Source: Spirosoma sp. SC4-14 (lineage in GTDB: Bacteria > Bacteroidota > Bacteroidia > Cytophagales > Spirosomataceae). From it: DNA of 64,000 nt. Shown in pieces: positions 1 through 64,000 of the stretch (its first letter is position 1; each line of letters starts with the position of its first letter). The translations under genes were made by a program, and so were the position numbers. The notes beneath the pieces are model-generated. The model made no database searches and was not told the origin of the DNA. It worked only from the letters and a program-made list of their open reading frames with translations. The stretch lies in the NCBI RefSeq assembly GCF_037201965.1, contig NZ_CP147518.1:3837001-3901000 (forward strand), in the 5' to 3' direction.

Positions 1-438
1 GAAACCAACCAGATCGGTGCCGTTATCGGACCGGGTGGTAAAGTGGTTCAGGATATTCAGAAAGAGTCGGGTGCCGTTGTGAACATCGACGAACACGACA
101 ATGCGGGTTGGGTAAGCATTTTTGCCAATAACAAAGAGAGTATGAACAAAGCCGTTTCCCGCGTGAAAGGCATTGTGGCTGTACCTGAAGTTGGTGAAGT
201 ATATGTGGGTAAGGTGAAGACCATACAGCCCTTTGGCGCCTTTGTTGAATTTATGCCTGGCAAAGACGGACTTTTGCACATTTCCGAGATTAAGTGGGAG
301 CGCCTAGAATCGATGGACGGCGTCCTGCAGGTAGGGGAAGAGGTAACGGTAAAGTTGATTGACATTGATAAAAAGACTGGAAAGTACCGTTTATCACGTA
401 AAGTTCTTCTTCCAAAACCGGAGAACAAAAATGCTTAA
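1..438 (+). CDS. pnp: Polyribonucleotide nucleotidyltransferase, C-terminal part
   Basis: The frame is open from base 1, so the gene begins before the window. The visible 145 residues hold the end of PNPase: a KH domain with the motif [10 protein letters not shown] (residues 6-15 of the fragment), followed by an S1 RNA-binding domain (about residues 67-135, from [13 protein letters not shown] to YRLSRKVL). PNPase degrades RNA 3' to 5' by phosphorolysis, and KH plus S1 guide RNA into the catalytic ring. The catalytic RNase PH domains are outside the window. The tail after S1 is short and basic. rpoD follows 75 bases later on the same strand. Confidence 0.95.
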
Positions 439-513
439 GTGATTGTTACTTTTTTGTGTAATGCAACGTCAAAAGTTAGCGTTATATAGCCACCCAAATC
501 GGGGCAACGTATC

Positions 514-1377
514 ATGAGACAGCTAAAAATTTCAAAACAGATTACCAACCGCGAGAGCCAGTCGTTAGACAAGTACTTGCAGGAAATTGGTAAAGTAGAC
601 CTGCTTACGCCTGATGAGGAAGTAACGCTGGCCCAGAAAATTCGCGAAGGTGATCAACTGTCGCTGGAACGGTTAACGAAGGCTAACTTACGCTTCGTCG
701 TGTCGGTCGCTAAACAATATCAGAATCAGGGCCTTTCGCTGGGCGACCTGATCAATGAAGGCAACCTGGGTCTCATCAAAGCCGCTCAACGGTTTGATGA
801 AACGCGTGGATTTAAATTTATTTCGTACGCCGTTTGGTGGATTCGCCAGTCGATTCTGCAGGCATTGGCCGAACAGTCGCGGATTGTTCGTTTGCCACTG
901 AACCGGGTCGGATCGCTGAATAAGATTTCGAAAACGTTTTCGGACCTTGAACAAAAGTTTGAGCGCGAGCCTTCGCCCGAAGAGCTGGCGGCTGTGCTCG
1001 AAATCTCGGCGGCTGAAGTAGTCGATACCCTGAAAATTTCGGGCCGCCATGTGTCGATGGACGCTCCGTTTGTTCAGGGAGAAGAAAATAGCCTGCTCGA
1101 CGTACTCGAAAACGATGGTGAAGACAAACCCGACTCAGGCCTGATCAACGACTCGTTGCGTAAAGAAGTGCAGCGGGCACTCTCGACACTAACCCAGCGT
1201 GAAGCCGATGTTATTACGCTTTACTTTGGTCTGAATGGCGAACATGCCATGACGCTCGAAGAAATTGGGGAAAAATTCAACCTGACCCGCGAACGGGTCC
1301 GACAGATAAAAGAAAAAGCCATCCGTCGTCTGCGCCACACCTCCCGGTCGAAAGCGCTGAAAACGTATCTTGGTTAA
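514..1377 (+). CDS. rpoD: Primary sigma factor RpoD/SigA, short Bacteroidetes type
   Basis: The protein is the housekeeping sigma factor that directs RNA polymerase to promoters. It has 287 residues, the length usual in Bacteroidetes, where the long N-terminal region 1.1 is missing. In order: region 1.2 ([20 protein letters not shown]), region 2 with the core-binding and -10 melting helices ([20 protein letters not shown], then [13 protein letters not shown]), region 3, and region 4 ending in the -35 helix-turn-helix ([20 protein letters not shown]). The ATG at 514 gives the start [19 protein letters not shown] expected for the group. No Shine-Dalgarno is seen. A hairpin with a T-rich tail lies 25 bases after the stop. 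Confidence 0.97.
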
Positions 1378-1402
1378 TGATCCTGTTTGTATGTGTGACA
1401 CG

Positions 1403-1436
1403 GGCTCCTGCGCAAGTGGGGGCCTTTGTTGTTTTT
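1403..1436 (+). terminator. Putative Rho-independent terminator of rpoD
   Basis: GGCTCC (1403-1408) can pair with GGGGCC (1419-1424), with one G-T wobble, around a 10-base loop. It is followed by the T-rich run TTTGTTGTTTTT. The stem is short, so support is moderate. Confidence 0.5.
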
Positions 1437-1558
1437 GACCTTTTCGAATTTATTTTAGAACAAAGGATGATAGGTTGTTACGATAGCCCGTTCCTGGCTA
1501 AGAAAAAATCTACATACTGTATTATTTCTATAAATTCGAAGGGTTAACCCGATGCAAG

Positions 1559-2245
1559 ATGAAAATACTGATTATAGAAGATGAGGTTAAAACCGTTCAG
1601 AGTATAAAGCAGGGGCTGGAGGAACATCAGTGGGAGGTCGATGTTGCCTACGACGGTATGATGGGGTTCCAGCTTGCCAGCCGCTCGCCTTATGTACTGA
1701 TCATTTCTGATATAATCCTGCCCGGCATGAATGGTCTGGAGCTGTGCCGGAAACTGCGGGAAGCTCAGGTGACTACACCAATTCTGATGCTAACGGCCCT
1801 GGGAACAACCGACGATAAAATTATTGGTCTGGATGCCGGTGCCGACGATTACCTGGTTAAGCCATTCGAATTCAGGGAGTTAATGGCTCGGGTCAGAGCG
1901 CTGACCCGTCGAACAAATACCCTGGCTCCTGCAACGCCATTTAATTTATTGAAGATTGCCGACCTGGAACTTAACCCAGATACGAAGCAGGTCATGCGGG
2001 CGGGCAAAGAAATTTCCCTGACGGCCAAGGAGTTTCAATTGCTGGAATATTTTTTGCGCCATCAGGGCCGGGTAATCTCAAAAGTTGAACTGGCGGAGAA
2101 ACTCTGGGATCTGACGTTTGATACGGGAACCAACATCATTGAGGTATATATCAATTTTCTACGCAAAAAAATAGACAGAGACTTTGAGCCTAAATTGCTC
2201 CATACACAAATTGGTATGGGGTATGTCGTTAAGTTAGTGTCGTGA
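1559..2245 (+). CDS. OmpR/PhoB-family response regulator
   Basis: The receiver domain spans about residues 1-115. It has the acidic pair E7/D8, the phospho-acceptor D51 in SDIILPGMNG, a conserved Thr in LMLTAL and the Lys in LVKPFEF. A winged-helix DNA-binding domain follows (about residues 130-228, ending in the wing GMGYVVKLVS). The protein should bind promoter DNA when phosphorylated by the kinase encoded next. The TGA stop shares a base with the kinase ATG, so the two are translationally coupled. The perfect palindrome GGGTTAACCC lies at 1541-1550, eight bases before the ATG, and could be an autoregulatory site. The likeness is to CusR/CopR-type regulators, but the signal is not readable from sequence. 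Confidence 0.93.
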   Translation: MKILIIEDEVKTVQSIKQGLEEHQWEVDVAYDGMMGFQLASRSPYVLIISDIILPGMNGLELCRKLREAQVTTPILMLTALGTTDDKIIGLDAGADDYLVKPFEFRELMARVRALTRRTNTLAPATPFNLLKIADLELNPDTKQVMRAGKEISLTAKEFQLLEYFLRHQGRVISKVELAEKLWDLTFDTGTNIIEVYINFLRKKIDRDFEPKLLHTQIGMGYVVKLVS

Positions 2246-3627
2246 TGGTCAATATCCGTACCCGGCTCACTTACCAGTTTGTCGTACTGGTAACGCTTAT
2301 TCTGCTTGTTTTTTCACTGGGGGTTTATTTTTTCAGTAAGCTATACCTGGAAAAACGCTTTTTCAAGCGGCTTCAGGACCGGGCTATTACGACTACTACG
2401 TTGCTGTTCGATTTGCAGCAAACCGACAGTACGGTGTTGCGGCTGATTGATGCGGGCGATAAGGAACCACTGCTCAACGAAAATATTTCGATTTACAATC
2501 AGCGGAACAGAGAAGTGCTGTTTTCTACAAATCCGGCCAATACTCAATTTCACGCTCAGTTTATTCCACTGCTCGATTCAACAGCGCAGACACTTTACCT
2601 GCACCAGAATGACTATCAGATTGTGGCCATTCATTTGGCGCGGGGTAACGATAGTAACTGGGTGATTGTGAGTGGCATCGATCAAAGCGGGCTGGATGCG
2701 CTTGACGACCTGAGGAAAATCCTGATCATTATGATTCTGGCTGCTGTGTTGTTGCTGAGTGTGTCGGGATGGTTTTTTGCCGACCGGGCGCTGGCCCCAA
2801 TGTCGGGAATTATCCAGCAGGTAAATGCCATATTTCCGGCCAATGTCGGAAGGCGCGTCGAGCACCCGAACCGCACAGACGAAATTGGCTTGCTGGTAGC
2901 CACCTTCAATCAACTCCTCGACCGTATCGAGCAGGCCATGCATGCCCAGAAAATGTTTATCGCCAATGTGTCGCATGAACTGAAAAACCCTCTTACAAAA
3001 ATTAACTCGCAGATCGACGTAGCCCTGATTCAGAAGCGGAACCCAGAGGCTTATCAACGAACGCTACAGTCTTTGCAGGAGGATATGCGAACGCTTACTC
3101 AGCTAACGAATACCCTGCTGGAACTGGCAAACACATCGGTGCAGGCTAAAAACCTGAAATTTGAACCTGTTCGGATGGATGAACTGCTCTGGGAAACAAA
3201 AATACAGGTCCTGGAGTGGCACGCAGATTATCAGGTACAACTCAGCTTTCCCGAGTTTTCTGACAATGAGGACGATCTGATTGTAGAGGGGAATCGGGCT
3301 GCGCTCAGGGTGTTGTTGACAAACCTGATCGATAATGCCTGTAAATTTTCGCCGACCCAAACAGCGAAAGTCGATTTTCGATCCCGGGCGGGCAAACTTA
3401 CGATTGCTGTTTTCAATGAAGGACCGGCGATTCCAGCCCTTGATTTGCCTTATATTTTTCAGCCCTTTTTTCGGAGTTATGCCACGGCCCTGTCCAGCAA
3501 GGGGCATGGCGTGGGCCTGGCCGTTGTTGCGCAGATCGTTCAGATTCATCAGGGGACTATTTCGGTTCGCTCAACGCCCGAAGGCACTACTTTTTTGCTG
3601 TCGCTGACCAGTGCAGCCGCATTTTAA
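2245..3627 (+). CDS. Sensor histidine kinase, CusS-like architecture
   Basis: The protein is a membrane kinase and partner of the preceding regulator. TM1 is near residues 9-30 and TM2 near 158-178, and a roughly 125-residue sensor loop lies between them on the outside. A HAMP linker follows (ADRALAPMSGI to FNQLLDRIEQ). The H-box is FIANVSHELKNPLT with phospho-acceptor His244. The ATP-binding domain has an N-box NLIDNACKFS and G2 box GHGVGLAVV. The G1 box is the relaxed form FNEGPAIP in place of DxGxG. A GTG at 2242 is also in frame, but the ATG at 2245 gives the usual TGATG stop-start overlap. Confidence 0.92.
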   Translation: MVNIRTRLTYQFVVLVTLILLVFSLGVYFFSKLYLEKRFFKRLQDRAITTTTLLFDLQQTDSTVLRLIDAGDKEPLLNENISIYNQRNREVLFSTNPANTQFHAQFIPLLDSTAQTLYLHQNDYQIVAIHLARGNDSNWVIVSGIDQSGLDALDDLRKILIIMILAAVLLLSVSGWFFADRALAPMSGIIQQVNAIFPANVGRRVEHPNRTDEIGLLVATFNQLLDRIEQAMHAQKMFIANVSHELKNPLTKINSQIDVALIQKRNPEAYQRTLQSLQEDMRTLTQLTNTLLELANTSVQAKNLKFEPVRMDELLWETKIQVLEWHADYQVQLSFPEFSDNEDDLIVEGNRAALRVLLTNLIDNACKFSPTQTAKVDFRSRAGKLTIAVFNEGPAIPALDLPYIFQPFFRSYATALSSKGHGVGLAVVAQIVQIHQGTISVRSTPEGTTFLLSLTSAAAF

Positions 3628-3702
3628 GGTAAATTTAAAGTCAGCTTAAGTCGTCCTTAAGTTTGCTGTTGTTCTTTTGCAGACGAACGATAACGCAGGA
3701 CT

Positions 3703-4653
3703 ATGGAAGCCGAAGTAACAACCAACCGCCAGGGAGCTGTCAATATGACCATTGGGGCATTGCTGGGTATTCTGGCGCTACTGGCCTATTTGTTTATTGG
3801 CTCCCGAAACGAAACCCTTGAGGTTCAGAAACTTCTGACATCCAAAGTTGAGCAATTTGCTGCAACCCAAAGTAAGCTCGATTCCATAGCGAACGTACTG
3901 GACGAAAAAATTATTGAAGTTCGTCAGCTCGGAGGAAATATTGCTGAACTGGAACGGATCAAACGCCAGCTTAACAACGATAAGAAAAAACTTAAATACG
4001 ATCTGAGTTTTTCCATCCAGCAATACAATTTAAAGATTCAGGATTATAAACGGTTTCTGGCGCAGAACGAAGCCGATATTCGTCGGCTTCGCGACGAAAA
4101 TGGTACGCTACGTAGCCGGGCGCGGGCTCTTGAAGAAGAAAAAGAAACGATTCTGAGCGAGAATGAGGGGCTGAAACATGAGAAAGAAGCGCTGGCTCAA
4201 ACGGTAGTGGACTATTCGATTCAGAATGCTGACCTAAAAAATAAAGTAACCCTGGCTTCGGCCCTGAAAGCGGTAAACGTACAGCTAACCGCACTGGCCG
4301 CCAACGGAAAAGAACGCCGGGGAAGTGCCTTCAAAGCATCGCGTATTGATCGGCTGAAAATTTCATTTATACTGCCTGCCAATCCGGTTGCCGCCAAAAA
4401 CTATAAAGATATCTACGTTCGGATTCTGGATGCCAACGGGGCCGTTGTCAGCGAGAGCGGTATTGGTGGCGTACTTTGGTATGAAGGGCGCGAACTTGGA
4501 TACAGTACGCACCAGGCTGTGCTTTTTGAGAATAACGATCAGCAGGTCGATATCTATTTTCGGCGCGATGCGGCTTACAAGCCCGGTGCGTATACGGTGG
4601 AGTTATATGCCGAAGGTTTTCAGATTGGCGACGGGCGTTTTGACGTAAAATAA
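3703..4653 (+). CDS. Membrane-anchored coiled-coil protein of unknown function
   Basis: I do not recognise a named family. The 316 residues show one N-terminal membrane segment (about residues 15-32, MTIGALLGILALLAYLFIGS), then a long charged coiled coil (about 35-190) rich in Glu, Lys, Gln and Leu heptads. The C-terminal domain (about 205-316) looks beta-rich, with segments such as YKDIYVRILDANGAV and QVDIYFRRDAAYKPG. The domain order suggests a protein anchored in the inner membrane, with a periplasmic stalk and a beta-sandwich head. The start at 3703 puts the membrane segment close to the N-terminus. It lies downstream of the two-component pair and upstream of an EEP-fold protein, all on the same strand. 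Confidence 0.75.
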   Translation: MEAEVTTNRQGAVNMTIGALLGILALLAYLFIGSRNETLEVQKLLTSKVEQFAATQSKLDSIANVLDEKIIEVRQLGGNIAELERIKRQLNNDKKKLKYDLSFSIQQYNLKIQDYKRFLAQNEADIRRLRDENGTLRSRARALEEEKETILSENEGLKHEKEALAQTVVDYSIQNADLKNKVTLASALKAVNVQLTALAANGKERRGSAFKASRIDRLKISFILPANPVAAKNYKDIYVRILDANGAVVSESGIGGVLWYEGRELGYSTHQAVLFENNDQQVDIYFRRDAAYKPGAYTVELYAEGFQIGDGRFDVK

Positions 4654-4699
4654 ACGCATCGTAGTTAGGAATCATATCTATTCACTCAACGGTCAGCCT

Positions 4700-5887
4700 A
4701 TGGTAAGCTTTCATAAACTTATAGAACGTATTACGCCGATTCTGCACTTGTTCTGGAAAACAGCAGGGAATAGGGCCCGGCTGGTGTATGGCAAATACCG
4801 GCAGTTTCCAATTGCCTATACGGCACTCAGCTATCTTTACTTTACCATCGCTTTCTGCTACTATCCGGTTGTTGGCCACTGGTTAACCGGATTCGTTATG
4901 ATGAGCCTGCCACTGGCAATTCCCTGCGGATTGTGGGCCAGTGGATATCTGTTTTATAAACGCCAGAATATGGTAGCAACGGCTGGCCTGATCTGGGTGT
5001 TGTTTTCCTTTCTGGTCGTAAAACGGCTGGTGGGTATGCGGGCTGGGGATGTGGAAATCAGTCAGGAACAGACGCTCAATGTACTGAGTTTTAATAGTGA
5101 GACGTTTCCGAAAGAGGCCAGTAAGCAATTCGATGCATCGGCTCTCAAAGCCGATATTGCCTGCTTTCAGGAGTATTCACCGAATAGTCAGATTGAAAGC
5201 CAGTATGCGGATAAAGTCGAAAAACTAACGTGTTTCGATGAAGATCGGGAGATTGGGCTGGCGTTATTTTCAAAATACCCAATCATAAACCAGTACGGGC
5301 ACATCTGGAATCGGGTGAAGGGCCCCGATATTAATGGGTTTCTGTGCGCCGATATTGCTTATGGAACCGATACGATTCGGGTCGTAAATGTCCATTTGTG
5401 GTCGATGGGTGTACGGACTAACCAGGCAATTGCCGCGCTGAAGGCAGGTCAACTGCGCCGGTTTGCGTATGAAGTGATGGACACTTTCGGACGGCTGAAA
5501 GAAGGGTTCGAGCATCGAAACGAACAGTTTCGGGAGGTAGAAACTTACGTCGTTGGCAGCCGCTATCCTGTCATTATTTGTGGCGATTTTAACGAAACGC
5601 CCATTGGGTATTCCTACGGTAAGCTTAGCCGGAATTTTAGAAATGCGTTTGAGGAAGCCGGGCAGGGGTTGGGTTTTACCCTGAATCGTCATCCATATTG
5701 TGTTCGTATCGATCAGCAGTTTGTTAGCGCTGACTGGTATATAAAAACCTGCCAGACCTTATCCGGAATCTCCTTTTCTGATCATTTTCCGGTACTGGCT
5801 CAATATGTGCTGAAAAAATCGTTGCAGGCTCCAGGGGCAATTATTTCCCATAACAACGGACTTGGTCAGTCGCTGGCTACGAAGTAG
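4700..5887 (+). CDS. Endonuclease/exonuclease/phosphatase (EEP) family protein, membrane-anchored
   Basis: The N-terminal third has hydrophobic segments (about residues 33-58, 62-85 and 93-113). A C-terminal EEP domain follows, with LNVLSFNSETF at its first strand, IACFQEYS carrying the metal-binding Glu, VVNVHLWS, the DFN motif ICGDFNETPIGYSYGKL and the terminal SFSDHFPVLAQY with its catalytic-type Asp-His. EEP enzymes are metal-dependent phosphodiesterases acting on nucleic acids or on lipid and sugar phosphates. The substrate here is unknown. Membrane anchoring with the catalytic domain probably outside argues against DNA repair. A perfect 20-bp inverted repeat follows the stop. Confidence 0.85.
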   Translation: MVSFHKLIERITPILHLFWKTAGNRARLVYGKYRQFPIAYTALSYLYFTIAFCYYPVVGHWLTGFVMMSLPLAIPCGLWASGYLFYKRQNMVATAGLIWVLFSFLVVKRLVGMRAGDVEISQEQTLNVLSFNSETFPKEASKQFDASALKADIACFQEYSPNSQIESQYADKVEKLTCFDEDREIGLALFSKYPIINQYGHIWNRVKGPDINGFLCADIAYGTDTIRVVNVHLWSMGVRTNQAIAALKAGQLRRFAYEVMDTFGRLKEGFEHRNEQFREVETYVVGSRYPVIICGDFNETPIGYSYGKLSRNFRNAFEEAGQGLGFTLNRHPYCVRIDQQFVSADWYIKTCQTLSGISFSDHFPVLAQYVLKKSLQAPGAIISHNNGLGQSLATK

Positions 5888-5898
5888 TACGTTTTATC

Positions 5899-5939
5899 CA
5901 ACTAAAAAAGCTACCGCTCAGCGGTAGCTTTTTTAGTTG
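5899..5939. terminator. Bidirectional hairpin terminator
   Basis: This is a perfect inverted repeat with 20-base arms at 5899-5918 and 5920-5939. The GC-rich core GCTACCG/CGGTAGC is flanked by A-runs on the left and T-runs on the right, so each strand sees a stem followed by a U-tract. It serves the plus-strand EEP gene and the convergent minus-strand SPOR gene. Confidence 0.9.
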
Positions 5940-5954
5940 ACAGTATCCGTTGGC

Positions 5955-7076
5955 TTAATGCTTATAAATCCAGGGCTCGGTACCCGCTACCGCACCAACG
6001 GCAGTCATCCGGGCAACGGCTTCCTCGCGAATGGCTGATCCGGCAGCCGCTACTTTATACAATTGCCCGGATTGGCTGGGGATAATTACGTAAGCATCAG
6101 TATAGCCCGCTTTTTTGAGTTGACGTCTGAATCGGAGGGCATTTTGTTTACTGGAAAAACTACCAGCTATAACTGTATAGTAAGGCGTAAGTCGAGCTGG
6201 TTTCGCTTCGGCAACCGGCGCTACCACCTGGGGTTTCGCAACGGGAACCGTTTCAGGCGCTTTCTCAACGATAGGCTCCGGGCTGGCAACAACCGCTGGC
6301 TGAATGGGTTGAGGGGCTGGCTTCTCTGAAGCGGGGATTACCCGAACGGGTGTTGCAGCAGGCGAAGGGGCGGGTTTGTCGGCTTCAAATACCTGAGCCA
6401 TTCCTTCAAAAAAAGACGCTGGAATCCGAAACAGGTTAGACGGATCGAGACTGCTTTGTAAGGATTGCCCCGGCTGCACAACGGATGAATAGCTAAACAG
6501 GCCTAACGAACCAATCAACAGCATTGTTGCCGCAACACGCCAGTAAGAACGGGAGGGGCGGAGGGGCTCAATAACGGTATCTTCTTCGCGAACCAGAACG
6601 GGGCCAACAGCCGTAATGGGTACGGCTTCGATGGCGGGTTCTGGTTTGGCCAGTCTGTCGACCAATTGGGCCGAAATAGCACTCATGCCATAAGCCTCCC
6701 CAAAAAAATTATGCCGCAGGCTCGGGTCAAACTGAAGGCGACCTTCTTCATTCCGGGTAAAGGTACCAATACCATCCAGTTCAAAACGACCGGTATAGTC
6801 GACCTGCTGCCGGAGCTCACCGACAAACTGGCTAATATGCCGCTGAGCACCCTCACGGGTAACGGGCTCATGAAGCATAATATAATTCGACAGTATACCA
6901 TCGTCGAGACGAAGCGCTTCGTTGAAAGCTACCCGTTTGCGGGGAGGAAGGTATAACCCACTGGTTTCCGTAAAGGATGCTGGCTGGTAATGGGTGAGGA
7001 AAGCACCCAGTTCTGGTACAACTACACAGTCGTACTGATACAGCAACTTTTTGAGATAGTCATTGACGGAAGCCAT
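5955..7076 (-). CDS. HU-CCDC81 and SPOR domain-containing membrane protein
   Basis: The 373 residues are built of an N-terminal prokaryotic CCDC81-like HU region (about residues 1-135, with YDCVVVPELGAFLTHY and GRFELDGIGTFTRNEEG), one membrane segment (about 178-200), a Pro/Ala/Val-rich periplasmic linker and a C-terminal SPOR domain (about 295-370, from YYTVIAGSFSSKQNALRFRR). SPOR domains bind glycan strands stripped of peptide at division sites. HU-type domains in this family are cytoplasmic and may bind DNA or protein. The topology would connect cytoplasm to cell wall. It is the last gene of a minus-strand run with a beta-barrel protein and a giant TPR protein, so an envelope role is likely. 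Confidence 0.88.
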   Translation of the reverse strand: MASVNDYLKKLLYQYDCVVVPELGAFLTHYQPASFTETSGLYLPPRKRVAFNEALRLDDGILSNYIMLHEPVTREGAQRHISQFVGELRQQVDYTGRFELDGIGTFTRNEEGRLQFDPSLRHNFFGEAYGMSAISAQLVDRLAKPEPAIEAVPITAVGPVLVREEDTVIEPLRPSRSYWRVAATMLLIGSLGLFSYSSVVQPGQSLQSSLDPSNLFRIPASFFEGMAQVFEADKPAPSPAATPVRVIPASEKPAPQPIQPAVVASPEPIVEKAPETVPVAKPQVVAPVAEAKPARLTPYYTVIAGSFSSKQNALRFRRQLKKAGYTDAYVIIPSQSGQLYKVAAAGSAIREEAVARMTAVGAVAGTEPWIYKH

Positions 7077-7094
7077 AGTGTGTGTCGGCGGAGG

Positions 7095-8768
7095 TTAGAA
7101 TGAATAACTAATTCCTCCGAGAAAGTTAAGGCCTTGCGATTGATAATACAAATATCGCTGGTAATTCTGGCTAAAGATATTATTTAACGAAACAAACGCA
7201 GAGACCTGTTTCCCTAGGAAATAGTCAATTTTAATGTTGGCGTCGTAGATGGGTTTTAGGGTATAGACGACGTTGGAAGTGAAGTTTTTGTTTTTGATTC
7301 CCTCATAAAAATACAAATCAGCCGTGATAAATAATTTTTTGTTCAGGATATAGGAGTTCGACCAGGTTCCGGCAAAACGCGGACGGCCCCAGGCTTCCTC
7401 CAGCCGGTCGAGTCCATAGCGGAAAAAGTCACCTTTTAGTGTAGAACGGAACTTGTCTTTTTGCGTATAAGCCAGTTGTGCCGAAATCGTTAACACCCGC
7501 GAAATGCCCCCATCATAGAGAACAAAAAACTTAGTTGTATCGGGGTAGGTATTGTTAAAAGTCGAAAAATCGCGGTAACTGGCATAGGAAACCTTTCCTT
7601 CGTACGAAAAACCGCCACCCAGGCTACCTTTCGATCCGCCGTAGATATCCAGTGTCTTAACAGTGTTAACTAAAAGTACTTGTGGAGCTAACCATTTGTT
7701 TTCGCTTAATAATGAGCGCAATGTATTTCGGTTGATGTCGCCATCAACACCGGCAAAGAAATGAATGTTGTTGACGGGCGCCACATCGATATCCAGTACC
7801 GGAAACGCCCGGGTGTTGTTGATACCCTGCCGTTGGTCGGTTTGATTTACTGCATTGATCCCGGCCGTTATCGTAAACAGCGATGAGGTATATTTGAAGG
7901 TAGGCTTTACCCGAAACAGATTCCGGTTATCGACAATCGACCCATCGCTACGCTGGGTAACGAAGGCATCGGCCGCTACCAGCGCAAAGAAATTGTCCGA
8001 AATGCCGAGAGAGGCATTGAAATTGGTTCCCCAGTCGACCTCCGAAGCATTGAAGCGGTCGTGCAGGGAGGTAATGCCTGTACGTAACGAGTAGTCGATG
8101 GCGTTGTCGGAGTTGGCATTTTCGATGCCTACCCGGAAATTGATCGTATTGAGCCGTTGTTTGATATTGTCGGGGTTAAAGTCGGGCGATGCGGCAAACT
8201 CGCGGCTGTAGCCATAAAAGTTATACGCATTCCGGTCAAAACCCAGATCACCCTGTAGTTTGAACGAATTGGTCAGGTATTTTCCCGTAACTTTTAGTCG
8301 GGTATCGCTCTGCGACGAATTTTTTCCATCGACAGGCCCAATGCCCGAGGAGAGATGCCGTAAGGAGCCTTCCAGCGACAGATTCGACAGGGTATTAACG
8401 CCCACAAACCCTTCGCCGTAGAACGAACTGTAGTTACCCGCGCCGAGCTTTACGTAGTTATTATAGGCTGGATTATCGTCGGCCTGGCCAGCGGCTGGCG
8501 TCAGCACTCCTGGCGTAATGCGTGGATCGCCTACGGTTAGTTTTCGGTCTTCGAATTCGTAAGTCATCTTACGTTGTTCGGCCGAGGGTTTCACCGACGG
8601 GATTTTATCGAAGAGCCGATTGGCGGGCGGGAGTTCGATTTTACGGCTTTTTTCAACCGTAATTTCCTGATTATCGACTTCGCCGACCCGGGTGGGTTTG
8701 GGCTGCTGCGCCAGCAGGGGAGTCGACAGGGCCAGCAAAGAGAATGTAAGTAGGGGACGTACTTTCAT
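7095..8768 (-). CDS. Outer-membrane beta-barrel (TonB-dependent receptor-like) protein
   Basis: The start at 8768 gives a clean signal peptide (MKVRPLLTFSLLALSTPLLA, cut before QQPKPTRV). An upstream in-frame ATG at 8870 lies in simple repeats and is unlikely. The mature protein, about 540 residues, alternates short aromatic-rich strands typical of an outer-membrane barrel, such as FKLQGDLGFDRNAYNFYGYS and FAGTWSNSYILNKKLFITAD. It ends in an aromatic residue (GGISYSF), the usual barrel-assembly signal. I see no clear plug domain, so a porin-like or receptor-derived barrel is possible. The HU/SPOR gene follows after 18 bases. Distance to the TPR gene upstream is about 140 bases filled by repeats. 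Confidence 0.82.
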   Translation of the reverse strand: MKVRPLLTFSLLALSTPLLAQQPKPTRVGEVDNQEITVEKSRKIELPPANRLFDKIPSVKPSAEQRKMTYEFEDRKLTVGDPRITPGVLTPAAGQADDNPAYNNYVKLGAGNYSSFYGEGFVGVNTLSNLSLEGSLRHLSSGIGPVDGKNSSQSDTRLKVTGKYLTNSFKLQGDLGFDRNAYNFYGYSREFAASPDFNPDNIKQRLNTINFRVGIENANSDNAIDYSLRTGITSLHDRFNASEVDWGTNFNASLGISDNFFALVAADAFVTQRSDGSIVDNRNLFRVKPTFKYTSSLFTITAGINAVNQTDQRQGINNTRAFPVLDIDVAPVNNIHFFAGVDGDINRNTLRSLLSENKWLAPQVLLVNTVKTLDIYGGSKGSLGGGFSYEGKVSYASYRDFSTFNNTYPDTTKFFVLYDGGISRVLTISAQLAYTQKDKFRSTLKGDFFRYGLDRLEEAWGRPRFAGTWSNSYILNKKLFITADLYFYEGIKNKNFTSNVVYTLKPIYDANIKIDYFLGKQVSAFVSLNNIFSQNYQRYLYYQSQGLNFLGGISYSF

Positions 8769-8779
8769 AGTGAATGTAC

Positions 8780-8905
8780 GACGAACGACGAACGACGAAC
8801 GCGAATGATGAATGATGAATGATAAATGATGAGTAAGCGTCCTGTTTTGGGAGCACTCATCATTTATCATTCATCATCTATCATTCATCATTCATCATTG
8901 ATCAC
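8780..8905. repeat. Heptanucleotide tandem repeats forming a 23-bp inverted repeat
   Basis: The spacer between two minus-strand genes is built of 7-base units: CGACGAA about three times (from 8780), then AATGATG-type units, and on the right ATTCATC-type units. A perfect 23-bp inverted repeat pairs 8812-8834 with 8855-8877 around a 20-base loop. The same ATTCATC unit recurs at 62612-62637. Function unknown; it may act as an RNA hairpin between the TPR and barrel genes. Confidence 0.85.
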
Positions 8906-8911
8906 TCATCA

Positions 8912-11900
8912 TTAATTTTTAGACTCAAGCCCCGCCAGTTTTTGTTTGGCTTCGGCAATGATGGTTTCGTTGGTTGAATTTTCGATAATGGAGTTGAGAA
9001 CAGCTTTGGCCTGCGCCAGTTCGTCCTGTGCTACATTGTTGTCGGCTACCAGCAAAAAGGCTTTACCTTTCCAGTACTCGAACTCACTGAATTGCTCGTT
9101 GAATTTCAGCAGGCTGGCTACCGATTCTTTATATTTCTTCTGTCGGTACAGAATCTCGCCAAGCAGGTACTGTGCTTCGGCTCCATTGACATCCTTTGCC
9201 AGGGCAATGGTTTTGTCAAAATCACTCTGGGCCGTTTTGTAGTCGCCTTTGCTGAACGCTACTTTACCCAGCATCAGTTGAGCGCGGTTCTGAGCGCCGG
9301 GTACAACATTGCCGGCCGTCAGCACTTCGCGGGCAGCAGTAGCCGCCGAATCGAGCTTGGGAATCGCAAAATAAGTATCCATCATACCGAGTTGAGCGGC
9401 TACCTGATCGGCTTTACTGGAAGCACGGGCTATTATGAGCTGGTAGTTTCGAATAGCGCTGGCAAAATTCTTCTGCTGGCTCTCCAGTTCAGCCGCCCGG
9501 GTTGCGGCCCGAATCAGAAAATCGGATTTGTTGTCGGCAATAACCAGGTTATAATACCGCAGCGCGTTGGCAGCATCACCGGTTTGTCGGTACGATTCGG
9601 CCAGGTAGTACCGGGCTTCGTTGGTGCCGGGGCTGGCCGGATACTCCTGCATGAAGGTCAGCAGCGACTGAATGGCCTGCTGGTAGTTCTGATTGAAATA
9701 GATATTCTTGGCGTTTTCGAACTGCACGCGTTCTACATCACTGCTGGTGGGATTCGCCTTTTTATACTGGCCCAGCACCTGCGAGAACTCTTCAGGGCGG
9801 CCGGCGTCGTTGAGGGTATTCTGAATCCCCAGCAATGCACTCTGTGCCTGTTCCGAATCGCCATAGTTGTTCAGAATACGCCGATAGTCGGCAATGGCCG
9901 GATCGTATTGTTGAATATTTCCGTAGGCAATAGCCCGTTTCAATAAAGCGGCCGGTATGAGAGGGCTGTTGGGACGGCTATCGATGAGTTTCGAAAAGCC
10001 ACGAATGGCCACCTGATAGGCGCCTTTTTCGAAATCGACATTGGCCGTCTGAAACAGCGATTCATCGACAAACCGGGAGTTGGGATACTGCCGCTGGATT
10101 TGATCGAACTGGGCTTTTGCTTCCGAATCCCGACCCACATAGCTCAGAATCATCGCTTTCTGGTAGGAGGCATAGTCTTTGTCGGGCGAGTTCTGGGCAA
10201 TGGCCTGATCGTAATAGCGCATGGCATTTTCGTATTGTTTCTGGGCAAAATACGAATCGGCCAGCCGCACCGTGGCATCCTGAAGCTGAGCGGCCAAGCC
10301 TCCCGAATTGCCCCGGCCAACAAAGTCGCGGAAGTACGTCTGTGCCCGGGCATAATCCTTTTTGTTGTAGTATAGATAGCCGAGGGCGTATAAACTCCGG
10401 GCAGCATAGGTACCTGAGCCATTTTTGGCAATAGCCGCATACAGCGGAATCGCCGTGTCGTATTGTTTCCCGGCAGCATACGCTTCCGCTTTCCAGAACT
10501 GGGCACCCTGCTGGAGGTCGTTATCGACCGGAAATTTCAGCGATTTGTCGAAATTGGCAACCGCCTGCGGGTAGCGCTCACCGTTGAAATCGTTAACGCC
10601 CTGGTTGTAGGTCAGTCGCTGATAGGTCGCGTTGATTTTGGGCGTCCGGCGTCTGAGTCCTTCGATGTAGGAAATGGCAGCCGGGTAATTATTGGACGCG
10701 TAGTAGGCTTCGCCAACCAGTTCATTGGCTTCGTTCTCGAACTTACTGTCGGGATATTGTTTCAGGAATGCCGTCAGTTCTTTCACCGCGTCGGCCCCGT
10801 TGTTCTGGTCGAGCTGGAGTTTGGCATGGTTAAACCGGGCTTCCTCCTGAATGTCGCGGTTAAACGATAGCCGACCGGCCTGATCGAATGCATTTAAGGC
10901 ATAGGTTGGGTTCTGAGTCTGCAAATAACTGACGCCAAGGGTATAGGCGGCATACTGAGCGGTGGTGTCTTTGCCACCAGCCAGCGTTTTCAACTGAGCG
11001 ATGGCGTCGGGATAGGCACCCGTACGGAACAGCGATTGGCCGTACCGAAACTTAACCGCCGAGGGGGTTCGGCCACCGGCCGTGTTGATGTACTGCTTGT
11101 AATACGGAATCGCCTTAGCAAACTGATTCTGCTGGTAATAGACTTCGGCCGTAAACAGGGCCACCTCACTCAGGTCTGCGCCGTGATTCCGGCGCAGGAG
11201 TGGTTCGGAATAGGCCAGCAGATCGTCGAAACGGCGCTGGCGGTAGAGGGCCTGCGCAATCCAGTTGGGTACCTGATTCTGGTAGGTAGGGTTGGTCTCG
11301 ACCCGCCGGAAATCCGATACCGCTTCGCTGAAGTTTTTATTCCGAAAGTTGATCACCCCGGCATAGTACGATGCGGCTGGAGCATCGGGCGAATTGGGGT
11401 CGAGCTTGACGTCGTTGAGCAGCGGCAGCGCCTGTTGCAGGTTCTGGGTGTTGTAGTAGGAGAGTGCCAACTGAAATTTGTAGGTGGTCTGTCGGCTTCC
11501 ATTTCCCCCCTGTGCTACCGCTTTTTCCAGAAAATTAATGGCCTTGGCATAGTCCTGACGGGTGTAATAGTAGGTGCCTAAGTCGCCGTAGAGCTGGCCC
11601 GCTTTAGGATGTTCGCTGTGGTTTTTGACAAACCGATCGACCAGCACTTCGGCGCCGGGTTCGTCGATATACAGGCTAGTGAGGGCGATGTAGTATTCGG
11701 CTTCTACGGCATTCTGGTCGCTGGTGTTGAGGAGCGTTTGGGTGCCATTTCCCCGGCGTGGCTCCAGATATTGCCGGAATTCGTAGCGGGCGGCCGCATA
11801 ATTATTGCGCTCAAAAAGTTCCAGACCATTGCGGTAATGGTAGTCTGGTTCGGCGTAACTGAGGGTTCGCTGGGCCGAAGCCGACAGCACGGTAAACAAC

Positions 11901-11983
11901 CCAACAACCAGGGTAAACAGCAGTGGGTCCGGTGTAAATCGGAGCCTGCGTTGCTGACCCTGCTGGGTATCTGAATAGGGCAT
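8912..11983 (-). CDS. Giant tetratricopeptide-repeat protein, exported
   Basis: The 1023 residues are nearly all TPR helices from about residue 45 on, with units such as AEYYIALTSLYI, AKAINFLEKAVAQ, YPQAVANFDKSLKFP and YKTAQSDFDKTIALAK. An N-terminal hydrophobic segment (about 23-37, LLFTLVVGLFTVLSASA followed by Q) is a signal peptide with a long basic n-region. Such proteins act as periplasmic scaffolds that hold complexes together. It is the first gene of the run with the beta-barrel and HU/SPOR proteins, so it may bridge the barrel and the cell wall. No catalytic motif is visible. The start at 11983 is the only ATG before the signal segment. Confidence 0.88.
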   Translation of the reverse strand: MPYSDTQQGQQRRLRFTPDPLLFTLVVGLFTVLSASAQRTLSYAEPDYHYRNGLELFERNNYAAARYEFRQYLEPRRGNGTQTLLNTSDQNAVEAEYYIALTSLYIDEPGAEVLVDRFVKNHSEHPKAGQLYGDLGTYYYTRQDYAKAINFLEKAVAQGGNGSRQTTYKFQLALSYYNTQNLQQALPLLNDVKLDPNSPDAPAASYYAGVINFRNKNFSEAVSDFRRVETNPTYQNQVPNWIAQALYRQRRFDDLLAYSEPLLRRNHGADLSEVALFTAEVYYQQNQFAKAIPYYKQYINTAGGRTPSAVKFRYGQSLFRTGAYPDAIAQLKTLAGGKDTTAQYAAYTLGVSYLQTQNPTYALNAFDQAGRLSFNRDIQEEARFNHAKLQLDQNNGADAVKELTAFLKQYPDSKFENEANELVGEAYYASNNYPAAISYIEGLRRRTPKINATYQRLTYNQGVNDFNGERYPQAVANFDKSLKFPVDNDLQQGAQFWKAEAYAAGKQYDTAIPLYAAIAKNGSGTYAARSLYALGYLYYNKKDYARAQTYFRDFVGRGNSGGLAAQLQDATVRLADSYFAQKQYENAMRYYDQAIAQNSPDKDYASYQKAMILSYVGRDSEAKAQFDQIQRQYPNSRFVDESLFQTANVDFEKGAYQVAIRGFSKLIDSRPNSPLIPAALLKRAIAYGNIQQYDPAIADYRRILNNYGDSEQAQSALLGIQNTLNDAGRPEEFSQVLGQYKKANPTSSDVERVQFENAKNIYFNQNYQQAIQSLLTFMQEYPASPGTNEARYYLAESYRQTGDAANALRYYNLVIADNKSDFLIRAATRAAELESQQKNFASAIRNYQLIIARASSKADQVAAQLGMMDTYFAIPKLDSAATAAREVLTAGNVVPGAQNRAQLMLGKVAFSKGDYKTAQSDFDKTIALAKDVNGAEAQYLLGEILYRQKKYKESVASLLKFNEQFSEFEYWKGKAFLLVADNNVAQDELAQAKAVLNSIIENSTNETIIAEAKQKLAGLESKN

Positions 11984-12092
11984 AAACGAAAGAAACGGTT
12001 GTGAATGCTTGGATTGCGTCGTAGCTTCGCCAGTAAATTGGCAAATCTTACGTCAATTCTGGATAAAAAAACGAAGGTATTCCTGTTTCCGT

Positions 12093-13946
12093 ATGAAAAA
12101 AAACGCCCGGCTCCTGTATTTACTTACTGTCTGGACATTTTTTAGCACTTTTTCCGCAACAGCTAAATCGAGCCGGATCGATGATACCCCACCGGCGGCT
12201 ACTCCGTCAATCACCTACATCCTCTCGATGCCGGAGCCACAGACCCATTACTTCGAGGTGGAGATGCAGCTCAAAAATATAGCATTGGCAACAAATGCCA
12301 AGAAAAATGGCTATATCGATATAAAAATGCCCGTCTGGACGCCCGGTTCGTATCTGATTCGGGAATATGCCAAAAATGTGGAGGCTTTTACGGCCTGGGT
12401 CGATGGCAAAACCGTGCCGAGTGAAAAAATACGGAAAAATGCGTGGCGAATACCCTCAACCGACGAAAACCTGACCATCCGCTACCGGGTCTATGCCAAC
12501 GAGCTGACGGTACGGACGAGCTTTGTCGATATCGATCATGGCTACGTAACGCCCGCCAGTATGTTCATGTACCACGATGCTCTCAAAAAGATACCGCTTC
12601 GGGTAGTCGTTCAGCCCTATAAAGGCTGGAAGACCGTAACTACGGCGCTCGAACCTGTTGCTGGTACGCAATATACCTACGAAGCGCCCGACTTCGATTT
12701 GCTGGTCGATTCGCCGATCGAAATTGGTAATCAGCATACGTTTGGGTTTACGGCTTCGGGCGTTCCGCATACGGTGGCCATGTTTGGCGATGTGACCTAC
12801 GACGAAAAACAACTGGCTGCCGATTATAAGCGCGTTTGTGAATCAGCCGCTACCGTTGTGGGCGAACATCCCTGCACGCATTATACCTTTATCGTTCACC
12901 ATATTCCGCAGGGCGGGGGAGGGCTCGAACACCTCAATTCAACCACCCTCGAAACCTACCGGACGGCCTATTCGACCGAAGCCAACTACAAAAACTTCCT
13001 GACGCTGGTAGCGCACGAGTATTTTCATCTCTGGAATGTGAAACGGATTCGGCCCATTGCGCTGGGGCCCTTCGACTACGAGAACGAAAACTATACACAC
13101 ATGCTCTGGCTGTCGGAGGGTTGTACGTCGTTCTACGAAGACTATATTCTGCGCCGGGCCGGATTTCATACGCCCGAAGCTTACCTGTCGATAGTAGCCC
13201 GCGACATTACCGGTATCGAAAATCAGCCGGGTGTTCGGGTTCAGTCAGTGGCCGAATCGAGCTGGGATGCCTGGATCAAAGCCTACCGGCCCAACGAAAA
13301 CTCCTCGAATAGTACCATTTCATACTATAGTAAAGGCAGTGTGCTGGGAACACTGCTGAATCTGGCTATCCTGGCTGGTAGTAACGGCGAACGCAATATG
13401 GACGACCTGATGCGGTATCTCTACGCCGAATACTATAAAAAGCAGAAACGGGGCTTTACGGACGAGGAATTTCGGCGGGCCGCCGAGCAAATTGCCGGCC
13501 GGAAGCTCGACGATTTTTTCAACATCGCCGTCAACACTGCCGATCCGATCAATTACAACGCCTATTTTGAGCCCGTGGGGCTCCGGTTGACTAACGTAGC
13601 GCTCAAAACGCAGGACGGATTTCTGGGAACGGCTACCACCGCCAGTGGTGGGAAAGCAACCATTACCAGTGTCCGGCGTGGTTCGGCTGCCTATAGGGAT
13701 GGCCTAAACGTGGGCGATGAAATTCTGGCCGTCGACAGTGTGCGGGTTGGCGACGATCTCTTACGACTGATCAGCGGTCGGCAGGTTGGTGAAACAATAA
13801 AGGTATTGGTAAACCGGGCGGGACTATTGCGTGAAATACCCGTAACGCTGACCCAAAACCCATTAGTAAGCTATCGGCTGGAACCGCTTCCCAATCAGAC
13901 GCCTGATCAGAAAGCATTGTATAACAAGTGGTTGTATATCAAATAG
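12093..13946 (+). CDS. M61-family metallopeptidase with PDZ domain
   Basis: The start at 12093 gives a signal peptide (MKKNARLLYLLTVWTFFSTF, then SATAKS). The zinc motif HEYFHLW has His308, Glu309 and His312, and GGGGLEHLNS lies before it, as in M61 glycyl aminopeptidases. The N-terminal beta domain covers about residues 40-230, the catalytic helical domain about 240-480, and a PDZ domain (ATITSVRRGSAAYRDGLNVG, then DEILAVDSVRV) about 520-600. Family members release N-terminal Gly or Ala from peptides. Here it would act in the periplasm or at the surface. It is divergent from the giant TPR gene; the roughly 110-base gap must hold both promoters. Confidence 0.93.
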   Translation: MKKNARLLYLLTVWTFFSTFSATAKSSRIDDTPPAATPSITYILSMPEPQTHYFEVEMQLKNIALATNAKKNGYIDIKMPVWTPGSYLIREYAKNVEAFTAWVDGKTVPSEKIRKNAWRIPSTDENLTIRYRVYANELTVRTSFVDIDHGYVTPASMFMYHDALKKIPLRVVVQPYKGWKTVTTALEPVAGTQYTYEAPDFDLLVDSPIEIGNQHTFGFTASGVPHTVAMFGDVTYDEKQLAADYKRVCESAATVVGEHPCTHYTFIVHHIPQGGGGLEHLNSTTLETYRTAYSTEANYKNFLTLVAHEYFHLWNVKRIRPIALGPFDYENENYTHMLWLSEGCTSFYEDYILRRAGFHTPEAYLSIVARDITGIENQPGVRVQSVAESSWDAWIKAYRPNENSSNSTISYYSKGSVLGTLLNLAILAGSNGERNMDDLMRYLYAEYYKKQKRGFTDEEFRRAAEQIAGRKLDDFFNIAVNTADPINYNAYFEPVGLRLTNVALKTQDGFLGTATTASGGKATITSVRRGSAAYRDGLNVGDEILAVDSVRVGDDLLRLISGRQVGETIKVLVNRAGLLREIPVTLTQNPLVSYRLEPLPNQTPDQKALYNKWLYIK

Positions 13947-14121
13947 AATGGGCAACTTGTCTCAAGTGCGAACGTTTTCGTGAGACCATTCTATAGGCAA
14001 CATAGGTATTCAAGATGCCCACCTGTTTAGGCGCAAAAAAGCTACCGCAGTCTAACAGCAGCTTTTACGTTTCGTTAACATTCTTTTACAGGTCATTAAC
14101 AGACGACAGGATAGGAACTTT

Positions 14122-14146
14122 TACCTTTGCGACCTACCGCAAAGGT
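14122..14146 (+). promoter_or_regulatory. Bacteroidetes -7 promoter element inside a 9-bp inverted repeat
   Basis: TACCTTTG at 14122-14129 matches TAnnTTTG exactly. It overlaps the left arm of a perfect inverted repeat, ACCTTTGCG (14123-14131) and CGCAAAGGT (14138-14146), with a 6-base spacer. No good TTTG at -33 is seen. The repeat would either bind a regulator or form a hairpin at the 5' end of the transcript for the following gene. Confidence 0.5.
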
Positions 14147-14208
14147 TGAAATCCTTGAAATCGGATTTATCAGAAGATAGATTTATGTTCATTAAACCTG
14201 CTGAAAAG

Positions 14209-14775
14209 ATGAAAAAAATAATTTATGCGCTGATCTTATCACTGGTTGTGGTAAGCGGACTAGTATTTGCTAATCGTGAAATCGACAGGGAAGCATCTAA
14301 AAAATCAACCTCAAAGCCGCCTTCTGCTGCTGAAAGGGAAGCTGCATTGAAAAAATGGTTGGCTACCCCAGATGGTATAAAGTACAAAAAATGGGAAGCG
14401 TCTCCCGAAGGTAAAAAAGTGTATGCCGGTGAAGCTAAAATAAGAAAGCATCTACGTGCTTTTACCAATATGGAGGCTGTTGTAACGTCTCTTTCTCTTC
14501 CGCCAGGTACACGATTAGGGTTCGGAGTGATGGTCAGAATTAATGGTGACGATTATATTCTTAGTTTTGGACCGGAAAAATCTGACAAGAATTTTTTGAC
14601 CGTTAACAATGAATTTCAGCAGTTGCATAGCCTGAAAGTTAACGACAAAATAATTATCAGAAGCCATAGTGTATCGCACGCGCCCAAGTATTCATACCCA
14701 ATCGTATCGGGCGACTATGTAGAACGAGATAGTAAAATGATTTATAAACGTGCCCCTCGCAAAGGCGGTTGCTGA
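14209..14775 (+). CDS. Small exported protein of unknown function
   Basis: No family is recognised. With the start at 14209 the protein has 188 residues and a good signal peptide (MKKIIYALILSLVVVSGLVF, then ANREID). The in-frame ATG at 14146 would add 21 residues and sits in the promoter hairpin, so it is rejected. A lysine-rich charged segment follows (about residues 25-75), then a compact beta-rich part (about 90-180, with RLGFGVMVRINGDDYILSFG and LKVNDKIIIRSHSVSHAPKY). The codon use is more AT-rich than its neighbours and it is flanked by gene-poor sequence, which may point to recent acquisition. Confidence 0.75.
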   Translation: MKKIIYALILSLVVVSGLVFANREIDREASKKSTSKPPSAAEREAALKKWLATPDGIKYKKWEASPEGKKVYAGEAKIRKHLRAFTNMEAVVTSLSLPPGTRLGFGVMVRINGDDYILSFGPEKSDKNFLTVNNEFQQLHSLKVNDKIIIRSHSVSHAPKYSYPIVSGDYVERDSKMIYKRAPRKGGC

Positions 14776-15235
14776 TTTATAAATAAAAGTAGCTATTCTA
14801 TCAAGCGATAAAGAAGTTCATATTGGAAGTATTAATTTCTGGACTCTCTGTCCACTAAAATTCAATGGAGATTGGGCACTTTCCCGTTATGATAAAAAGT
14901 CCTTGTGGCGGGGTGTGTCGTTATGTTGGAAAGACCCGCCCTAACTTTATGAGTAAGGAGGGTCCGTATAAATAACCTGAAGCCGCTAATCGACAGAACG
15001 TTTCGGACAAAACCCGAAGCGACTACGACAGGTATAGGCGGCAGTTCGATAGGGGCTGATCAGCTCGTTCATACGCTTTCATGGAACCGTATCGATCGTC
15101 CTATTGACGTACAGATACCCACCGATCCCCAGAGACGACACAGCGAATGGTGCTGGGGACGTGAATTTCCCAACGCTCGGTAGTGGCTGTTTTATTAATT
15201 TGTCGGTACGTTAGCTACTGGACGCTGAAATATAG
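14776..15235. other. Gene-poor spacer, 460 bases, no recognised gene
   Basis: I see no RNA gene or clear repeat here. On the plus strand a frame is open from about 14955 to 15183 (VRINNLKPLIDRTFRTKPEA onward) with no ATG, which may be the remnant of a lost gene. The promoter of pepA must lie near the right end. Confidence 0.4.
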
Positions 15236-16786
15236 ATGGATACTAACACGATGCAGATCGCAATACAGACAGCAGGGCGCTCACTGGAGTGCCAGATTAT
15301 TCCCATCCTGAAAACCAATGGCCTGCCTGAACGCCTGTCGCAACTGGCCGACCAACTGGGCCTTCCGGCTTCCGTTTTGCAGGGAGATTTCAAGGCCGGG
15401 TTGCAAGAGATTCTACCGATTTACCAACCAGACGGGAAGCGTACCTACCTGCTTGGCCTCGGCACAAACCCAGGGGCAATAGACTGGCTCAACGCATTCC
15501 GGAAATTTTTCTTCACCCAGAAAAATCGGTTGTCTGAGCAGGTTGACGTGAATCTGAGTGGCTTTTCGGCCGAGGTCGTTGAATCGGTAGTGTTGGGTAT
15601 ACGGGCGGGTGGATATAATCTGGGACTCTATCAGACCAATAAGCCCGAAATCCCGATTTTTTATACCCGTAGTGGTCGGTTATCGTTGCTGGTGGATGTG
15701 GCGAGCGAGGAGGCTGCGCAAACAGCACTGGAAAAAGCTGAAGCAATTGCGCAAACGCAACGCGAAATGCTCGACCTGATGAATGCTCCGGCCAACTACA
15801 AAAAGCCCCAGACGCTGGCCGACTGGGCCGCACAGTCGGGCCAAACGTATCGATACGCTGTTACTATATTGGATAAAGCCGAACTCGAACAACAAAAGCT
15901 GGGTGCATTGCTTAGTGTGAGTCAGGGGAGTCCGGTTCCCCCCGTTCTGATCATTGCCGACTACAACCCCGGCGCAGCCGGTCATGCACAGGCCCCCCCG
16001 GCACCGAATGCCGCATTGTTTACGGTCGGATTGGTGGGAAAAGGCGTTACCTTCGATACGGGTGGAATTTCGATTAAGCCGTCGACCAATATGCACCTGA
16101 TGAAGAGTGATATGGGCGGAGCGGCTGCCGTATTGGGTACGGTGGAAGTAGCTGCCAAACTGAAGCTGCCGGTTCGGGTCATCGGAATTGTGCCGTCGAC
16201 CGAGAATAGCGTGGATGGGCGATCGACAAAACCCGGCGATGTGGTCACATCGTATGTGGGGAAAACGATTGAAATAATCGACACCGATGCCGAAGGACGG
16301 GTAATTCTGGCCGATGGGCTGGGGTATATGGTGCGCCATTTCCAGCCCGATGTACTGATCGATCTGGCAACCTTAACGGGGAGCGTTATTTCGGCCCTGG
16401 GATACCATGCGGCAGGCTTATTTACGCAGAACGACGAGCTGGCGGCCCGGCTGGTTAAATCGGCCGATAAAACGGGTGAGCGCCTGTGGCGGCTACCCCT
16501 CTGGGATGTCTACACCGAAGATATTAAATCGGATGTGGCCGATGTGAAAAACTTTAGCGGCAAACCCGTCGCCGGTTCGATCTCGGCGGCCAAGTTCCTG
16601 GAAGTGTTTACGGAACAAACCGACGATCTGACCGGTAAAGCGGCCCCCCATCCTGCCTGGGCGCATCTGGACATCGCCGGAACCGCCTTTGCCGATACCG
16701 AATTTGGTTCGCAAAAAAACGCAACGGGCTTTGGTATCCGGCTTTTAATCGATTATTTGCAGCAATCGAGTGCGCCGAGGAGCTAG
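15236..16786 (+). CDS. pepA: Leucyl aminopeptidase, M17 family
   Basis: This cytosolic two-metal aminopeptidase of 516 residues has the usual two domains: an N-terminal regulatory part (about 1-180) and a catalytic part. The catalytic part carries GKGVTFDTGGISIKPSTNM with the metal-binding Lys and Asp, MKSDMGGAAAVLG, the signature DTDAEGRVILADGL (the family form is NTDAEGRL) and LATLTGSVISALG. It releases N-terminal residues during peptide turnover. The ATG at 15236 is taken because no other start precedes the first conserved segment. The next gene begins 88 bases later on the same strand. Confidence 0.94.
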   Translation: MDTNTMQIAIQTAGRSLECQIIPILKTNGLPERLSQLADQLGLPASVLQGDFKAGLQEILPIYQPDGKRTYLLGLGTNPGAIDWLNAFRKFFFTQKNRLSEQVDVNLSGFSAEVVESVVLGIRAGGYNLGLYQTNKPEIPIFYTRSGRLSLLVDVASEEAAQTALEKAEAIAQTQREMLDLMNAPANYKKPQTLADWAAQSGQTYRYAVTILDKAELEQQKLGALLSVSQGSPVPPVLIIADYNPGAAGHAQAPPAPNAALFTVGLVGKGVTFDTGGISIKPSTNMHLMKSDMGGAAAVLGTVEVAAKLKLPVRVIGIVPSTENSVDGRSTKPGDVVTSYVGKTIEIIDTDAEGRVILADGLGYMVRHFQPDVLIDLATLTGSVISALGYHAAGLFTQNDELAARLVKSADKTGERLWRLPLWDVYTEDIKSDVADVKNFSGKPVAGSISAAKFLEVFTEQTDDLTGKAAPHPAWAHLDIAGTAFADTEFGSQKNATGFGIRLLIDYLQQSSAPRS

Positions 16787-16874
16787 TTCGTCGTTCATGG
16801 TTTTTGGTTAGATCAGATCCTGCGCGCTCTTATCATCCATAACCTATAAACCATACGCCATAAACCGATTTGCC

Positions 16875-18086
16875 ATGAGCTCGTTGTCATTCCTGTGTAT
16901 TGCCACTTTTTTTAAGGGCGAAGAATTTATGCGGACCTGTAAGGCGCTGGGGCATACAGTGTACCTGTTGACGGACCAGAAGCTGGACGACAAGCCCTGG
17001 CCACGCGAAGCCATCGACGAGTTCTTTTTTTTGCCCTCGTCGAGTAATGCAACCGAAAACCTGGACCAGATGATTCTGGGACTGGCTCATGCGATGCGTT
17101 CCCGGCGAATCGATCGGGTGGTGGCGCTCGATGACTTCGATGTGGAGAAAGGAGCCCTCATTCGGGAAACGTTCCGAATACCGGGCATGGGGCAGACGAC
17201 GGCCCGGTTCTTTCGCGACAAACTGGCCATGCGGATGCGGGCGTCGGCCGAAGGAATACGGGTACCTGCCTTTAGCCCTCTGTTTCATGACGAAACCATT
17301 ACGGAATTCCTGCGCTCGACCGAAGGGCCCTGGTTGATTAAACCCCGCTCGGAAGCATCGGCAACCGGCATCCGAAAAGTGAATTCGCTGGATGAAGCCT
17401 GGGCCGTAATTCATTCCCTGGAGGAGTATCGGCATGAGTTCCTGATCGAAGTGTTCAAACCGGGGCGGGTGTATCACGTCGATTCGATCTCCTACAACGG
17501 AACGATTGTGTTTACCCGAGCCAGTAATTACCTGGCTACCCCCATGGAAGTGGCGCACGGCGGAGGAGTATTTCGGACGATGAGCTTACCCACCGATACG
17601 GCCGAAACCGAATCGCTGCAGGCGATCAATGTGCGCGTGCTAAACGCTTTCGGAATGCAGCACAGTGCGTCGCACTCGGAGTACATACGAGGGGATCACG
17701 ATGGCGAACTCTATTTTCTCGAAACATCATCGCGGGTAGGTGGCGCACATATTGCCGAAATGGTAGAAGCAGCCTCGGGAATCAATCTCTGGCGGGAATG
17801 GGCGAAGCTGGAAAACGCCGTTGCGCTCAATCTGCCTTACGAGGTACCCGCTCACCATCCCCAGTATGCGGGGCTGATCATCTCGCTGGCGCGGCAGCAA
17901 TGGCCCGACCTGTCGGGGTTTACGGCCCCCGAAATCTGGTGGCGCATGAACCGCGAATACCACATTGGCTTAATCGTCCGTTCCGAATCGCCCGACCGTG
18001 TGCAGCAATTGCTCGATGACTATATGCATCAAATCTACACCGAGTTCCACGCATCGGCCCCCGTCCCCGACAAACCGACAAATTGA
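16875..18086 (+). CDS. ATP-grasp domain protein (carboxylate-amine ligase-like)
   Basis: The 403-residue protein has an N-terminal Rossmann-like part (about 1-110, SFLCIATFFKGEEFMRTCKA). A central ATP-grasp fold follows, with FFRDKLAMRMRASAEGIRVP, the phosphate-loop-type WLIKPRSEASATGIRKV, EVFKPGRVYHVDSIS and the Mg-binding strand GELYFLETSSRVGGAHIAEM. ATP-grasp enzymes join a carboxylate to an amine or thiol through an acyl phosphate. The substrate cannot be told from sequence. It lies between pepA and a convergent small gene, with a strong hairpin after the stop. Confidence 0.87.
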   Translation: MSSLSFLCIATFFKGEEFMRTCKALGHTVYLLTDQKLDDKPWPREAIDEFFFLPSSSNATENLDQMILGLAHAMRSRRIDRVVALDDFDVEKGALIRETFRIPGMGQTTARFFRDKLAMRMRASAEGIRVPAFSPLFHDETITEFLRSTEGPWLIKPRSEASATGIRKVNSLDEAWAVIHSLEEYRHEFLIEVFKPGRVYHVDSISYNGTIVFTRASNYLATPMEVAHGGGVFRTMSLPTDTAETESLQAINVRVLNAFGMQHSASHSEYIRGDHDGELYFLETSSRVGGAHIAEMVEAASGINLWREWAKLENAVALNLPYEVPAHHPQYAGLIISLARQQWPDLSGFTAPEIWWRMNREYHIGLIVRSESPDRVQQLLDDYMHQIYTEFHASAPVPDKPTN

Positions 18087-18096
18087 TCGGTTTCAA

Positions 18097-18149
18097 TTTA
18101 CGGTGGCTCCGCCTAGTTTAGAACCTCGCTCTGGCGGAGCCACCGTAAA
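18097..18149. terminator. Bidirectional hairpin between convergent genes
   Basis: A perfect 17-bp inverted repeat pairs 18097-18113 (TTTACGGTGGCTCCGCC) with 18133-18149 around a 19-base loop. It begins 10 bases after the ATP-grasp stop and ends just before the stop of the minus-strand gene. Confidence 0.8.
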
Positions 18150-18151
18150 CG

Positions 18152-18400
18152 TTACACCACCCCATTTCGCTCGCCGGTGGCCTGCCAGTCGGTGTCCATA
18201 TCCTGAAACCGGCGGGCTACGCTGGCAAGAAAGGATTCGTCGAGCATGGAATGGACATCGCCGGGAGCGGTAATGTCCATTTCGCTGATTTTATAGGTCT
18301 GTTCGTACGGACCCGCTTCAATCTTGACTATATATTTGTTGTTCCAGGCGTAGAGACCAATGCGGAACTGGGGATGTGGAATATCCTGAACGAAACGCAC
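18152..18400 (-). CDS. Small conserved-looking hypothetical protein
   Basis: No named family is assigned. The well-composed part starts at VRFVQDIPHPQFRIGLYAWN and includes NNKYIVKIEAGPYEQTYKIS, a compact mixed alpha/beta protein of about 80 residues. The first in-frame ATG is at 18484, but that would overlap the divergent lipoprotein gene by 60 bases and add an unlikely N-terminus. The GTG at 18400 is therefore preferred; an ATT or ATC start just upstream (FIIPNV) is also possible. The charged C-terminus (SVARRFQDMDTDWQATG) suggests a soluble cytoplasmic protein. Confidence 0.6.
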   Translation of the reverse strand: MRFVQDIPHPQFRIGLYAWNNKYIVKIEAGPYEQTYKISEMDITAPGDVHSMLDESFLASVARRFQDMDTDWQATGERNGVV

Positions 18401-18424
18401 GTTGGGAATGATAAAGGATGAATT

Positions 18425-19507
18425 ATGACTAGTTTTTACTGTTTTCGCAGCAATAAGGCAAAGATAGGCAACAGAAAGTGTCAACCGGTTATTGGCCTAT
18501 GCATCATTTTGTCGCTGGCCCTTGCTGGCTGCCATAAAACAACCGATGAAGCTGCCCAGTTTTTTTTGCGGGGCAATGTACAACTGCAAAAACGGGAATA
18601 TCGGGAAGCCATTCGGTTTTATTCCGAAGCGCTGGAGAAAAAACCGGATTTTGCCGATGCCTATAATAACCGGGGGCTGGCCCGATTCAGGAACGACGAC
18701 CGGGAGGGGGCCCTGGCCGATTATACGCGAGCCATCGAAGCCGACCCTGATTTTGGTGCTGCCTACCTGAACCGGGCGGAAGTATTGCTGGAAACCGGCG
18801 ATGCGGCCGGAAGCCTGGCCGATCTTCAGCGGATCGGCAACGAGTATAACGATTCGACCTTTTACCAGACGCGGCTGGCCGATACCTACGTGCGGTTGAA
18901 CAACCTTTCACAGGCGCAGGCCGCTTACGATCGGGCTTTGCAACTGCAGCCCGATAACGTAGAAGCCCTGACCAATCGGGGGGCGTTGTTCTTTAGCCAG
19001 AAACAGTATGCGGCAGCCCGCCAGGATCTTGCAAAGGCATTACAGCTTAACCCCAGGCAGGATGCAGCCCTGAATAACCAAAGCCTGCTGCTGGCACAGG
19101 AAGGAAAGTATGCCGAAGCCTTATCGTTTGTGGAGCGGGCACTGGCGGCTAAACCCAATCAGCCCTATTACCTCAACAACAAAGCCTATCTGTTACTGAT
19201 GCTGAACCGACCCGCCGAAGCGCTGCCCCTGGTGAATGAATCGCTACGGCTGGATGGGAGCAATGCCTGGGCTCACCGTACCCGGGGAATTTACTACCTG
19301 AAACAGAAACAGGCTGGCCTGGCTCTGAACGAATTTCAGCAGGCCGAAAAACTGGATGCCTCGGTCGAGGCTTTGTATTATTACCTTGGAACGGCCGAAT
19401 GGGAGGGGGGAGATAAAACAAAAGCCTGCGAAGCCTGGCACCGGGGCGAATTGGCTGGCGATACCCAGGCTTCGCAGCAGCGGAAGCTTCATTGTCATGG
19501 GCGTTGA
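18425..19507 (+). CDS. Tetratricopeptide-repeat lipoprotein
   Basis: The 360 residues start with a lipoprotein signal peptide (IGLCIILSLALAGC, lipid-modified Cys at about residue 36). About eight TPR units follow, among them AIRFYSEALEKKPDFADAYN and ALADYTRAIEADPDFGAAYL. The protein would be anchored in the outer or inner membrane, facing the periplasm, and mediate protein contacts. No other ATG lies before the signal segment. Its 5' end is divergent from, and may overlap, the small minus-strand gene. A 15-bp imperfect hairpin follows the stop. Confidence 0.88.
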   Translation: MTSFYCFRSNKAKIGNRKCQPVIGLCIILSLALAGCHKTTDEAAQFFLRGNVQLQKREYREAIRFYSEALEKKPDFADAYNNRGLARFRNDDREGALADYTRAIEADPDFGAAYLNRAEVLLETGDAAGSLADLQRIGNEYNDSTFYQTRLADTYVRLNNLSQAQAAYDRALQLQPDNVEALTNRGALFFSQKQYAAARQDLAKALQLNPRQDAALNNQSLLLAQEGKYAEALSFVERALAAKPNQPYYLNNKAYLLLMLNRPAEALPLVNESLRLDGSNAWAHRTRGIYYLKQKQAGLALNEFQQAEKLDASVEALYYYLGTAEWEGGDKTKACEAWHRGELAGDTQASQQRKLHCHGR

Positions 19508-19562
19508 TTGGCTGGAACATCGGTTCCACCATACGTTTGGGGAGGGGCATCCCGGTAACCGA

Positions 19563-19609
19563 CAATGATGGCCAATCAACCGAGAAACTCAGTCGATTGG
19601 CCATCGTTG
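19563..19609. terminator. Hairpin between convergent genes
   Basis: Arms 19563-19577 and 19595-19609 pair over 15 bases with one mismatch; the core GATGGCCAATC/GATTGGCCATC is perfect over 11. It lies between the TPR lipoprotein and the convergent oxidoreductase. No clear U-tract follows. Confidence 0.6.
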
Positions 19610-19632
19610 ACTCTCAGCCAGGAAATTACGGT

Positions 19633-21033
19633 TTACGTTAGCTTCATTGTCGTGGGGTCCCAATGCACGATCTGTTTACTAAAATAGCTTTCGTTACAGG
19701 CCAGTGCCGGGGCCGCAGCCCGGAAGCCAAACTGGCCATCTTCCACTACCGGCTTATTTAGCCGGATCGCATCAAAGAAGTTGGTAAAATGATCTACATG
19801 GTCACTGTACCCCTCAGGTGCTTTATAGGTAATATCCATTTTGATGGGTCGTTTCCGCTGGTCGGCTGTCCATTTGGCATCGTATTCTTTTTGCATCTGC
19901 TCCTGCATACTTTTGGAGAAGGTGAACAGCGAATCATAGCCGCCAAATCCAGGTGCCTGGGGCAGAATGCTGTGTTTGATACTCAGGTTATTGCCCATCA
20001 CATCCATGACCCCTTCCGAACCAACCAGGCGGATGACCTCCTGCCCGCCCGTACCGCTGATAAAATTCACCTGTAGGGTCAGTTGAAACGCAGCGTGTTC
20101 CGAACTATCGGGGTATTGCATGACCCCAGACATCACATCCGGCATGTTTCGTCCATCTTTCCAGTAGCTGAACTGTCCCGTACTGTAAATACTGTTGGGG
20201 CCTTTGGAACCCGTGATAAAGTGCGTACCGCTCAGCAGATGAATAAACAAGTCGCCCGCTACGCCCGTCCCAACTTCTTTGAAAGCCCGCCACCAGAAAA
20301 ACTTTTTGGCATCAAACGGCATTTTAGCCGTCACCTCGATGAACCGATCCCAGTCGGTTGTCATCGCATTGGCATCATCGGGGATGGTGTATTCCCAGGC
20401 TCCGATGGAGCTTTGCCGGTCATAAATGGCATTGACCATGTTCAGTTTGCCAATTTCTCCGGCTGCCAGCAATTCTTTGGCTTTGGCATACCCAATACTG
20501 CTAACCCGCTGACTGCCGATCTGTAAGACTTTGCCTGCTTTTTTGGCCGCTGCCATCACCGGATAGCCTTCACTGATTTTATAAACCATCGGCTTTTCAC
20601 AGTATACGTGCTTGCCCTTGGCCAGGGCGTCCTGGGTTATACGGGCGTGCCAGACATCATGGGTAGCAATAATCACCGCATCAATATCCGGACGGTCCAG
20701 TAATTCTTTGTAATTCCGGGTAGTGTAGAGCTCATTGCCAAATTGTTCTTTGGCATTTTCCAGGCGACCCGTATACAGATCGCAGATACCGGCCAGCTCA
20801 ACCCCAGGCACTTTCAGCGCCGAAGCCAGATCGAAATGGCCCTGGACGCCATAGCCAATCACACCTAATCGGATTTTATCGTTGGGGGAAATTGGCTTTT
20901 CATAGTGTAAGATGCGTTCTTCGGCTTTAGCCTGGGCCGCCAGCGAGGATAAGGGCGAGGATGCGGCTATCAGACTGGTTGCGCCAATCTGTTGCAGAAA
21001 GTGACGTCTGGAAGCCCGATTGTCTTTTTTCAT
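19633..21033 (-). CDS. Gfo/Idh/MocA-family oxidoreductase, Tat-exported
   Basis: The protein starts with a Tat-type signal (SRRHFLQQIGATSLIAASSP). The NAD(P)-binding Rossmann domain begins at IRLGVIGYGVQGHFDLASAL and includes VIIATHDVWHARIT and the catalytic-type EKPMVY (Lys in the EKP motif). The C-terminal alpha/beta substrate domain holds the conserved WWRAFKEVGTGVAGDLFIHL. These enzymes oxidise or reduce sugars and polyols; Tat-exported Bacteroidetes members often act on carbohydrate derivatives in the periplasm. The length of 466 residues is normal. It stands alone, with about 130 bases to the next minus-strand gene. Confidence 0.9.
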   Translation of the reverse strand: MKKDNRASRRHFLQQIGATSLIAASSPLSSLAAQAKAEERILHYEKPISPNDKIRLGVIGYGVQGHFDLASALKVPGVELAGICDLYTGRLENAKEQFGNELYTTRNYKELLDRPDIDAVIIATHDVWHARITQDALAKGKHVYCEKPMVYKISEGYPVMAAAKKAGKVLQIGSQRVSSIGYAKAKELLAAGEIGKLNMVNAIYDRQSSIGAWEYTIPDDANAMTTDWDRFIEVTAKMPFDAKKFFWWRAFKEVGTGVAGDLFIHLLSGTHFITGSKGPNSIYSTGQFSYWKDGRNMPDVMSGVMQYPDSSEHAAFQLTLQVNFISGTGGQEVIRLVGSEGVMDVMGNNLSIKHSILPQAPGFGGYDSLFTFSKSMQEQMQKEYDAKWTADQRKRPIKMDITYKAPEGYSDHVDHFTNFFDAIRLNKPVVEDGQFGFRAAAPALACNESYFSKQIVHWDPTTMKLT

Positions 21034-21167
21034 GAGCGACGTAATTAAGGAATCAACGGTTAGTTACTAAACGAACTAATAAAGGGGGATTTTCTACTCT
21101 CCGGAATTCATAATGTGGTACATTGATTGGTTCCTGACCCGCCTAAAAGACGGGGGCAGGTTCGGAT

Positions 21168-21461
21168 TTATTGTTTCCAGATGTCGTTATATAACGCCGG
21201 GTGGCGTTTGAACTGGGCGTGTACGTAGGGGCAAAGAGGAATTACCTTTAACTGATGCGCACGGGCGTAAGCAACCATCGTCTTTAGCAGTTCGCCTGCC
21301 AGCCCTTTCCCCTGCGCGTTGGGCGAAACTTCAGTATGGTAGACCGTCAACTGATCGCCCGATACACTGATAACCATTTCGGCAATTTTCTCACCGTTTG
21401 CGTCCGCCACGAAAAAAGAACCGTGTCCCTTCTGGTTTAACGTAAGCTGTACGTCGATCAT
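21168..21461 (-). CDS. Short GNAT-type N-acetyltransferase (COG2388-like)
   Basis: The 97-residue protein has a minimal GNAT fold: GSFFVADANGEKIAEMVISV (strands), QLTVYHTEVSPNAQGKGLAG with the acetyl-CoA loop QGKGLA, and KVIPLCPYVHAQFKRHP. The pattern CPYVHAQFKRHP near the C-terminus is typical of the small YjdJ/Gtn1-like subfamily. The biological acceptor is unknown. It sits 36 bases downstream of menD on the same strand and is probably cotranscribed. An imperfect GC-rich hairpin lies at about 21133-21155, beyond its stop. Confidence 0.88.
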   Translation of the reverse strand: MIDVQLTLNQKGHGSFFVADANGEKIAEMVISVSGDQLTVYHTEVSPNAQGKGLAGELLKTMVAYARAHQLKVIPLCPYVHAQFKRHPALYNDIWKQ

Positions 21462-21496
21462 AAAAACGATTTTATTCTATAACTATAACTATAGTT

Positions 21497-23254
21497 TTAG
21501 TTGTTTGATTTTGAAAACAATTCGTTTATTCGGGTTTTATAGGCAGAAAATTGCTGCTGATTGAGCTGTTTGTCCGTGACGATCTCCAGAAGCTTAGCGT
21601 TTGGTCCTGGTGCAAAGAAATCGGGTAGGAGGGTCTGCACCAATTCCAGTGAATTTGCCTGTAGGTAGTCAAGCTGGGCATCGGCGGCCGTACGCCGGGC
21701 CGTATAGCCATGCGGGGTTTCGAAATAGGTTTCCAGTTCGGGTTGTTGGCTGGGGCCGTCGATAATCCGGAAAATATGTCCACCATCGTTGTTGAGCAGA
21801 ACAATACGCAGATTGGGGGGGACAGGCGCTGACCAGAGCGCGTTCCGATCGTAGAAAAAGGCGACATCACCAATCAGCAGCGTCACCAACTGGGTCGTCA
21901 TCAGGGCAGCCCCCACAGCCGTGCTCAGGCAGCCATCGATTCCACTGACCCCTCGATTGGCCGAAACCGAAATCTGTTTCCGTTCATCGATCCCACAGAG
22001 ATTGGCATACCGGACGGGCATACTATTGGCCAGTTGCAACTGCGACTGTTCGGGCAACAGGTCCAGTACTGCCAGCGTAGCCGACCAGTCGGTGAGTGGA
22101 CCGTTGGGGTCACCGACGGATTGTTGCACCAGGCGCGTGGCCCGGCGATCCAGCGTTTGCCAGCGTTGCAGATACTCGTGCGGTTCGTCGTCATGGTCGT
22201 CGCCCTGCAAAAAACGCTGAAAATCCATATCCGAAAACAGTTTTTCCAGAAACGCCATGGGTTCAGCCGGAATCAGGGTAGTCAGACTCTGGAAGGAATC
22301 GGTTATCCGGTCGATAGCGGGTTGAATATGCCAGTGTTGCCGGGCCGGATACCGTCGGAAAAAGGTTTTCAGGGTTCGGGTCAGAAACGACTTGCCCAGG
22401 GTTATCAGCAGATCGGGGCGCAGCCTTTCTGCCGTTTCGGCGTCGATTCCGGCCAGAAAAGAATCCGTATGGGTAATAAACAGCTCATTTCGGGGGATGT
22501 TGCTAACGATTTCGCCGACCACCACAATACCCCATTCTTCGGAAAAACGCCGAAGTAGCGCAATGAGAGGAGGGTTATAGGCGATCTGTCCCACAGCAAT
22601 CAGAATCCGTTCCTGGCGTTCCCATTCCCTGACGAGCTGGTGCCAGCTTTCGGTCGACAGCGTTGGCTGGCTGGGGAGGATATCAATCCGGCGTACTGGT
22701 TCGGGCTGAAGCAATTCGCCGGGGCCTGGATAAAACGGTTCGCGCAGGGGGACATTGATATGGACGGGGCCAGCCGGTTCGCGTCTTGTGAGAGGAATGG
22801 CTTCGTTGAGGGTTCGTTCGATAAACCAGCGGGCATCCGGGTGGCTATAATCAGCCGGAAGATCGTAAGCTCGTTTAACGTGCGAACGGAACAGATTGGC
22901 CTGGTCGATGGTCTGTCCGTCCTGCTGATAGAGCCATTCATGGGGTCGGTCGGCGGTAAGCAGCAGGAGGGGAACCTGTTGAAAAAAAGCTTCGGCCACC
23001 GCCGGAGCCAGGTTATACACGGCACTACCCGAGGTACAGATCAACGCAACCGGCCGACCACTTTGCTGAGCCATGCCGAGGGCAACGAAGCCAGCCGACC
23101 GTTCATCGGCCATAACGCGGACGTGTAGCTCAGGATGCCGCGCTACGGCCAGTGTGAGGGGAGCGGAGCGGGAACCCGGCGAAACAACGACATGGGTAAT
23201 CCCTTGCTGAACGAGGAGTTCGGTCAGGTTAACTATAGGCTGAAGAATCGGCAT
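21497..23254 (-). CDS. menD: SEPHCHC synthase (menaquinone biosynthesis)
   Basis: MenD condenses 2-oxoglutarate and isochorismate with thiamine diphosphate in menaquinone synthesis. The start MPILQPIVNLTELLVQQGIT is followed by the signature VVSPGSRSAPLTLA and DERSAGFVALGMAQ with the conserved Glu of ThDP enzymes. Further on come FTSGSAV-type (ICTSGSAVYN), SANRGVSGIDGCLSTAVGAA and the ThDP/Mg motif IGDVAFFYDRNALW. The length of 585 residues is normal. It indicates a menaquinone-based respiratory chain. The spacer upstream, shared with the divergent TonB-like gene, carries a repeat element. Confidence 0.95.
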   Translation of the reverse strand: MPILQPIVNLTELLVQQGITHVVVSPGSRSAPLTLAVARHPELHVRVMADERSAGFVALGMAQQSGRPVALICTSGSAVYNLAPAVAEAFFQQVPLLLLTADRPHEWLYQQDGQTIDQANLFRSHVKRAYDLPADYSHPDARWFIERTLNEAIPLTRREPAGPVHINVPLREPFYPGPGELLQPEPVRRIDILPSQPTLSTESWHQLVREWERQERILIAVGQIAYNPPLIALLRRFSEEWGIVVVGEIVSNIPRNELFITHTDSFLAGIDAETAERLRPDLLITLGKSFLTRTLKTFFRRYPARQHWHIQPAIDRITDSFQSLTTLIPAEPMAFLEKLFSDMDFQRFLQGDDHDDEPHEYLQRWQTLDRRATRLVQQSVGDPNGPLTDWSATLAVLDLLPEQSQLQLANSMPVRYANLCGIDERKQISVSANRGVSGIDGCLSTAVGAALMTTQLVTLLIGDVAFFYDRNALWSAPVPPNLRIVLLNNDGGHIFRIIDGPSQQPELETYFETPHGYTARRTAADAQLDYLQANSLELVQTLLPDFFAPGPNAKLLEIVTDKQLNQQQFSAYKTRINELFSKSNN

Positions 23255-23339
23255 AGGCGATAATCGGACTAGGGGCTACAAACATAACCATGGAACGGGG
23301 ATGGAGATGGCCTTGTCTGACAGATTTTATGTTACTTTG

Positions 23340-23423
23340 TTTTTTTCTGACAGTACGAACAGGATTTAATCCCTTTTTTTGAAAAATAATCCTGTTCATC
23401 CTGTAAATCCTGCCAGAAAAAAA
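23340..23423. repeat. Imperfect long inverted repeat with CCTGT(A/T) units
   Basis: Outer arms TTTTTTTCTGACAG (23340-23353) and CTGCCAGAAAAAAA (23410-23423) pair with one mismatch. Inner arms GAACAGGATT (23357-23366) and AATCCTGTTC (23388-23397) pair perfectly. The right side repeats the unit ATCCTGTNNATCCTG. The element lies between the divergent menD and TonB-like genes and looks like a mobile or dispersed intergenic repeat. Confidence 0.65.
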
Positions 23424-23472
23424 CGAAGCTGACACTCTCTGCGTTATAGAGAACGAAAACCATTCCAACGGC

Positions 23473-24411
23473 ATGAACCGCATTACATTCGATAACGAAG
23501 GTGAAATTCGGGTGAAATCTTTAGCCGGGACCATTGTCATCAATGGTATCCTGATCGCTATCTTATTACTGGTTCACTTATCGCAAACCATTCCCAATCC
23601 GCCACCGATTCAATTTGTGGAGGTCAACTTCGGAACCGACTCGCGGGGAAGTGGCCGCATCCAGACCTACAATAAAGCGTCTGATTCGCCCAATCGGGAG
23701 GACGTAAAAGCGGCCGAAAAACGTCCTAATCCCAAGGTAAACACAACGCCCCGGTTAGAGAAAACGCGGGCGACCCCCGCTCCTAAAGTAGACAATGCCA
23801 AACCGGCCAGGGTGGCTACCGAAAAACCGATCATTGCCAGCAAAGCCGAAAGCCCGGTAACTACTCCCGAGCGGCCTGAACCCAAACGGGTTGAAACCAG
23901 TAAATCAGCCCCGGCCGAAAAACCAGCCCCCCCCGTTCCGGCTAAAAAAGTGGAGACCGTCAATAACGATGCCCTGTTTAAAAAATCGTCGGGGGGCGGT
24001 GGCTCAAACGGAACCGTGGGGAAAGCCTCGGGTACGGGAGGCAATAACAACGGGGATGATGCCAGTGGGGTCGGGGATAAAGGGAATCCCAACGGGAAGA
24101 TCGATGCCAAGAGCCTGTATGGTACTCCCGGCGGAGCTGCTACCGGCGTTGCCTTTGACGTATCGGGCTGGTCGCTGGCCAGTCGCCCCAATGTAAACGA
24201 CGATTCAGACGAGACGGGAAAAATTGTCTTTAAGATTACCGTTGATAGCGAAGGGGACATCGTTCGGGTTCAGACCCAGCAGACGACCGTCAGTCCGGCG
24301 GTGGTTGACGTATACCGAAAAGCCGTACAACGGCTTCGGCTGCGCCCGAAAGGGGGAGCCACCCCACCCACCGCTACCGGAACGATTACCTTTATCATTA
24401 CCTCCAAATAG
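23473..24411 (+). CDS. TonB-like energy transducer
   Basis: The 312 residues show the TonB plan: a single N-terminal membrane anchor (about residues 20-37, GTIVINGILIAILLLVHLSQ), a long Pro/Lys/Glu-rich periplasmic linker (about 60-165), a Gly/Asn-rich stretch (170-215), and a C-terminal domain (about 235-312, GKIVFKITVDSEGDIVRVQT and then YRKAVQRLRLRPKGGATPP). TonB transmits proton-motive force to outer-membrane receptors. ExbB/ExbD are not next to it. It precedes folC, separated by a 16-bp hairpin. Confidence 0.82.
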   Translation: MNRITFDNEGEIRVKSLAGTIVINGILIAILLLVHLSQTIPNPPPIQFVEVNFGTDSRGSGRIQTYNKASDSPNREDVKAAEKRPNPKVNTTPRLEKTRATPAPKVDNAKPARVATEKPIIASKAESPVTTPERPEPKRVETSKSAPAEKPAPPVPAKKVETVNNDALFKKSSGGGGSNGTVGKASGTGGNNNGDDASGVGDKGNPNGKIDAKSLYGTPGGAATGVAFDVSGWSLASRPNVNDDSDETGKIVFKITVDSEGDIVRVQTQQTTVSPAVVDVYRKAVQRLRLRPKGGATPPTATGTITFIITSK

Positions 24412-24447
24412 GGTTTATGGTCATCAGAAACCTGATGACCATAAACC
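24412..24447 (+). terminator. Perfect 16-bp hairpin between tonB-like gene and folC
   Basis: GGTTTATGGTCATCAG (24412-24427) and its exact reverse complement (24432-24447) enclose the loop AAAC. The left arm starts right at the stop codon. The arm tip ACCATAAACC is shared with hairpins near 16850 and 63851. With no U-tract it may be an mRNA-stabilising stem or partial terminator. Confidence 0.65.
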
Positions 24448-24457
24448 GATCACCGAA

Positions 24458-25738
24458 ATGCAGTATCAGGAAGCGCTCGACTATCTCTATAGCCGGCTCC
24501 CCGTTTTTCATCGAATAGGCCCCAAGGCGCTAAAGCCAGGTCTGACCAATACCCTTCGGCTATGCGAAGCCCTGGGGAACCCCCAGCAGCAATTCAGGAG
24601 TATCCATGTTGCGGGTACAAATGGAAAAGGCAGTACGTCCCACATGCTGGCGGCCATTTACCAGTCGGCCGGGTACCGGGTAGGCCTCTACACGTCGCCC
24701 CATCTGAAATCATTTACCGAACGAATCCGGCTTAATGGCGAGCCCATTGCCGAAGCCGAGGTGGCAGCCTTTGTTACCGAGCATCGGTCTCTCATCGAAT
24801 CCATTGAGCCCTCCTTTTTTGAGGTGACGGTGGCTATGGCCTTCGATTTCTTTGCCAGACACCAGCCCGATATAGCCATTATTGAAGTGGGCCTGGGGGG
24901 ACGTCTGGATTCTACGAATGTTATTACGCCAGTAGCGTCTGTCATTACAAACATTGGCTACGACCATACGGATATACTGGGGGATACGTTAGCAAAAATT
25001 GCCCGTGAAAAAGCCGGAATCATCAAGACCGCTATACCGGTTTTGGTAGGAGAGACCCATCCCGAAACGAAGCCAGTTTTTGAGGAGGTTGCCGCATCAC
25101 TACAGGCCCCCATCCGTTTCGCTGATCAGGCATTTCGCCCTGAGGATGGTGGCATTGCCAATGGCTTACGGCGGGTGATTATCCGGTCAGGTGCAGCGGC
25201 TTCGTATTTCCTCGATTTACTGGGTAGTTATCAGGTACAGAATTTACCGGCCGTGCTCGCTACGGTTGAGGCACTACAGCCATTGCTGCCTGTTGCAGCC
25301 GCATCGGTAGGAGTGGCTCTACAATCTGTTGTACGCCTGACAGGATTAAAAGGGCGTTTTCAAACGATTCAGGAATCCCCTCGGGTTATTGCCGATACGG
25401 CACACAATCTTCCCGGTTTACAAGCTTTATTTACAACTGTAAATTTGCTTAAATTTACAAAATTACATATTATATTGGCATTGGTAACCGATAAAAACCG
25501 AGACCAGGTTTTGGGCAGTCTACCTCCATCAGCCCTGTATTATTTTTGCCAGGCCGGTTCACCACGATCGTTACCATCGGATCAATTACAGGCTGAAGCT
25601 CAGGCTATTGGGCTCTATGGCGATGCGTATACAGATGTAAACGAGGCTACCAAAGCCGCTATAGCAGCAGCCTCACCCGATGATCTTATTCTCATTACTG
25701 GCAGTAATTATCACATTGCTGAATTAACAAATTTATAA
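24458..25738 (+). CDS. folC: Folylpolyglutamate synthase/dihydrofolate synthase
   Basis: FolC adds glutamate to dihydropteroate and folates in an ATP-dependent reaction in the cytoplasm. The ATG at 24458 (MQYQEALDYLYSRLPVFHRI) is chosen because upstream codons belong to the TonB-like gene and its hairpin. Motifs: the P-loop VAGTNGKGSTSHML, LYTSPHLKSFTERIRLNG, EVGLGGRLDSTNVI, ITNIGYDHTDILGDTL, AREKAGIIK, and the C-terminal KGRFQ and DTAHNLPGL. The length of 426 residues is normal. trmB follows with two bases between stop and start. Confidence 0.95.
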   Translation: MQYQEALDYLYSRLPVFHRIGPKALKPGLTNTLRLCEALGNPQQQFRSIHVAGTNGKGSTSHMLAAIYQSAGYRVGLYTSPHLKSFTERIRLNGEPIAEAEVAAFVTEHRSLIESIEPSFFEVTVAMAFDFFARHQPDIAIIEVGLGGRLDSTNVITPVASVITNIGYDHTDILGDTLAKIAREKAGIIKTAIPVLVGETHPETKPVFEEVAASLQAPIRFADQAFRPEDGGIANGLRRVIIRSGAAASYFLDLLGSYQVQNLPAVLATVEALQPLLPVAAASVGVALQSVVRLTGLKGRFQTIQESPRVIADTAHNLPGLQALFTTVNLLKFTKLHIILALVTDKNRDQVLGSLPPSALYYFCQAGSPRSLPSDQLQAEAQAIGLYGDAYTDVNEATKAAIAAASPDDLILITGSNYHIAELTNL

Positions 25739-25740
25739 TC

Positions 25741-26406
25741 GTGACCCGTCGTAAACACCAGTTCTTTCTCCATAATGCCGACAGTGAAAATGTTATTGAA
25801 GTTGGTAAACCGCTTTACAAGACAATAAAAGGTCGGTGGCGTACCGACTATTTTCATAACGATAATCCCATTGTACTGGAACTTGCCTGCGGTAAGGGGG
25901 AGTATACGGTTGGCCTCGGCAGTGCTTTTCCCGATCGAAATTTTATTGGTGTCGATATAAAAGGTGACCGTATTGCCAGAGGATCAAAAATTGCCCAGAG
26001 ATTGGGGTTAGCCAATGTTGGCTTTTTACGTACAGATATAAACTATATACAGGAATTCTTTGCCGCAGGCGAGGTGAATGAAATCTGGATTACATTTCCC
26101 GATCCTCAACCCCGGCCAAAACAGGAAAAGCATCGCCTGACCCATCCTCGGTTTCTGGCCATTTATAAACAGTTATTAAAACCAGGGGGGACACTTCACC
26201 TGAAAACGGATAGTCCGGAACTATTTGCATATAGCCTGGAACAGGTACGTTCAGTTGGCTGTCAGGATATACAATCGACAACAGATTTGTATCAGTCATC
26301 GCTGAATCAAATTCACCTTGGTATTAAAACAAAGTACGAACAATTATTTTTCGACAAAGGGTTTACAATAAACTATTTACAATGCAAAATGGGTGCGATA
26401 TTATAA
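25741..26406 (+). CDS. trmB: tRNA (guanine-N7-)-methyltransferase
   Basis: TrmB makes m7G46 in tRNA variable loops using S-adenosylmethionine. The GTG start at 25741 (read as Met, then TRRKHQFF) follows folC after two bases. The SAM-binding motif is LELACGKGEYTVGLG, followed by NFIGVDIKGDRIARG, and the family signature ITFPDPQPRPKQEKHRLTHP. The length of 221 residues fits. The stop codon lies inside the loop of a 13-bp hairpin, so termination of translation and transcription are close together. Confidence 0.95.
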   Translation: MTRRKHQFFLHNADSENVIEVGKPLYKTIKGRWRTDYFHNDNPIVLELACGKGEYTVGLGSAFPDRNFIGVDIKGDRIARGSKIAQRLGLANVGFLRTDINYIQEFFAAGEVNEIWITFPDPQPRPKQEKHRLTHPRFLAIYKQLLKPGGTLHLKTDSPELFAYSLEQVRSVGCQDIQSTTDLYQSSLNQIHLGIKTKYEQLFFDKGFTINYLQCKMGAIL

Positions 26407-26419
26407 ATCGCACCCATTT
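26387..26419. terminator. Terminator overlapping the trmB stop codon
   Basis: AAATGGGTGCGAT (26387-26399) and ATCGCACCCATTT (26407-26419) form a perfect 13-bp stem; the 7-base loop ATTATAA contains the trmB stop. It works as a stop for the plus-strand operon and could also act on the minus strand. Confidence 0.8.
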
Positions 26420-26435
26420 GTAAATTAACATAACT

Positions 26436-26474
26436 ACTGATTAGTAATGTATATAGATTACATTATTAATCAGT
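26436..26474 (-). terminator. AT-rich hairpin downstream of gap
   Basis: Arms 26436-26452 and 26458-26474 pair over 17 bases with two mismatches (core ACTGATTA/TAATCAGT). It lies 20 bases after the gap stop on the minus strand. The low GC content makes it a weak terminator. Confidence 0.5.
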
Positions 26475-26493
26475 AAATCAATTGTTCACTGAA

Positions 26494-27757
<1,264 letters not shown>

Positions 27758-28304
27758 TTGATTGCTTATCATCTCCTTATAATCGAATCATTCTATCTAA
27801 CGAATAAATTCTCTTCAGGCGATTACAGAAACAATGGATAGTCTTGATACTCTTATATTAGCAACTATGGTGATAGGCATTCTATTGATACGCTAGTTAC
27901 GCTAGTCGGGTAGCACTAAAGGGGCGAAGCTATAGTCCCAGTGGTCTGTAGCATACATCATACATGCCATTGATCTTACCAGGCCCATCTTGTCAGGTCC
28001 CATAGCATAATGTTTATCCAGTACGCTATATATTTATCTAACCGTAAACGCCAAGCAAGGGCGCCAGTATCTGCTCTTGGACTTCTCTGATAAAGCAAGG
28101 TAGTACAGTAGCCTGCTGCCTTTCTCTTTGGCTATCCATGAAACAATCGCCCGATTTCTTCCGCATTAAGTAGATAGTAGATCCAGGAACTGGCTTATGG
28201 AGTCTATGGCATCATTTATGCTTTATACATGCCTGTAGACGGTACACATCAAAATATTTTTCAAAAATAAAGCGGATATATTTCAACTATACGTGTGTTC
28301 TTTT
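27758..28304. other. Gene-poor stretch, no supported gene
   Basis: Together with the motif cluster this belongs to a 948-base spacer between gap and dapD. No frame is open for long. On the minus strand (about 28260 to 27840) broken segments such as RNRAIVSWIAKEKGS and YATDHWDYSFAPL loosely resemble a decayed IS1-type transposase, but this is too weak to call. Confidence 0.35.
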
Positions 28305-28318
28305 TACCTTTGAAAGGT
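28305..28318 (+). promoter_or_regulatory. -7 promoter element upstream of dapD
   Basis: TACCTTTG (28305-28312) matches TAnnTTTG exactly. The element is the left part of the palindrome ACCTTT-G-AAAGGT (28306-28318). The leader to the dapD ATG would be about 115 bases. A similar ACCTTTG/CAAAGGT dyad occurs at 14123-14146. Confidence 0.5.
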
Positions 28319-28434
28319 CATGCAGCTACTGAACTATAATATTCTTATACGACAAAATATAATTTTGTTCAAAAAAATAAATTATTGATATTCAGATAGT
28401 TATAGTATTTTAAATTAACTTTTACTTCAATTAA

Positions 28435-29250
28435 ATGACGAGTCAAATCAACGAAATCTGGGCTAACCGAGCGTTGCTGAATAACCCGAAATCACTGGAG
28501 ACAATTCGGGACGTAATAAATCAATTAGATAGGGGAGTGCTCCGGGTGGCCAATCCACCAACGGATGAAAACGGTAGCTGGACCGTGAATGAATGGGTAA
28601 AAAAAGCCATACTCCTTTATTTTATCAGTCAGCAAATGAAAATTGAGGAAAGTGGCATTTTTACTTTCCACGATAAAATTCCATTAAAATCTGATTTCGA
28701 AACAGCAAAAGTTCGGGTTGTTCCACCTGCCGTAGCGCGGTATGGTTCTTTCCAGGCTCCCGGCGTTATTCTGATGCCTTCTTATGTAAACATTGGAGCT
28801 TATGTCGATGAGCGTACAATGGTTGATACCTGGGCAACTGTCGGGAGCTGCGCCCAGATTGGCAAAGATGTTCACCTAAGTGGGGGAGTTGGAATCGGTG
28901 GTGTACTGGAACCACCCCAGGCTGCACCGGTTATCGTTGAAGACGGTGCGTTTATCGGATCACGCTGTATTGTGGTTGAAGGAGCTCATATTGGCAAACG
29001 GGCTGTGTTGGGAGCCGGGGTAACAATTACCGGCTCGTCTAAAATTATCGACGTAACCGGTGCTAAACCCGTCGAATATAAGGGATTCGTTCCTGCTAAT
29101 TCGGTGGTGATTCCCGGAAGCTATGCTAAACAATTCCAGGCAGGCGAATTTCATGTTCCCTGTGCTATTATTATCGGCCAGCGAAAAGAATCTACGGATT
29201 TAAAAACATCACTCAACGATGCGCTACGCGATAACAATGTATCTGTTTAG
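28435..29250 (+). CDS. dapD: Tetrahydrodipicolinate N-succinyltransferase
   Basis: DapD succinylates tetrahydrodipicolinate in the lysine/diaminopimelate pathway in the cytoplasm. The 271 residues match the family length. After an N-terminal helical domain (about 1-95) comes the left-handed beta-helix built of hexapeptides (ILMPSYVNIGAYVDERTMVD, VGSCAQIGKDVHLSGGVGIG, FIGSRCIVVEGAHIGKRAVL). The C-terminal strand has GFVPANSVVIPGSYAK. The start ATG at 28435 is the only one before the conserved region. A 22-bp hairpin follows the stop. Confidence 0.96.
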   Translation: MTSQINEIWANRALLNNPKSLETIRDVINQLDRGVLRVANPPTDENGSWTVNEWVKKAILLYFISQQMKIEESGIFTFHDKIPLKSDFETAKVRVVPPAVARYGSFQAPGVILMPSYVNIGAYVDERTMVDTWATVGSCAQIGKDVHLSGGVGIGGVLEPPQAAPVIVEDGAFIGSRCIVVEGAHIGKRAVLGAGVTITGSSKIIDVTGAKPVEYKGFVPANSVVIPGSYAKQFQAGEFHVPCAIIIGQRKESTDLKTSLNDALRDNNVSV

Positions 29251-29280
29251 TTTTGTGTAGTACAATCTGACACATACGCA

Positions 29281-29330
29281 TGTAAATAAATAAACCGATT
29301 GACAATCATCAATCGGTTTATTTATTTACA
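29281..29330. terminator. Strong hairpin terminator after dapD
   Basis: A perfect 22-bp inverted repeat has arms 29281-29302 and 29309-29330 with the 6-base loop CAATCA. The core AACCGATTGA is flanked by A/T-rich ends, so it has a U-rich tail on either strand. Confidence 0.85.
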
Positions 29331-29370
29331 TTGAATACAAATGTAATTTAAAATATCTTATATTTACATG

Positions 29371-29378
29371 TATATTTG
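29371..29378 (+). promoter_or_regulatory. -7 promoter element of the Xre-family gene
   Basis: TATATTTG matches TAnnTTTG. A transcript start near 29385 gives a 20-25 base leader to the ATG at 29408, supporting that start over 29390. Confidence 0.5.
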
Positions 29379-29407
29379 TATCAAAGGCTATGGTTATCCG
29401 AAAACAT

Positions 29408-29905
29408 ATGACTATAAATGACAAAATTAAACAGATTCTGATCGATAAGAACCTGACTCCTTCCTATTTCGCAGACGAAATAGGCGTTCAGCGCTCCAGT
29501 ATCTCGCATATTCTTTCTGGCCGAAACAGACCCAGTTTTGATATTATCCAAAAAATAATCCGTCGGTTTCCAGAGCTAGGCTATGAATGGATTATGGAAG
29601 AGGAGAGTAGTCCTGCCACAGCGCAACCCACTGGCTCGAGTTATCCTTCCAGTCGTCCCTCTACTCGATCTACAGTAGAAAAACCGGATCCGTTTACGCC
29701 CCGCATCTCTTACGCAACCACTCAACCAATCGGCGCTCGTAGCCAACGCAACGAAATTCCTCCCAGTGCTCCATTAGCCAGTACCGCATCAGCGGTGCCG
29801 CTTGAGGACTCTGCTACAGCCACTGCGGAAAAGAAGGTAGAACGAATTCTTATTTTTTATTCAGATGGCTCATTCCGGGAATTTCTCCCAGCTGCACAAC
29901 TATGA
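29408..29905 (+). CDS. Xre-family helix-turn-helix regulator
   Basis: With the start at 29408 the protein has 165 residues. The N-terminal HTH covers about residues 1-60 (MTINDKIKQILIDKNLTPSY, FADEIGVQRSSISHILSGRN, RPSFDIIQKIIRRFPELGYE), the Cro/CI type common in Bacteroidetes. A Ser/Thr/Pro-rich linker (about 65-130) follows, and a conserved-looking end KVERILIFYSDGSFREFLP. It probably binds DNA as a dimer; targets are unknown. It is followed by a 1.3 kb gene-poor region, and no partner toxin gene is adjacent. Confidence 0.87.
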   Translation: MTINDKIKQILIDKNLTPSYFADEIGVQRSSISHILSGRNRPSFDIIQKIIRRFPELGYEWIMEEESSPATAQPTGSSYPSSRPSTRSTVEKPDPFTPRISYATTQPIGARSQRNEIPPSAPLASTASAVPLEDSATATAEKKVERILIFYSDGSFREFLPAAQL

Positions 29906-29949
29906 CATTCTGCCAGCTCATTTAGTCATGAAGGCAACTCATTTGGTTT

Positions 29950-30240
29950 ACTATTTTTTATAAATATTTATTTAGACTTAATAAAAATAATTTTTAACCC
30001 CATTTAACAGGTTAACAAGTCGTTATTATACCTCCTGATTTCCGTGACGTGTACACGCTATGGAACCTCTTTTTTTTGTCATAAAGTATTACTTAATGTA
30101 AGAAATTTGCCCATTGGCAGCACGTTTTCAACGGCTAAAAACGCCTTTTATACCTCATTTTGGCAGTTTTTGCCCTAACTCGTTGTAAAGCAATACTTTA
30201 GTGTTCCACGTGGATAACTTGTGGATAATGTGTGGAAAGA
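29950..30240. other. AT-rich stretch plus three DnaA boxes (origin-like or DnaA-binding locus)
   Basis: The minus strand carries TTATCCACG, TTATCCACA and CTTTCCACA as boxes at 30209-30217, 30220-30228 and 30231-30239, exactly 11 bases apart in the same orientation; the middle one is the DnaA consensus. The first box overlaps TGTTCCACGTGGATAA (30202-30217), close to a ParB parS site. A very AT-rich segment lies at 29950-29996, and the palindrome CGTGTACACG at 30048-30057. The arrangement resembles part of oriC, but gene orientation around it argues against an origin. Confidence 0.5.
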
Positions 30241-30489
30241 ACTGAGATCAATGCCATTTTGATTCTCCATTTCGACCACCCGATTAATTATACAGATCGA
30301 CACAACAGTACAGAATTTCGTACGGTGATACTAATGATTAAAGGCTTCTCATATAATTTCATGCTAAACACTACTTATTTGTTGGCCCCGTATTAATTCT
30401 CCTTATTTCATTCACTTTATTGGTCATCTTCAAACCAGCTATGGGCCATCCATACCTAACGATAGATGACAATGCGGTGGGAAGAGGAG

Positions 30490-31010
30490 GACTCAAGAAG
30501 CGAAAGCTGGCCCCCCCCGAAAGGCGACGGGAAGTCCTAACCAGCCAGATAGGGAACGACCCAACTGACGTGAGAGTCTGTTAGGTCGATTCAGCGAATT
30601 GCTGAGTATGTCTACCGCAGTCAGTCTGGATGCTCGTTTTTTCCATTTGCCTAGTAGCCGCATACCAGGTTTGTCTTACTCGGCCCGCACAGGCCGCCCC
30701 GAAACAATCGACAGATTTTTCATCCGGCGTCCAACCTTGGTGGACTAACTGAAGCCCTCGCTGATAAAATTCAGCAAACAGCTTTGTTCGATAACCGCCT
30801 GGCGGGCTCGGTCGCCAAAGCACTGCCCTCTGACACAGTACCGGGCGTAATCATAAAGTTGATTGATTGATGACCACGTGCGCTTTTAGGCCAAAGAATC
30901 AGCCCATTGACGACTTACCACGGCCAGCCTGACCAGCACTTGTTGCTGGGAAAGTGATGAAGATCTCGATTAGCTTTAGAGCCTTATCTTTACGAAGCAT
31001 AGGCAGTTTT
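30490..31010 (-). pseudogene. Decayed transposase remnant (IS982-like)
   Basis: On the minus strand, pieces in shifting frames read GRGKSSMG-stop-FFGLKAHVVINQ (about 30930-30860), then GGYRTKLFAEFYQRGLQLV (about 30805-30745) and TKVGRRMKNL. Their order and spacing resemble the catalytic core of IS982-family transposases (GKSSxGWFFGFKLH, GDKGY, MKN). Stops and frameshifts interrupt it, so it is inactive. No intact terminal repeats were found. IS family assignment is from memory of the motif and not a search. Confidence 0.45.
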
Positions 31011-31132
31011 GTTATTTGGCACTACAAATCTACTTGCCTACACCAACCAGTTAGATGAATGACTATCCATTATTTATGTTAATATACATAAGCTTACCAA
31101 TTTACTGTACACAGAAATCAGCAGCATACAAA

Positions 31133-31160
31133 TTGTTATATAATTTATATTATGTTAAGT
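31133..31160 (+). other. dif-like sequence (candidate XerCD recombination site)
   Basis: The 28 bases read TTGTTATATAA-TTTATA-TTATGTTAAGT. The right arm equals the E. coli dif XerD arm except one base; the centre differs at one base from E. coli TGTATA; the left arm shares the inner ATAA only. The overall match to E. coli dif is 19 of 28, concentrated in the last 21 positions. The spacer is AT-rich, so chance matching is possible. Confidence 0.4.
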
Positions 31161-31171
31161 AAGGTTTTCTA

Positions 31172-31203
31172 AAATGAGGGTCGATTCTCACCGACCCTCA
31201 TTT
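31172..31203 (-). terminator. Hairpin terminator of the TPR gene
   Basis: AAATGAGGGTCG (31172-31183) and CGACCCTCATTT (31192-31203) form a perfect 12-bp stem with an 8-base loop, right at the 3' end of the minus-strand TPR gene. On the minus strand an A/T-rich run follows. Confidence 0.8.
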
Positions 31204-31205
31204 AT

Positions 31206-32651
31206 CTATTCTGTACAAACTACTTTCTTCTCTTCGTACTGCTTCAGAATATTCTCCAGGTTCGTCAGATTATCCGTTACTTCGGGTTCATCTTTGATCG
31301 ATTTGGCTTTCGTAAAATACGGTAACGCGAGCTTGAACTTGCCACATACTTTTCCTTCGATCTCTTTTCCTTTTGCCTGATATTCTTTCATATCCATGGC
31401 AGCCAGCCCCTTGTTCAACTCAGCCCCTTCGTTGTAATAAAATACGCCCAGGTTAAAGTTGGCATCGTAGTTATTAGGATCGACAGCGATGGCTTTCATC
31501 AGATACTCCTTTTCCATTTTCTTGTCAGCAGCATATTTGCTCCTATACTCCGCCAGTTGCTTCTCTTTGTCGGCATTGGCCGATGCATCGGCAGCAGCCG
31601 CCTTGGCGTCAGCTTCCAGTTGGGCAACAGTCGCTTTCTGTTCCGTTAACCGCTTCTGCACATCAGCCAACTGACGCTTCAACTCCGCATTCTTGGGCTG
31701 TTTTTTAATCAGGCCACTCAACCGGGTTACTTCACTGGTATAGGTATCCTGTACTCCTTTAGCATCCGCCAGTTTTTTTTCTGAATTTCCGCTCTTCTTG
31801 GTTTCTGATTCCAGTTTCCGAATTTCCTGATTCGATTTGTCGGCCATGTTGTTATAAATGATCGACAGATTCACCAGATTCTGAACGTTGTTTGGATCTT
31901 TCTCAACCATAGCTTTCATCCCCTGTACAGCCTCATCCATCCGGTTGGTCCGCAGCATGATATTGATCTTCTCATTGGCCAGATCCTTGTTGCCAGGGTC
32001 CATAGCTATGCCTTTATCCAGCGTAGCCAGTGCTTTATCAATTTCATTATCGGCACTGTATAACATAGCCAGTGATCCGTAGATCGTAGCATCTTTCCCC
32101 CCCGCAGCCATGTACTTTTCCAGTTGGGTTTTAGCCGTGGTATTGTCTTTTATCTGCTGAGCAGCGATTGCCGTATACAAGGGGGCCAGGGTATCTTTAG
32201 GGTTAATTTCTCCCGCCATCGACATCGCTTTCACCGCATCCGGGAAGTTTTTATTCTGAAATTTAGCCACGCCCTGCTGCATAAATGCACTATAGAGGGC
32301 TGGGCTTTTCAGGGCTTCCTGCGCTTCCTTGGCCAACCGGCCCGGACCACCTTTCTTATCCTTATCCAGTTCAATTACCTTATTATAGGCTTCATACGCT
32401 GTAGTCGCAGCCGCCGAATCAAGCTTGATATACTGTGCGGCAATGGTCTGATAGGTTTTAGCCCGATCCATCCATGTACTAGCTTTAGCCGATGCTTTCT
32501 CATCGGTAATCGCTTTGTCGCTTTTGTCCTTATCTTTCTGAGTCGCATCCATAGCGGCTGCGTCTAAGGTAGAGGCTGCTCCACCCTGGTTCTGAGCATG
32601 TACTCCTACCGACAGGCAACACGCAACGAGAGCTACAAAAACTGATTTCAT
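31206..32651 (-). CDS. Exported TPR and coiled-coil protein
   Basis: The 481 residues have a signal peptide (MKSVFVALVACCLSVGVHAQ). TPR-like helices cover about residues 55-260 (AAATTAYEAYNKVIELDKDK, PDAVKAMSMAGEINPKDTLA, IDKALATLDKGIAMDPGNKD). A charged coiled coil follows (about 270-380, QLADVQKRLTEQKATVAQLE), then another TPR (EYLMKAIAVDPNNYDANFNL, ALPYFTKAKSIKDEPEV). It should lie in the periplasm or on the outer membrane as a scaffold. No enzyme motif is present. It stands between the gene-poor region and gyrA, with its own terminator. Confidence 0.88.
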   Translation of the reverse strand: MKSVFVALVACCLSVGVHAQNQGGAASTLDAAAMDATQKDKDKSDKAITDEKASAKASTWMDRAKTYQTIAAQYIKLDSAAATTAYEAYNKVIELDKDKKGGPGRLAKEAQEALKSPALYSAFMQQGVAKFQNKNFPDAVKAMSMAGEINPKDTLAPLYTAIAAQQIKDNTTAKTQLEKYMAAGGKDATIYGSLAMLYSADNEIDKALATLDKGIAMDPGNKDLANEKINIMLRTNRMDEAVQGMKAMVEKDPNNVQNLVNLSIIYNNMADKSNQEIRKLESETKKSGNSEKKLADAKGVQDTYTSEVTRLSGLIKKQPKNAELKRQLADVQKRLTEQKATVAQLEADAKAAAADASANADKEKQLAEYRSKYAADKKMEKEYLMKAIAVDPNNYDANFNLGVFYYNEGAELNKGLAAMDMKEYQAKGKEIEGKVCGKFKLALPYFTKAKSIKDEPEVTDNLTNLENILKQYEEKKVVCTE

Positions 32652-32734
32652 GTGTAAAATGGGGTTGTGTTTTAATATTCAGGAACGAAATTACGGAATC
32701 TGTCTGTATAAGCATGACCAACTATAAATTGTTT

Positions 32735-32771
32735 GAGCCGCCCCGCTGAAAGATATCAGCACAGACGGCTC
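32735..32771 (-). terminator. Nested hairpin downstream of gyrA
   Basis: GAGCCG (32735-32740) pairs with CGGCTC (32766-32771), and inside it GCTGA (32745-32749) pairs with TCAGC (32756-32760). It lies 23 bases after the gyrA stop. Confidence 0.55.
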
Positions 32772-32793
32772 TACTTAGTCGCTTATTGTCAGC

Positions 32794-35307
32794 TTATTCA
32801 GCACTTTCCGGGGTTTCTTCGGCAGAAGTGTCATCGACTTCCTCCTGCTTAATTTTAGTAACGGACGAAATTTCATCACCATCGCGCAGGCTGATCAGCC
32901 GAACGCCCTGCGTATTGCGACCAATTACACTGAGGGCACTAACCGGGGTCCGGATGGCAATACCCGATCTATTGATAATCATCAGATCGTCGCTATCCGA
33001 TACATCCAGAATGGCTACCAGCCGCCCAACTCTATCGGTCACTTTCAGCGTCCCGACCCCCTTAGCGCCCCGGTTCGTAATCCGGTACTCGTCGATATCG
33101 GATCGCTTACCGTATCCTTTTTCGGAAACGACCAGGAGTTGAGCCTCCGCCGATGCAATACAAACCATACCCACAACATGGTCGGTCGCATCGTCCTCAT
33201 CGAGCGAAATTCCACGAACACCCGCAGCCGTCCGCCCCATGGGCCGTACCCGGCTTTCGTGGAACCGTACGGCTTTCCCCGCACTCGACCCAATCACAAT
33301 ATCGTTGTCGCCATTGGTCAGGCACACGCCAATCAACTGATCCCCTTCGTCAATGGTGATGGCAATGATACCACTCTGACGCGGACGCGAGAACGCTTCC
33401 AGCATCGTTTTCTTGATCGTGCCCTTATGGGTACACATCACAATGTAATTATTGTTGATGTAGTCCTCATTTTTCAGGTCCGTCACATTGATCACCGCCC
33501 GTACCTTATCATCGGATTCGATATTGATAAAGTTGGCCAGGGGGCGTCCTTTCGACGTACGCGATCCTTCGGGTAACTCATAAACCGGCAACCAGTAAAG
33601 CCGGCCTTTCTTCGTAAACACCAGCAACGTATTATGCATCGTGGCCGTAAAGAGGTGCTCGGTAAAATCTTCCTCTTTGGTGGCAGCGGCCTTAGCCCCC
33701 ACTCCTCCCCGACTCTGCGACCGGTATTCGGTGGTTGGTGTCCGCTTGATGTAGCCTTCGTGCGAGATGGTAATGATCATATCCTCATCGGCAATCAGCG
33801 ACAGATCGCTGATATTACCATCGCCCAGCGCATTGATCTGCGTACGACGTTCGTCGCCATAGCGTGCCCGCAGATCAATCAGTTCCTCTTTGATCACTTC
33901 GCGTTTGCGCTCCTCACTCGCCAGAATTGCTTTGTATTCGGCAATTTCGCGCATCAGTTCATCGTATTCGGCCTGTAATTTATCCCGTTCCAGACCGGTC
34001 AGACGCTGCAGACGCATTTCCAGAATTGCTTTGGCCTGCACATCGCTCAACTGAAAACGCTCCATCAATCCTGTTTTGGCAACTTCCGGATCGCGCGATG
34101 AGCGAATCAATTCAATAACGGCATCGATGTGATCGAGTGCAATCAGCAGCCCTTCCAGAATATGCGCCCGTTTTTCGGCCTCACGGAGTTCATACTGCGT
34201 ACGGCGGGTTACTACCTCGAATCGGTGTTCGACGTAGTACTTCATCATATCTTTCAGGTTCAGCAACATCGGCCGCCCTTTCACAAGCGCAACATTGTTG
34301 ATGCTGAACGACGATTGAAGTGCCGTGTGTTTATAGAGGTTATTGAGAACAACGTTCGGAATGGCATCTTTACGCAGGTCATAAACAACCCGTAAGCCGT
34401 CGCGATCCGATTCATCCCGAAAAGCCGTGATCCCTTCTATTTTCTTCTCATTGATGAGTTCGGCCGTTTTTTCAAGCATTACGGCTTTGTTCACCATATA
34501 CGGCACATCCGTTACAATAATCTGGGTTTTGCCCCGATTTTCTTCAATGGTCGCGTTTGCCCGCATTACCACCCGCCCACGTCCGGTCTTAAAGGCCGAT
34601 TTAACCCCTTCCATGCCATAGATGGTAGCTCCGGTCGGGAAATCCGGCGCTTTCACATACTGCATCAGATCTTCTACCGTAATCTCGTTATCGTCCAGAT
34701 AGGCGATAATACCATTCACAACTTCGGTCAAATTATGCGGAGCCATGTTGGTCGCCATCCCGACGGCAATACCCGACGAACCGTTCAGCAAGAGGTTGGG
34801 CAGTTTAGCCGGGAGCACCGTTGGTTCTTCGAGCGAGTCGTCGAAGTTAGGCTGAAAGTCAACCGTTTCTTTATAAATATCGGTCAGCAACTCCTCCGCA
34901 ATCCGTTTCAGCCGCGCTTCAGTATACCGCATGGCTGCGGGAGAGTCGCCATCGATTGAACCAAAGTTTCCCTGACCGTCGACGAGCGGATACCGCAGCG
35001 ACCAGTCCTGGGCCATACGAACCATGGTATCGTATACGGATGCATCGCCGTGTGGATGGTATTTTCCTAATACCTCGCCCACAATACGGGCCGATTTTTT
35101 ATGAGGTTTGTTGTAGTTAACGCCCAGTTCAGCCATTCCGAACAAGACCCGGCGGTGCACCGGCTTCAGACCGTCGCGCACATCGGGCAGCGCACGCGAA
35201 ATGATAACCGACATCGAATAATCGATGTAGGCACCGCGCATTTCGTCCTCAATGTTGATGGGAATGATGTTACTGGGGGATTCGAGGTCGGGATTTTCGT
35301 CCGCCAT
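32794..35307 (-). CDS. gyrA: DNA gyrase subunit A
   Basis: GyrA is the DNA-cutting subunit of gyrase. The start at 35307 ([20 protein letters not shown]) is preferred to an ATG 42 bases upstream. The winged-helix domain contains [14 protein letters not shown], the quinolone region [17 protein letters not shown] and the catalytic Tyr in [10 protein letters not shown]. The coiled-coil and C-terminal beta-pinwheel follow; the GyrA-box is QSRGGVG rather than the usual QRRGGKG. An acidic tail (about the last 15 residues) ends the protein. The length of 837 residues is normal. At E. coli position 83 the residue is Ala and at 84 Ser. Confidence 0.97.
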
Positions 35308-35375
35308 GTTCAAGTTGGAGTTTCGCAGAAAATTACTATTCCGATTCACGCTCTATCCGTGAACCGCTCTATAGA

Positions 35376-35383
35376 CAAATATA
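35376..35383 (-). promoter_or_regulatory. -7 promoter element of gyrA
   Basis: The plus strand CAAATATA reads TATATTTG on the minus strand. A transcript start near 35369 would give a leader of about 60 bases to the ATG at 35307. A TTTG lies at 35398-35401, but the spacing (14 bases) is shorter than usual for -33. Confidence 0.5.
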
Positions 35384-35503
35384 CAAATTTTTCAGGACAA
35401 AAGCGAAATAATCCCGTGAAAACTGCCTAAAGTGGCTTAGATACCCTAAAATAGTACCAGATGCAGCCCGAATAATCGCTGATTCCTGAACGGGCTATTA
35501 CCC

Positions 35504-35529
35504 AGATGAAATACAATTCTATTTCATCT
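35504..35529 (-). terminator. Hairpin downstream of the RES toxin gene
   Basis: AGATGAAATA (35504-35513) and TATTTCATCT (35520-35529) form a perfect 10-bp stem with a 6-base loop, 63 bases after the RES stop on the minus strand. The stem is AT-rich. Confidence 0.5.
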
Positions 35530-35592
35530 CAAACATACTTTCCAGCAGTCCTTTTTAGCTCAATAATCAGCCCGGTCACCAAAGCCGATTGG

Positions 35593-36042
35593 CTATGATT
35601 TAATCCTGGGATCAAACGTGAATGGCTCCGTTCGAACTAGTCGAATTCGGGAAAAATCGGGATGAGCAGGGTTTAGCAGGTAATTCCATTCATTGGGAAT
35701 AATAGCCGACGGAACCCGCAACACCGCCGACGTTCCACGCTGCAGCCAGTTGGCACCCAATTGCTGACAGATAACATACTGTTGAAAAGCAAACCAGTCG
35801 GCCGGCAGTTTAGCCGGGTCAATGGTTTCTACCAGCAGGCCATCGGGAATTTCGATCACCATCACCCGAAACAGATCGAGTAATCCTTCTCCGCTGCGGT
35901 GAACCACGTTTTCCAGGCAGGCCAGGGCGCGGGTAGCCGCTGTGTAGAGCACAAACTGTCCACGGGCATTCCAGCGCGCAGCCCCACCCGACGCCACTAA
36001 CCGGTCGGCATACACAGCTTTGGTTATTCGATACACAACCAT
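35593..36042 (-). CDS. RES-domain toxin (NAD-degrading type)
   Basis: RES toxins are related to ADP-ribosyltransferases and deplete NAD in the cell. The 149-residue protein has the expected motifs: GGAARWNARG with the Arg, VLYTAATRALACLENVV with the Tyr and Glu, and VPSAIIPNEWNYLLNPAHPD with the conserved Ser and Asn. The ATG at 36042 (MVVYRI) is used; a TTG six bases earlier is less likely. In the usual operon the antitoxin gene is directly upstream, but here a DUF6526 gene lies between. Confidence 0.9.
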   Translation of the reverse strand: MVVYRITKAVYADRLVASGGAARWNARGQFVLYTAATRALACLENVVHRSGEGLLDLFRVMVIEIPDGLLVETIDPAKLPADWFAFQQYVICQQLGANWLQRGTSAVLRVPSAIIPNEWNYLLNPAHPDFSRIRLVRTEPFTFDPRIKS

Positions 36043-36075
36043 TCGCAACGGGTGATGCAGGCGGTCCGATCAAGC

Positions 36076-36510
36076 TTACGCCCGATGATGATCGGCACGC
36101 CAGTTTTGTACAGTTTTTTTTATCTCGTCCGGACTCATATTCTCCGCTGCCGCCCGACTGGCCAGAGCAACAAACTCGGCATCCGATGCAAAGCGCAGCG
36201 CGATGATTTGCGCTACGGATAGGTGCTGGTCCAGCAGTTTACCCGTCAGCACATAATGGCGCAGATTTTCCTCCGCCCGTATTGCCCGATCCTGAACCTT
36301 GTTCGGAAACTGACGAGTATAGAAAAATAATAACCCCAGCGCAACCACAACCCCTAACGGAAAAAGACCGGCGATCATCCAGTGAGGGTCGCCCGCAACC
36401 TCCACCAGGTTCACAATGGCCAGAACGAGCAGAAACAGGATTAAGGCCGACGTAAGCAAATGAAATCCCGGAACGAAACGGGCGTGATTCGAAAAATTCT
36501 GTTGTTTCAT
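36076..36510 (-). CDS. DUF6526 family membrane protein
   Basis: The 144 residues start MKQQNFSNHARFVPGFHLLT, the typical DUF6526 beginning. Two membrane segments lie at about residues 17-37 and 44-64. A cytoplasmic helical part follows (about 70-144, with VQDRAIRAEENLRHYVLTGK, LRFASDAEFVALASRA and MSPDEIKKTVQNW). Function is unknown. It sits 33 bases upstream of the RES toxin and 109 bases downstream of the Xre/ParS antitoxin on the same strand, splitting the pair. Confidence 0.88.
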   Translation of the reverse strand: MKQQNFSNHARFVPGFHLLTSALILFLLVLAIVNLVEVAGDPHWMIAGLFPLGVVVALGLLFFYTRQFPNKVQDRAIRAEENLRHYVLTGKLLDQHLSVAQIIALRFASDAEFVALASRAAAENMSPDEIKKTVQNWRADHHRA

Positions 36511-36619
36511 GGAGGGGAGTGTTACAATCTATTTTTCCTTAGACGATCATCCCCTGCCAATAGCTACCCAATCGGCTTCATTCTCGCCCATAAAATCATC
36601 GACTCGCGCGCCGAACCAA

Positions 36620-37003
36620 TCAGGCCAGGTCGCCGTATTCGATCCGAATTAGTTCATCCATCACCAGGTCGATGCCGCCGGATGTATGCAGCAGATCGAA
36701 GGGCAGTTGGCTGCCCAGTCCGTAAGCGGGTTTATCCATCCACCGCCGGAATGCATCGGCCGACCCGAATACAGATTCTCCGGTCTGAAAAAGAGCCATA
36801 ATTTTCAGCACCTTCTCACTGTCCTGCGGATTGAGTTTTTTCTTCTCCCGCTCATAACGCTGAAAAGTCTTCAGCGAAGTATCGAATACTTCGGCCAGTT
36901 GTTCGCGTTTATAGCCAGTGAGGTCAGCAATCTCGAAGAACCGAGTTGCGGGCACACCTTTGAGCGCCGAAAATACGAGAGCGGTGCGGTCTTGAACGAT
37001 CAT
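36620..37003 (-). CDS. Xre/MbcA/ParS-type antitoxin (DUF2384)
   Basis: The 127 residues have an N-terminal helical DNA-binding part (about 25-60, TGYKREQLAEVFDTSLKTFQ with YEREKKKL) and a C-terminal toxin-binding domain (about 65-127) with ALFQTGESVFGSADAFRRWM, then DKPAYGLGSQLPFDLLHTSG and a final helix IDLVMDELIRIEYG. Antitoxins of this family bind and inhibit RES toxins and repress their own operon. The matching RES gene lies two genes downstream. Confidence 0.92.
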   Translation of the reverse strand: MIVQDRTALVFSALKGVPATRFFEIADLTGYKREQLAEVFDTSLKTFQRYEREKKKLNPQDSEKVLKIMALFQTGESVFGSADAFRRWMDKPAYGLGSQLPFDLLHTSGGIDLVMDELIRIEYGDLA

Positions 37004-37169
37004 GGGGCAAAGCTAAGAATTTTGTCCTGAAAACATAGAATTTTGTCCGTTGGTTCTTTTAACATTGCCAACGCTCCTGAAAACTTATGCTGAATTTTCT
37101 GGTTTACTACCTACGGGTGGTTCAACGCTATGTTGTTGAACCGCGGGTTCTACCAAAATGGATACAACT

Positions 37170-37517
37170 ATGAAAACGATATGCATGACTACCAGCCTGC
37201 TGCTGACAATAGGCGTTGCTCAAACAAGTTGGGCGCAGTCGACTACGGGCGGAAAGAGTGGCGGCTCAACGGCATCAACAGGGACCGGCTACCTGACGGA
37301 AGGCCAGCGCCCGGCGACTACCAATCCAAACAGCATGACTATCGACGACGAAGGAGCTTCCCGTGCGTATATGTATGTTCCACCCACTACGCATAAGAAC
37401 CGGGCGGCTTCGCCGATAGGCTCGGCGAATGAACAGACTCCCTCTAAACAGGCCGTTGCCGACAGCAGTGGAGTCAAAGACAAATCGGCTCGCCGGAAAA
37501 ACCAGCCATTCAATTAA
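37170..37517 (+). CDS. Small exported Ser/Gly/Thr-rich protein
   Basis: No family is recognised. The start at 37170 gives a signal peptide (MKTICMTTSLLLTIGVAQTS, cut near WAQ), followed by a low-complexity mature part of about 90 residues without Cys, ending in basic KDKSARRKNQPFN. It may be a surface or periplasmic protein. Its stop codon overlaps that of the convergent DUF1501 gene by four bases (TTAA). Confidence 0.65.
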   Translation: MKTICMTTSLLLTIGVAQTSWAQSTTGGKSGGSTASTGTGYLTEGQRPATTNPNSMTIDDEGASRAYMYVPPTTHKNRAASPIGSANEQTPSKQAVADSSGVKDKSARRKNQPFN

Positions 37518-38950
37518 GCCAGCAGGTCCGCCACCGCTTTGCCCTTTCCATCGGGCGTAGTGTAAAAGGGTCGTTTTTCAATTTCGTACTGCGTATCGGG
37601 CGGAATACCCAGCGCATGGTAAATGGTCTGGTGAATTCCTTCAATACGAATGGGGTTTTCAATGGTTTTACAGGGTCGTTCGTCGGCGGTTTTGCCGTAA
37701 ACAAATCCTTTTTTTATGCCGCCCCCGAACATAAGCACCGAACAGCCGTCGGTAAAATGCCGGTGCATTCCGTAGAATTTCAGATCGGACAGGATATCAG
37801 GCTGATTAACCTGTTCGAGTACTTTGGCATCGGGACGCCCTTCCACCATCATATCACGGCTGAACTCGCTGGCCACAATCACCATCGTCCGCTCCAGATG
37901 GCCGGTTTTGTCGAGGTCTTTGATCAACTGCGCAATGGGGCCATCGATCTGTTTTTTCATAGCTTCCAGGCGCGTATGGCCATTCTCGTGGGTATCCCAG
38001 CCTTTGAAAGGTTCATACTCAGTTGTGACACTGATAAACCGGGCTCCCTGTTCGGTGAGTCGACGGGCCAGCAGGCATCCTAACCCAAACCGTCCGGTAT
38101 TATAGCTATCGTAACTCGCTTTAGGCTCCGTACTGAGGTCAAAGGCTTTGGCTTCAGGCGAATTCAGCAATCGATAGGCCTGCTCCATCGAGCGACGCAG
38201 CGACTCTTTCTGGTAATCGCTGCCAAACTCCCCTAGCGGACTATTGCTGATCAGGTCATTGTATAGCTGATTCCGCCGTTCGAACCGGCGGGCATCCATC
38301 CCAACTGGCGGGCGCACACTTTCCAGTCCCTGACTCGGATCGGGAATGAAGAAGGGCCCAAATTCATTGCCCAGAAAACCTGCCGTATGGAATGCTTTTA
38401 ACTCTTCGCCCTCTCCTACTGTAAACCGCTGGCCAATATCGATGAAGGCCGGAATTACCGGATTTTTGGGGCCCAGCTCTTTGGCAATCCAGGCCCCTAT
38501 GTGCGGAGCGGCCACGGTTTGTGGTGGTTCGTAGCAGGTATGCCAGTGGTATTGATGCCGCGAATGCAGGATATGTCCCATGTCGGCGGCAACATACGAT
38601 CGAATCAGCGTACCCTTATCCATAACGTTACCGATAGCCTGGAGACCGTCGGAGAAATGAATCCCATCGATCACGGTAGGCACCGATTTGAATGTACTCA
38701 GCACCCGGTTGCCCTCCATACCCGTCTGAAAAGGCGTATATTTTTTGGGATCGAAGGTTTCGGTATGGGCCATTCCTCCCGCCATCCAGAGCAGAATCAC
38801 GGTATCGGCCGTTCCTGGCACGGAGGCTGTTTTTCCGATTCGGCTACAGCCCGACAACAGACTCGGTATAGGGGCCCCGGCAGCCAGTGCAGCCAGTGTA
38901 GCGGCACTTGTTCTCGCCAAAAATGTCCGTCGGTTCCAGCGCTGTTTCAT
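37514..38950 (-). CDS. DUF1501 (sulfatase-like fold) Tat-exported protein
   Basis: The start at 38950 gives a Tat signal (RRTFLARTSAATLAALAAGA). An upstream ATG at 38998 lies outside it. The body is the DUF1501 domain of alkaline phosphatase/sulfatase fold: VILLWMAGGMAHTETFDPKK, LIRSYVAADMGHILHSRHQY, CLLARRLTEQGARFISVTTE, and TMVIVASEFSRD. The C-terminal part includes GMHRHFTDGCSVLMFGGGIK. The function of DUF1501 is not established. The next upstream gene on the same strand is the DUF1549/1553 cytochrome-like protein, the usual partner in Planctomycetes and Bacteroidetes. Confidence 0.9.
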   Translation of the reverse strand: MKQRWNRRTFLARTSAATLAALAAGAPIPSLLSGCSRIGKTASVPGTADTVILLWMAGGMAHTETFDPKKYTPFQTGMEGNRVLSTFKSVPTVIDGIHFSDGLQAIGNVMDKGTLIRSYVAADMGHILHSRHQYHWHTCYEPPQTVAAPHIGAWIAKELGPKNPVIPAFIDIGQRFTVGEGEELKAFHTAGFLGNEFGPFFIPDPSQGLESVRPPVGMDARRFERRNQLYNDLISNSPLGEFGSDYQKESLRRSMEQAYRLLNSPEAKAFDLSTEPKASYDSYNTGRFGLGCLLARRLTEQGARFISVTTEYEPFKGWDTHENGHTRLEAMKKQIDGPIAQLIKDLDKTGHLERTMVIVASEFSRDMMVEGRPDAKVLEQVNQPDILSDLKFYGMHRHFTDGCSVLMFGGGIKKGFVYGKTADERPCKTIENPIRIEGIHQTIYHALGIPPDTQYEIEKRPFYTTPDGKGKAVADLLA

Positions 38951-39243
38951 AAGCGTAATTAGTCGATAATTCGCGGCTTCGCTGAGCCGTCTGCGCAATT
39001 ATTGGTATGTTCACCAAAGAAGCCTCACCGCTATATTCTACTATAGAGCCGCCCGTTTGCCTGGTTCAGTACAGGCCCATTTCGTAAACCTCACTAATTT
39101 TCCATGAGGCAATACCTTGCAGAACTACGGCTATAAATTTGTTTCGAACCCGTTGGTCGGCACCATCGACGAAACACGCGATCCAGAGTCGGAAAGCCTA
39201 ACTGTGGGTTGTTATAATCAATCGATCCGTTGCTACCCATACC

Positions 39244-41619
39244 TCAGTAAATCAACTGAAATTCGGGGTGTAAGGCAATGGCCCATACCAAATCCTGAAT
39301 ACTTTCGGCACTGGGAACCGTCCCCATGAGCTTCTGGGCTACGGCCAGTTCCTTTGGAGATGGTTCGCGCCCTAACGCCTGCCAGTACAAATTTTTCACC
39401 AGCAGTTCCGATGATGGATATCGTTTTTGCCACTTCTCAGCACCGCGTTTGAGTGTTTCATTAAACGTTGTTCCATTGGTTAATTCCAGTGCCTGAAGCA
39501 GGTTCGCCTGCGAACTTCGGCCCGTGCTCACCGTTTCCCGATTAGGACGCCCCAACGCAGTTAGAAATGGATCATTTTTAACCAGTGCAGCTCTCGGAAA
39601 CGGAATTACCTGATGAATCTGCTTCGGTAACATCTCCACCACCGACGTATCCTGATACATGGGATAGAACGCCCGGCTCACAGCATCGGCAAATTGTTCG
39701 GCCGTGAGCCGACGACGCACCATGCCTTCAAAGGTGTAGGACGGAGCCGTCAGTAACTCCACATCCTTTACCCCAACGGAAGGCAGTTGGTATGTTTTGG
39801 ACGTCAGGATGGCATACATAAGTTTTTTCAGGTCGTAGCCATTCTGAACAAAGTCGTAGGCCATCCAGTCGAGCAGGTCCTGGCTCCAGGGTTCATTATC
39901 CATGGCATCGACGGGTTCAACAATGCCCCGCCCCATAAACTGCGCCCAGATCCGGTTGACAACCGTTCGGTAGAGTCGGCCATCCTTAGGTTGCACCAGA
40001 AAATCGGCCAGTTCCCGAAGACGCTGCTCGGTGGGGGCATCGATGCTGATTTCGCCCAGGTCCCGGTACAATATCCGCCGTCCGGCCATCTTTCCGGTTG
40101 GCTTATCACACCGGTTGATTTCCAGGGTAGAGTCGGCAAAAACATTGGCAAATGCATAGGCATCGTCCAGTTTCCAGTCGCTGATAAAACTATCGTGGCA
40201 GGATGCGCATTTGAGATTCAATCCCAGAAAAACCTGCGCTACATTCTGGGCGGCCTGCATTTCGGTTCGCTGACTTGCGTTGATGGTTCCCCGCCACTGG
40301 ATTCCTTTGATAAACCCGGCCGATTGTTTCGAGGGGCTGATCAATTCCCGCACGAACCAGTTGTAGGGCTTATTCTTTTTCAGGGATTCGTATAACCAGG
40401 TTGTAATGTCGGCGCGTCCACCGGTCACATAGCCCGTTCCGGTGTAATCGTTCCGCAGCGCATCGTTCCAGAACGTAAGCCAGTGCTGAGCATAGGCATC
40501 GTTTCGGTTGAGCAGATTTTTCACCAGTAGCTCCCGTTTATCGGGTCGATGATCGGCCAGAAACGCCTGCACCTCGGTTGGTGTCGGTAAGAGTCCAATG
40601 GCATCCAGATAGACCCGCCGGATATAGGTCCGATCGTCGATAACGCCTTTCCAGGCAATTTTATGCTGCTGAAAATAGGCACTGACAAACCGGTCGATGG
40701 GCTGCGTGATATCGACCGTTGCGGGTGGCACAACGGGCAATCGGGGTGCCAGCGCTGCAACCCGATATATACTTTTCTCGGCCCCAGTTGGCCAGGGAGC
40801 ACCCTGTTTGATCCAGAATGCCAGCAATGCAACCTCCTTATCGGTCAGCCGTTTGCCTTTGGTGGGCATGGCTTCTTTATGCCCGGCTGGCAGGGTGATC
40901 CGCCGGATCAGTTCACTATCGTCGGGATGGCCGGGTTTGATAACCATGCCATTCTTACCCCCTTTCAACAGCAATTCTTTTTTATCGAGCCGAAGCTCGC
41001 CTTTAGTTTTGGTTGCGCTATGGCAACTATAGCAGTTATGCGCCAGAATGGTCCGTACGTCCAGATTCAATGCTTCAACCTGCTTATCGGTCAACGGTCC
41101 GTTAACGCTGGCAAAGGCCAGAGGAGGAGTAGCAGTTGACGGAGCGTCGTTGCTTTTTCCGGGAAGTACGCTCGACAGGTAATCTTCGCCATGGGTCAGC
41201 AATGCGCCATAGTGCCCGGCCACGCAAACGCCTAGCCCTGTTAGTACCAGGGCCGTTCGATACAGCCGGGTCGTTCCCCAACGGGCTGTCAGCAGTGTAC
41301 CCACGGCCAAAGCAGCCGTAGCAAATCCCGCCCATTGGTGAACCGTAACGGTTTGGCCGCTGTATTCATCCTGGCCGATCAGCATCAGGCCCAGAATAGC
41401 CGCCAACACGGCACTAACCGCACCCAGCCAGAGCATGGCCCAAACTGCCGATTGCCACTGATTCGATTTTCGGTACCACCCAACTCCCTCCAGCAACAGG
41501 GCTACGCACAATAACGCTACGGGAAAATGAACGATCAATGGATGTAACCGACCCAGAAATTGCCAAAGCCAGAAGGTTGCAGCCAGAAAAGTCTGTAGAA
41601 CGGACAGAAGGACAAGCAT
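39244..41619 (-). CDS. DUF2231-PSCyt1-DUF1549-DUF1553 multidomain protein
   Basis: The 791 residues begin with four or five membrane segments of the DUF2231 type (about 1-150, with HPLIVHFPVALL). A planctomycete-type cytochrome C region (about 185-275) carries the haem motif CYSCH and MPTKGKRLTDKEVALLAFWI. DUF1549 (about 300-480) includes the second CxxCH, LKCASCHDSFISDW, and DUF1553 (about 525-780) includes YRTVVNRIWAQFMGRGIVEP. Proteins of this type occur with DUF1501 partners in polysaccharide-degrading bacteria; their reaction is unproven. The DUF1501 gene follows after 293 bases. Confidence 0.9.
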   Translation of the reverse strand: MLVLLSVLQTFLAATFWLWQFLGRLHPLIVHFPVALLCVALLLEGVGWYRKSNQWQSAVWAMLWLGAVSAVLAAILGLMLIGQDEYSGQTVTVHQWAGFATAALAVGTLLTARWGTTRLYRTALVLTGLGVCVAGHYGALLTHGEDYLSSVLPGKSNDAPSTATPPLAFASVNGPLTDKQVEALNLDVRTILAHNCYSCHSATKTKGELRLDKKELLLKGGKNGMVIKPGHPDDSELIRRITLPAGHKEAMPTKGKRLTDKEVALLAFWIKQGAPWPTGAEKSIYRVAALAPRLPVVPPATVDITQPIDRFVSAYFQQHKIAWKGVIDDRTYIRRVYLDAIGLLPTPTEVQAFLADHRPDKRELLVKNLLNRNDAYAQHWLTFWNDALRNDYTGTGYVTGGRADITTWLYESLKKNKPYNWFVRELISPSKQSAGFIKGIQWRGTINASQRTEMQAAQNVAQVFLGLNLKCASCHDSFISDWKLDDAYAFANVFADSTLEINRCDKPTGKMAGRRILYRDLGEISIDAPTEQRLRELADFLVQPKDGRLYRTVVNRIWAQFMGRGIVEPVDAMDNEPWSQDLLDWMAYDFVQNGYDLKKLMYAILTSKTYQLPSVGVKDVELLTAPSYTFEGMVRRRLTAEQFADAVSRAFYPMYQDTSVVEMLPKQIHQVIPFPRAALVKNDPFLTALGRPNRETVSTGRSSQANLLQALELTNGTTFNETLKRGAEKWQKRYPSSELLVKNLYWQALGREPSPKELAVAQKLMGTVPSAESIQDLVWAIALHPEFQLIY

Positions 41620-41762
41620 ACAGTAGCAGAAGTCGTTGGCTGGTTCCCATTTCCGGGAACCAGGCTATTCGTTCTTTCAAAGACGATGAACCCGCCCGTT
41701 CTACTATAAAAGCTCCCAGTCGACAGCCAAACTGTTTTTCCCGCCCTGGAGCCTCCGTCTGG

Positions 41763-42875
41763 TTAATGGGCCATATACTGTTTTGCTTCGCGGATAGTCG
41801 ACTTGTACTCAGCCGGCTTCAGTGCTTTTTTATAATGGGCCTGCGCCTGTTTGCTATCGCCCGACCGAGCCGCAATACGAGCCAGTCCGGCCTCGGCAAA
41901 GGCGTGATATTCTCTGGTATAATTAGCCACATAGGGCATGTGCAGGGCAGCCTGATAATGCCCGGCGGCTTCCCGATTGTTTTTTTCACGTTTTTCCAGC
42001 AATAGCCCTTCCAGCACCGCAATGGGCATTGGGAGCATGGGATGAGGCAGGTGTTTTAGTTGCTCTACCATTGTCTGAGCTTCTTGGTAACGACCAGCCA
42101 GCATCAGACTCTCGGCATGACGCAGTACGAATACCGGATTGTGCGGAAATCGTTCGGCCAAAATTCTGGTATAGTAAGCAGCCCGTTCTGGCTGACTTTC
42201 CTGTTCAAGGTAAATATGACTTAAATAAAAACAGGTTTCAATCCGGGTAAACACAGCCCGCCGACTGGCCATATCCATCTGTTTCAGGCCTAGTGCCATA
42301 TCCCCATCCTGAAAAAACCACATAAGCGGCTTGATGAGCGGATTGTCGAGGGGATACCGCTCGACATAATAATTGTATAAACCCGTGGTAAAGTAAAATT
42401 CAGGATTCTGCTCAATCAGCGAAAAGCCCGTTTTCATGAACCCATAGGCCTTTTTCGATTCATTTACAGCTTTCATCGTCTGCCCATCATTGTTAAAGAT
42501 CAGGGCCAGGTAGCTATGGGCCGTCAGGGCAAAAAAGGTTCCTTCGGGATCTTTTTTATTCCGTTCTAACAGCTTGCCTGCCAGAACGATACTTTGCTGA
42601 CAGGCCAGTTTAAACTGTGCAACAGCTTTGGGGTTTTCATTGATGGGCAAAAACTGCCATTTGAGTTTCATGGCCTGAAGCAGAGGAACTATAGGATGCT
42701 CAGGGTATCGCCCCCGAAGTTGTGCAATAGGCTGGTCGGCTTCCTGAAAGTTGCCCTCGTAAATCGAGTCGAGTGCTTTCAGAATTACGGGCTGAACGTT
42801 CTGATCCGACAATACCTGCGCCTGCACAACCCGTGGACTGACAATAAGGAGTAATGACAAAAAATAATATTTCAT
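41763..42875 (-). CDS. Exported tetratricopeptide-like protein
   Basis: The start at 42875 gives a signal peptide (MKYYFLSLLLIVSPRVVQAQ). The rest is a helical repeat protein (about 350 residues): AVAQFKLACQQSIVLAGKLL, AVNESKKAYGFMKTGFSLIE, PERAAYYTRILAERFPHNPV, AAGHYQAALHMPYVANYTRE. It resembles Bacteroidetes TPR proteins with periplasmic location. It is transcribed in the same direction as the DUF1549 gene, 143 bases upstream of it, and divergent from the hydrolase gene. Confidence 0.82.
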   Translation of the reverse strand: MKYYFLSLLLIVSPRVVQAQVLSDQNVQPVILKALDSIYEGNFQEADQPIAQLRGRYPEHPIVPLLQAMKLKWQFLPINENPKAVAQFKLACQQSIVLAGKLLERNKKDPEGTFFALTAHSYLALIFNNDGQTMKAVNESKKAYGFMKTGFSLIEQNPEFYFTTGLYNYYVERYPLDNPLIKPLMWFFQDGDMALGLKQMDMASRRAVFTRIETCFYLSHIYLEQESQPERAAYYTRILAERFPHNPVFVLRHAESLMLAGRYQEAQTMVEQLKHLPHPMLPMPIAVLEGLLLEKREKNNREAAGHYQAALHMPYVANYTREYHAFAEAGLARIAARSGDSKQAQAHYKKALKPAEYKSTIREAKQYMAH

Positions 42876-43123
42876 AAACGAACTCAGCATAAAAGCACTC
42901 ACCAGTTCTTGGACGAACTATCAGGCACAAGTAACCATCTGCCAGGACAGTAATTCGATTGACGAAGTAGTAGGAAGCGCGATTAGAGGCTATGTGAACG
43001 AAAATTCAGTCCGAATGTCGGCCAAACGACACAATCGAAAAGTTCGATTTCAACCCGTACGTATAATTCCTCAGTTTAGCAGCGGATTTGTTCACCATAG
43101 GCATCCGCTTAATTCTCGCATGT

Positions 43124-44026
43124 ATGAAGGAGCCCTCTCGTATAAAACGTCGGTTGATCCGTTGGGGGAGCCTGGTTTTAGCAGGCCTGTTACCCGTCAT
43201 CCTATTGAATCAGTGTACCCTCCGCATGTCCGATTCAGCCATTCAGAACTACTTCAGCAAACAAGCTATCAAACCAACGTTTCACCACATCGCCATAGCA
43301 GGACGTAGCCTGCATTATGCCCACATTGGAGCCGATACTTTACCTCCCGTGGTGTTTATCCATGGGTCGCCGGGTTCCTGGGATGCATTCATTTCGTTTT
43401 TTGCCGATTCGGGTCTTTATCAGCAGGCACAGCTACTTTCAGTAGACCGGCTCGGGTTCGGCAAATCCGGGTTGGGAAACCCCGAACCCTCTCTAGCCAG
43501 ACAGGCAGCAGCCATTGCCCCCATTCTGCAACAGGTATCAAAGATTAAGCCGCCTATTCTGGTTGGCCACTCGCTGGGTGGGCCCATTGCGGCCCGGCTG
43601 GCTATGGACTATCCGCAATGGGTGGGCGGGCTGGTTCTGGTGGCTCCCTCTATCGACCCTGCTCTGGAAAAGCAGGAATGGTATCGACCGGTTGGCGCAG
43701 CCATACCGATCCGATGGTTGCTGCCAGCCGAACTGGATGTCAGCAACCGGGAAATTCTGCCCCTCAAAGCCGAGCTGGAGGCTATGCTGCCGCTCTGGGC
43801 CAGCATTCGGGTGCCCGTGACAGTTATTCAGGGCGATGCCGATGAACTGGTGCCAGCGGGGAATGCCTGGTTTGCCCAGCGGATGCTATCCCATGCGGCT
43901 GTGAACCTACGCCTGCTACCCGGCATGAACCATTTCATTCCCTGGCGACGCCCAGACACCATTCGGGAGGCTATTCTGATGCACCTGAATGGCAGGAAAT
44001 CGTTACCAGCAAAAAAAATACCGTAG
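43124..44026 (+). CDS. Alpha/beta hydrolase, membrane-anchored
   Basis: The start at 43124 (MKEPSRIKRRLIRWGSLVLA) gives a basic n-region and one hydrophobic segment (about residues 12-28), followed by NQC, so a lipoprotein-like anchor is possible. The hydrolase fold has the oxyanion motif FIHGSPGSWDAF, the nucleophile elbow LVGHSLGGPIAARLAM (Ser), IQGDADELVPAGNAWF with the acid, and GMNHFIPW with the catalytic His. The substrate is unknown. The Rieske operon starts 79 bases downstream on the same strand. Confidence 0.87.
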   Translation: MKEPSRIKRRLIRWGSLVLAGLLPVILLNQCTLRMSDSAIQNYFSKQAIKPTFHHIAIAGRSLHYAHIGADTLPPVVFIHGSPGSWDAFISFFADSGLYQQAQLLSVDRLGFGKSGLGNPEPSLARQAAAIAPILQQVSKIKPPILVGHSLGGPIAARLAMDYPQWVGGLVLVAPSIDPALEKQEWYRPVGAAIPIRWLLPAELDVSNREILPLKAELEAMLPLWASIRVPVTVIQGDADELVPAGNAWFAQRMLSHAAVNLRLLPGMNHFIPWRRPDTIREAILMHLNGRKSLPAKKIP

Positions 44027-44104
44027 CTATCAGGACGAAGGTAGCATCCTGTCGTCTAAGTACGTACAAATAAGTATTTTTACCTAATTTCACCGTAGCT
44101 GACT

Positions 44105-46057
44105 ATGCCCGAAACCACTGACCTGACTTGGTATAAAGTGTTGAACACTGTCGACGAACTCCCCGAAGGACGGGTAACGACTGTCACGGCAAATCACACG
44201 AGTATTTGCCTGACCCATTATAACAAAAAAATCTGCGGACTCGATAACCGGTGCCCACACCAGGGTGGTCCGCTGGGCGAAGGTTCGATCGAAAACGGCC
44301 TGCTGCGCTGCCCCTGGCATGGCTGGGATTTTGACCCACAAACGGGGCAGGCACCCGGCTTTCACGACGACGGCATTCGAACGTTTCCCATCGACATCCG
44401 CCCCGATGGCATTTATGTTGGCATCCAGCCAGAGGCTCCGCATCAGCCTACCCTATCCGACATCATGATGCAGACGCTGGTCAACTGTGGAGTCGATACT
44501 GTTTTTGGTATGGTCGGCCATTCGAATCTGGGCCTTGCCGATGCCATGCGTCGGCTGGCCGAAGCGGGCAAACTAACATTTATTGGTATTCGCCATGAGG
44601 GCGCAGCTGCATTTGCCGCATCGGCCTACGGTAAACTGACCGGGCGGCCAGCGGTTTGCTTTGGCATTGCCGGGCCGGGAGCTACAAATATGTTTACGGG
44701 TATGTGGGATGCCAAAAATGACCGCGCACCGCTGATTGCACTCAGTGGACAGGTACAAACACAGGTGGTGGGTACCGGAGCGTTTCAGGAAGTCGATCTG
44801 GTGCAGGCCTTCAGTTCGGTGGCAGCCTTCAACCAGCGGGTTATGCAGACCAGTAAACATGCCGAACTCATGGTGCTGGCCGTAAAGCACGCCCTCCTGA
44901 ACCGCGACGTGTCACACCTGACTTTCCCGGACGAAATTCAGAAACTACCCGCATCCGGCACGGCCCAGGCCAGTTCGCTCGATCACCGCATGGGCCTGCC
45001 CGCCATTACGCCCGCACCCGGTTCAATAACGGCTGCGCTAACCAGACTTCAACGGGCTAAACGACCGGTAATCATTGTAGGCCATGGAGCTAGGTTTAGT
45101 ATGGAACCAATTCTGGCTCTGGCCGAAATGCTGAATGCCCCCGTGCTTACAACCTTCAAAGGAAAAGGACTCATTCCGGATACCCACCCGTTGGCCTGTG
45201 GGGTGCTCGGCCGCAGTGGTACGCCCATTGCAAGCTGGATGATGAACGAAGCGGACCTCCTGCTGGTATTTGGTTCATCATTCGCCAATCATACCGGCAT
45301 AAGCCCGAAAATCCCGACGATTCAGGTCGATTTCGACCCAGTCGTACTGGCTAAATTTCATCCGATCGACGTACCCGTCTGGGGAGAAATTGCAACCACA
45401 GCCTCTCTATTCCGGCAAGAGCTTACCACCTGTCAGGCCATTGATCAACGCCCGGCTATTCAGCACCGATGGGACATCTGGCGGGCCGAAAAAGTAAACC
45501 GACTACGGGACGATCAAACAATGGGACTCAGCTCGATAGCCGTCTTTGAGGCACTTAGCCGCCATACGCCTGGCAATGCGGTAGTTTGTGTCGACGTAGG
45601 CAACAACGCTTACTCCCTCGGACGGTATTTCGAAACCAGTGGCCAATCGTTTCTAATGTCGGGCTACCTGGGTTCCATTGGCTTTGCTCTCCCGGCCGCT
45701 ATGGGTGCCTGGGCCGCTGTGGGTCAGCAACGGCCAGTGGTTTCGGTATCGGGCGATGGCGGTTTTGGTCAGTATATGGCCGAATTTACGACCCTGGTTC
45801 AGTATCAGATGCCGATCAAACATATTTTGCTGAATAACAACGAGCTCGGCAAAATCTCGAAAGAGCAACGCGCCGATCGACTCGATGTATGGCAGACAAG
45901 TCTGCACAATCCCAGTTTCGCCGAATTTGCAACCAATTGCGGTGCCCTTGGCATTCGGGTTAGTCAACCGAATGAACTGGAAAATGCACTCAGAGACGCA
46001 TTTGCCTATCCAGGTCCAGCCCTGGTAGAAATCATGACCAATGGCGCTCTGATTTGA
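44105..46057 (+). CDS. Rieske-[2Fe-2S] fused to PoxB/acetolactate synthase-like ThDP enzyme
   Basis: Residues 1-105 form a Rieske domain with cluster ligands Cys50, His52, Cys69 and His72 (CPHQGGPLGEG and CPWHGWDF). Residues about 117-650 are a thiamine-diphosphate enzyme: VDTVFGMVGHSNLGLADAMR, RHEGAAAFAASAYGKLTGRP with the conserved Glu165, the central nucleotide-binding domain (about 310-440), and the ThDP motif VSGDGGFGQYM (GDG 550-552) with NNNELGK (577-582). Likeness is strongest to pyruvate:quinone oxidoreductase PoxB (AFQEVDL, WDAKNDRAPLIALSGQV). Such enzymes decarboxylate 2-oxoacids and pass electrons on. The fused Rieske centre could take these electrons. First gene of a six-gene run. 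Confidence 0.88.
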   Translation: MPETTDLTWYKVLNTVDELPEGRVTTVTANHTSICLTHYNKKICGLDNRCPHQGGPLGEGSIENGLLRCPWHGWDFDPQTGQAPGFHDDGIRTFPIDIRPDGIYVGIQPEAPHQPTLSDIMMQTLVNCGVDTVFGMVGHSNLGLADAMRRLAEAGKLTFIGIRHEGAAAFAASAYGKLTGRPAVCFGIAGPGATNMFTGMWDAKNDRAPLIALSGQVQTQVVGTGAFQEVDLVQAFSSVAAFNQRVMQTSKHAELMVLAVKHALLNRDVSHLTFPDEIQKLPASGTAQASSLDHRMGLPAITPAPGSITAALTRLQRAKRPVIIVGHGARFSMEPILALAEMLNAPVLTTFKGKGLIPDTHPLACGVLGRSGTPIASWMMNEADLLLVFGSSFANHTGISPKIPTIQVDFDPVVLAKFHPIDVPVWGEIATTASLFRQELTTCQAIDQRPAIQHRWDIWRAEKVNRLRDDQTMGLSSIAVFEALSRHTPGNAVVCVDVGNNAYSLGRYFETSGQSFLMSGYLGSIGFALPAAMGAWAAVGQQRPVVSVSGDGGFGQYMAEFTTLVQYQMPIKHILLNNNELGKISKEQRADRLDVWQTSLHNPSFAEFATNCGALGIRVSQPNELENALRDAFAYPGPALVEIMTNGALI

Positions 46058-46094
46058 TCGACCAATACACCCATCCATTAACCTGAGTCCATCT

Positions 46095-47732
46095 ATGAAT
46101 TCCCTGCCCCCCGTAGTTGATTTAATATCCATAGCCCGCTTTGATGAGCTACCCAACCGCCAGCCTACCTATGCCAAAGTCAACACGATTGATTTGGTCC
46201 TTATCCGTTACGAAGAGGAGGTTTCTATCCTGTATGGTCGGTGCCTGCACCGGGGCGCCCTGCTGGCCGACGGAACGGTTGAAGGCAATAACCTTATCTG
46301 CGGGCTGCACCGCTGGGACTATCGCATCGATACCGGAATCAGCGAATATAACAACGCCGAAGCCCTCCATAAATTCACAACCTATATCCGGGACGGCCAT
46401 GTTTTGGTTGATCGGACCGAAATCCGGGCCTATGAACAAGCCCATCCGCAACCGTTCAAAAGTGAGACTTATCTGGGCGACTTTTCCGACACTCACCCCG
46501 AATCGACGGAGCCTTACACGACATACATCAAGCACCTCGCTCAACACGGCCTGACGCTCTACGGTCATCATGGGGCCGTAGCAGCCATGGGCGTCGATCG
46601 GAATACGCTACCGAAGTGGGAAGACATTCAGCTATTGCCCGCACAGCTTTCCCGAAAGCCCCTGCTCGACCACGAGCCCATTGATACGCAAGTTCGTATA
46701 GGCCCACGCTCTCAAAAGCCGCTCTTGCTGGCAATGCCCCTTTTTGTGTCGGATATGTCATTTGGATCGCTATCCCGCGAAGCCAAACTAGCGCTGGCCA
46801 AAGGAGCTGAACTGGCCCGTACGGGCATTTGCTCGGGTGAAGGCGGTATGCTCCCAGCCGAACAGGAAGCCAACAGCCGGTATTTTTACGAACTGGCGTC
46901 GGCCCGGTTTGGCTTTAGCTGGGATAAAGTAAAAAAAGCTCAGGCGTTTCATTTCAAAGGAGGACAAGGTGCGAAAACAGGCACCGGTGGGCACCTCCCC
47001 GGCCATAAAGTATCGGCCGAAATTGCCCAGGTACGGGGGCTGCAACCAGGCGAAGCAGCCATTAGTCCGGCAACGTTTGCCGATCTGCATACACCAGCCG
47101 ATTTCCGCCAGCTGGCAGACCAGGTCCGGGCCGAAACGGGAGGCATTCCAATTGGCTTTAAGATAGCCGCCAGTCATATTGAAGCCGATATCGACTTTGC
47201 GCTGGAAGCATCTGCCGATTATATCATTCTCGATGGGCGCGGTGGCGGCACTGGGGCGGCTCCCATTATCCTTCGAAATCATATCAATGTACCAACCATT
47301 CCGGCATTGGCCCGAGCCCGTCGCCATCTGAACCGCCTTGGCGTTCGTGATGTAACCCTCGTCATTACGGGCGGGTTACGGGTACCCTCCGATTTTGTTA
47401 AAGCACTGGCCCTGGGTGCCGACGCGATTGCCGTATCTAATTCAGCGCTTCAGGCTATCGGTTGCCTGGGTATGCGCGCCTGCGAATCCAATAACTGCCC
47501 GGTTGGAATTGCTACTCAGAAAGAAAACCTGCGCGCCCGACTCCTGGTTGACCAATCGGCCCAACAATTGAAAAATTTCCTGGAAGCGGCTACTGACTTG
47601 ATGACCGTAGTGGCCCGCGCCTGTGGCCACCGTCGACTAAGCGATTTCAACCCGTACGATCTCGCTACGTTTCACTATGAAATGCACCGGCTAACGGGTA
47701 TAGCTTACGCCGGTGTTGAAAACAATGGCTGA
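46095..47732 (+). CDS. Rieske-[2Fe-2S] fused to glutamate synthase-type FMN/[3Fe-4S] domain
   Basis: Residues 1-105 are a Rieske-like domain with Cys50, His52, Cys69 and His72 (CLHRGALL and CGLHRWDY), the same positions as in the preceding gene. Residues about 140-545 are a GltS FMN-binding domain: LAMPLFVSDMSFGSLSREAK, GICSGEGGMLPAEQEANSRY, QGAKTGTGGHLPGHKV, YIILDGRGGGTGAAPIILRN and the [3Fe-4S] motif C-x5-C-x4-C (Cys457, 463, 468) in CLGMRACESNNCPVGIATQ. No glutaminase domain is present. Similar stand-alone domains occur in N-methylglutamate synthase and other amino-group redox enzymes. It follows the first gene after 37 bases. Confidence 0.9.
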   Translation: MNSLPPVVDLISIARFDELPNRQPTYAKVNTIDLVLIRYEEEVSILYGRCLHRGALLADGTVEGNNLICGLHRWDYRIDTGISEYNNAEALHKFTTYIRDGHVLVDRTEIRAYEQAHPQPFKSETYLGDFSDTHPESTEPYTTYIKHLAQHGLTLYGHHGAVAAMGVDRNTLPKWEDIQLLPAQLSRKPLLDHEPIDTQVRIGPRSQKPLLLAMPLFVSDMSFGSLSREAKLALAKGAELARTGICSGEGGMLPAEQEANSRYFYELASARFGFSWDKVKKAQAFHFKGGQGAKTGTGGHLPGHKVSAEIAQVRGLQPGEAAISPATFADLHTPADFRQLADQVRAETGGIPIGFKIAASHIEADIDFALEASADYIILDGRGGGTGAAPIILRNHINVPTIPALARARRHLNRLGVRDVTLVITGGLRVPSDFVKALALGADAIAVSNSALQAIGCLGMRACESNNCPVGIATQKENLRARLLVDQSAQQLKNFLEAATDLMTVVARACGHRRLSDFNPYDLATFHYEMHRLTGIAYAGVENNG

Positions 47733-47873
47733 ATCAGCGACTGAGTGAATAACATTCTGATTTACACCGATTCATACCATGATTACCTAAGCCAACACGC
47801 CGAATCTATTTAGTCCAACCGAGGAAATAAACCACAATGAATCAGTTACTGGTTCACTCATTTCATACTGTCT

Positions 47874-48080
47874 ATGGAGCTATTTGTTCAATTTATCCTG
47901 CTGCTAATTGGGCTCTACCTGACCATTGGTCTGGTTATGTCCGTTTTTCTGCTTCGTCGGGGCATCGCCACCTACGATGAGGGTATTCGTCATACTTCCC
48001 TGCCATTCAAGCTGTTGATCTGGCCCGGTGTTGTCGCCCTGTGGCTTCCTTTATTCATCAAATGGCGGAAAGCATCATGA
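47874..48080 (+). CDS. Small membrane protein, unknown function
   Basis: The 68 residues have two membrane segments (about 4-26, FVQFILLLIGLYLTIGLVMS, and 47-61, LPFKLLIWPGVVALWLPLF) joined by a short loop with basic and acidic residues (RRGIATYDEGIRHTS). No family is recognised. The TGA stop overlaps the next ATG in the form ATGA, so it is coupled to the following gene. It probably assists the membrane cytochrome encoded downstream. Confidence 0.75.
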   Translation: MELFVQFILLLIGLYLTIGLVMSVFLLRRGIATYDEGIRHTSLPFKLLIWPGVVALWLPLFIKWRKAS

Positions 48081-48499
48081 TCACCTCCCTGCGTCGCCGA
48101 CACTATTATACCTGGCTGGGGCTGGCTATTAGCTTACCGCTGGTAGTAGGCTGGGCCTGGTTGTCTATCCCCACGACTCCTGCCAGTTCTATTCCCCAAT
48201 CACTCCCAATGGCTTACCCAATACCCATCAGTAGCCGTCAGACCGACGATTTGCTGGTTACCCTCCGCAAGCAATCCGATGGACGTAAACAATTGGAGAT
48301 AGTGGTCCTGAAGCCACTGGTGGGCGCTGCCAATGAGTTGTTTATCGCCAGGCCTCACCGGATACTGCTTGGAAAACTTGATGGGCGTGGCTTGTATCGG
48401 TTTACCCTTCCAGATTCGCTGGCGACTCCCTCTGGCTTAACGCTACAGGTGTACGATAGCATCAAACAACAGGAACGAGAAACACTAACGCTACCCTAA
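48077..48499 (+). CDS. Membrane-anchored periplasmic protein of the Rieske operon
   Basis: With the start at 48077 the protein has 140 residues: a basic N-terminus, one membrane segment (about 12-30, WLGLAISLPLVVGWAWL) and a soluble part of about 105 residues (LLVTLRKQSDGRKQLEIVVL, HRILLGKLDGRGLYRFTLPD) that looks beta-rich. No family or Cys ligands are recognised. ATGA coupling with the upstream gene and a direct stop-to-start join with the downstream gene (TAA at 48497-48499, ATG at 48500) show tight coexpression. Confidence 0.75.
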   Translation: MITSLRRRHYYTWLGLAISLPLVVGWAWLSIPTTPASSIPQSLPMAYPIPISSRQTDDLLVTLRKQSDGRKQLEIVVLKPLVGAANELFIARPHRILLGKLDGRGLYRFTLPDSLATPSGLTLQVYDSIKQQERETLTLP

Positions 48500-49531
48500 A
48501 TGAGTGTCAATTACGCAGGTATTCTCTGGAATCGCCAGAAAAAACGCTACGATACGGTTATCGCCATCGGCATACTTTCGTATCTGGCACTGTTTATAGG
48601 ACTACATGCCTGGCTGCATCCCAACATTACGACCGAAACATTGATTATTCGGGCTACGGGTACCCTGGCCTTTCTGATGCTGCATATTATTCTAAGCATT
48701 GGCCCACTGGCCCGTTTGAATCCCGTCTTTCTACCCCTGCTTTATAATCGTCGCCATCTGGGCGTCAGTCTGTTTATCATTGCCAGCGTACACGGCCTGT
48801 TCAACATCCTTCAGTTTCACGCAGGCGGCAACGCCAACCCGCTTGTGTCTGTATTGACGGCAGGAAGTCGGTTTCCGGGCCCGATTTATTTCCCCTTCCA
48901 GCCCCTTGGATTGCTTGCACTGGTCATTTTCTTTTTTATGGCCGCCACCAGCCACGATTTCTGGCTGAAAAACCTAACCCCCAGGATATGGAAATCAGTG
49001 CATATGCTTATCTACATGGCTTATGCGCTCATTGTTCTCCATGTGGTACTAGGGGTTATTCAACTGGAAAAAAGCCCTGTTTTAATTGGTTTTATGGGGC
49101 TTGGGATGTTGCTGATCATCGGTCTGCATCTGGCTGCTGGCTGGCAAGCGTGGCGAACCGATTATAAACCAATCACGATTGATACGACCGGCTGGATACG
49201 CGTGGGGCCACTGCAGGAAATTCGGAATAACCGGGCAAAAATTGTTCAGGCTGGCGATGAAACCATTGCCATATTCCGCTATGATGGTAAACTATCGGCC
49301 GTATCGAATGTGTGCCGCCACCAGAATGGGCCACTGGGCGAGGGTAAAATTATTGATGGCTGTATCACCTGTCCCTGGCACGGTTATCAATACCGCCCCG
49401 AAGATGGATGCTCGCCCCCGCCATTCCCCGAAAAAGTGGAAACCTATGAACTGGCTTTATCGGGCAGCGACGTCTGGGTAAATCCAGCACCGCTACCCGA
49501 AGGTACTTATGTTGAACCCATCCGCTACTAA
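48500..49531 (+). CDS. Ferric reductase-like membrane cytochrome b fused to a Rieske domain
   Basis: The 343 residues have about six membrane segments (about residues 20-38, 48-68, 85-105, 130-150, 170-192, 197-215) of the ferric reductase/YedZ type, with His in the helices (GLHAWLH, LHIILS, SVHGLFNILQFH, HMLIYMAYALIVLHVV) as likely haem ligands. The C-terminal Rieske domain has Cys272, His274, Cys291 and His294 (CRHQNGPLGEG and CPWHGYQY). The Rieske domain probably faces the same side as the last membrane segment's C-end. Electrons could pass between quinone, haem and [2Fe-2S]. Confidence 0.88.
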   Translation: MSVNYAGILWNRQKKRYDTVIAIGILSYLALFIGLHAWLHPNITTETLIIRATGTLAFLMLHIILSIGPLARLNPVFLPLLYNRRHLGVSLFIIASVHGLFNILQFHAGGNANPLVSVLTAGSRFPGPIYFPFQPLGLLALVIFFFMAATSHDFWLKNLTPRIWKSVHMLIYMAYALIVLHVVLGVIQLEKSPVLIGFMGLGMLLIIGLHLAAGWQAWRTDYKPITIDTTGWIRVGPLQEIRNNRAKIVQAGDETIAIFRYDGKLSAVSNVCRHQNGPLGEGKIIDGCITCPWHGYQYRPEDGCSPPPFPEKVETYELALSGSDVWVNPAPLPEGTYVEPIRY

Positions 49532-49536
49532 ATCCA

Positions 49537-50334
49537 ATGTCAAACGATGAATTTTATATAGGCTACCAGCCCAATGCCCCGGCTGGTATTGCCCGTTCGA
49601 TGCGGTTGATCGTCGGTATTCTCCTGACTGATCTGCTCCTTATTGCGTTTGCCCTTACTCGCTTTGAACAGGGATTTTCTACGAGTCAGTTCGAGTATGG
49701 TACGCTTACCGAAGTGGAAGGCCAGTTATTGCGTTCACCGGTACCTACCCTACGGGTATTGCTCGGCAAAGACGCCAATGGTCAAAACGTGTATAAATCG
49801 ATCCTGCTTGTCAATTTCCTTAAATTTGGGGCCGAATCACTACTCCAGGCGTATACGCAAAAAGGAGTATCGGAATCAGAAAGTCTAGTCCGCCTGAGCG
49901 GTACGCTACTCTATTACGATGGCCTGACGGTTCTGGAACTTACCGATCAGGAGCAGTCCCTGCTGTCGATAAAAAAAACAGCATCACCCCTACCGCCTTT
50001 ACAAAAAACTATCCTCGGAACGGTTAAACTAACGGGTGAAATTGTTGATCCTAAATGCTATTTTGGAGCCATGAAACCGGGCGAAAGTAAACCCCACCGC
50101 GACTGTGCCATCCGGTGCATTTCTGGAGGTATACCGCCTGTCTTTGTCCTAAAAAACCAGGAGGGGGTAGCTACTTATCTTTTTTTAACGGATCAACAGG
50201 GACATGCCATCAACGATCGTATCCTGAAATTCGTTGCCGTTCCGATTCAGGTGAGTGGTACACTTCAACGCATAAATGAGTGGATGGTTCTGCAAATTGA
50301 CCCGGCAACGATTCGGCTAGCCAGCGATCAGTAA
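49537..50334 (+). CDS. Membrane-anchored protein with Cys/His block, last gene of the Rieske operon
   Basis: The 265 residues have one N-terminal membrane segment (about 20-42, SMRLIVGILLTDLLLIAFAL). A predicted external part follows, with a compact motif at about residues 170-200: EIVDPKCYFGAMKPGESKPH and then DCAIRCISGGIPPVF. The three Cys and one His suggest a metal or cofactor site. I have no name for it. It begins five bases after the cytochrome gene, so it belongs to the same unit. The stop lies in the loop of a 13-bp hairpin. Confidence 0.75.
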   Translation: MSNDEFYIGYQPNAPAGIARSMRLIVGILLTDLLLIAFALTRFEQGFSTSQFEYGTLTEVEGQLLRSPVPTLRVLLGKDANGQNVYKSILLVNFLKFGAESLLQAYTQKGVSESESLVRLSGTLLYYDGLTVLELTDQEQSLLSIKKTASPLPPLQKTILGTVKLTGEIVDPKCYFGAMKPGESKPHRDCAIRCISGGIPPVFVLKNQEGVATYLFLTDQQGHAINDRILKFVAVPIQVSGTLQRINEWMVLQIDPATIRLASDQ

Positions 50335-50365
50335 CTACAAAATGGCAGTAACGATCGCTGGCTAG
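50317..50365. terminator. Bidirectional hairpin at the end of the Rieske operon
   Basis: CTAGCCAGCGATC (50317-50329) and GATCGCTGGCTAG (50353-50365) form a perfect 13-bp stem. The 23-base loop contains the stop of the last operon gene, and the convergent SDR gene ends 10 bases later. Confidence 0.65.
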
Positions 50366-50374
50366 GCTAGTTTG

Positions 50375-51250
50375 TCAGGCTGGTACCGATACCCCAAAGG
50401 CATTTAATACAGCTCCCGCCAATTGCCCCGTTCCGTTGTTGAGTTGCTCAAGGTAGGGCTGCGACGCCCCAATGCCAACCGGATTCCACAGCGGGCGTTG
50501 CCCGCCAGGCATATCAACCAGTTTTGCAATCAGGTCGGCCACTTCCTGTGGGTCCGGACTTTGGGCAGACGGTGTAAACAGATGACGGATACCCGCTTTG
50601 ATTTGTGCCACATCGGCACCGTAGGCAATTTCAACATCCGGATTAGCAGGTTGAGCCTGTCTGGCAATCAGATCGGTGGTTGGATAGGCACCGGGCTGAA
50701 CAATCACCGAATCGATACCCGATGAGCGTAATTCGTAATGATAGGTTTCGGCCAGTGTATCTACGGCTGCTTTAGTGGCGCTGTAGGCCCCCAGAAAGGG
50801 TAAATGCAACCGGGCCAATCCACTCGATAACTGAATTAGAAGGCCACTTTTCTGCGGATGCATATAAGGCAGAACGGCTTTAATCATCCGATCGGCTCCC
50901 AGCACATTAACCTGAAATAACTGATTGACCTGGGCCGGACTCAACGCTTCGTTCAGCCCCGTAATGGCAATCCCCGCATTGTTGATCAGTACATCAATTT
51001 GCCCATGCGCATCACGAACAATCCAGTCGATAGCTGCCTGTACTGATGCATCATCGGTTACATCAAGATCAACCACATGAACAGCGGCTTTGTGTTCACT
51101 GGCCCACCGTTGTATTTTCTGCGCCATAGCTTCGTTGGTAGTCGAAACATTGCGCATCGTAGCATAAACAATATGACCTTGTTTAGCTAATGTTTGTGCA
51201 GTAAGCCAGCCAAACCCACTGCTGCTACCGGTAAGAATGATTCGTTTCAT
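50375..51250 (-). CDS. Short-chain dehydrogenase/reductase
   Basis: This classical SDR has 291 residues. The NAD(P) motif is TGSSSGFGWLTAQTL, followed by DLDVTDDASVQAAI, NNAGIAITGLNEAL, the catalytic Ser in QLSSGLARLHLPF and YSATKAAVDTL with catalytic Tyr and Lys. The Asn-Ser-Tyr-Lys set is complete. The substrate is unknown. It is preceded by a perfect palindrome (51267-51280), 16 bases before the ATG, which should be a TetR-type operator. Confidence 0.93.
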   Translation of the reverse strand: MKRIILTGSSSGFGWLTAQTLAKQGHIVYATMRNVSTTNEAMAQKIQRWASEHKAAVHVVDLDVTDDASVQAAIDWIVRDAHGQIDVLINNAGIAITGLNEALSPAQVNQLFQVNVLGADRMIKAVLPYMHPQKSGLLIQLSSGLARLHLPFLGAYSATKAAVDTLAETYHYELRSSGIDSVIVQPGAYPTTDLIARQAQPANPDVEIAYGADVAQIKAGIRHLFTPSAQSPDPQEVADLIAKLVDMPGGQRPLWNPVGIGASQPYLEQLNNGTGQLAGAVLNAFGVSVPA

Positions 51251-51266
51251 GATTAATTTTTATTAA

Positions 51267-51280
51267 ATACCAATTGGTAT
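51267..51280. promoter_or_regulatory. TetR-type operator palindrome, copy 1
   Basis: ATACCAATTGGTAT is a perfect 14-base palindrome. It lies 16 bases upstream of the SDR start. A second identical copy occurs at 51405-51418. Confidence 0.8.
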
Positions 51281-51404
51281 ATTTTAAGGCAAAAAAAATA
51301 AGCTAAAAACAGGCAGGCACTCCCCTACCACTGGCTATTAGTTGGACAGAATCGGGTTTTGTACCCTGATTACTCTTCGTCAACAGCGACCATGGCACAA
51401 ATAT

Positions 51405-51418
51405 ATACCAATTGGTAT
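51405..51418. promoter_or_regulatory. TetR-type operator palindrome, copy 2
   Basis: The same 14-base palindrome recurs 138 bases from copy 1. It stops three bases before an ATG at 51422 (frame MSKSFTKKNRI), which runs through the terminator and has no HTH. This looks like the start of a lost or truncated divergent regulator gene. Confidence 0.8.
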
Positions 51419-51445
51419 TTAATGAGCAAGTCATTTACAAAAAAA

Positions 51446-51476
51446 AATCGGATTTACTCCGGGAGTAAATCCGATT
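51446..51476 (-). terminator. Rho-independent terminator of the oxidoreductase operon
   Basis: AATCGGATTTACTCC (51446-51460) and its reverse complement (51462-51476) form a 15-bp inverted repeat. On the minus strand it is followed by a run of nine T, giving a full U-tract for the minus-strand oxidoreductase/isomerase unit. Confidence 0.88.
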
Positions 51477-51525
51477 CGGTTGCCTTACCGCCATTTCTGA
51501 GGAAATGGGGCACAATAAACAGGCC

Positions 51526-52869
51526 TTAGAGTTTAGGCTCCCAGCCTTTCTCATATTCCCGGCTCCAGAATTTCATGGCATCCTTGTCCTGAATGTGGCC
51601 ATTTTTCGGATCTACCGCAAACGGCTTATTGGCCCGGTATGCAATATTAGCCAAATGACAGAGCAAGACACTCTTGGCTCCTTCTGCGATGGGTGAGTTC
51701 TGTTTTTCCTTTCCCCGAATGGCCTCAAAAAAATTCTGAACATGACGGGTTGTCATATCGCCCCCACCGCCCAATGCGGTTCCCGCTTCGGAACCATTCG
51801 ATTTGCTGTTTTTCATCACTTTCCCCTCCCGATTGAAGAGTGTATAGCCATCGCGGTCGACATAAACGGTCCCGTTGGTGCCATAAATCAGCGTACCCCG
51901 GTCGCTACCAAAGGTTTTATAGCCGTTGCGACTGTTGCCATCCCATTTGATGATTTTGTTGCCGGGGAATCGGAATGTCGCGTCCATCGTATCATAAACG
52001 GCCCAGCCATCTTCCGGAAAATATCGCTTGGCCGCTTCAACGGTTACGTATTCCGGAAAATCGACCTGCAGCGCCCAGCGGGCTACATCCAGCTCGTGGG
52101 TTGCATTGTTGCCGCTTTCGGCGGTTCCGTAGAGCCAGCCATACCAGTGCCAGTTGTAATCCCAGGTGTCGTGCGTATACTCCCGGCGGGGGGCCGGTCC
52201 CTGAAACAGTTCCCAGTCCAGCCCGTCGGGAACGGGGGCTTTTTTCGGTATGGGCACTTCGCCCCGCGCATTGGCATAAAAGGCTACCGCCTTAAAGGGT
52301 TTTCCAATAACGCCATCATGAATCTGTCTGATAATCTCGATCGATTCGGGAGCTGAGCGCTGCTGGTTGCCCATCTGAATCACTTTGTTGTATTTCTTCT
52401 GAAATTCGACCAGTAATTCGCCTTCGTGCGGGTTGTGGCTACAGGGTTTTTCGACATATACGTGTTTGCCCCCCTGCACGGCCAGCCAGGTTCCGGGTGC
52501 ATGCCAGTGATCGGGCGTAGCATTGAACAGCACATCGACATCTTTATCGGCAATTACTTTGCGGATGTCGTTTTCGAGTTTGGGCTTATAATCGATGTAT
52601 TTCGAAAACTTCTGCACGGCCGACTCCCGCTGTTTTTTCATCACGTCGCACAGGTATACCAGCTCAACATTACTGTCTTTACGGGAAATTGGGTCGTAAT
52701 AGGCGCTCAACCGCCGACCCAATCCGGCAATGGCCACGTTCAACCGTTCATTCGCGCCAATAATTTTGGCATAGCTTTTCGCCGAAAAACCGGGGGCGAG
52801 TCCGCCAACGGTTAGCCCGGCTGTGCTTAGAGCCGCTTTCTTTATAAATTCTCTACGGGTTGTTTCCAT
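51526..52869 (-). CDS. Gfo/Idh/MocA-family oxidoreductase, Tat-exported
   Basis: The start at 52869 gives a Tat signal (METTRREFIKKAALSTAGLT). The Rossmann part has LNVAIAGLGRRLSAYYDPIS and VDVLFNATPDHWHAPGTWLA, followed by VEKPCSHNPHEGELLVEF with the EKP motif. The C-terminal domain includes DTWDYNWHWYGWLYGTAESG and NNATHELDVARWAL. The length of 447 residues is usual for the exported Bacteroidetes group. It is transcribed after the isomerase gene, 43 bases downstream, so the two probably process the same sugar derivative in the periplasm. Confidence 0.92.
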   Translation of the reverse strand: METTRREFIKKAALSTAGLTVGGLAPGFSAKSYAKIIGANERLNVAIAGLGRRLSAYYDPISRKDSNVELVYLCDVMKKQRESAVQKFSKYIDYKPKLENDIRKVIADKDVDVLFNATPDHWHAPGTWLAVQGGKHVYVEKPCSHNPHEGELLVEFQKKYNKVIQMGNQQRSAPESIEIIRQIHDGVIGKPFKAVAFYANARGEVPIPKKAPVPDGLDWELFQGPAPRREYTHDTWDYNWHWYGWLYGTAESGNNATHELDVARWALQVDFPEYVTVEAAKRYFPEDGWAVYDTMDATFRFPGNKIIKWDGNSRNGYKTFGSDRGTLIYGTNGTVYVDRDGYTLFNREGKVMKNSKSNGSEAGTALGGGGDMTTRHVQNFFEAIRGKEKQNSPIAEGAKSVLLCHLANIAYRANKPFAVDPKNGHIQDKDAMKFWSREYEKGWEPKL

Positions 52870-52912
52870 ACGTTTCAGGTTGCTTAACTTATCCATTCAG
52901 TTGGTTACGACA

Positions 52913-53776
52913 TCAGGATTTCCGTTTTCGGGTGGCGTCGCAAACACCCTTGAAATAGCCTACCGATTCAGCAATACCAGCCAGTGGATCTTTCATGTCT
53001 TTTTCGTATTCCAGACTACAGGAGCCATTGTACTTCACCTTCCGCAGCATATCGACAAAGGCCGGAATATCGATCACCCCCCGACCCAGTTCGCAGGTTT
53101 TTCCTTCTTTGGTAGCTGCCGTAACGTTTTTGAGGTGAATGTCGAAAATACGTTTAGCATACGTTTGCAAATCGGCAACCGGGTCATCGCCATTGCGCTT
53201 GTCGTGGCCCATGTCGAAGCAGAAACCAATGCGGGGGTCCAGGTCCTTAATAGCACTATAGATCGATACGGCATTGGGGTAGAGCGCAATGTCGGGGCCA
53301 TGATTATGAATGGCAAACCGAAAATCGTATTCCTTTACTTTCTTATCGACATAGGGCAATAGCTCGGTATTGGGAACGCCAATGATCAGTTTAACGCCCA
53401 CCCGTTTGGCATAGGCGAAGGCATTATCGACATCTTCGGTCTTTTTCATATAAATCGGCCCTACGGCATAGCCCGTCACACCCGACTGCGCCAGTTTCTC
53501 ATGAAAGGCGGCAATTTGCTCGGGGGTGCTGTTGAGGGGCAGATGAAAATCTTTGATGCACAGATAATGCACATCCGTTTTTTTCATCATCTCCAGCGCC
53601 TGGTCCAGATTAAAATGCACAAATGTGTATCCGGCCATTCCGAGTTTAAACAGATCTTCACCCGGCGCTTTAGTACTTTCTACAGGAGCTGCCGCGGTCA
53701 TAACAGCCGGCGTTACGGTAGCCAGTGCCACACTGCCTCCGGCCTTCTTTAAAAACGATCGTCGTGTCGTCATCAA
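52913..53776 (-). CDS. Sugar phosphate isomerase/epimerase-like TIM barrel, Tat-exported
   Basis: The protein has 287 residues with a Tat signal (TTRRSFLKKAGGSVALATVT). The xylose isomerase-like barrel shows LGMAGYTFVHFNLDQALEMM, YLCIKDFHLPLNSTPEQIAA, IGVPNTELLPYVDKKVKEYD, FRFAIHNHGPDIALYP, IGFCFDMGHDKRNGDDPVAD, IFDIHLKNVTA and GSCSLEYEKDM. The His, Asp and Glu of these strands form the expected metal site. It should be exported folded together with the adjacent oxidoreductase. The start ATG at 53776 is followed by a second one at 53773; either is possible. Confidence 0.9.
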   Translation of the reverse strand: MMTTRRSFLKKAGGSVALATVTPAVMTAAAPVESTKAPGEDLFKLGMAGYTFVHFNLDQALEMMKKTDVHYLCIKDFHLPLNSTPEQIAAFHEKLAQSGVTGYAVGPIYMKKTEDVDNAFAYAKRVGVKLIIGVPNTELLPYVDKKVKEYDFRFAIHNHGPDIALYPNAVSIYSAIKDLDPRIGFCFDMGHDKRNGDDPVADLQTYAKRIFDIHLKNVTAATKEGKTCELGRGVIDIPAFVDMLRKVKYNGSCSLEYEKDMKDPLAGIAESVGYFKGVCDATRKRKS

Positions 53777-53941
53777 TACAAATTGGTAAGTTTTGGGCTA
53801 TCCAAACAAGTAAGACGAACAAATGCCGTTTATACTGATTTGCGCTCCTGTTTTGTTTGACTCCGCAACGCCCCCTCCCCCCGAAACAGTGCGGTTAATG
53901 CCCCTCCGCTCGATCAGGCTCTGTAGAACCTTGCCCACAAC

Positions 53942-53981
53942 TGGACGTTTCAACAAAGTCAAATTGGACGTTTCAACAAAG
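53942..53981 (+). promoter_or_regulatory. 17-bp direct repeat upstream of the SDR reductase gene
   Basis: TGGACGTTTCAACAAAG occurs at 53942-53958 and 53965-53981, exact copies 23 bases apart, so both lie on nearly the same face of the DNA. The position, 50-90 bases before the ATG at 54031, and the AraC gene two positions downstream suggest an AraC/XylS-type operator. Confidence 0.75.
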
Positions 53982-54030
53982 CAATCTCCCTGTCTGGCAC
54001 GGAACTTTGTTCCATCAAATGTTAACATAA

Positions 54031-55071
54031 ATGACTACTACAACTAACCAGAAAACGGTACTCGTAACGGGTGGAAGTGGCTTTGTTGGAATTCACTGCA
54101 TTCTGCAACTGTTGCAACAAGGTTACAGTGTAAAAACGACTGTCCGCTCATTGAACCGAAAAAACACGGTACTCACCAGGCTCGAAAACGGAGGGTTAAC
54201 CGATTTTAGCCAGCTTGGGTTTATAGAGGCCGATCTGACCGAGGATGCCAATTGGGATCATGCCGTTGCCGGTTGCGATTTTGTTCTCCATGTTGCATCG
54301 CCAATTGGCCTGAGCATTCCGAAAGACGAAAATGACATGATCCGTCCGGCGGTCGATGGCACACGACGCGTGCTCCGGGCCGCCCGCGATGCGGGTGTAA
54401 AGCGTGTGGTGATGACATCCAATTTTGGGGCTGTTGGCTACAGCCATACCGATACAACCCAGGTCATTACCGAAGAAAGCTGGACCAATCCCAACGAACC
54501 GGGCCTGTCGGCCTACAACAAATCGAAAGTACTGGCCGAACGGGCTGCCTGGGACTTTCTGAAAACCGAAGGCGGCAAGCTGGAACTGACGGTCATTAAT
54601 CCGGTAGGCATTTTTGGCCCGTCGCTGGGCCCCGAGCTGTCGAGTGGCTTTGAGTTGCTGAAGCAGATTCTGGATGGGTCCATGAAGCGCGTTCCGAACA
54701 TGACGCTGGGCCTTGTCGATGTGCGCGATGTGGCCGATCTGCACATCCGGGCCATGACCAGCCCAGCCGGCAATGGCCAACGGTTTCTGGCTATTGCCGG
54801 TGAAACCATGACCTTACCTGACATTGCTCAATTAATGAAAGACCGGCTGGGCAATACACTCAACCACATTTCAACGAAGCGCATTCCCGACTGGGTCGTT
54901 CGGCTTGCCGCCTTAGTGAATCCAACAGCCAGGGCTCTGGTGCCCATGTTAAGTCGCTATCGAACTGCCAGCAACGAAAAAGCCAGAACCCTGCTCGGCT
55001 GGAAACCTCGTAGCAATGAAGAAGCCCTGCTGGCAGCAGCCAATAGCTTAATTCAGTTTGGTTATGTATAA
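54031..55071 (+). CDS. NAD-dependent epimerase/dihydroflavonol reductase-like SDR
   Basis: This extended SDR has 346 residues. The NAD(P) motif is VLVTGGSGFVGIHCILQLLQ, then VLHVASPIGLSIPKDE, RVVMTSNFGAVGYSH with the Ser/Thr, YNKSKVLAERAAWDF with catalytic Tyr and Lys, and VINPVGIFGPSLGPELSSGF. The family reduces aldehydes and ketones, as in anthocyanidin and cinnamoyl-type reductases; the substrate is unknown. The direct repeats upstream and the AraC gene 80 bases downstream suggest induction by a small molecule, perhaps an aldehyde. Confidence 0.9.
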   Translation: MTTTTNQKTVLVTGGSGFVGIHCILQLLQQGYSVKTTVRSLNRKNTVLTRLENGGLTDFSQLGFIEADLTEDANWDHAVAGCDFVLHVASPIGLSIPKDENDMIRPAVDGTRRVLRAARDAGVKRVVMTSNFGAVGYSHTDTTQVITEESWTNPNEPGLSAYNKSKVLAERAAWDFLKTEGGKLELTVINPVGIFGPSLGPELSSGFELLKQILDGSMKRVPNMTLGLVDVRDVADLHIRAMTSPAGNGQRFLAIAGETMTLPDIAQLMKDRLGNTLNHISTKRIPDWVVRLAALVNPTARALVPMLSRYRTASNEKARTLLGWKPRSNEEALLAAANSLIQFGYV

Positions 55072-55151
55072 ATTGTTCGTTAGCGCACTTATGAAAATGA
55101 TATTGACAGGAGCTAGCCCAATTCTGGCAGAAATGGAATAACTTGAGCCTT

Positions 55152-55961
55152 ATGAATGTATCAGCCATTACGTCCTGCTACCTGGGTCCGCACATTTCGC
55201 CGGAACAGTTTGTTGCCGAGCATTTCTTTCTCTACCTGATTAACGGCACAATCGATTATTACGATGGCAGTAATCATCATCTTTTGCAAGCCGGCCAATG
55301 CAGTCTGGTTCGCAAAAATCATCTGGTAAAATACACGAAGCATAAGGCCAATAACCAGTTCGAAAAAGTAGTGGTTGTGTTTGATGAATCCTTTTTGAAG
55401 GCGTATCAGGCCAAACATCCCGTTTTGCTGACGAATTATTGTGCCAATGACGCCTACTACATCATTCAACCGAATGAACTGATACCGAATTTTCTGCGTT
55501 CGCTGGAACCCTATTATACGGGTGAAGGCCGGATAAACCCTACGTTTGCCGATCTCAAACGTGAGGAACTGCTGCTTATTCTTCTGCAATCGAACCCCGA
55601 CCTGGCTACCATTCTGTTCGATTTCAGCGATCCTCAGAAAATCGATCTGGAAGCGTATATGAACCGTAATTTTCGGTTCAATGTCAGTGTGGAGCGGTTT
55701 GCTTACCTAACAGGCCGGAGTCTGTCGGCTTTCAAGCGGGATTTTGAGCGAATCTTTCACGACACGCCCAGTCGGTGGCTGGTTCGCAAACGCCTTGAGG
55801 AAGCGTATTTTCTGATCGGCAACAAGGCGGAAAAACCCACCGATATCTACCTGGATTTAGGCTTTGAAGACCTGTCTCATTTTTCGTTTGCCTTCAGAAA
55901 GCAATTTGGCCTTTCTCCTACCCAACTCGCCGAACGCCGACAAGCCCTAGCTGTCCATTAA
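55152..55961 (+). CDS. AraC-family transcriptional regulator
   Basis: The 269 residues have an N-terminal cupin-like effector domain (about 1-140) and a C-terminal double HTH (about 170-269) with FNVSVERFAYLTGRSLSAFK, RDFERIFHDTPSRWLVRKRL and then DIYLDLGFEDLSHFSFAFRK, QFGLSPTQLAERR. ATG at 55152 is used; an upstream TTG is unlikely. It lies 80 bases after the SDR reductase gene, its likely target, which has direct repeats in its promoter. The protein should bind tandem sites as a monomer or dimer. Confidence 0.92.
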   Translation: MNVSAITSCYLGPHISPEQFVAEHFFLYLINGTIDYYDGSNHHLLQAGQCSLVRKNHLVKYTKHKANNQFEKVVVVFDESFLKAYQAKHPVLLTNYCANDAYYIIQPNELIPNFLRSLEPYYTGEGRINPTFADLKREELLLILLQSNPDLATILFDFSDPQKIDLEAYMNRNFRFNVSVERFAYLTGRSLSAFKRDFERIFHDTPSRWLVRKRLEEAYFLIGNKAEKPTDIYLDLGFEDLSHFSFAFRKQFGLSPTQLAERRQALAVH

Positions 55962-56051
55962 TTTCGGATTCGGGTTGTTCGCCCAAATCAACAATTCCTT
56001 AAACACTCGGGTAGCCATCGGTAGTTTATAGAACACATACTCCTATACTCA

Positions 56052-56555
56052 ATGGCTTCGATCAAGTCTACTCCCGATACCATCGACTCCGCCGTTCGGA
56101 ATCAACTGATTGCTTTGCTAACAGGAAGCAATGCGCATCAACCGTTTGAGGAAGCTATTCATGGTTTGCCTGCTGCGCTGCGTGGCATAAAACCCCAGAA
56201 GCTTCCCTACAGCATCTGGCAACTTGTCGATCATATTCGCATTGCCCAATGGGATATTCTCGAATTTTCGCGCAATCCAGCCCATCAGTCTCCGCCCTGG
56301 CCCTCGGGTTATTGGTCTAAAGAGGTAGCGCCCATTAACGACCAGGACTGGCAGCAGGCAGTGGATCAGGTTCGTCAGGATCGCGAAGCCTTCCTTGCTT
56401 TGATCAACGATCCGAAACGGGATTTATATGAACCCTTTGCGCATGGCGATGGGCAGAATCTGCTCCGCGAAGCCCTGCTCATTGCCGATCATACGGCTTA
56501 CCATGTTGGCGAAATCATTATCATCCGCCGGTTGCTGAATGCCTGGCCTTCCTGA
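56052..56555 (+). CDS. DinB-family protein
   Basis: The 167-residue protein is a four-helix DinB/DUF664-like fold. It contains the three His of the metal site in typical places: VDHIRIAQWDILEFS, then YEPFAHGDGQN and IADHTAYHVGEIIII. Members include thiol-dependent transferases (bacillithiol and mycothiol S-transferases) and damage-inducible proteins; the substrate here is unknown. The stop is eight bases from the convergent GH97 stop, with no room for a terminator between them. Confidence 0.87.
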   Translation: MASIKSTPDTIDSAVRNQLIALLTGSNAHQPFEEAIHGLPAALRGIKPQKLPYSIWQLVDHIRIAQWDILEFSRNPAHQSPPWPSGYWSKEVAPINDQDWQQAVDQVRQDREAFLALINDPKRDLYEPFAHGDGQNLLREALLIADHTAYHVGEIIIIRRLLNAWPS

Positions 56556-56562
56556 CAGATGG

Positions 56563-58641
56563 CTATTTTCGGATAAACTGAATGGCGCACCCGCCCCCTT
56601 TCGCCAGAACTACCGATAGCGTTGTATGGGCAGTCACCCGCTTTTTTTCGATCACATAGGCTTCCGGGTTGGTGTCCCAATCGGCGTTAGGGGCATCCCG
56701 GTAAAGGATAGCTTCGTAGGTCTTACCGGCATCCAGAAAGGCAAGATCCAGTTGAAGCGTGCGGCTATTTTCGTCGGTTATAGCGCCCAGAAACCAGTCG
56801 CTGCCTGCTTTTTTCTTACGGGCAATCGCCACATAATCGCCCGGTTCAGCGGCCAGAATGCGGGTATCGTCCCAATCAACCGGAACATCGCGGATAAACT
56901 GAAACGCATCAAGGTATTTTTCGTAATTCTCGGGTAAATCAGCAACCATTTGTAGTGGACTGTACATAGTCACGTACAATGCCAGTTGTTTGGCCAGCGT
57001 TGTGCGTACCCGCTGAGTTCGGGTACTGTCGAACTGATTTAGTTTAAACCGAAAAAGGCCCGGCGTAAAATCCATTGGTCCGCCCAGCAATCGGGTAAAT
57101 GGCAATATGGTCGTGTGCTCAGGCGTAATTCCTAACGTGGGTGCATTGTTAAATTCGCTGCCACGGGCTGCCTCGCTGGCCATCCAGTTCGGATAGGTGC
57201 GGTGCAGCCCGGTTGGATGGGCCGACTCGTGGGAGTCGATCATGATTTTGTACTGAGCCGCTTTCTGAGCAACCCGCTGGTAATGATTGACCATCCACTG
57301 TCCGTCGTGGTGTTCGCCACGGGGAATAATCCGCCCTACATAACCCGTCTTGACCGTGTTGATGCCTTCCTTCACCATATACTGAAAGGCAGCATCCATA
57401 CGACGTTCATAGTTGGTAACCGAACCCGATGTTTCGTGGTGCATAATGATCCGAACCCCTTTTTGCTGCGCATAGGCCGACAGCGAATCGAGATTATAGT
57501 CCGGGTAGGGCGTTACAAAGTCGAACACGTCTTCTTTCCAGTTGCCAAACCAGTCTTCCCAGCCAACGTTCCAGCCTTCAACCAAAACTCCATCGAACCC
57601 ATATTTGGCCGCAAAGTCGATGTATTTCTTTACGTTTTGCGTGTTGGCACCGTGTTTACCTCCGGCCTTTTCCCAGGTGGCCTTGCCAACGTGCATCTCC
57701 CACCACATACCCACAAATTTCTGCGGTTTAATCCACGATGGATCAGTAAGGGCCGACGGTTCGTTGAGGTTCAGGATGAGCTTAGAAGCCAGCAGATCGG
57801 TTGCTTTATCACTGATGATCAGTGTGCGCCAGGGCGTTTGAGCTGGCGTTTGCAGGTAAGCTTTGTTCCCAACCGCATCCGGGGTCAACTGCGAGGTGAG
57901 CGTTAGTCGCTGCTTGTCCAGTTGCAGATGCATGACCGGATAGTTGAGTAAGGCGGCTTCATACAGACTAATATAAAGGCCATCGGCCGTTTTGAAAAGC
58001 AAGGGCGTTTGTACGGCATTGGGGCCAATCACCGATTTTAGCGCAGTATCTTTCTCCCGATCGGCAGCCTTCAGGGCATCAACTTCAGTTAGTTTGGTGG
58101 TATTGTAGAGGTATTCATTCGAGTCATAATCACCAGGCATCCACATTGTCTGATGATCGGCCGCCAACCGGAACTGGGTTCGTTCATCGTCTACAATAAA
58201 ATGGTTAAGCGCTGATTGTTGCGGAAACTCATACCGAAAACCAACTCCATCGTCGAATAGCCGAAACCGGATAAGCAAACTAATTCCTGAGTTTCCCCGA
58301 TCCTGAAGGGTAAGCGCTAGTTCTTTATAGTGATTTCGGATCTGACTCACTTCGCCCCATACTGGCTTCCAGTTCTCATCGGTTTGTGACGAATCGACCG
58401 ATGCAATACGAAATCGGGTCAAGGATAGCTGGGGTTTGCTCAATACAAACCCCAGAGCAGATGGCTCAACCACAGGTTTCTTTTTATACTGTATCTGGTA
58501 CTGGATTTCCCCGGTTGGCGCATTTTGTAGCGTTAGACCAATAACGCGGTTAGGCGACGTGATTGTTAGTGTCGATTGCGCAAATCCGCTCACAGATAGG
58601 GTAAGTAACAGTCCGGTTAGCAATGGGTAGCAGTTCTTCAT
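56563..58641 (-). CDS. Glycoside hydrolase family 97 (SusB-like alpha-glucosidase)
   Basis: The protein has 692 residues with a signal peptide (MKNCYPLLTGLLLTLSVSGF, then AQS). An N-terminal beta-sandwich domain (about 30-290) leads to the catalytic barrel: VEGWNVGWEDWFGNWKEDVF, RIIMHHETSGSVTNYERRMD, VKTGYVGRI, and DSHESAHPTGLHRTYPNWMA with SEAARGSEFNN. The Glu residues in HHETSG and in the HES and RGSE segments match the inverting SusB type; retaining members carry an Asp in the segment VKTGYV occupies here. It releases glucose from alpha-glucosides, at the periplasm. No Sus outer-membrane pair is adjacent, so it stands alone. Confidence 0.93.
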   Translation of the reverse strand: MKNCYPLLTGLLLTLSVSGFAQSTLTITSPNRVIGLTLQNAPTGEIQYQIQYKKKPVVEPSALGFVLSKPQLSLTRFRIASVDSSQTDENWKPVWGEVSQIRNHYKELALTLQDRGNSGISLLIRFRLFDDGVGFRYEFPQQSALNHFIVDDERTQFRLAADHQTMWMPGDYDSNEYLYNTTKLTEVDALKAADREKDTALKSVIGPNAVQTPLLFKTADGLYISLYEAALLNYPVMHLQLDKQRLTLTSQLTPDAVGNKAYLQTPAQTPWRTLIISDKATDLLASKLILNLNEPSALTDPSWIKPQKFVGMWWEMHVGKATWEKAGGKHGANTQNVKKYIDFAAKYGFDGVLVEGWNVGWEDWFGNWKEDVFDFVTPYPDYNLDSLSAYAQQKGVRIIMHHETSGSVTNYERRMDAAFQYMVKEGINTVKTGYVGRIIPRGEHHDGQWMVNHYQRVAQKAAQYKIMIDSHESAHPTGLHRTYPNWMASEAARGSEFNNAPTLGITPEHTTILPFTRLLGGPMDFTPGLFRFKLNQFDSTRTQRVRTTLAKQLALYVTMYSPLQMVADLPENYEKYLDAFQFIRDVPVDWDDTRILAAEPGDYVAIARKKKAGSDWFLGAITDENSRTLQLDLAFLDAGKTYEAILYRDAPNADWDTNPEAYVIEKKRVTAHTTLSVVLAKGGGCAIQFIRK

Positions 58642-58750
58642 ATAAACAGGGGATTCATATACCTGAGCAACAAGTTACGCAATAGTAAAATAATTCAACA
58701 ATAACTCCATATAGCCCAAGTCAATGCATTATTCGGTTCACTTGTCCAAT

Positions 58751-58812
58751 GAGCTTTCTACAACGAAATGCCCCTACCGTTTCCAGCAGGGGCATTTCGT
58801 TGTAGAAAGCTC
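58751..58812. terminator. Very long hairpin downstream of dnaK
   Basis: A perfect 25-bp inverted repeat pairs 58751-58775 with 58788-58812 around a 12-base loop. The core GAAATGCCCCT/AGGGGCATTTC is GC-containing. It ends 24 bases before the dnaK stop on the minus strand, so it is the dnaK terminator. Confidence 0.85.
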
Positions 58813-58836
58813 GTCAGAGTAGCTAACGATCTTGTT

Positions 58837-60759
58837 TTATTTCACTTCTTCGAACGGCACGTCCGATACGTTGTCGCCCGTTGGTTGACCCTGACCGGCT
58901 GCATCGGCGTTACCATCGAAGCCGGCACCATCTGTTGGGGCACCCGCGCCGTTGGTTGCATTATAGAGATCGGTCGATGCGGTCGACCAGGCAGTGTTCA
59001 GTTTTTCCAGCGCAGCGTCGATAGCGGCCACATCGCGCGAACCATGGGCCGTACGAAGTTGGCCAAGGGCTTCTTCAATCGCTGTTTTATTTGCCGGAGT
59101 CAGCTTATCGCCATACTCTTTCAGTTGTTTCTCCGTCTGGAATACCATAGAGTCGGCCTGATTGACTTTCTCAATCGTTTCGCGTTCTGCTTTATCGGCC
59201 GCTTCGTTGGCTTTAGCTTCTTCGCGCATCCGGTTGATTTCGGTCTCGGTCAAGCCACTCGATGCTTCAATCCGGATTTTCTGTTCTTTGCCCGTACCTT
59301 TATCTTTTGCCGTTACGTTCAGAATACCGTTGGCATCGACATCGAAGGTCACTTCGATTTGGGGAACGCCCCGTGGTGCGGGTGGAATGTCGGACAGGAT
59401 AAACCGGCCTAACTGACGGTTTTGCTGAGCCATTGGCCGCTCACCCTGCAACACGTTGATCTCTACGCTCGGCTGATTATCAGAAGCTGTTGAGAACACT
59501 TCCACTTTTTTGCTCGGAATGGTTGTGTTGGCTTCCACCATTTTGGTGAATACACCACCCATGGTTTCGATCCCCAGCGACAGCGGGATAACGTCGAGCA
59601 GCAGTACGTCTTTTACTTCACCGGTCAATACCCCTCCCTGAATGGCAGCACCAATAGCCACCGCTTCGTCGGGGTTAACACTCTTCGATGGTTTTTTACC
59701 GAAGAGTTTTTCCACTTCTTCCTGTACTTTCGGAATCCGGGTCGAACCACCAACCAGAATCACTTCGTCGATCTGTCCAGCCGACAACCCTGCGTTTTTC
59801 AGGGCACGACGGCAGGGCTCCAGACTCCGCTGAATGAGCGAGTCGGCCAGTTGTTCAAATTTGGCGCGGCTCAACGTACGAACCAGGTGTTTAGGAATCC
59901 CATTCACCGGCATAATATACGGTAGGTTCACTTCCGTCGAGTTCGAGCTCGACAGTTCAATTTTTGCTTTTTCGGCCGCTTCTTTCAGCCGTTGCAGCGC
60001 CATTGGGTCCTGACGCAGGTCGATGCCTTCATCTTTCTTAAACTCGTCGGCGAGCCAGTCGATAATGACCTGATCGAAGTCGTCGCCCCCCAGGTGCGTA
60101 TCACCGTCGGTCGATTTAACTTCAAATACGCCGTCGCCAAGTTCCAGAATCGAGATATCGAATGTACCACCACCGAGGTCGAATACGGCAATTTTCTGGT
60201 CGTGATTGGTTTTATCCAGACCATAGGCCAGCGCAGCGGCCGTGGGTTCGTTGATGATCCGTTTCACGTCGAGACCCGCAATCTGACCAGCTTCTTTGGT
60301 AGCTTGCCGCTCGGCATCGTTAAAATAAGCCGGAACCGTAATTACCGCTTCGGTAATGGTCTGACCAAGATAATCTTCGGCCGTCTGCTTCATTTTCTGA
60401 AGAATCAGAGCCGAAATTTCCTGTGGTGTATATTGACGGTCGCCAATCCGAACACGGGGTGTTCCGTTAGGGCCGTTTTCAACGTCATAAGCGACGTTTT
60501 TCGTTTCGTTCGTTACTTCGTTAAAGCGCTTACCCATGAAACGCTTAATCGAAGAAATTGTATTTTTCGGGTTGGTGATGGCCTGGCGTTTGGCCGGAGC
60601 ACCAACTTTCCGTTCACCATTGCCGTTGTCCATAAATGCGACGACCGATGGCGTTGTGCGGGCCCCTTCAGAGTTAGGGATCACAACCGGCTCGTTGCCT
60701 TCCATCACGGCCACACACGAGTTCGTGGTGCCTAAGTCAATACCAATAATCTTTCCCAT
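58837..60759 (-). CDS. dnaK: Molecular chaperone DnaK (Hsp70)
   Basis: The start is [20 protein letters not shown]. The ATPase domain contains [55 protein letters not shown] and [14 protein letters not shown]. The substrate-binding domain includes [19 protein letters not shown], and an alpha-helical lid ends in the usual C-terminal DVPFEEVK. The length of 640 residues is normal. It acts in cytoplasmic folding with DnaJ and GrpE, which are not adjacent. No CIRCE element is seen upstream. Confidence 0.97.
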
Positions 60760-60978
60760 ATTACTTAATTCAATTGTGAGTTTAGCGTCTTACCTGCTGA
60801 GGTTGTAGACTGACAGACATCTGTTATCTAACAATAGAAATGCCAGCCGCGTCAACTTGTTTAAATTGCTGTCAGATTGGCAGAGAAACCCGAGCAGATG
60901 GGCCAGAATGAGCTTTATTGGCAGTTGCTCTAAAAAAAATATGACAATAGTTGCAGGGCATGAACCGGAATAACTCCT

Positions 60979-61056
60979 GGCTCCAGAACACACGACGTCC
61001 CGTTAAGAGACGCTCTACAAGCTTTCTCTCAACGGGACGTCGTGTGTTCTGGAGCC
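60979..61056. repeat. Large perfect inverted repeat downstream of the DUF937 gene
   Basis: The 26-base arms 60979-61004 and 61031-61056 are exact complements (beginning GGCTCCAGAACACACGACGT) and enclose a 26-base loop, itself partly paired (AGAGA/TCTCT). It lies in the 324-base dnaK-DUF937 spacer, 28 bases beyond the DUF937 stop. It probably terminates transcription, but it is unusually long and GC-rich and has no U-tract. The remaining spacer shows no gene; the dnaK promoter must lie in it. Confidence 0.8.
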
Positions 61057-61083
61057 GACCGTTGTCAGCCAATCCACTGGTTC

Positions 61084-61524
61084 TTACTGGCCACCGAACA
61101 GGCTACCCAGCATCCCACCAAGGCCACCGCCCTGGCCGCCAGTCAGCGCTCCCATCAGGCTACCGGCATCAATGCTGGAATCATTAGGATCATTGACTTT
61201 ATGCATGAGTTTGTTCAGAACTATAGGCACCAGCGCTCCGGCAACTGACATAGCCACCTGTGGCGAAATACCTAGCTTGCTCATCAGGTCCTGCTGCACG
61301 TTCTGCTGAACATCCTGTGTTGCAGGATGGCTGGCAGCCTGGCCGGTTACCATCCCTAACAAACCGCCAAGACCACCACCCAGAGCCTGCTGCCCCAGGC
61401 TGCTCATGATACTGCCCGCAACCGTCTGCATTACATTGTCGTTCTGGCTGTTGGGGATCGCCGGGTTATTGATTACTGACTGACCCGCATTCTGCTGGAC
61501 CAGATTCATTAACATTTCTAACAT
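61084..61524 (-). CDS. DUF937 domain-containing protein
   Basis: The start at 61524 (MLEMLMNLVQQNAGQSVINN) is preferred over an ATG 48 bases upstream. The 146 residues have the DUF937 features: MQTVAGSIMSSLGQQALGGG, a central ISPQVAMSVAGALVPIVLNK and a Gly-rich C-terminus with repeated GG(L/M)G. Function is unknown; relatives are short Gly-rich proteins. A large inverted repeat follows its stop. Confidence 0.85.
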   Translation of the reverse strand: MLEMLMNLVQQNAGQSVINNPAIPNSQNDNVMQTVAGSIMSSLGQQALGGGLGGLLGMVTGQAASHPATQDVQQNVQQDLMSKLGISPQVAMSVAGALVPIVLNKLMHKVNDPNDSSIDAGSLMGALTGGQGGGLGGMLGSLFGGQ

Positions 61525-61643
61525 GGTTCTTTTTTTTTGATTAACGGGAATAGGTTCAACAATACCCCGCACTAAAATTAGTTCTATTCAGACAATCAAT
61601 TGGTCGTGAATCCTTTATCTTGCCGTGAATTGTTATCCTACCT

Positions 61644-62084
61644 ATGACGAGCGAAGACCCCAAAAGTAGCGGTGAAACTCCCGAAAAATTAACACAAAGC
61701 GAACAAATTAATGATTTGCTAACGGACTTACTCTACCCAAGCGAATCAGATGAGCCGATTGACTATATAACGTGTTACCTCCGGCAGGTTGAACCTTTAA
61801 CTGTAAGCCAGATTAAAGACTGGCAGATGCTTCCGCCCGAAATTTTTGTGGACGAAATGCCCGAGGCTGAATTCTGGGAGCCTGTTATCACCGAGCAGGA
61901 CTGGTATGGCGATGAAGAAAAAGCCCGAACCGAAAAATTTCAGCAACTCAAAATTCTCCTGGAAACCGAACTAACCGGGCGGCAGGTATTTCGGGTGGGC
62001 GAAGGCGAACTAGATGTATTCCTGCTTGGCAGGCAGGCCGATGGCGAACGGGCAGGATTGAAAACTAAAATTGTGCAGACGTAG
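61644..62084 (+). CDS. Nuclease A inhibitor-like (NuiA) protein
   Basis: The 146-residue protein is acidic. Its C-terminal half matches the NuiA pattern: ITEQDWYGDEEKARTEKFQQ, LKILLETELTGRQVFRVGEG, ELDVFLLGRQ. In Anabaena NuiA binds and inhibits the sugar-nonspecific nuclease NucA. No nuclease gene is nearby, so the partner is unknown. The N-terminal 40 residues are charged and probably flexible. The start at 61644 is the only suitable ATG. A long hairpin follows. Confidence 0.8.
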   Translation: MTSEDPKSSGETPEKLTQSEQINDLLTDLLYPSESDEPIDYITCYLRQVEPLTVSQIKDWQMLPPEIFVDEMPEAEFWEPVITEQDWYGDEEKARTEKFQQLKILLETELTGRQVFRVGEGELDVFLLGRQADGERAGLKTKIVQT

Positions 62085-62091
62085 AAGCAGC

Positions 62092-62170
62092 AATAGCAGC
62101 GAGGAGTAACTATCAGAAGAAACGCTATTCTATGCGTTAACCCTCCCAATACTTACTCCTCGCTGCTATT
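62092..62170. terminator. Long hairpin between NuiA-like gene and rplT
   Basis: AATAGCAGCGAGGAGTAA (62092-62109) pairs perfectly with 62153-62170 over 18 bases; inside the 43-base loop a smaller stem AACGC/GCGTT can form. It lies between convergent genes and could act on both. Confidence 0.65.
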
Positions 62171-62183
62171 ACTTAAGTCCTGT

Positions 62184-62528
62184 TTACTTCACTTGTTCCA
62201 CAACGGCTGCAAATGCTTCCGGGTGGTTCATGGCCAGATCGGCCAGTACTTTACGGTTGAGTTCGATCCCCGATTTGTTCAGAGCACCCATCAATGCTGA
62301 ATAAGACATACCGTTGATCCGGGCACCGGCATTGATCCGCTGAATCCAGAGACCACGGAAATCCCGTTTTTTGGCACGACGGTCGCGGTATGCATACCCT
62401 AACCCTTTTTCGACAGCGTTTTTAGCAACTGTCCAAACATTCTTACGCCGACCAAAATAGCCTTTGGCCAGCTTCATTACTTTTTTCCGGCGCGCCCGTG
62501 AGGCAACGTGATTGACGGAACGTGGCAT
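62184..62528 (-). CDS. rplT: Ribosomal protein L20 (bL20)
   Basis: The 114 residues start [20 protein letters not shown] and contain [40 protein letters not shown] and the C-terminal [20 protein letters not shown]. The protein is essential for assembly of the 50S subunit. It is the last gene of the thrS-infC-rpmI-rplT set on the minus strand. Confidence 0.97.
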
Positions 62529-62611
62529 AATTTTTTACTTGTTTTTTGACGATAGGCGGAAAGGAATTTAAACGGTAAATGAATACTGACGAATACCCTT
62601 CAGTTTCTATT

Positions 62612-62637
62612 CATTCATCATTCATCATTCATCATTC
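62612..62637. repeat. ATTCATC heptamer repeat between rpmI and rplT
   Basis: ATTCATC repeats about four times in tandem. The same unit builds the longer array at 8780-8905. It lies inside the 212-base spacer that separates rpmI from rplT, genes usually closely spaced. Confidence 0.7.
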
Positions 62638-62671
62638 TCTTAAGGCCCGGCATCGGGTGAAACTTAAAACC

Positions 62672-62689
62672 AGGAACAGACCTGTTCCT
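62672..62689 (-). terminator. Small hairpin between rpmI and rplT
   Basis: AGGAACAG (62672-62679) and CTGTTCCT (62682-62689) form an 8-bp inverted repeat with two bases between. On the minus strand GGTTTTAAGTTT follows, so it could be a weak attenuator between rpmI and rplT. Confidence 0.4.
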
Positions 62690-62740
62690 TTTCGCATAAT
62701 GCACACTTATCTAGAAGCGGCTTATACCTACTCTTTCCAA

Positions 62741-62935
62741 TTAAACGTTCAGCAACGCTTTAATCCGGCGCTCATCGGCTGGGAATACCAGCGTGTCGTG
62801 TACCAGATTACGCTTCTGCTTGGTTGTTTTCTTGGTCAGAATATGACTGTGGAAGGCATGCTTCCGTTTGATTTTTCCGGTACCGGTCAGCTTGAAACGC
62901 TTTTTGGCAGCCGAGTTAGTTTTTACTTTTGGCAT
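62741..62935 (-). CDS. rpmI: Ribosomal protein L35 (bL35)
   Basis: The 64 residues start [20 protein letters not shown] with [20 protein letters not shown] and the C-terminal [11 protein letters not shown]. The size, the basic composition and position between infC and rplT are those of bL35. Confidence 0.96.
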
Positions 62936-63134
62936 TGCAGTAAACCGCTTTTATGGAAAATTTAAGTAAACAGGCCGCAAAGATACAAAATAAAATGAAG
63001 GTTCGCTACTAGCTTTTTGATTTCAGCGTAGGAAGAACCACAGGGTAAAGATGAAAAGCCAGGGCATGAAAAATCCGTTCGGGCAATTCAGTTTTAGAAT
63101 AGGCCCAAACGGATTTAACTGACTGGATATATCG

Positions 63135-63689
63135 CTATTTTTTTACGACAACTTTAGGGGCCAGGAATATTGTCATCCGTTTGCCTTCGAGTTTGGGCTC
63201 CGATTCAACCTTTCCGTATTCTTCAAGCCCTTTGGCAAACCGATCGAGCAATTGCGTACCCCGGTCTTTGAAAACAATAGCCCGCCCCACGAATTGTACA
63301 TAAGCCCGAACTTTAGCGCCTTCTTTCAGAAAGTTGATCGCATGTTTGAGCTTAAATTCAAAATCATGATCGTCGGTATTCGGACCAAACCGAATTTCCT
63401 TAATAACGACTTTGGTGGCATTTGCCTTTATTTCTTTCTGTTTTTTCTTTTGCTCGTATTTGAACTTCGAGTAGTCCACAATGCGGCATACAGGCGGGAC
63501 AGCATTAGGCGAAACTTCCACCAGATCGAGCCCCTGAGCCCGAGCCATGGCTAAAGCCTTATTTATATCGTAGATTCCCTGTTCTACATTTTCACCGACC
63601 ACCCGAACTTCGCGGGCCAAAATGCGCTCATTAACTTTGTACGGTTCTTCAACCACACGACGGGGTGGTCTGCGCTGGGGTAATGCCAT
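63135..63689 (-). CDS. infC: Translation initiation factor IF-3
   Basis: IF-3 binds the 30S subunit and checks start-codon pairing. The 184 residues have the N-domain ([20 protein letters not shown], then [20 protein letters not shown]) and the C-domain ([40 protein letters not shown] and [13 protein letters not shown]). Unlike many infC genes, which begin with ATT, an ATG is present at 63689 ([11 protein letters not shown]). It follows thrS on the same strand. Confidence 0.97.
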
Positions 63690-63796
63690 AGATTGTGTTT
63701 AGTGAAACTAATTTTTAAAATCGCTTGGATAACGTTTGTACTACTAAAAAGTTCGGGAAACTATTGAAAATACTGATTCTGCGCAAGCGGAATACA

Positions 63797-63860
63797 GTTT
63801 ATGGTTTATAGTTGCGCTGCCATAGCAGGATGTATACTGAAAGGCGGAGCAACCATAAAC
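63797..63860 (-). repeat. Dyad with the ACCATAAACC motif in the thrS-infC spacer
   Basis: GTTTATGGTT (63797-63806) pairs with AACCATAAAC (63851-63860) around a 44-base loop. The motif matches the arms of the hairpin after the TonB-like gene (24412-24447). Confidence 0.5.
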
Positions 63861-63868
63861 CGTTCCAC

Positions 63869-64000
63869 CTACACCTTCACTTCGGCCTTGAAGATGTTGA
63901 CAAACTCGTCGATCGTCATGCTACCGAGGTCGCCCTGGCCTTTCCGGCGAACCGATACTTTACCGTCGGCGGCTTCTTTTTCGCCAACAATAAGCATAAA
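63869..64000 (-). CDS. thrS: Threonyl-tRNA synthetase, C-terminal fragment
   Basis: The last 43 codons read FMLIVGEKEAADGKVSVRRK and end in GSMTIDEFVNIFKAEVKV. The anticodon-binding domain of ThrS ends this way (VGDKEV, LGSM, EF). The rest lies beyond the window. It precedes infC in the usual thrS-infC-rpmI-rplT order. Confidence 0.93.
   Translation of the reverse strand, partial: FMLIVGEKEAADGKVSVRRKGQGDLGSMTIDEFVNIFKAEVKV

Follow-up and report, generated by a model that had tools for sequence, protein, structure and literature searches.

A row of six genes in the genome of Spirosoma sp. SC4-14, all on the plus strand at positions 44105-50334 of the 64,000 nucleotides that we analyzed (the window), encodes three Rieske proteins and raises the question of what a Rieske domain might be doing on each of three such different partners. 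Rieske domains are familiar from respiratory complexes and oxygenase systems; at this locus, they look like connectors fused to enzymes that are unrelated to one another. A sequence-only reading of the locus had proposed one membrane-bound pathway in which soluble Rieske-fused enzymes deliver electrons to a membrane Rieske cytochrome.

The locus and its three Rieske domains

The open reading frame coordinates (Table 1) agree with the earlier description of six same-strand genes, the last four of them joined by overlaps or gaps of no more than five bases: G1 and G2 are separated by 37 bp and G2 and G3 by 141 bp, followed by the overlapping G3 and G4, the abutting G4 and G5, and a gap of 5 bp before G6. 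Between 42800 and 50600, neither terminator-like sites (7 versus 8.3 in shuffles) nor promoter-like sites (7 versus 6.9) are commoner than in shuffled sequence, so it is from the spacing only that we infer an operon. Upstream of G1, at a distance of 78 bp and on the same strand, lies G0 (Abhydrolase_1, E 8.8e-23), with homologues (E<=1e-8) in three other loci searched, namely, L222 (62% identity), L221 (71%, a partial gene at the locus end) and L144 (43%). All three loci hold G5, although in L221 and L222 the homologue is not in the same operon; G0 may be a seventh member of the cluster.

Table 1. Genes of the Rieske cluster and its upstream neighbor, with positions in the window
Gene	Product	Position	Strand	Basis
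G0	alpha/beta hydrolase with N-terminal hydrophobic segment	43088..44026 (start 43088 or 43124)	+	Pfam
G1	Rieske + PoxB/pyruvate-oxidase/ALS-type ThDP enzyme, 650 aa	44105..46057	+	Pfam, ligands C50/H52/C69/H72
G2	Rieske + glutamate-synthase-type FMN/[3Fe-4S] domain, 545 aa	46095..47732	+	Pfam, conserved residues
G3	68 aa, two hydrophobic regions	47874..48080	+	hydropathy, homologues
G4	N-terminal hydrophobic segment + putative periplasmic domain, 152 aa from GTG	48041..48499	+	hydropathy, homologues
G5	MsrQ/YedZ-like cytochrome + C-terminal Rieske, 343 aa	48500..49531	+	Pfam, hydropathy, conserved residues
G6	one membrane helix, then two OB-like domains, 265 aa	49537..50334	+	fold search, conserved residues

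The three Rieske domains, which fall within about 5.3 kb at G1-G5 and are among 12 Rieske matches over the 8.1 Mb genome, were correctly recognized by the earlier reading, and so were their ThDP, glutamate-synthase-type (GltS-type) and ferric-reductase-like partners. Pfam matches are found for the Rieske and the partner domains of G1 (E 1.8e-15; TPP_enzyme N/M/C), G2 (E 7.3e-12; Glu_synthase, E 2.4e-88) and G5 (E 7.5e-18; Ferric_reduct, E 8.7e-11), and the Rieske ligands are conserved. In alignments limited to rows at least 85% as long as the window protein (which excluded 1 of the 48 G2 rows from named loci), all four ligands are present in 80 of 81 rows of G1, the remaining row being gapped there, in 78 of 79 rows of G2, the exception, L072, having lost three, and in all 27 rows of G5. 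In respiratory (bc1/b6f) Rieske proteins, two additional cysteines close to the cluster are joined by a disulfide; this pair is absent from G1 (C-P-H-Q/C-P-W-H), G2 (C-L-H-R/C-G-L-H) and G5 (C-R-H-Q/C-P-W-H).

Phylogenetic analysis of 14, 11 and 11 sampled sequences and five other Rieske proteins from the same genome, over a short alignment, placed the Rieske domains of G1 (support 0.93), G2 (1.00) and G5 (0.93) in separate clades, the order of which among themselves the tree does not give. Archaea and Actinobacteria are represented in the G1 clade, and Rhizobium in the G5 clade. As each domain has a clade of its own, we reject a recent duplication of one domain within the window.

The encoded proteins

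Neither G1 nor G2 contains a hydrophobic segment by hydropathy. The best match of G1 in the PDB is PoxB (E 1.6e-87), and the catalytic glutamate (E165) and the FQ motif (F227, Q228) are present in all 81 rows. By the alignment to 3eya, all 81 rows have Lys583 in place of the PoxB residue counted as Phe465, which we take to assist electron transfer from ThDP to FAD; G1 may therefore be something other than a pyruvate oxidase. The central domain aligns with no large gaps, with the residues that we take to contact FAD only partly alike, and the scores of G1 lie below the curated cut-offs (386 versus 742 bits for PRK08611; 302 versus 792 for PRK09124). The gene is also found on haloarchaeal and mycobacterial plasmids; in two haloarchaeal plasmid records, nothing annotated as G5- or G6-like lies within 7 kb of it.

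In G2, the C-x5-C-x4-C cluster motif (C457/C463/C468) is intact in 79 of 79 rows, and no glutaminase domain is detected with Pfam. In a tree with nine sampled GltS and GltB sequences, from which CD0828 of C. difficile was left out, the GltS-type domain of G2 is the sister of rubredoxin-GltS fusions (L073-L078; support 0.999 for the joint clade), apart from all nine. In five of these six loci (L074-L078), the rubredoxin-GltS gene adjoins one shared neighbor cluster, two members of which are rubrerythrins by Pfam. CD0828, which has the rubredoxin-GltS architecture, is described as being reduced by NADH and as transferring electrons only slowly to the partners tested, and its loss lowers survival of H2O2 (PMC11980386). 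The action on amino compounds that had been ascribed to G2 is thus not required, its nearest kin in our comparison being rubredoxin-GltS proteins, and this grouping weakens the case for amino-acid synthesis by G2.

G5 has six predicted helices after merging of overlapping hydropathy windows. Its N-terminal and even-numbered loops are richer in Lys and Arg, which predicts that both termini are inside and the Rieske tail is cytoplasmic. The residues R84, R85, H86, H98, H168 and H181 are invariant in 27 of 27 rows, and R84-x13-H98 together with H168-x12-H181 make up the YedZ/STEAP pattern. In the YedZ-type pattern, an arginine replaces the first histidine of TM3, so that one histidine is found in TM3 and two in TM5 (PMC3591440). 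A NOX-type protein with two hemes, in which H86 and H98 would pair in TM3, was also considered; the spacing, however, matches R84/H98, and one outer heme appears likelier than two. H86, which is invariant too, falls outside the R84/H98 pattern. The match to the NCBIfam MsrQ model is weak (5.7e-8; 32.5 bits against a cut-off of 130). G5 also occurs on Rhizobium plasmids.

The constant partner of G5 is G6, which accompanies it in all 10 genomes and all 26 loci that have G5; the molybdenum enzyme MsrP is not encoded among the six genes by Pfam. Repair of periplasmic methionine sulfoxide was rejected as a function: MsrA/MsrB lie by the cytochrome genes in L223, but across the loci searched MsrA is found in two and MsrB in three. 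Neither G6 nor G3 has a Pfam match up to E 0.1, and the fold matches of the G6 model are weak, with low TM and a best E of 5.7e-4. The second OB-like domain contains a Cys3His block, C174-x12-H187-x2-C190-x3-C194, in all 27 rows. Charge does not settle the orientation of the single hydrophobic segment in the window's protein; homologues have Lys/Arg clusters directly before the helix, and short proteins consisting only of the G6-type Cys/His domain start with signal-like segments. The domain is accordingly placed here, provisionally, on the periplasmic side.

G4, with a single DUF match below its cut-off, has alternative ATG starts at 48062 and 48077 and, at residues 85-103, a further stretch of borderline hydrophobicity. 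Its homologues stand alongside G5 in 19 of 80 named loci. G3 homologues precede G5 in L041-L044, L046, L111, L115 and a Rhizobium plasmid, and L041-L044 and L046 are missing G4, the spacing between G3 and G5 there being only ~80 bp; in many named loci, G3, as well as some G4, was labeled by position, G3 by position and look only.

Two modules and their distribution

Gene order is conserved in other genomes, and the Rieske-ThDP and Rieske-GltS fusions are both real and widespread. The gene set is modular, comprising two sub-sets: module A consists of G1 with either G2 or an FMN_red flavodoxin, often accompanied by a DUF5996-like protein and an Na+/H+ antiporter, and module B of G3-G4-G5-G6. A contiguous row G2-G1-G3-G4-G5-G6 is found in L184, L186, L189 and L152, and G1, G2, G5 and G6 occur together in 21 of the 80 named G1 loci. 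Across 296 genomes of the phylum, G5 is present in 5 of 8 genomes with G1 versus 5 of 288 others (p=7e-7), and G2 in 9 of 10 genomes with G5 versus 28 of 286 (p=3e-8; one-sided Fisher tests, phylogeny ignored). Among the 80 loci, G5 is present in 21 of 48 with G2 and in 5 of 32 without it (p=0.014). Conserved order and co-occurrence lead us to reject chance co-location of the three Rieske genes and make the membrane cytochrome, as had been suggested, a plausible common partner.

The notion of one system survives in part, in that linkage and co-occurrence are conserved. Against it, G5 is absent from 28 of 37 Rieske-GltS genomes, from 3 of 8 G1 genomes and from 54 of 80 G1 loci (a count limited by contig ends), and module B stands without G1 and G2 in five of five genomes examined (G439, G312, G337, G349 and G219), a set chosen for having a G5 with which neither G1 nor G2 had been observed. 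None of the five encodes Rieske-GltS, and ThDP matches start only at residue 107 (30-33% identity) in the first four and are lacking in G219. The solitary module B and the many Rieske-GltS genomes without G5 count against a single obligate system.

The flavodoxin, found in 9 G1 loci, never shares a locus with G2 (0 of 9 versus 48 of 71 others; p=1.2e-4), as if it replaced it; phylogeny or truncated contigs may account for part of this exclusion. An M. abscessus plasmid has, within 3 kb of G1, a flavodoxin that shares 55% identity with the FMN_red one; the antiporter of this plasmid has no BLAST similarity to the Bacteroidota antiporters tested, which leaves its membership of module A without cross-phylum support. 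Ion compensation by the antiporter was set aside, there being no special tie to module B (36 of 80 G1 loci; 15 of the 26 with G5). In the window's genome, the flavodoxin match is not significant, PF19459 is not found, and neither is the DUF5996-like G7, in a search run without a positive control; G7 has no fold match with E <= 0.001.

Possible electron transfer and related systems

Taken together, these observations suggest to us, tentatively and from sequence, a Rieske-wired transmembrane electron-transfer set of two modules, with electrons passing from the donors of module A to G5 and on to G6. Module A would be cytoplasmic, with G1 oxidatively decarboxylating a 2-oxo acid (by default, we guess pyruvate) and G2 drawing on a soluble donor such as NAD(P)H via FMN and [3Fe-4S], each to its own Rieske domain; the two would be optional donors. 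If the cofactors are loaded as the ligands predict and the Rieske domains dock, the cytoplasmic tail of G5 would accept the electrons and pass them via heme b to the periplasmic side, where they would probably be received at the Cys3His block of G6; G3 and G4 would be small subunits serving as anchors. Such a set would operate on the lines of MsrPQ, Rieske domains taking the place of the flavin reductase and G6 that of MsrP, perhaps in redox or general stress.

The modules might also be two independent stress modules lying side by side, possibly under shared regulation, with no exchange of electrons, which we consider a real but rather doubtful possibility. Besides the solitary module B and the G1 loci that lack G5, the different neighbors of the modules speak for it: an Na+/H+ antiporter, an ion channel and a Crp-type regulator for A, and for B, in L221-L224, a GH63-like glucosidase (also in Rhizobium L214), a debranching-type enzyme and an aquaporin. 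Direct adjacency in several lineages and co-occurrence at the genome level argue to the contrary, and a Rieske domain common to all three proteins would be an unlikely coincidence without a common partner. Electrons could, conceivably, flow into or out of the quinone pool, in line with the quinone exchange cited in the earlier reading, with G1 a Rieske-coupled pyruvate:menaquinone oxidoreductase, G5 a quinone reductase and G6 structural; PoxB as the best match of G1 is compatible with this, and ferric-reductase-like cytochromes such as MsrQ interact with quinone, but the constancy of G6 with G5 and its invariant Cys3His block better indicate an outer-side partner and render this route improbable. 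Least credible of all is flow from an outside reductant through G6 and G5 to the Rieske domains, which would then power cytoplasmic reductive carboxylation or amination. In principle, carriers of this type can run either way, and two residues of the GltS QGAK motif, Q291 and K294, are kept by G2 in all 79 rows, but non-respiratory Rieske centers and heme b have potentials too positive to drive pyruvate synthesis. Moreover, the relative with the rubredoxin-GltS architecture, CD0828, takes electrons from NADH (PMC11980386).

If the export reading is right, 2-oxo acids and NAD(P)H gain a route to the periplasm, G6 represents a family of periplasmic redox proteins constantly associated here with the cytochrome, and two hitherto isolated published observations, those of FRD-Rieske proteins and of fusions of GltS-type domains with small iron proteins, acquire a context. 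A rather unlikely extension is that Rieske domains are interchangeable plugs, through which unrelated cytoplasmic enzymes, here a ThDP 2-oxo acid oxidase and an FMN/[3Fe-4S] reductase, discharge into one Rieske-tailed cytochrome that exports electrons to a periplasmic Cys3His OB-fold protein of a novel type, a modular route out of central carbon metabolism spread horizontally among bacteria, the ThDP part being also archaeal.

Titles and abstract beginnings in the open-licence PMC literature yielded no paper recognizable as describing the six-gene set. One of its architectures had been in print before: proteins with a ferric reductase domain and a Rieske electron-transfer domain, as in G5, were listed by Zhang et al. 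2013 as model M4 in a figure legend (PMC3591440). The legend architecture and one sentence devoted to them include no gene set, G6 or Rieske-fused donors. With PoxB and pyruvate oxidases, G1 shares the full ThDP enzyme domain, the catalytic Glu, the FQ motif and the active-site Glu, but adds the N-terminal Rieske domain and has nothing matching PoxB residues after 527 of 572. G2 shares the FMN/[3Fe-4S] synthase domain and C-x5-C-x4-C with glutamate synthase (GltB and archaeal-type GltS), from which it differs by the missing glutaminase domain, the added Rieske domain and its grouping with rubredoxin-GltS. CD0828 and L074-L078 have in common with G2 a stand-alone GltS-type FMN/[3Fe-4S] domain and an N-terminal one-electron iron domain, which is a rubredoxin there and a Rieske domain here, and the neighbors are peroxide-defense genes there and a membrane cytochrome here. 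MsrPQ (YedYZ) has the ferric-reductase-like domain with the YedZ Arg/His pattern seen in G5, whereas the C-terminal Rieske domain, the Rieske-fused enzymes in the cluster, an MsrQ score far below the cut-off, and an OB-like Cys3His partner instead of a molybdenum enzyme set G5 apart. In MsrPQ, nevertheless, a b-type cytochrome takes electrons out of the cytoplasm to a periplasmic protein that is its dedicated partner, and this is the layout that we propose for G5.

The gene cluster and its conserved residues

The gene set is real, conserved, modular and, in part, shared across phyla. In the 8.1 Mb Spirosoma genome, where the whole window lies within one contig, the open reading frames bear out the positions that the sequence-only reading gave for the six genes, G1 to G6, together with the gaps and overlaps between them, and Pfam likewise returns the domains it named, namely, three Rieske domains accompanied by a complete TPP enzyme (G1), Glu_synthase (G2, a Rieske-GltS) and Ferric_reduct (G5). 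The small membrane-anchored G3 and the Cys3His protein G6 have no Pfam match up to E 0.1, and G4, also membrane-anchored, matches just one DUF, under the cut-off. The set was not recognised in the literature searched, which agrees with the earlier statement that no described system is known to contain it. The set may also include the gene for an alpha/beta hydrolase that lies 78 bp upstream of G1; among the other loci searched, L221, L222 and L144 contain homologues of it, and all three hold G5.

The conservation of Rieske ligands that the earlier reading presupposed is apparent in alignments without rows below 85% of the window protein's length: the ligands in G1, G2 and G5, as well as the cluster cysteines of G2, the histidines of G5 and the Cys3His block of G6, are all but invariant. 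Departures are confined to a gapped row of G1, a G5 row with Ser for H107, and the G2 copy in L072, which no longer has a Pfam Rieske match and keeps the FMN/[3Fe-4S] domain. Lys583 of G1 is present in 81/81 rows, opposite the PoxB residue counted on the alignment as Phe465, which aids electron transfer to FAD.

Coordinates and occurrence of individual features
Feature	Locus	Coordinates	Strand	Remark
Six-gene set	window	44105-50334
G7, DUF5996-like	L122 (example)	13581-14402		W-P-H-H-F-D-like motif; next to G1 or G2 or in their vicinity
PycTM (Pycsar effector domain) protein	L140 and 7 other loci	13875-14540 (L140)		near G1 and antiporter genes; identity from Pfam on one member
Second Rieske-GltS copy of genome G182	L072	5108-6739	-	three of four Rieske ligands gone
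G1, Acidobacteriota	L128, L199			from titles
G1, Chlorobiota	L137			from title
G1, Shewanella hanedai	L170			from title
G1, Xenococcus	L171			from title
GH63/MGH1-like glucosidase	L221-L224, L214			near G5-G6; relatives in window's family (L221-L224), Rhizobium plasmid (L214)
Glycogen-debranching-type enzyme, aquaporin	L221-L224			also by G5-G6
N-acyltransferase (Acetyltransf_5)	among L112, L113, L115			by G5-G6; tested in L113
Alpha/beta hydrolase fused to VTT domain	among L112, L113, L115			by G5-G6; tested in L113
Further acyltransferase-like gene, DinB-like gene	among L112, L113, L115			by G5-G6; DinB-like gene named by eye

Distribution and gene neighbourhoods

Among 296 genomes of the phylum, G1 (E<=1e-110) was detected in 8 and G5 (E<=1e-25) in 10, the identical 10 that encode full-length G6; the Cys/His domain of G6 alone occurs in 3 more, and full-length Rieske-GltS in 37 (a hand count of search rows, excluding the partial row G032). 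G2 accompanies G1 in 7/8 genomes and G5 in 9/10, G5 accompanies G1 in 5/8, and G6 accompanies G5 in 10/10; co-occurrence was assessed with one-sided Fisher tests that ignore phylogeny. G5 is present in 5/150 genomes of the window's family, the window's own included, and in 2/17 listed for its genus. The genes run G2-G3-G5-G6-G7-G1 in L041, G2-G3-G5-G6-G7 in L042, L043, L044 and L046, and G3-G4like-G5-G6-G1 in L111.

A scan with the G1 alignment yielded 565 relatives, the best 80 of which, by their titles, come from Bacteroidota except for five. Clustering of neighbouring proteins in these 80 loci, many of which end at contig ends, placed G2 near G1 in 48, G7 in 44, a Na+/H+ antiporter in 36, G5 in 26, G6 in 26 (each time with G5), G4 and a Crp-type regulator in 19 each, and an FMN_red flavodoxin in 9, with G1, G2, G5 and G6 together in 21; G7, antiporter, regulator and flavodoxin were identified by Pfam on one member per cluster. 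G2 is absent from all nine flavodoxin loci and present in 48/71 others (p=1.2e-4), and the flavodoxin takes the position of G2 in an otherwise similar order (e.g. L185 versus L162). The G7 model is confident (pLDDT 92), yet lacks a known fold match. An EgtD-like histidine-specific methyltransferase (cluster c28, including L127 and L147; one member checked) lies near G1, G2 or G7 in 6 of the same best 80 loci, hinting at thiol-histidine metabolism.

On plasmids (tblastn with G5 and G1), G5 occurs in five of Rhizobium (45-51% identity), and G1 in four of haloarchaea and one of M. abscessus (53-60% identity over at least 99%). By BLAST comparison, one Rhizobium plasmid carries SDR-G3-(53-aa protein where G4 would be)-G5-G6, and a second is similarly annotated. 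In the M. abscessus plasmid, the strand opposite G1 encodes, no more than 5 kb away, a flavodoxin sharing 55% identity with its Bacteroidota counterpart, and a protein annotated as a cation:H+ antiporter, which has no BLAST similarity to the Bacteroidota antiporters compared. Two haloarchaeal plasmids have no annotated G5- or G6-like gene within 7 kb of G1. Gene orders and neighbours across phyla therefore define two recurrent modules: in module A, G1 is joined by either G2 or the flavodoxin and frequently by antiporter and G7; module B is G3-G4-G5-G6.

Possible electron sources and the membrane module

The sequence-only reading joined all six genes into one electron-transfer pathway. Conserved gene order in other genomes supports this reading; against one obligate system stand five genomes with G5-G6 (G439, G312, G337, G349 and G219), picked because no G1 or G2 was seen with their G5. 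Rieske-GltS was not found in any of them (E<=1e-60), G219 has no ThDP match, and the ThDP matches in the other four begin at residue 107 or later, with 30-33% identity. All five encode further Rieske proteins; in three of the genomes these include a 118-119 aa protein, potentially a free Rieske ferredoxin. G5 may thus take electrons from several sources, with G1 and G2 as optional donors. Four of the five belong to the window's family, and their G5-G6 genes adjoin an MGH1/GH63-type glucosidase and a glycogen-debranching-type enzyme.

The GltS domain of G2 could suggest an amino-acid enzyme. In a midpoint-rooted FastTree tree of this domain (32 Rieske-GltS, 6 rubredoxin-GltS and 9 archaeal-type GltS/GltB sequences; CD0828, the rubredoxin-GltS of C. 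difficile, absent), Rieske-GltS (0.872) and rubredoxin-GltS (0.907) are sister clades within a joint clade (0.999) that leaves the nine outside. Rubredoxin-GltS genes adjoin one neighbour cluster in 5/6 loci (L073-L078), and both members checked are rubrerythrins; three of these fusions apparently contain two rubredoxin domains (one checked). According to PMC11980386, NADH reduces purified CD0828, and cells that lose the protein survive H2O2 less well, but its electron transfer to Rbr and Sor is slow, and the authors leave its role open. Given this kinship, we infer that G2 acts as a reductase that supplies electrons to the iron domain fused to it, rather than as an amino-acid enzyme.

G5 has six hydrophobic regions (overlapping hydropathy windows merged), and because the loops taken as cytoplasmic carry more positive charge, its Rieske tail is predicted, from hydropathy, to lie inside. 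R84-x13-H98 and H168-x12-H181 match the YedZ/STEAP pattern described in PMC3591440, so that a single outer heme is likely; the same paper lists an FRD architecture that bears a Rieske domain, and therefore the G5-type fusion in itself has a precedent. Modelled from 27 sequences (pLDDT 86), G6 has one membrane helix together with two domains rich in beta structure. Foldseek matches it best to ssDNA-binding proteins of the OB fold (lowest E 5.7e-4, with low TM), and we read the fold as OB-like, no more than that. The second domain of the model contains two short helices, in or beside which C174, H187, C190 and C194 lie; this domain would face outside, since Lys/Arg precede the helix in homologues and short relatives start signal-like.

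In the favoured reading, Rieske-fused donors would pass electrons to G5 and thence outward. We propose this mechanism tentatively, with slightly less than even confidence, as an electron export like that of MsrPQ, fed via Rieske domains.
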